This document shows positions 1 through 19,115 of a stretch of DNA of 19,115 nt, piece by piece. Position 1 is the first letter of the stretch. Each line of letters starts with the position of its first letter. Under the pieces are notes generated by a model. That model did not search any database, was not told the origin of the DNA, and worked only from the letters and a program-made list of their open reading frames with translations. Origin of the DNA: an uncultured Hippea sp. (GTDB taxonomy: Bacteria > Campylobacterota_A > Desulfurellia > JAADFJ01); assembly GCA_913009315.1 (NCBI GenBank), contig CAJVZA010000036.1, positions 1 through 19,115 of the forward strand, read 5' to 3'. Position numbers and translations under genes: made by a program.

Positions 1-90
1 AATTTGACGTCTGCCTTAATTTTCTTAACGCATAATAGAATAATATTTCTTGATACAAATTTCCTAATATGGGTAAAGAAGAGAAATGCG

Positions 91-402
91 TCAGCGAAAC
101 AATCTCACCACAGGCAGGATGCCTGTGATACACTGAGACTGCTTCGGCAGGAGCCTCGCAGTGACGGGGGAGAGACTGCTTCGGCAGGAGCCTCGCAGTG
201 ACGGGGGAGAGACTGCTTCGGCCTTTGGCCTCGCAGTGACAGAAGGAAAAAGTCATTGCCTTGAAATTTCTCCTCCGTCATTGCGAGCGAAGCGCGGCAA
301 TCTCGTCTTTGAACTGCAGCGTTGTTTTGTCTCCGGGGTCGTGTCTTTGCAGCCTGTTGATAAATGTTGTTGTTGTGAATAGAGTGACGCGGCAATCTCA
401 TC
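91..402. repeat. Cluster of REP-like palindromic intergenic repeats
   Basis: At least five related units lie here. Units at 135-171 and 172-208 are identical over 37 bp and directly in tandem. A third at 209-240 is the same except that its centre reads GGCCTTTGGCC instead of GGCAGGAGCC, so a small stem is kept while the loop changes. An inverted, diverged copy lies at 275-307 (begins CCGTCATTGCGAGCGAAG, ends GGCAATCTCGTC), and a partial copy at 383-402 (GTGACGCGGCAATCTCATC). A fragment with AACAATCTCACC at 99-110 may be another remnant. The unit resembles the CGTCATTGCGAGxxxGAAGCAATCTC dispersed repeat seen between genes in many bacterial genomes; that likeness is from memory, not a search. 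Reading frames across it are repeat shadows, not genes. Confidence 0.8.
109..127. repeat. Perfect 8-bp hairpin palindrome
   Basis: CACAGGCA at 109-116 and TGCCTGTG at 120-127 are perfect inverted arms around the 3-base loop GGA. The hairpin sits at the left edge of the repeat cluster and has no T-tract, so it is more likely part of a dispersed repeat than a terminator. Confidence 0.7.
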
Positions 403-442
403 TAACCTTTTCAGTTATTAAAAAATAAAAAGGTATGTTGTC

Positions 443-471
443 TTGACAAGTTGTGAACTTAATCATATAAT
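443..471 (+). promoter_or_regulatory. Full-consensus sigma70 promoter for the pilin gene
   Basis: TTGACA at 443-448 and TATAAT at 466-471 both match the housekeeping consensus exactly, with the ideal 17-bp spacer. Transcription would start near 478, leaving a leader of about 140 nt before the pilin ATG at 617. The leader contains a 10-bp palindrome TGTGTACACA at 533-542. Pilin genes are often sigma54-dependent, and I see no -24/-12 element here. A perfect -35/-10 pair suggests strong basal transcription unless it is repressed. Confidence 0.8.
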
Positions 472-616
472 TATATTTAGTATTAGAATTTGATAGATGC
501 GAGATACTGAAACAGACTAAGGAAAATATTTGTGTGTACACATTGGAGATGATTCTGATAAGTGCAGAGCATTTTACAAAACGATTGTCGAAGAAGAGTA
601 AAAAAGGAGATCTTTT

Positions 617-844
617 ATGAACAAATTTGTTGTAAAATTTAGAGAAAGCCGCAACGGCCAAAAAGGTTTTACCCTTATCGAGCTTCTCGTTGTTATTGCA
701 ATTATTGCAGTTCTAGCCGCAATTGCAATTCCGCAGTATGCAAAATACAGACGGAGTGCATTCAATGCGGCGGCATTAAGCGATCTGAAGAACGTTCAGA
801 TGATTGCGGAAGCATATTATGCAGATAAACAAGTTTATCCATAG
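617..844 (+). CDS. pilA: Short type IV pilin (PilA-N / geopilin-like)
   Basis: Encodes a 75-aa prepilin, the structural subunit of a type IV pilus or pseudopilus. A 17-residue basic leader ends in Gly17, followed by the PilD processing site and N-methylated Phe: mature FTLIELLVV with Glu at +5, then a long hydrophobic helix. ATG 617 is set by AAGGAG at 604-609. The mature chain is only 58 residues. That matches the short Geobacter PilA-N form (about 61 residues), not ordinary pilins of 120-160 residues with a C-terminal globular domain. Aromatics fall at mature positions 1, 24, 27, 32, 50, 51 and 57. The gene stands alone between a consensus promoter and a terminator, and no PilA-C partner is visible. 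After the TAG stop the same frame stays open to a second TAG at 959-961 (114 codons in all), so truncation of a longer pilin is the alternative. Confidence 0.8.
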
Positions 845-1020
845 AATCGGAAAGAAAAGTATATTAAACATATTGAAGGTGGGGCTTTAACAGAATTTAA
901 TGAAGCAGCAGCACCAATAGTTGCTGCTGCTGAGACGCCAAATTGCTGTCAAGTCAAGTAGATAAACTGAAATTAGATTTTAATTTTTGGCATTTACATT
1001 TATATGATAGTAAACAAAAC

Positions 1021-1058
1021 CGGTAGGTTTCAACCGCTTGCCGATTTTTCTCTTTTTT
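1021..1058 (+). terminator. Rho-independent terminator of the pilin transcript
   Basis: The outer arms CGGTA (1021-1025) and TGCCG (1039-1043) pair with one G-U, and the inner GGTT/AACC arms form a nested stem. The hairpin is followed by a long T-rich run (ATTTTTCTCTTTTTT). It closes the monocistronic pilin unit and lies beyond the second in-frame stop at 961. Confidence 0.7.
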
Positions 1059-1059
1059 G

Positions 1060-1461
1060 TTCCGCATTTGAGAAAAGACGTTAGGAAAATCTTCTGATTA
1101 AGCATATGAAACTAAGGGTACCTCTAAGAGTCATATTCAGATAATGAGACCGCTGCACAATAAGCAGATTCACAAAAGTCAAAAAAGGGTAAGATTTATT
1201 AAAAATCAGCATATTTCTTCTTTTAATTTACTCCTTTAGTGATTAGTATAGATTAATAATACCTCCAATAATTTATGAACGATCATCTTGAGCTTCAAAT
1301 CTATACTATTGCGTCACAAGTCCATATAAGAACTTCGCCTTTGCATTTAATACCCTCTTTCGCTGAGATTATGTTTAGTGTATAAGGATGCGATTAGGGA
1401 TAATGTTAAGAAGCTTAAATGGTTACGTCAAAATTATAGTAATGGCAGGAAGGAGACAGAT
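1060..1461. other. Intergenic stretch without a supported gene
   Basis: About 400 bp between the pilin terminator and the SDR gene. The main structure is a pair of perfect 11-bp inverted arms, TAGTATAGATT at 1244-1254 and AATCTATACTA at 1298-1308, separated by 43 bp. The frame of the downstream dehydrogenase is open back to a GTG at 1378, but the strong ribosome-binding site at 1448-1455 argues that those 28 codons are not translated. I could not identify a convincing promoter. Confidence 0.5.
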
Positions 1462-2223
1462 ATGAAAAACAAGGTTGTACTGATAACCGGGGCAAGCAGC
1501 GGAATCGGCAGGGCGTCAGTGAGAAAATTTGCTAAAAATGGTGCCGATATCATTGCAGCTGCAAGACGAATAGCGTGTTTGAATCAATTGAGTGATGAAG
1601 TAAGTGAGCAGTTTGGAGTCGATGTTCTTCCGATAAAACTTGATGTTACTGATAAAAATGCCGTTGACAAGCTTGGTAATCTTCCGGAACGATTTAAAAA
1701 TATAGATGTGCTAATAAACAATGCAGGCGGAGCATTAGGTCTGGAACCGTTATGGAAGGGCAGTTTATCGGATTGGGATCAGATGATCGATACAAACATC
1801 AAAGGTCTGTTGTATGTTACGAGAGCTGTACTGCCGATAATGATTGAACGTAAAACCGGAATCATAATCAATATCGCATCGATAGCGGGATTGGAAGCTT
1901 ATCCGGGTGGAAATGTGTATTGTGCCGTAAAGAGCGCCGTTAGAATGCTGTCTAAATCGTTGAGGATGGATCTTGTTAAGACAGGTGTAAGAGTATCGAC
2001 AATTGATCCAGGCATGGTTAAAACAGAGTTTAGTAAAGTACGTTTTCATGGCGATTCTGTTCGCGCAGATAAGGTTTATGAAAAAATAACGCCCCTATCT
2101 GCAGAAGATGTTGCCGATGCAATCTATTTTTGCGCAACAAGACCTAAGCATGTCGATATAGAGGAATTGGTTATAATGCCTACAGCTCAGGCATCCGTTT
2201 TAATTAATGACCGAAAGGATTAG
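1462..2223 (+). CDS. ydfG: YdfG-type short-chain dehydrogenase/reductase
   Basis: A 253-aa classical SDR, probably an NADP-dependent 3-hydroxy acid dehydrogenase acting on small hydroxy or semialdehyde acids, as E. coli YdfG does on malonic semialdehyde and L-allo-threonine. Visible motifs are the Rossmann TGASSGIG at residues 9-16, an Arg pair at 35-36 that suits NADP, NNAG at 86-89, the catalytic Ser140, Tyr153 and Lys157 (YCAVK), and DPGMVKTEFS at 182-191. The stretch ALGLEP, the MIDTNIKGLLY segment and the PGGNVY segment resemble YdfG much more than fatty-acid or sugar SDRs. ATG 1462 is chosen because GGAAGGAG (1448-1455) lies just upstream; a GTG at 1378 would add 28 residues before the fold. 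It stands alone and is convergent with aconitase. The family is sure; the substrate is inferred. Confidence 0.9.
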   Translation: MKNKVVLITGASSGIGRASVRKFAKNGADIIAAARRIACLNQLSDEVSEQFGVDVLPIKLDVTDKNAVDKLGNLPERFKNIDVLINNAGGALGLEPLWKGSLSDWDQMIDTNIKGLLYVTRAVLPIMIERKTGIIINIASIAGLEAYPGGNVYCAVKSAVRMLSKSLRMDLVKTGVRVSTIDPGMVKTEFSKVRFHGDSVRADKVYEKITPLSAEDVADAIYFCATRPKHVDIEELVIMPTAQASVLINDRKD

Positions 2224-2326
2224 ATGAAATAAGTTAAGCGGTCGGCGTTCGGTATTCACTTGATAGCAAACAACATAGCGACAAAATGTATAAAAATAAA
2301 AGCATTTATTTGAGCAAATTATCAGG

Positions 2327-2365
2327 CGCTTCCGGCGGCTTTCAACGGAATGCGTACCGGAAGCG
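2327..2365. other. 9-bp perfect inverted repeat between convergent genes
   Basis: CGCTTCCGG at 2327-2335 and CCGGAAGCG at 2357-2365 are perfect 9-bp arms around a 21-nt loop that is clearly more GC-rich than its surroundings. It sits 18 bp beyond the aconitase stop and about 100 bp after the dehydrogenase stop. Neither side has a clear T-tract, so it may be a weak bidirectional terminator, an mRNA 3' stabiliser or a dispersed repeat unit. Confidence 0.55.
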
Positions 2366-2382
2366 ATTTAATTTCGAAAATT

Positions 2383-4386
2383 TTATTCTGTTATTATGAT
2401 CTCCTTAAAGCTTTTCCCGCGATAGTTTTTTGCAACTTGCATTGTTCCGCCGAGAAGAACAGTTTTTCGTTCTCGCTCAGATAGATCGTACAAAAGATCA
2501 ATCGATATGTTTTTGGTTTTGTCGTTAAGTTTAATTGTTCCGGAATTGCCAATCAGCTCCGGTCTCACATTTTTTAGAACAATTCTGTCACCAACCGTTA
2601 TTTTATCATAATCATCCGGATTTTTGAAAGTAAGCGGTAAAATACCAAAATTTATCAGGTTTGCTTTATGAATCCTCTCCATCGATTTTGCAATAATCGC
2701 TCTGACTCCAAGATACATAGGACAAAGTGCAGCATGTTCACGGCTCGATCCCTGCCCGTATGATTCTCCTGCCACTATAATATTATGCAGACCGGCCTCT
2801 TTATTTTTTAATGCTCTTTTTGGGAATGTTGAATCGACTGTTTCGAATACGAACTGCGAATATACCGGTACGTTTGACCTGTATTTCAGGCGGGCACCTG
2901 CCGGCATTATATGGTCGGTTGTTATATTATCGTCAACCTTTATTGAAACTTCTCCGTCAATAGATTTTGGCAGGGCTTCTCCTGCGGGAGGCTGCACGAT
3001 GTTCGGTCCTCTGTAAAGCTCAATTTTTTTAGATTCTTCTACGCTTAGCGGAAACTCAAAAAGTGTATCATCTTTTACAAACTGTTTTGGAAATTGGAAT
3101 TCGGGATATTTAATGCCCATATTTTCAAGATCTCTCGGATCGGTTATTTTGCCTGTAATTGCGCAGGCAATTGCCGTTTCGGGACTGGTTAGATAAACCT
3201 TTGCCGAAAGCGTACCGGATCTGCCGTAGAAATTACGATTATTTGTTCTTATGCTTACTGCATTGGTTTTTGGAGCCATTCCGTTTCCTATGCAGAATCC
3301 GCAGGCTGATTCGAGTATTCTTGCACCAAATTTCTCAAAGGTCAAAAATGATGAGTTTGTCATAGTCATTATTGCCACCTGTCTTGAACCGGGGGCAACG
3401 CCGAAACTGACATTTCGGTTTACTCTTTTGCCGCTCTGCAAAGCCTGAGCGATAAGGTCGGCTGCAACGGTAAGGTCTCTATATGATGAGTTTGTACAGC
3501 TTCCCACCAACACCTGATCGACAGTCATTCCTTCAATTTCCCTTATTCTTTTTACATTTCCGGGGCTGTGAGGAAGTGCCACCATAGGTTCAAGTTCGGA
3601 TAGATTAATTTCTATAATTTTGTCATATTCCGAATCATCTTCGGCTGTTATTTCACTCCAGTCGTTCTGTCTGCCTTCCAATTTTAGAAATTCTTTCGTT
3701 GTATTATCTGAGGGAAATACCGATGTCGTAACGCCCAATTCTGCTCCCATGTTGGTTATTGTTGCTCTTTCGGGCACACTTAATGCTGCAACACCCGATC
3801 CGTAGTATTCTGCCACCCAACCGACATTGCCTTTTACTCCAAGAATTGACAGTATTTTGAGAATCAAATCTTTTGCCGATACAAAAGGCTTAAGCCGACC
3901 TGTAAGATGTATACCGTAAATTTTTGGTGCTCTTATATAAAATGGAAGCCCTGCCATTGCCGAAGCAATATCGAGCCCTCCGGCTCCTATTGATATCATT
4001 CCGATTCCGCCTCCGGTAGGAGTATGCGAATCCGATCCAAGAAGTGTTCTGCCCGGAACGCCGAATCGCTCAATATTCACCTGATGACAGATTCCGTTAC
4101 CGGCCTTTGAAAGAACAAGACCGTATTTTCTTGCAAAACTTGTCAAATAGCGATGATCATCAGCGTTTTCAAAGCCCATCTGAAGGGTGTTGTGATCAAT
4201 GTAACTTACTGAAAGCATAGTTTGCACCCTATCAATTCCCATCTGCTCATATTGAAGATCGGCCATTGTTCCTGTCGCATCCTGAGTCAGCGTGGTATCG
4301 ATATTAATTCCTATTTCGTTGCCTTTTTTAAGTTGTCCTTCCGTAAGATGCTTTTCCAATATTTTGTATGTTACACTCTTTGCCAT
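2383..4386 (-). CDS. acn: Aconitate hydratase, Aquifex type
   Basis: A 667-aa aconitase that interconverts citrate and isocitrate via cis-aconitate in the cytoplasmic TCA cycle, using a [4Fe-4S] cluster. Cluster ligands are visible as Cys297 in GSCTNS and Cys362/Cys365 in CGFCIGNG. Other family blocks are GSDSHTPTGGG at 117-127, NRNFYGRSG at 383-391, and the swivel-domain segment SYGQGSSRE at 542-550 with the substrate-binding Ser/Arg. The length is well short of AcnA (about 890 aa) and the domain order (catalytic domains, then swivel) fits the compact Aquifex-type family found in Aquificae and deltaproteobacteria. Homoaconitase or isopropylmalate dehydratase is less likely because those usually split into two subunits. 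AGGAG precedes ATG at 4386. It lies 108 bp downstream of hflC on the same strand and may have its own promoter. Confidence 0.95.
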   Translation of the reverse strand: MAKSVTYKILEKHLTEGQLKKGNEIGINIDTTLTQDATGTMADLQYEQMGIDRVQTMLSVSYIDHNTLQMGFENADDHRYLTSFARKYGLVLSKAGNGICHQVNIERFGVPGRTLLGSDSHTPTGGGIGMISIGAGGLDIASAMAGLPFYIRAPKIYGIHLTGRLKPFVSAKDLILKILSILGVKGNVGWVAEYYGSGVAALSVPERATITNMGAELGVTTSVFPSDNTTKEFLKLEGRQNDWSEITAEDDSEYDKIIEINLSELEPMVALPHSPGNVKRIREIEGMTVDQVLVGSCTNSSYRDLTVAADLIAQALQSGKRVNRNVSFGVAPGSRQVAIMTMTNSSFLTFEKFGARILESACGFCIGNGMAPKTNAVSIRTNNRNFYGRSGTLSAKVYLTSPETAIACAITGKITDPRDLENMGIKYPEFQFPKQFVKDDTLFEFPLSVEESKKIELYRGPNIVQPPAGEALPKSIDGEVSIKVDDNITTDHIMPAGARLKYRSNVPVYSQFVFETVDSTFPKRALKNKEAGLHNIIVAGESYGQGSSREHAALCPMYLGVRAIIAKSMERIHKANLINFGILPLTFKNPDDYDKITVGDRIVLKNVRPELIGNSGTIKLNDKTKNISIDLLYDLSERERKTVLLGGTMQVAKNYRGKSFKEIIITE

Positions 4387-4426
4387 TCCAATCTCCTGTA
4401 AATTTTAATTTAGATCACCCCTATTA

Positions 4427-4454
4427 ATTTTAAGCGTTTAGCACCCGGGTTCAA
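4427..4454 (-). promoter_or_regulatory. Candidate aconitase promoter
   Basis: On the minus strand TTGAAC (4454-4449) and TAAAAT (4432-4427) are spaced 16 bp apart, about 40 bp before the aconitase start. The match is moderate. A perfect 12-bp palindrome abuts the -35 box on its upstream side and could serve as an operator. Confidence 0.4.
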
Positions 4455-4455
4455 A

Positions 4456-4467
4456 ATAAACGTTTAT
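4456..4467. promoter_or_regulatory. 12-bp palindrome in the hflC-acn gap
   Basis: ATAAACGTTTAT is a perfect 12-bp palindrome immediately upstream of the candidate aconitase -35 box and 28 bp after the hflC stop. On the minus strand it is followed by TTTT, so a very weak terminator after hflC is the alternative to an operator. Confidence 0.35.
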
Positions 4468-4494
4468 GAATTAACAGAGGTAATCTTTGTTATG

Positions 4495-5448
4495 TTATTT
4501 TTTGTCGATTGATTCTTTCCCCAACAGTTTATATATATCCGAATGCGTAGAAAGCAAAATCCAATCATTCTTAGATATGCTTTTTTTGTATGTTTCCATA
4601 GTTTTTAGAAACTTATAGAATTTGCGTGAATCCGCATTTCTGTTGTAAGCTTTTGCGTATATAAGAGTAGCTTTCGCGTCCGCAATACCTTTGATCTGTT
4701 GAGCTATTTTGTAAGCCTGAGAGTTTATCTTTTTGAGAGTTCGCTCTTTGTCGCCAAGAATTTTTGCAGCTTCACCGGCTCCTTCGGATCGGAATTTATC
4801 AGCCTTTCGCTTTCTCTCGGTTATCATGCGCTGAAATATTGTTTTTCTTACCGATTCAACATAATTTATTCTTTTGAATTGCAGATCAAGCAGTTTAATA
4901 CCAAGTTTTTCAGTACGTTTATTTGCTGCAGCCACTATTGAGCGGGTAATCCATTTTCTTCCGTACTTAATTTTTGCAAGTTTATCAACAGATAAGTTTT
5001 GGAACTCTTCGCTTCCCTTAATATTTCTGTTTGTTGATCGTATGAGCTCTACAAGTTTATGATCGGCAATGGCATTTCTCGTCTGTCCGTCCAAAATATC
5101 ATCAAGCCGTGATTGAGCTCCCCTTTCGTTTCTGACTCTTTGAAAGAACAGAAGCGGATTGACTATTTTCCATCTTGCGTATGTATCGACCCAGACAAAT
5201 CGTTTATCTTTTGTCGGCACCTGAGTCGGATATCCGTCCCATTCCAAAGCACGTTTGTCAAAGAAATTCGCCTCTTGTATTATCGGGATTTTGAAATGAA
5301 GTCCTGCGGTTGTGACCGCTTTTCCTACCGGTTTTCCAAACTGTGTTATTACGACCTGTTCAGCCGGATTAATCGTGTATGCAGATGAAATAACAACTAT
5401 TGCCAGAATTATTACTACTATTGCAAATAGCGATTTTTTTCCTTTCAT
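4495..5448 (-). CDS. hflC: HflC, SPFH-family membrane protein
   Basis: A 317-aa partner of HflK. In E. coli, HflK and HflC form a large periplasm-facing membrane complex that encloses and modulates the FtsH protease. The sequence has an N-terminal signal-anchor helix (about residues 5-24), then the SPFH/band-7 domain starting at NPAEQVVITQFGKPVG, and a long charged helical region (about 190-270) typical of the coiled-coil that builds the HflKC cage. The segment WILLSTHSDIYKLL near the C-terminus corresponds to the usual HflC tail after the helices. ATG 5448 overlaps the hflK stop as ATGA, a translational-coupling junction that supports equal expression. No FtsH gene lies in the window. The function is inferred from the family. 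Confidence 0.93.
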   Translation of the reverse strand: MKGKKSLFAIVVIILAIVVISSAYTINPAEQVVITQFGKPVGKAVTTAGLHFKIPIIQEANFFDKRALEWDGYPTQVPTKDKRFVWVDTYARWKIVNPLLFFQRVRNERGAQSRLDDILDGQTRNAIADHKLVELIRSTNRNIKGSEEFQNLSVDKLAKIKYGRKWITRSIVAAANKRTEKLGIKLLDLQFKRINYVESVRKTIFQRMITERKRKADKFRSEGAGEAAKILGDKERTLKKINSQAYKIAQQIKGIADAKATLIYAKAYNRNADSRKFYKFLKTMETYKKSISKNDWILLSTHSDIYKLLGKESIDKK

Positions 5449-6437
5449 TTTTCACCTCTGTTTTGAAGCAGTTGATTAAGCGGCAGGATTGGAAGTGTAG
5501 TTGCTTTTCCATCGCTTATAACCAATTTGGCTTTTGACAATATATCGGCCATTGCATTAAGATAGATGCGCTGATATGTGACATCCTTTGCGCTCATATA
5601 TGCATTGAACATCTTGTTAAACCGATCGGCATTTCCTTCAGCCGTATTAATTTCGCTAATCGCATATCCTTTTGCCACCTGAATGGTTCTTGACGCTTCT
5701 CCTTTGGCTTTCGGTATTGCCCTGTTGTAATTTGCAAGCGCCTGGTTTATCAACTGCTCCTTTTCCTGCTGAGCTTCATTGACTGCATTAAATGCCGGCT
5801 TTACCTGTTCGGGCGGTGTAACATCCTGAAGCACAACCTGAGCAACGCGTATACCCATTTTGTATTGATTTGCCATTGTCTGAAGCATTTTTGTTGCAGT
5901 GGCGGCAACATCTTCGCGACCTACAGTTAAAACCTCATCAACTGTTCTGTCTCCGACAACCTCTCTCATAATAGCTTCATTCATATCTCTGAATGTTTGT
6001 GTGGCATTTCTTACTTTAAAGAGATAGTTATACGGATTGTCTATCCTGTACTGCACTATCCACTGGACTACAACCGCATTCAAATCACCGGTCAGCATAA
6101 GTGATTCTTCTTTGTATCCTTTCTGTGAATATTGGGTTCTTATTCCCGGAACCTCTGATCTGAATCCGAACTCAAGTTTAAGCTGCCTTTGAACCGGAAC
6201 ATCATATACCTTTTCTATACCATAGGGCAGTTTAAAATTAAGTCCCGGTCCTGCGGTTCTGACATATTTACCAAATCTGAGTACAACGCCCACCGAATTG
6301 GTTTCGACTGTAAACCATGATGAAAACAGAATTACAGCAATAATAATTGCTATTGCTATAGTTCCCAATGACTTGAAGTTTATTTTGTTGAAATTTATCT
6401 TGATATTTTTAATATCAAACTGTGGATTTTGATCCAT
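5445..6437 (-). CDS. hflK: HflK, SPFH-family membrane protein
   Basis: A 330-aa SPFH protein, the usual partner of the adjacent HflC in the FtsH-regulating membrane complex. A short cytoplasmic tail is followed by one transmembrane helix (about residues 25-42) and then ETNSVGVVLRFGKYV, the start of the band-7 fold. Further in, the VPVQRQLKLEFGFRS region and the helical segment around 215-265 (rich in Glu, Gln and Ala) match HflK rather than stomatin-type proteases. It lacks the long Gly/Pro-rich N-terminus of E. coli HflK, which is common outside gammaproteobacteria. AGGAGGG precedes ATG 6437, eight bases after the ftsY stop, and the stop overlaps the hflC start. This packing implies one ftsY-hflK-hflC transcript. 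Confidence 0.93.
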   Translation of the reverse strand: MDQNPQFDIKNIKINFNKINFKSLGTIAIAIIIAVILFSSWFTVETNSVGVVLRFGKYVRTAGPGLNFKLPYGIEKVYDVPVQRQLKLEFGFRSEVPGIRTQYSQKGYKEESLMLTGDLNAVVVQWIVQYRIDNPYNYLFKVRNATQTFRDMNEAIMREVVGDRTVDEVLTVGREDVAATATKMLQTMANQYKMGIRVAQVVLQDVTPPEQVKPAFNAVNEAQQEKEQLINQALANYNRAIPKAKGEASRTIQVAKGYAISEINTAEGNADRFNKMFNAYMSAKDVTYQRIYLNAMADILSKAKLVISDGKATTLPILPLNQLLQNRGEK

Positions 6438-6445
6438 CTGCCCTC

Positions 6446-7297
6446 CTAAATTAAGGCGTTTGAAAACTCTTTTGCATCGAATGCTTTTAAGTCTTCTATT
6501 TTTTCTCCGAATCCTATATATCTGATTGGAATTTTCAGCTCTTTTGCTATATCAACAATTATACCTCCTTTTGAGGTGCCATCAAGTTTTGTAATAACAA
6601 TACCTGTTAATCCGAGAGCCTTATCGAATTGTTCAGCTTGAATCAAGCTATTTCTGCCTATTGTGCTGTCTATAACAAGAATTATTTCATGCGGTGCATC
6701 CTCATCTACTTTTTTTATAACCCGTTTCATTTTTACGAGCTGTCGGGTTAGATTTTCGTTGGTGTGCAGTCTTCCTGCCGTATCTATCATTACTATATCT
6801 GCCTTTTTTGCTTTTGCCGAAGAACAGGCATCAAATGCAACCGATGACGGGTCGCTTCCCTCGGGTTGTTTCACAATTTTGGCATCCGAACGCTTTGCCC
6901 AGATTTCAAGCTGGTCGGTTGCCGCAGCCCTGTATGTGTCTGCTGCTGCCAAAATCACTGATCTTCCCGCCTGATTATATTGATAGGCAAGTTTTCCTAT
7001 TGTTGTCGTTTTTCCGCCCCCGTTTATGCCTACGAACATCATAACAAAAGGTGTTTTGTAGTATCTGATTGGTTTTTCAACCATTATAAGGCTTTCGTAA
7101 ACAATCTTTCTTGCAGCTTCTTTCCAGTTATTTTTGTCTGCTATTTTTTTGATAGCTTCTATTATTTCATCGGATGCGTCAGATCCAAAATCTGCGGCAA
7201 GCAGCTTTTCCTCAAGAAGTTCCGGATCAAATTTTCCGATAGATACAGCTGTCCTGGTTTTTAATAAGCTTCTTTTTAGTCTTTCTAACAATCTCAT
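6446..7297 (-). CDS. ftsY: FtsY, signal recognition particle receptor GTPase
   Basis: A 283-aa SRP receptor that docks ribosome-nascent chain-SRP complexes at the membrane for co-translational insertion. An N-terminal four-helix NG bundle (about 1-80) precedes the GTPase domain: P-loop GINGGGKTTT at 90-99, DTYRAAA at 120-126, DTAGR at 172-176, TKLDG at 236-240 and GFGEKIEDL at 262-270. The last block and the lack of an M domain distinguish it from Ffh. The acidic A domain of E. coli FtsY is absent, as in many bacteria. The usual TGQN motif reads IGRN (213-216), an uncommon variant. The ATG at 7297 has only a poorly placed CCAGG next to it, and a stop codon lies six codons upstream, so the start is somewhat uncertain. 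It leads the hflK-hflC operon. Confidence 0.95.
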   Translation of the reverse strand: MRLLERLKRSLLKTRTAVSIGKFDPELLEEKLLAADFGSDASDEIIEAIKKIADKNNWKEAARKIVYESLIMVEKPIRYYKTPFVMMFVGINGGGKTTTIGKLAYQYNQAGRSVILAAADTYRAAATDQLEIWAKRSDAKIVKQPEGSDPSSVAFDACSSAKAKKADIVMIDTAGRLHTNENLTRQLVKMKRVIKKVDEDAPHEIILVIDSTIGRNSLIQAEQFDKALGLTGIVITKLDGTSKGGIIVDIAKELKIPIRYIGFGEKIEDLKAFDAKEFSNALI

Positions 7298-7343
7298 CCT
7301 GGTATATTTTTGCTATGAAGAAATTTTTTTATCATTAGATAGA

Positions 7344-7371
7344 AATATAGTTGATAATCTTGGCTAATCAA
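7344..7371 (-). promoter_or_regulatory. Candidate promoter for ftsY-hflK-hflC
   Basis: On the minus strand TTGATT (7371-7366) and TATATT (7349-7344) are separated by 16 bp, placing transcription start about 40 nt before the ftsY ATG. Each box differs from consensus by one or two bases. Position and spacing are right, but AT-rich DNA yields such matches by chance. Confidence 0.45.
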
Positions 7372-7770
7372 GTGTTAAGGTTATATCTATTAACTTAGTA
7401 ACGATTATCCTAAGCACCGAATCCGTTCTCTCTGCGTTGCAAATCTTGGCGACAGCTTTACTATTGCCGGCAATTTGCGCCTTTTGCGCCTTGATAAGAC
7501 GAATTCGGATTCTCTTTGGAATCAATAGAAAGAAGTTGAAAAATCGGGCTGGATGAAAAAATAACAATAAAGATAAAAGGTATGCAAAACGGCAAGTTTG
7601 CAGAATTCAAACCAAACCTGAATTTTAAAAATACTGTGCATATTACCGGCAGATATTTGCCATAATAGCTAATATCTGCAAAAAATCAACAATCCGCAAC
7701 CGAAAATGAACTGGTTCATTCAGTCGGATAAATCCGACCTGTTATTATCTTGGATAAGATTTATATAAAA
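7372..7770. other. Intergenic region dense in inverted repeats
   Basis: No convincing gene lies between the ftsY promoter and the terminator of the RRM gene. The left part (about 7411-7515) is GC-rich and folded-looking: GAATCCG (7419-7425) pairs with CGGATTC (7506-7512), and inside are the palindrome TTGCCGGCAA (7464-7473) and the direct repeat GCGCC (7478-7482, 7486-7490). Further right are three clean dyads: GCAGATATT/AATATCTGC (7649-7657, 7671-7679), AATGAAC/GTTCATT (7705-7711, 7714-7720) and GTCGGAT/ATCCGAC (7723-7729, 7732-7738). A 27-codon ORF at 7582-7665 on the plus strand has no usable ribosome-binding site and is not called. The left element could be a dispersed repeat or a structured RNA. 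Confidence 0.5.
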
Positions 7771-7808
7771 ATATAGACCGTCTAATTTTCAAAAGACGGT
7801 CTATATTT
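7768..7808 (-). terminator. Strong terminator of the RRM gene
   Basis: A 15-bp perfect stem (arms 7768-7783 and 7794-7808, core ATAGACCGTCT/AGACGGTCTAT) closes a loop of about 10 nt. Read on the minus strand it ends in a U-rich run (ATATTTTTATAT). It begins 12 nt after the RRM gene stop, so it is that gene's rho-independent terminator. Confidence 0.85.
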
Positions 7809-7819
7809 ATCTTATTTGT

Positions 7820-8086
7820 TTAATATCTGCTGTGCGCTGCTTTTCTCTCCTTTGCTTCGTTAACCCTGAGATTGCGTCCGCCAAACTCCTTTCCATCTGT
7901 AGCTTCAATTGCAGCAGAGACGTTATCAGACTCCACCTCAACAAATCCAAACCCTCTCGATCTTCCGGTCTCTCTATCAGCTATTATTTTAGCTGAGTTG
8001 ACCTCACAATAATCAGAAAACAAATTCTTCAAGTCTTCTTCCGAACAATTGTATGGAAGATTTCCAACATAAAGCGTCTTAACCAT
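7820..8086 (-). CDS. Small RRM RNA-binding protein (Rbp family)
   Basis: An 88-aa protein consisting of one RNA recognition motif, like cyanobacterial Rbp proteins and similar single-RRM proteins in proteobacteria. Such proteins bind single-stranded RNA and are often cold-induced. RNP2 is LYVGNL at residues 5-10 and RNP1 is RGFGFVEV at 44-51, with the aromatic RNA-stacking residues Tyr6, Phe46 and Phe48 present. A short basic tail (EAKERKAAHSRY) replaces the Gly-rich tail of some family members. ATG 8086 is preferred over an in-frame GTG two codons upstream because AGAGG sits 9 nt before the ATG. The gene is monocistronic: consensus promoter at 8174-8202, an 80-nt structured leader and a strong terminator. 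RNA targets are not predictable from sequence. Confidence 0.92.
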   Translation of the reverse strand: MVKTLYVGNLPYNCSEEDLKNLFSDYCEVNSAKIIADRETGRSRGFGFVEVESDNVSAAIEATDGKEFGGRNLRVNEAKERKAAHSRY

Positions 8087-8110
8087 GTACACCTACCTCT
8101 AAAATTTCTA

Positions 8111-8165
8111 CCATCTGTCTTTTGGCAGACGGCAACCTTCTACATTAACGCTAATCATATAGAAG
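8111..8165 (-). promoter_or_regulatory. Structured 5' leader of the RRM gene
   Basis: The 80-nt leader holds two stem-loops on the minus strand. The first, at its 5' end, pairs CTTCTA with TAGAAG (8160-8165 with 8137-8142) and has an inner ATTA/TAAT stem. The second pairs CCGTCTG with CAGATGG (8126-8132 with 8111-8117, one G-U) around an 8-nt loop. This leaves the ribosome-binding site single-stranded. Leaders of this kind can act as RNA thermosensors or autoregulatory sites; that is inference. Confidence 0.5.
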
Positions 8166-8173
8166 ATTGGTAA

Positions 8174-8202
8174 CTTATAGCATCTAATATATCCGTTGTC
8201 AA
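8174..8202 (-). promoter_or_regulatory. Sigma70 promoter of the RRM gene
   Basis: On the minus strand TTGACA (8202-8197) and TATAAG (8179-8174) flank a 17-bp spacer, so the -35 is perfect and the -10 differs at one base. Start would be near 8167, exactly at the first leader stem-loop. The -35 box overlaps the -35 of the divergent psd promoter. Confidence 0.75.
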
Positions 8203-8225
8203 GTCTTTTTATATATTTTTATAAA
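8196..8225 (+). promoter_or_regulatory. Candidate promoter for the psd region
   Basis: TTGTCA (8196-8201) and TATAAA (8220-8225) with an 18-bp spacer (or TTATAA at 8219 with 17) read rightward. The -35 shares the near-palindrome TTGTCAA with the leftward promoter. It gives a leader of about 50 nt before the small ORF at 8285 and about 170 nt before psd. Confidence 0.5.
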
Positions 8226-8284
8226 ATTATAAATTTCTATCTTACGCGTGCATTTCTCGTTGCTTTTATCAAGAGATACTTTAT

Positions 8285-8491
8285 ATGGACAAAACGGCTG
8301 AATTTGTTATACTTGAACAAAAGTTATATGCCTGCGGATATTCAAACGAGACGGCGGCAGAACTGCGAAACAACTGTTTGTCTGTCGAAAACAGAGAGGT
8401 ATTTTATGCATTGGACAGCGCTTTTTTCACATCTATTCGGAATTTTTGCATCAAAGGAATTTCCGCCGTTTATCCGGAAAATTATCAATAA
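8285..8491 (+). CDS. Possible small ORF overlapping the psd start
   Basis: A 68-codon frame (begins MDKTAEFVILEQKLYACGYS) whose first 40 codons lie before psd and whose last 28 overlap it in another frame. In favour: it fills the otherwise empty gap after the psd-side promoter, begins with ATG, has a weak AAGAGA (8271-8276) eight bases upstream, and reads like ordinary soluble helical protein in its first 40 residues. Against: the 86-bp overlap with a certain gene, and no recognised family. It may be a coupled upstream ORF, a decayed gene or chance. Confidence 0.35.
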   Translation: MDKTAEFVILEQKLYACGYSNETAAELRNNCLSVENREVFYALDSAFFTSIRNFCIKGISAVYPENYQ

Positions 8492-9224
8492 TCTCTATGT
8501 TAAACTTATGAGAGTAGATATGAGTGAATTTAATGATCCGGATAGCTATCCTACCCTGAATGCGCTTTTTTCGAGAGAACTTAAATATAAGAGAACAATT
8601 GATACAGATGATGAGATTCTGATTTCGCCTGTTGATGCACTTGTAACCGAATGCGGAACAATAAAAGATAATATTCTCCTTCAAATAAAAGGAATGCCGT
8701 ATTCCGTTGATGATCTGCTGACAGATCGTTACGTTTCCTGCGCACAAAAGATTTACGGAGGCAGCTTCATCAATTTCTATCTTTCGCCGAAAGATTATCA
8801 CAGATATCATGCGCCTTGTAAGCTCAGAATAGTGTCTCTGCTTTATAAGCCGGGCAAGCTTTATCCTGTAAATATCTCTTCATGCCGTAAAAGATTGAAC
8901 CTGTTCATACAAAACGAGAGGGTGATTATAGAATGCTATGACATAGCCGGAAGACTGTTTTTCATTGTTCTTGTCGGAGCGCTTGATGTTGGTAAAATAA
9001 TACTTTCATTTGACAGCAGGGTTCACAAAAATGTAAATTGCGGCAAACCGTCTTACTATAAATATGAAAATCTTTGGCTGGATAAAGCGGAACAGATTGG
9101 AATGTTTATGATGGGTTCTACAGTGGTGCTAATCGGGCAGCCCGATACATTCAATATTGAAGTAGGACAGGGAGAAAAGATTCGCTTCGGAGAACCTGTG
9201 GCGCGTCTTATCCGATCTTTTTGA
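8406..9224 (+). CDS. psd: Phosphatidylserine decarboxylase, Helicobacter-like
   Basis: A 272-aa proenzyme that decarboxylates phosphatidylserine to phosphatidylethanolamine at the inner membrane. It self-cleaves within the MGST motif (Gly237-Ser238), leaving a beta chain and a 35-residue alpha chain whose N-terminal Ser becomes the pyruvoyl cofactor. Asp77 (SPVDALVTECG) and the His pair in DYHRYH (His132, His135) match the self-cleavage and catalytic residues of the family. The order and wording (YVKLMRVDMSEF, LQIKGMPY, NFYLSPKDYHRYHAPC, VGALDVGK) closely resemble the compact epsilonproteobacterial enzyme of about 267 aa. ATG 8406 is preferred to upstream TTG codons because AGAGAGG (8393-8399) precedes it and because residues before it look untranslated. 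No phosphatidylserine synthase gene is nearby. Confidence 0.93.
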   Translation: MHWTALFSHLFGIFASKEFPPFIRKIINNLYVKLMRVDMSEFNDPDSYPTLNALFSRELKYKRTIDTDDEILISPVDALVTECGTIKDNILLQIKGMPYSVDDLLTDRYVSCAQKIYGGSFINFYLSPKDYHRYHAPCKLRIVSLLYKPGKLYPVNISSCRKRLNLFIQNERVIIECYDIAGRLFFIVLVGALDVGKIILSFDSRVHKNVNCGKPSYYKYENLWLDKAEQIGMFMMGSTVVLIGQPDTFNIEVGQGEKIRFGEPVARLIRSF

Positions 9225-9324
9225 GGTTGCCTGTTGATGTATAAGTGTTTTAAATTGAGAGTTCAAGTATGCAGGCAAGACGTAAATTGCAGGTATATAG
9301 TTGGGTTGTTTTCCGGGAGTTGCA

Positions 9325-9408
9325 ATGAAAGAAAATGCTGATTTGAAGTTCGGGATATTTGTTCATGGATTAGTGGAAATACCCTTTAAGATAGCCGGAT
9401 ATTTATGA
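9325..9408 (+). CDS. 27-codon ORF coupled to the rhomboid gene
   Basis: A short ORF (starts MKENADLKFGIFVHGL) with a good ribosome-binding site GGGAG at 9315-9319, five bases before ATG. Its TGA stop overlaps the rhomboid start as ATGA (9405-9408), the standard coupling arrangement. The rhomboid start itself has almost no Shine-Dalgarno sequence. This suggests that the short ORF loads ribosomes for the protease. No family is recognised and the peptide may have no function of its own. Confidence 0.5.
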   Translation: MKENADLKFGIFVHGLVEIPFKIAGYL

Positions 9409-10022
9409 AAAATGCTGCAGCCGCAATAAACAGATTGCCTGCCGTCAATCTGTTTTTAATAGTGTCTTTTGTTGTTATATATGCAGTTGGTGCAGAAAAA
9501 GACTCTATTTTTACGAGTCTGTCGTTTTCTCCATCGCTTTTTTTTGACAGACTCGCTTTCTGGCGCATAATCTCTTACGCATTTCTGCATTACGATTTTT
9601 TTCATCTTGCTGCAAACACTGTTTTTATCTATATTTTCGGCAATGATCTTGAGATGGAAATTGGACACAGGCAATATTTTTTACTGTTTATATCGGCTTC
9701 AGCGGCAAGTGTTCTCTTCTACTCATTTTTCAACAGCAGATCATCGATTCCGATAATAGGAGCAAGCGGGGCGATAAGTGCAATAGTAGCCGGATATATA
9801 TATTATTTTGCAGCCCAAAAGATTAGATATTTCAGATTAGATCCGTTTGTTCATCATTTTTCAAAAATTTTCATTCTACTTTTTGTTGCAATTTGGTTTG
9901 TAATTCAGTATATAGACAGTATAATGGCGTTTACCGATAAAACCGATACCGGATGGCTGATTCATATCGGCGGATTTATGTACGGACTTCTGTTTTCGGC
10001 AATTTTTAGCAGAAAATATTAA
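9405..10022 (+). CDS. Rhomboid-family intramembrane serine protease
   Basis: A 205-aa, six-helix membrane protein that would cleave transmembrane substrates inside the bilayer. Catalytic Ser121 lies in GASGAISA and His187 in WLIHIGGFMYG; the oxyanion-side His67 and Asn71 are in the FLHYDFFHLAANTVF segment. The WR of the L1 loop (Trp53, Arg54) is also present. There are six hydrophobic segments, near residues 13-28, 57-77, 90-108, 118-136, 153-173 and 183-200, a basic bacterial rhomboid without extra domains. It begins at ATG 9405 inside the ATGA overlap with the short upstream ORF. Its TAA merges with the glyQ ribosome-binding site, placing it at the head of the glyQ-glyS train. Substrates cannot be told from sequence. 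Confidence 0.9.
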   Translation: MKNAAAAINRLPAVNLFLIVSFVVIYAVGAEKDSIFTSLSFSPSLFFDRLAFWRIISYAFLHYDFFHLAANTVFIYIFGNDLEMEIGHRQYFLLFISASAASVLFYSFFNSRSSIPIIGASGAISAIVAGYIYYFAAQKIRYFRLDPFVHHFSKIFILLFVAIWFVIQYIDSIMAFTDKTDTGWLIHIGGFMYGLLFSAIFSRKY

Positions 10023-10031
10023 GGAGGGCAA

Positions 10032-10874
10032 TTGTTATATCAGGATATACTCATAACATTGCATAATTATTGGAAAGAGAACGGGTGTATAATATTGCAG
10101 CCTTATGATATGGAAGTTGGAGCCGGAACTTTTCATCATGCAACATTTTTTGGCGTGTTGGGAAGCAAACCTTGGAGATGTGCGTATGTACAGCCTTCGC
10201 GCCGCCCGACTGACGGCCGTTATGGAGACAACCCCAACAGATTGCAGCATTATTATCAATATCAGGTTATTCTGAAACCTTCGCCGATTGATTCTCAGGA
10301 GCTTTATCTTAAAAGCCTTGAAGCGCTTGGAATAGAGACAAAAAAGCATGATATAAGGTTCGTGGAGGACAATTGGCAATCACCAACGCTTGGAGCGTGG
10401 GGGCTTGGGTGGGAGGTTTGGCTTGACGGAATGGAAATCAGTCAGTTTACCTATTTTCAGCAGGTTGGCGGAGTTAATCTCAATCCCATATCATGCGAGC
10501 TGACATACGGGACAGAAAGAATTGCTATGTATCTTCAGAAAAAACAGTCGGTATTTGATATTAAATGGAGCAGAGATTACAGTTACGGAGATATTCATAT
10601 TCAGGATGAAAAGATATACTCAAAATATAATTTTGAGGCAGCTGACATTGACATGCTATTCAGGCTTTTTAACGAATATGAACATGAAGGATTAAGGCTG
10701 ATTGATGCCGATCTTGTGAAACCGGCTTATGATTGCTGCATAAAATGTTCTCATCTGTTCAACCTCCTTGATGCCAGAGGAGCAATTAGCGTCACCGAAA
10801 GAACCAACTACATAAGACGTGTCAGAAAGCTTGCCATAAGTATAGCTCAGAAATATGTAGAGCCGGAGGCATAA
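10032..10874 (+). CDS. glyQ: Glycyl-tRNA synthetase alpha subunit
   Basis: A 280-aa class II catalytic subunit of the alpha2beta2 glycyl-tRNA synthetase, which activates glycine and charges tRNA-Gly in the cytoplasm. Recognisable family blocks include [21 protein letters not shown] near residue 19 (motif 1 region), [23 protein letters not shown] around 48-70 (motif 2), and the glycine pocket and motif 3 region [25 protein letters not shown] around 145-170. Length is typical. The start is TTG 10032, fixed by GGAGGG four bases upstream and the family N-terminus ([17 protein letters not shown]); no ATG is available. It directly abuts glyS with no intervening base. Two-subunit GlyRS excludes the eukaryotic/archaeal type. 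Confidence 0.97.
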
Positions 10875-14367
<3,493 letters not shown>

Positions 14368-14416
14368 TAAAAATAGCAGTAAATTCCGCTATGCGTTAAT
14401 TAGGTATAACGCTATT

Positions 14417-15193
14417 TTGATAGTTGTAGCGGGATTGTTCATATTCCTATTTTCCTCATCAGGTTCTTCTTCCATTGATGTTTATTTTTCTCCCAATGAC
14501 CACATCAGAACTCATATAATCGGTGCACTTGATAAGGCAAAAGCAAGCGTAGATATAGCGATGTTCAGCTTTACCGATAGACCTCTTGCGCAGAAAATAA
14601 TAAAGTTATCAAAGCAGAAGGTAACCGTCAGAGTGCTTTTAGACACTAAAAATGCCGTCGGCAATTTATACAGCAAGGCGAAATATCTGACTAACCATGG
14701 GATAAATGTAAAATATGCAGCTGCAATCTCACTTTATGGTATAGATGGAATTATGCACAACAAATTTGCTGTAATAGATAAAAAAACCGTTCTTACCGGC
14801 TCTTATAATTGGACTGCATCGGCAAATTCAAGAAATAATGAAAATATGCTTATTATTCATAATAAGCGGATTGGAGCACTTTACGAGAAGGAGTTTGTCC
14901 GATTATGGAAAAACGGAACAAAAGAGATTAAACAGAGAAAACCCGATGTTATAAAAACCAAAGAACAGATCAAAAATCATATAGGAAAAATCGTTATTCT
15001 TGATGGTATAATAAAAAGAATCAGAAAAGGCCGAAAAGCCTCATTTGTCTATCTTAAAAATATAAAGCGTTTTAAGATAGTTGTTTTTGATACGGAAGAT
15101 TTACAATGGAAAGCCGGAGACAGCGTAAAATTTCTTGTTTTAATAGAAAAAAGCAACAGGTATGGACTTGAAGGAATATTCCAGCAGCAGTAG
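14417..15193 (+). CDS. PLD-family nuclease with C-terminal OB-like domain
   Basis: A 258-aa (from TTG 14417) exported-looking phospholipase D superfamily protein. A hydrophobic N-terminal helix is followed by one HKD motif: His114, Lys116 and Asp121 in MHNKFAVID, then GSYNWTASANSRNNEN. Single-HKD proteins of this Nuc type dimerise to form one active site and usually cleave DNA without sequence preference. Residues about 183-255 have the look of an OB-fold (GKIVILDGIIKRIRKG, then KAGDSVKFLVLIE), a likely nucleic-acid-binding module. The start is unclear: the frame is open back into guaB, there is no ATG or GTG, and TTG 14417 lacks a good ribosome-binding site and the basic residues expected before an export helix. 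Those residues do lie just upstream (after a possible ATT or ATC start). The stop overlaps thiD2 by 32 bp. Confidence 0.85.
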   Translation: MIVVAGLFIFLFSSSGSSSIDVYFSPNDHIRTHIIGALDKAKASVDIAMFSFTDRPLAQKIIKLSKQKVTVRVLLDTKNAVGNLYSKAKYLTNHGINVKYAAAISLYGIDGIMHNKFAVIDKKTVLTGSYNWTASANSRNNENMLIIHNKRIGALYEKEFVRLWKNGTKEIKQRKPDVIKTKEQIKNHIGKIVILDGIIKRIRKGRKASFVYLKNIKRFKIVVFDTEDLQWKAGDSVKFLVLIEKSNRYGLEGIFQQQ

Positions 15194-15608
15194 CAATGAA
15201 AAACTTTTGAGACTTCTCGATGCAAATTTCAACAGAGCAAGAGAGGGACTGCGTGTTATTGAGGATATTCACCGCTTTTGCTATGAAAATCAACAAGAGA
15301 ATATTTTGATGCTCAAAAGATTCAGGCACAGTCTCGCTGAATGTGAAAAGGAGTATAGAATCAGGCTGCCTCTGCTTCAGTCAAGAGACACCGAAAACGA
15401 CTGCGGTACTAAAATAACACTGAAGGATGAGATTTCAAGGAACGGGTTAAGCGATGTTACTGCCGGTAATTTCAAAAGGATTGAAGAATCACTCAGGGTT
15501 GTCGAGGAAATAGGGAAACTTTTGCTGCCGAAATTGACTATAAAAATAAAATCTCTACGATACGGCTGTTATGAAATCGAAAAGTCTCTTGCTAAGGAGG
15601 ATAAGTGA
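15162..15608 (+). CDS. thiD2: Stand-alone ThiD2-type protein (HMP-phosphate kinase family)
   Basis: A 148-aa helical protein matching the ThiD2 domain, which occurs alone or fused to the N-terminus of thiamine-phosphate synthase (ThiE) in other bacteria. The family is described as a monofunctional kinase converting hydroxymethylpyrimidine phosphate to the diphosphate. The signature appears twice: DANFNRAREGLRVIED at 20-35 and a repeat copy GNFKRIEESLRVVEE at 102-116, with RDTENDCGT at 75-83 between. The duplication suggests an internal repeat fold. No ThiE domain follows; the next gene is serS. ATG 15162 has only a weak ribosome-binding site (ACAGG), and it overlaps the nuclease gene by 32 bp, so translation is probably coupled. 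Family assignment is from memory of the motif; the role in this cell is inferred. Confidence 0.8.
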   Translation: MDLKEYSSSSSNEKLLRLLDANFNRAREGLRVIEDIHRFCYENQQENILMLKRFRHSLAECEKEYRIRLPLLQSRDTENDCGTKITLKDEISRNGLSDVTAGNFKRIEESLRVVEEIGKLLLPKLTIKIKSLRYGCYEIEKSLAKEDK

Positions 15609-16864
15609 TCGCAATAAGACTTATAAGAGAGAATATTGACTATGTTAAAAAACAGATAGAGAAACGCTTTCACTACAAAGTTGATTGGAATCGAATTGTT
15701 GAGCTTGACAAAGAGTTTCTTGAGATAAACGGGACACTTGAACGACTTCAGCATAAGGCTAAGGTTAATGCAAAACTGTTTAAGCGGGTTGCGGGCGACA
15801 GAAAAAAGATTGATGAACTGAAACAAAACAATAAACAGATAAAAGAGCAGATCAGACAGATCAAAGAGCAGGCAGTGTCAAAAAAAGCTGTACTTAAAGG
15901 GCTGCTTATGGAGATACCTAATCTGCCTGATGAAACGATTCCGGTCGGTAAAGACGAGTCGACAAACCGAGTGGTAAAAAAGTGGGGAGAACCGACTGTA
16001 TTTGACTTTAAACCAAAAAATCATTGGCAGCTGGCAAAGCAGCTTGGAATACTTGATTTTGATAGAGCTGCCGAGCTTTCGGGAAGCAGATTTGTTGTGC
16101 ATAAAGGCAAGGGAGCAAAGCTCGAGAGATCATTGATAAATTTTATGCTTGATATTCATTCGAAGCAAGGTTATCAGGAAATATTGACGCCGGTTCTTGT
16201 AAAGGCGGAAGCACTTATGAGCACAGGACAGCTTCCTAAATTTATAGACGATCTTTACCGAACCGATGATGGAATGTTCCTTATACCAACTGCAGAAGTG
16301 ACATTGGTCAATCTTCATGCAGGTGAAATAATTGAAGTGAGCGATCTGCCCATTAAATATCAGGAATATTCTTTGTGCTTTAGAAAGGAGGCGGGATCAT
16401 ACGGAAAGGATGTAAGAGGAATTATACGCCAGCACCAATTTAACAAAGTGGAGCTTGTAAAATTCTGCAGGCCTGAGGAATCCGATAGCGAGCTTGAGCT
16501 GCTTGTAAAGGACGCGGAGAGTGTGCTTCAGACATTGGGCATTGCGTATCGGGTGATGGAATTATCAACAGGCGACATCGGATTTTCTGCAAGAAAAACA
16601 TACGATATAGAGGTGTGGCTGCCGGGAGAGAATCGTTATCGAGAGATTTCCTCATGTTCGAATACCGGTGATTTTCAAGCAAGACGGGCGAAAATAAGAT
16701 ATAGAGAGAACGCAAAAAATTGTTTTGTGCACATATTGAACGGGTCCGGTCTTGCAGTCGGCAGAACGCTGGTTGCAGTAATAGAAAATTATCAGCAAAA
16801 GGATGGTTCAATAAAAATTCCCGAGGCTTTGATCTCATACATGGGAAGCGATATTATCCCTTGA
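15605..16864 (+). CDS. serS: Seryl-tRNA synthetase
   Basis: A 419-aa class II synthetase that charges tRNA-Ser with serine. An N-terminal coiled-coil (about 30-100, rich in Lys, Gln and Glu) reaches the long variable arm of tRNA-Ser. The catalytic core shows motif 1 around 189-200, TAEVTL at 229-234, motif 2 FRKEAGSYGKDVRGIIRQHQF at 259-279 and motif 3 NGSGLAVGRTLVAVIENYQ at 379-397. It is the ordinary bacterial type. Start GTG 15605 overlaps the thiD2 TGA as GTGA, with a strong AAGGAGG at 15594-15600. Two tRNA-Ser genes begin 34 bp after its stop, so enzyme and substrates may be co-transcribed. Confidence 0.97.
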   Translation: MIAIRLIRENIDYVKKQIEKRFHYKVDWNRIVELDKEFLEINGTLERLQHKAKVNAKLFKRVAGDRKKIDELKQNNKQIKEQIRQIKEQAVSKKAVLKGLLMEIPNLPDETIPVGKDESTNRVVKKWGEPTVFDFKPKNHWQLAKQLGILDFDRAAELSGSRFVVHKGKGAKLERSLINFMLDIHSKQGYQEILTPVLVKAEALMSTGQLPKFIDDLYRTDDGMFLIPTAEVTLVNLHAGEIIEVSDLPIKYQEYSLCFRKEAGSYGKDVRGIIRQHQFNKVELVKFCRPEESDSELELLVKDAESVLQTLGIAYRVMELSTGDIGFSARKTYDIEVWLPGENRYREISSCSNTGDFQARRAKIRYRENAKNCFVHILNGSGLAVGRTLVAVIENYQQKDGSIKIPEALISYMGSDIIP

Positions 16865-16877
16865 AAAACCGGTTTTT
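16865..16877 (+). other. Palindrome between serS and the tRNA genes
   Basis: AAAAACCGGTTTTT just after the serS stop is a perfect palindrome that could form a five-pair A/T stem with a four-base loop. It is too weak to be a convincing terminator, so read-through from serS into the tRNA genes is expected, but it could be a processing site. Confidence 0.3.
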
Positions 16878-16898
16878 CTGATATAAACTGAGGACATT

Positions 16899-16988
16899 GG
16901 AGAGGTGGCCGAGCGGCTGAAGGCGCTCGCCTGCTAAGCGAGTATAGGATTACTCCTATCGCGGGTTCAAATCCCGCCCTCTCCGCCA
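16899..16988 (+). tRNA. tRNA-Ser (GCU)
   Basis: A complete 90-nt class II tRNA with encoded CCA. Acceptor arms GGAGAGG and CCTCTCC pair fully with discriminator G. The anticodon stem CTCGC/GCGAG holds the loop CTGCTAA, so the anticodon is GCU at 16933-16935, reading AGC and AGU. A long variable arm (ATAGGA/TCCTAT) and the T arm GCGGG-TTCAAAT-CCCGC confirm a serine tRNA. Confidence 0.97.
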
Positions 16989-16996
16989 CAATACAG

Positions 16997-17086
16997 GGAG
17001 GAGTGGCCGAGTGGTTGAAGGCGGCGGTCTTGAAAACCGTTGTGGGGACCTCTCCACCGTGGGTTCGAATCCTACCTCCTCCGCCA
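16997..17086 (+). tRNA. tRNA-Ser (UGA)
   Basis: A complete 90-nt class II tRNA with encoded CCA, eight bases after the first. Acceptor arms GGAGGAG/CTCCTCC, anticodon stem GCGGT/ACCGT (one G-U) with loop CTTGAAA, so the anticodon is UGA at 17031-17033, reading UCA and relatives. The variable arm is long (GTGGGGACCTCTCCAC) and the T arm GTGGG-TTCGAAT-CCTAC is normal. Confidence 0.97.
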
Positions 17087-17420
17087 TAATCATTTCAACA
17101 CTTTGTCTTCAGCACAGCAAGTTGATCTGTATCAACTATTGTATGCGATTCAGGATTCTCCTTTGTTATCATCAAAACAGTCTTTATGTTTCCGCAACCG
17201 TCTTCCACTCCGAAGCGACGTTACCTTTTCCTTTTTATTTATCTCTTTTTTTAGATAGAAAATAAAGGAATAGTCTTATAGCGTCCTCCGCCTGTTTTCT
17301 ATAATAATTCTTGTTTCCCTTAATTATTTTTTGCAATTAACAAACATACTGTCAATATGCAAATTACGACATATTATGCTTATTAAAATAAGGGCTAAAG
17401 CTGCAATATGATTTTGGCTC
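17087..17420. other. Intergenic stretch after the tRNA genes
   Basis: No gene is supported here. Plus-strand frames starting inside the tRNAs run to about 17260 but have no ribosome-binding site and recognisable tRNA sequence at their start. An A/T-only hairpin (AATAATT at 17303-17309, AATTATT at 17322-17328, then TTTT) could end the tRNA transcript, but weakly. T-rich runs near 17220-17260 are the only other notable content. Confidence 0.4.
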
Positions 17421-17456
17421 TTGACATCCAACAGTATCTCATGCTAAAAGTATAAT
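17421..17456 (+). promoter_or_regulatory. Candidate promoter of the interrupted ORF
   Basis: A perfect TTGACA at 17421-17426 is followed by TAAAAG at 17445-17450 (18-bp spacer) and by TATAAT at 17451-17456 (24 bp, too long for the standard pair). The region lies about 30-60 bp before an AGGAG-led ATG at 17486. One workable -10 is probable; which one is unclear. Confidence 0.4.
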
Positions 17457-17485
17457 ATATGTATAAAAAACAATGTTAGGAGCTC

Positions 17486-17572
17486 ATGATAGAAATTATA
17501 TCGCAATACATTGACCGATTATTGTGCTGGTTGAAAGAACCAGGCTACTTATATTTCCCAACTTCCCCCTAA
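17486..17572 (+). pseudogene. 5' end of a gene cut by the insertion sequence
   Basis: An ATG at 17486 with a clean AGGAG (17478-17482) opens a frame of 23 native codons (begins MIEIISQYIDRLLCWLKEPG) that runs into the left end of the IS and stops five codons later at 17570-17572. With an upstream promoter-like pair this looks like the start of a real small gene disrupted by the element. Its remainder after the IS right end is unclear: one frame beyond 19049 stays open for 17 codons, but no join can be proven. No family is recognised. Confidence 0.4.
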
Positions 17573-17585
17573 CTTTTATACACTA
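17555..17585. repeat. Left terminal inverted repeat of the IS
   Basis: A 31-bp end that matches the right end in 26 positions. The outer 14 bp (TTCCCAACTTCCCC) and the inner 12 bp (TTTTATACACTA) are identical, with five differing bases between. The element proper may begin at CCC (17557), with TT as flank. No target-site duplication is visible next to it. Confidence 0.9.
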
Positions 17586-17617
17586 CTAAAAAAACCTTTA
17601 AAATTCAACATTTTTTC

Positions 17618-17646
17618 TTGACATTTTTCGTACTGTAGTGTATATT
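17618..17646 (+). promoter_or_regulatory. Transposase promoter with overlapping operator dyad
   Basis: TTGACA (17618-17623), a 17-bp spacer and TATATT (17641-17646) form a near-perfect sigma70 promoter. The -10 is embedded in the perfect dyad TAGTGTATA-TTT-TATACACTA (17636-17656). The predicted start (about 17653) is a few bases before the ATG at 17656 and no ribosome-binding site exists, so the mRNA would be leaderless or nearly so. Confidence 0.75.
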
Positions 17647-17655
17647 TTATACACT

Positions 17656-19029
17656 ATGGCATTCATTAGAAAGATTAAAAAGAAAAATGCTGTTTATCTC
17701 GCTGAAGTTGAAAGTTATCGGGAAAATGGCAAAGTTAAACAAAAGGTCCTGCGTTATATCGGCAAAGAAGTAAATGGAGAAGTTGTCAGAAAGATTGCTA
17801 CTTCCGATATCGAAGTTGAAACCGTGAAACAATATCTGGATTATAAAACTCTGCATGATCTTGCCGGTCAGCTTGAAATGACAGAATTATTCGGAGATGC
17901 ATCTAAATATATTTTATTGCTGGTTTATACTCAAATTATTGCAAGAAAATCTCTTTACAAACTCCCTGAACATATAGAAAACACTGTATTGAAAGAACTG
18001 CTGTCTATTGATAAATTGGCAGACAAACATCTGTATGAAGCATTGGATAAGTTGGAAGAGATGGATTTCAGTGTTATTGAGCAGAGACTTTTTAAAAAGT
18101 TAAGTGCAGGAAAACAAGAAAAGACAGCCCTTGTTTTAGACATAACAGATACATACTTTTCCGGCAGTCAGGCAGAATGGAAATCAAGAAAAGGAAAAGA
18201 TGGCAAATACGGCAAATTAATTCAGATAGCTCTTGCAGTGACCAAAGAAGAAGGATTTCCTATACTGCATAATGTCTATGAAGGCAATGTAAGTGATATA
18301 AAGATATTCCAGGATATGATTACAAGTGTTAGATTACAGGATTTTGATGTAATAGTTTTAGACAGAGGTATGATCAGTTATGAAAGTCTAAATGATTTGA
18401 CGATGTTAGGACAGAAAGTAATAACCGGATTAAGGCTCAATAGAAAACTAAAAGCAGAATACTTAGATAGGATAGACAGGAATGACATTTTTAATCCTGC
18501 TAATCTTGTACCTTTAAAAAATACAAAAGTTTTCATAAAATCTTTTCAATTCAAAGACGGTACATTAATAGTAGTCTATAACCCATCAATAGAGATATCT
18601 AAAAGAATGGGTGCAATAAATAAAGATAAATTTGATATTAAAAAAGCTAAATATTATGGTTATTCGCTGATATATCATACTACTGATATGTTAGATGAAA
18701 ATGTTGTCAGAGAATATTATGAAAAAGATATAGTAGAAAAAGCATTTAAAGAACTAAAAAGTTCAATAAATCTTCATCCGGTAAGAAAGTATCTGTTAAC
18801 AAGAGTAAAAGCACATATAAAAATATGCTATTTAGCATATGTATTGCTATCATCTTTACAATACAAACTGAAACCCAGGAACATATCGGCTGTATATGCA
18901 TTGGAGAAATTACAACCTGCATATAAAGTTGAGTTAAAATCAAACAAAGAACATTTTAAATGGTCAAAAATTGTTACTTTAACAAATGAGCAGAAAACTA
19001 TTTTGAAACTATTAGGATGTAGTGTATAA
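17656..19029 (+). CDS. IS1634-like family DDE transposase
   Basis: A 457-aa transposase that cuts and joins the element's ends. N-terminal residues 1-45 (AFIRKIKKKNAVYLAEVESYR, then VLRYIGKE) are the typical IS1634-type DNA-binding opening. The catalytic triad is Asp162 (LDITDTY), Asp236 (VIVLDRGMISYESL) and Glu361 in the IS4 signature, where Tyr354, Lys357, Glu361 and Lys368 keep the Y-2-R-3-E-6-K spacing with Arg replaced by Lys. The length is normal and there is no frameshift. ATG 17656 is preferred over an in-frame GTG at 17638 because the promoter's -10 lies between them; there is no Shine-Dalgarno sequence. The final codons (CSV and stop) are made from the right terminal repeat. Confidence 0.93.
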   Translation: MAFIRKIKKKNAVYLAEVESYRENGKVKQKVLRYIGKEVNGEVVRKIATSDIEVETVKQYLDYKTLHDLAGQLEMTELFGDASKYILLLVYTQIIARKSLYKLPEHIENTVLKELLSIDKLADKHLYEALDKLEEMDFSVIEQRLFKKLSAGKQEKTALVLDITDTYFSGSQAEWKSRKGKDGKYGKLIQIALAVTKEEGFPILHNVYEGNVSDIKIFQDMITSVRLQDFDVIVLDRGMISYESLNDLTMLGQKVITGLRLNRKLKAEYLDRIDRNDIFNPANLVPLKNTKVFIKSFQFKDGTLIVVYNPSIEISKRMGAINKDKFDIKKAKYYGYSLIYHTTDMLDENVVREYYEKDIVEKAFKELKSSINLHPVRKYLLTRVKAHIKICYLAYVLLSSLQYKLKPRNISAVYALEKLQPAYKVELKSNKEHFKWSKIVTLTNEQKTILKLLGCSV

Positions 19030-19050
19030 AATGGGAGGGGAAGTTGGGAA
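19020..19050. repeat. Right terminal inverted repeat of the IS
   Basis: The complement of this 31-bp end matches the left end in 26 positions (outer 14 and inner 12 identical). It overlaps the last codons of the transposase gene. DNA beyond it (19051-19115) is AT-rich, with one short open frame from 19049 to about 19102 that may be the displaced tail of the interrupted ORF. Confidence 0.9.
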
Positions 19051-19115
19051 TCTAAAGACTCTGTTTGAAAGAATAAAGTGTAAAATACCTGTAAGACTTT
19101 AATATGGAAAACCGC

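Follow-up and report, generated by a model that had tools for sequence, protein, structure and literature searches.

A PilA-N-type short pilin gene lacking an adjacent pilA-C, from an uncultured genus in the Hippea/Desulfurella class

The window, by which we mean the whole analysed stretch of 19,115 nucleotides, is contig C36 of a 1.74-Mb genome assembly (G000) that consists of 96 contigs and is 88% complete; this genome was examined by searches and sampled stretches. Close to its start, the window carries a gene for a short prepilin of the PilA-N type, which is preceded by a promoter and a long leader and followed by the region that bears pilA-C in relatives (Table 1).

Table 1. Features of the short pilin locus and its surroundings in the window.
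Feature	Position	Strand	Remark
Sigma-70 type promoter, TTGACA-17-TATAAT	443..471	+	12/12 consensus match
Long 5' leader	472..616	+	Conserved among paralogues (alignment)
Ribosome-binding site, GGAG	606..609	+	Sequence inspection
PilA-N type short prepilin	617..844	+	75 aa, stop codon TAG
Mature part of the pilin	668-841	+	58 aa, after cleavage between G17 and F18
Region where relatives bear pilA-C	845..1020	+	No PilA-C-like frame; its start left as a faint trace at best
Terminator-like hairpin with T-run	1021..1053	+	Hairpin itself at 1021-1043
SDR-family oxidoreductase	1462..2223	+	Synteny anchor common to the two orphan pilins of the sister genome

The product of the gene contains the prepilin signal G/FTLIE and an N-terminal methylation motif. 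In Pfam it matched N_methyl (PF07963) only (E 2e-11), and in NCBIfam the general N-terminal prepilin domain TIGR02532 scored above its cut-off, with all full-length pilin and pseudopilin models of that collection below their own cut-offs. The best three PDB matches were geopilin domain 1 structures (9egp, E 4e-22; 7tgg, 6e-20; 2m7g, 3e-17), which bears out the geopilin-like identity proposed in a first-pass annotation of this DNA, and the identity to orthologues and paralogues from the genus was 71-87%. The Pfam, PDB and genus-homologue matches put the coding reality of the frame far above chance. Its sequence marks the gene as a real, conserved member of the Geobacter PilA-N (geopilin domain 1) group of short type IV pilins, from an uncultured relative of Hippea, a sulfur-reducing bacterium.

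The mature protein has aromatic residues at F1, Y24, Y27, F32, Y50, Y51 and Y57, and when the open reading frame was checked every one of these positions, as well as the mature length, proved to be as first described. Thus, all six aromatic positions of PilA-N (1, 24, 27, 32, 51 and 57) are filled, with Tyr50 as an extra one, and the mature length is near the 60 residues or so typical of such pilins, with an end after the helix at ..YP that is kept in the genus and the class. The PilA-N of Geobacter sulfurreducens (GSU1496, geopilin domain 1; PDB 2m7g, 6vk9, 7tgg) is likewise a single-helix protein of 58-61 residues in its mature form, and shares with the window pilin the six aromatics, the class III signal and the lack of a globular head. 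In contrast to it, the window pilin has the additional Tyr50, ends at P58 and has no pilA-C next to it. Relatives of the Hippea type bear the same kind of pilin: the PilA-N proteins of Hippea maritima/Desulfurellia relatives (G008, G009, G016, G017, G023) are of the same class, 64-75% identical and have the same end point, but at position 32, which is Phe in the window pilin, most of them have Gln and that of G008 has Tyr. The common aromatic spacing goes back to the shared descent of PilA-N; it does not count as separate evidence for electron transfer, nor is aromatic content by itself a measure of conductivity.

Beyond the TAG the frame remains open for 38 codons (845-958; open to 961), as if a long pilin had been cut by a recent nonsense mutation or a sequencing error and these codons were its old C-terminus. 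The relatives give no support for translation through the TAG. Every copy from the genus (G001 has three, G002 one) ends with ..VYP and a stop, the stop codon being shared by 5/5 genus copies, and the class copies from other families end within a few residues of the end of the window pilin. Long homologues that continue in frame, which had been named beforehand as what would speak against a short pilin, were looked for, and the closest homologues turned out to be short. Since the genus and class relatives terminate at the same place, the predicted stop is genuine. Moreover, the 38 residues matched no family in Pfam or NCBIfam and had no similarity to PilA-C at the protein level, which rules them out as a PilA-C remnant, and the origin of the gene from a long pilin is scarcely credible. 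In the same stretch, 3' of the pilin stop, positions 903-932 hold a near-perfect inverted repeat, AGCAGCAGCACCAATAGTTGCTGCTGCT, which is not repeated elsewhere in the genus.

The expression signals assigned in the first pass were confirmed in part. The promoter agrees with the consensus at every position, and its TTGACA element is kept 154-174 nt upstream of the ATG in 5/5 genus paralogues; the ribosome-binding site is also present, ahead of the ATG. An Rfam search of the leader between them gave no convincing match and its consensus fold was weak (-4 kcal/mol), and a riboswitch in the leader was set aside on these grounds. As to the terminator, a hairpin with a T-run does exist, but it lies 177 nt past the stop, and the number of such sites in the region is about what chance would give (one, against a shuffle mean of 0.8). 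This hairpin weakly resembles the one 3' of pilA-C in the sister genome.

In seven genomes of the class, a gene for a protein of 107-121 residues with a signal peptide lies directly 3' of the short pilin gene. The profile of these downstream proteins matched PilA-C, also called geopilin domain 2 (9egp_B, E 1.6e-16; 7tgg, 8e-5; 6vk9, 0.005), and the geopilin pair is thereby found in the Hippea/Desulfurella class as well. Outside the class, a gene for a small secreted protein was found downstream of all five true short pilins whose loci were fetched; four of these proteins matched the PilA-C profile, at E 2e-8 to 5e-4, and the fifth did so weakly, at E 0.04, so that 11 of the 12 downstream proteins, seven from the class and five from outside it, were matched. 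The pilA-N family is otherwise paired with PilA-C. In the Hippea maritima/Desulfurellia relatives, pilA-C follows within tens of bases of pilA-N, and the short pilin FHQ18_03575 of Deferribacter autotrophicus, which has 57 mature residues and is aromatic-rich like the window pilin, is clustered with pilA-C (PMC6896113), unlike the window pilin. Likewise, PDB 9egp, the pilin of which is the best PDB match of the window pilin and the partner chain of which is the best match of the class PilA-C profile, is a two-protein system, whereas the window locus provides one protein.

A search with the PilA-C profile around the window locus found no pilA-C gene, and the score for a pilA-C relic at 845..1020 was weak. 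PilA-C, a search for which the first-pass annotation had called for, was found in the seven class genomes but not in that of the window, where the profile gave nothing at E<=1 in the 88% complete assembly. Given this completeness, and as the contig carrying mutS2 in the window genome runs into insertion sequences and then ends, an unassembled pilA-C or an intact pair may lie elsewhere in the genome. Of the 'independent short pilin' first proposed, the part that stands is that pilA-C is missing at the locus; the independence itself does not sit well with a family that is otherwise paired. The pilin family is a known one, and what is unusual is the local loss of the partner gene.

The syntenic locus of the sister genome, G001, has the same neighbours as the window (SDR, aconitase, hflK/hflC and glyQ/glyS) and holds two tandem pilA-N copies, both without pilA-C. 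Downstream of the second copy, a relic of pilA-C persists in the form of its first bases (score 17; the shuffles averaged -4.4, and 0/2000 of them reached that score). The first copy (C39a; L121, G001 C39), which lies near a contig end, has drifted inside the conserved helix. One intact pilA-N/pilA-C pair is present in G001, beside mutS2. In the window genome, an insertion sequence may interrupt the pilA on the mutS2 side, with the caveat that the matching 140 bp are partly repeat sequence. We consider that the window pilin is probably a duplicated PilA-N that acts as a major pilin and receives PilA-C in trans, the gene for the latter lying outside the assembly.

The comparison of the window pilin with its syntenic orthologue revealed 12 synonymous and 7 non-synonymous differences (dN/dS 0.14). 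Under a neutral split, 7 or fewer non-synonymous changes would be expected with a binomial p of 1.6e-4, which argues for purifying selection on at least part of the branch. As pilA-C may have been lost more than once, part of this selection may have preceded the loss.

The local loss of pilA-C could also mark a redundant, silent or decaying paralogue: after duplication of the pair, pilA-C would have been the first to go, with the pilin now following it. The tandem copies with drifted residues (C39a) in G001, where an intact pair is kept elsewhere, agree with such a course, and these copies, together with the pseudogenes and insertion sequences nearby, count against an active major pilin. However, the reading frame, stop, helix, promoter and ribosome-binding site are all intact in the window, dN/dS against the orthologue is low, and this is the sole major pilin gene found in the window assembly. 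We regard decay as unlikely, although it deserves to be taken seriously.

The proteins required for a type IVa pilus, PilB, PilC, PilD, PilQ and PilT, are all encoded in the window genome, including the three (PilB, PilC and PilD) that had been proposed as a check. The pilB, pilT and pilC genes form a single cluster, and there is a second pilT-like gene, one prepilin peptidase gene (pilD), pilQ together with pilP, pilO and a part of pilN, and, on contig C29, a cluster of minor pilins resembling FimT/PilV/PilW; where a pil name goes beyond the families searched, it was assigned by gene order and length. Among the 12 N-methyl sequences of the genome, the window gene is the only candidate for a major type IVa pilin. 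The genome also contains two T2SS-like operons, each with its own pseudopilins, and GspG has the same N-terminal motif as the window pilin, as it would if the latter were a pseudopilin of a type II secretion system. Yet both operons have a GspG of their own, these proteins match the window pilin only at E 1e-4 to 1e-7, and its best structural relatives are geopilins, which makes a type II pseudopilin highly improbable. The standard T2SS is on contig C16. The second T2SS-like operon, on contig C6 (L118), comprises a secretin lipoprotein, E, F, G and minor pseudopilins, and adjoins a polysaccharide-type ABC transporter.

We infer that the window pilin is expressed and assembled into a pilus. According to the reading that we favour, a duplicated PilA-N with its partner in trans, a pilA-N/pilA-C operon would have been duplicated within the uncultured genus, a member of the Hippea/Desulfurella class, and the local pilA-C would later have decayed. 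PilD would cleave the prepilin at G/F and methylate it, PilC and PilB would build a thin type IVa pilus, passing through PilQ, by polymerising the 58-residue helix, and PilT would retract this pilus, which may serve attachment, motility or extracellular electron transfer. The missing beta-rich outer domain would be contributed in trans by PilA-C, the canonical locus of which would lie outside the assembly. Such a contribution is expected by analogy with the PilA-N/PilA-C pilus of Geobacter, in which the two proteins are present in equal parts (PMC12954529) and in which GSU1497 was reported to be essential to stabilise PilA (PMC5174107).

Both the equal proportion of the two proteins and the dependence of PilA on GSU1497 in Geobacter speak against a natural PilA-N-only type IV pilus, possibly conductive, that would be kept by selection without PilA-C, as does the prospect that PilA-C sits in an assembly gap. 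Even though an orphan pilA-N under constraint, Geobacter-type aromatics and multiheme cytochromes in the genome are what such a pilus would lead one to expect, we find it very unlikely. A PilA-N-only filament, if true, would be what the e-pilus hypothesis postulates; to our knowledge, no such filament has been found in Geobacter by cryo-EM. The locus offers a natural case of a pilA-N that is separated from pilA-C yet apparently still under selection, and whether PilA-N can do without an adjacent partner bears on the debate about pilin-based nanowires.

A search for multiheme cytochromes, also suggested in the first pass, found clear ones in the window genome. On contig C5 (L170:4096-11211), cytochromes with 8, 5, 6 and 8 CxxCH motifs surround a haem-free protein of 406 residues, which had no family match, and the cluster looks like a porin-cytochrome conduit. 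A truncated cytochrome of the paired-CxxCH type, with at least nine CxxCH motifs, lies at the end of contig C7 (L171:5031-6485). The class relatives tested also have an excess of the CxxCH pattern, so that this excess does not single out the window species; the Cytochrome_C7 family, by comparison, turned up solely in G001, the window genome and a single further relative. Owing to these cytochromes, electron transfer is possible in the window organism, though nothing in the pilin by itself speaks for such a role.

Dispersed short repeats (e.g. CATTGCGAGCGAAGCGCGGCAATCTC) occupy positions 100-400 and 1054-1111 of the window and occur in many copies in the window and sister genomes. The stretch at 1054-1111 was at first taken for the flanking sequence 3' of a duplicated cassette, a reading dropped because it is such a many-copy repeat, and a second pilA locus on contig C75, pointed to by dispersed repeat matches, was ruled out, as there is no pilin there. 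Near the other end of the contig, at 17638-19029, the window carries a gene for a transposase of the IS1634 family.
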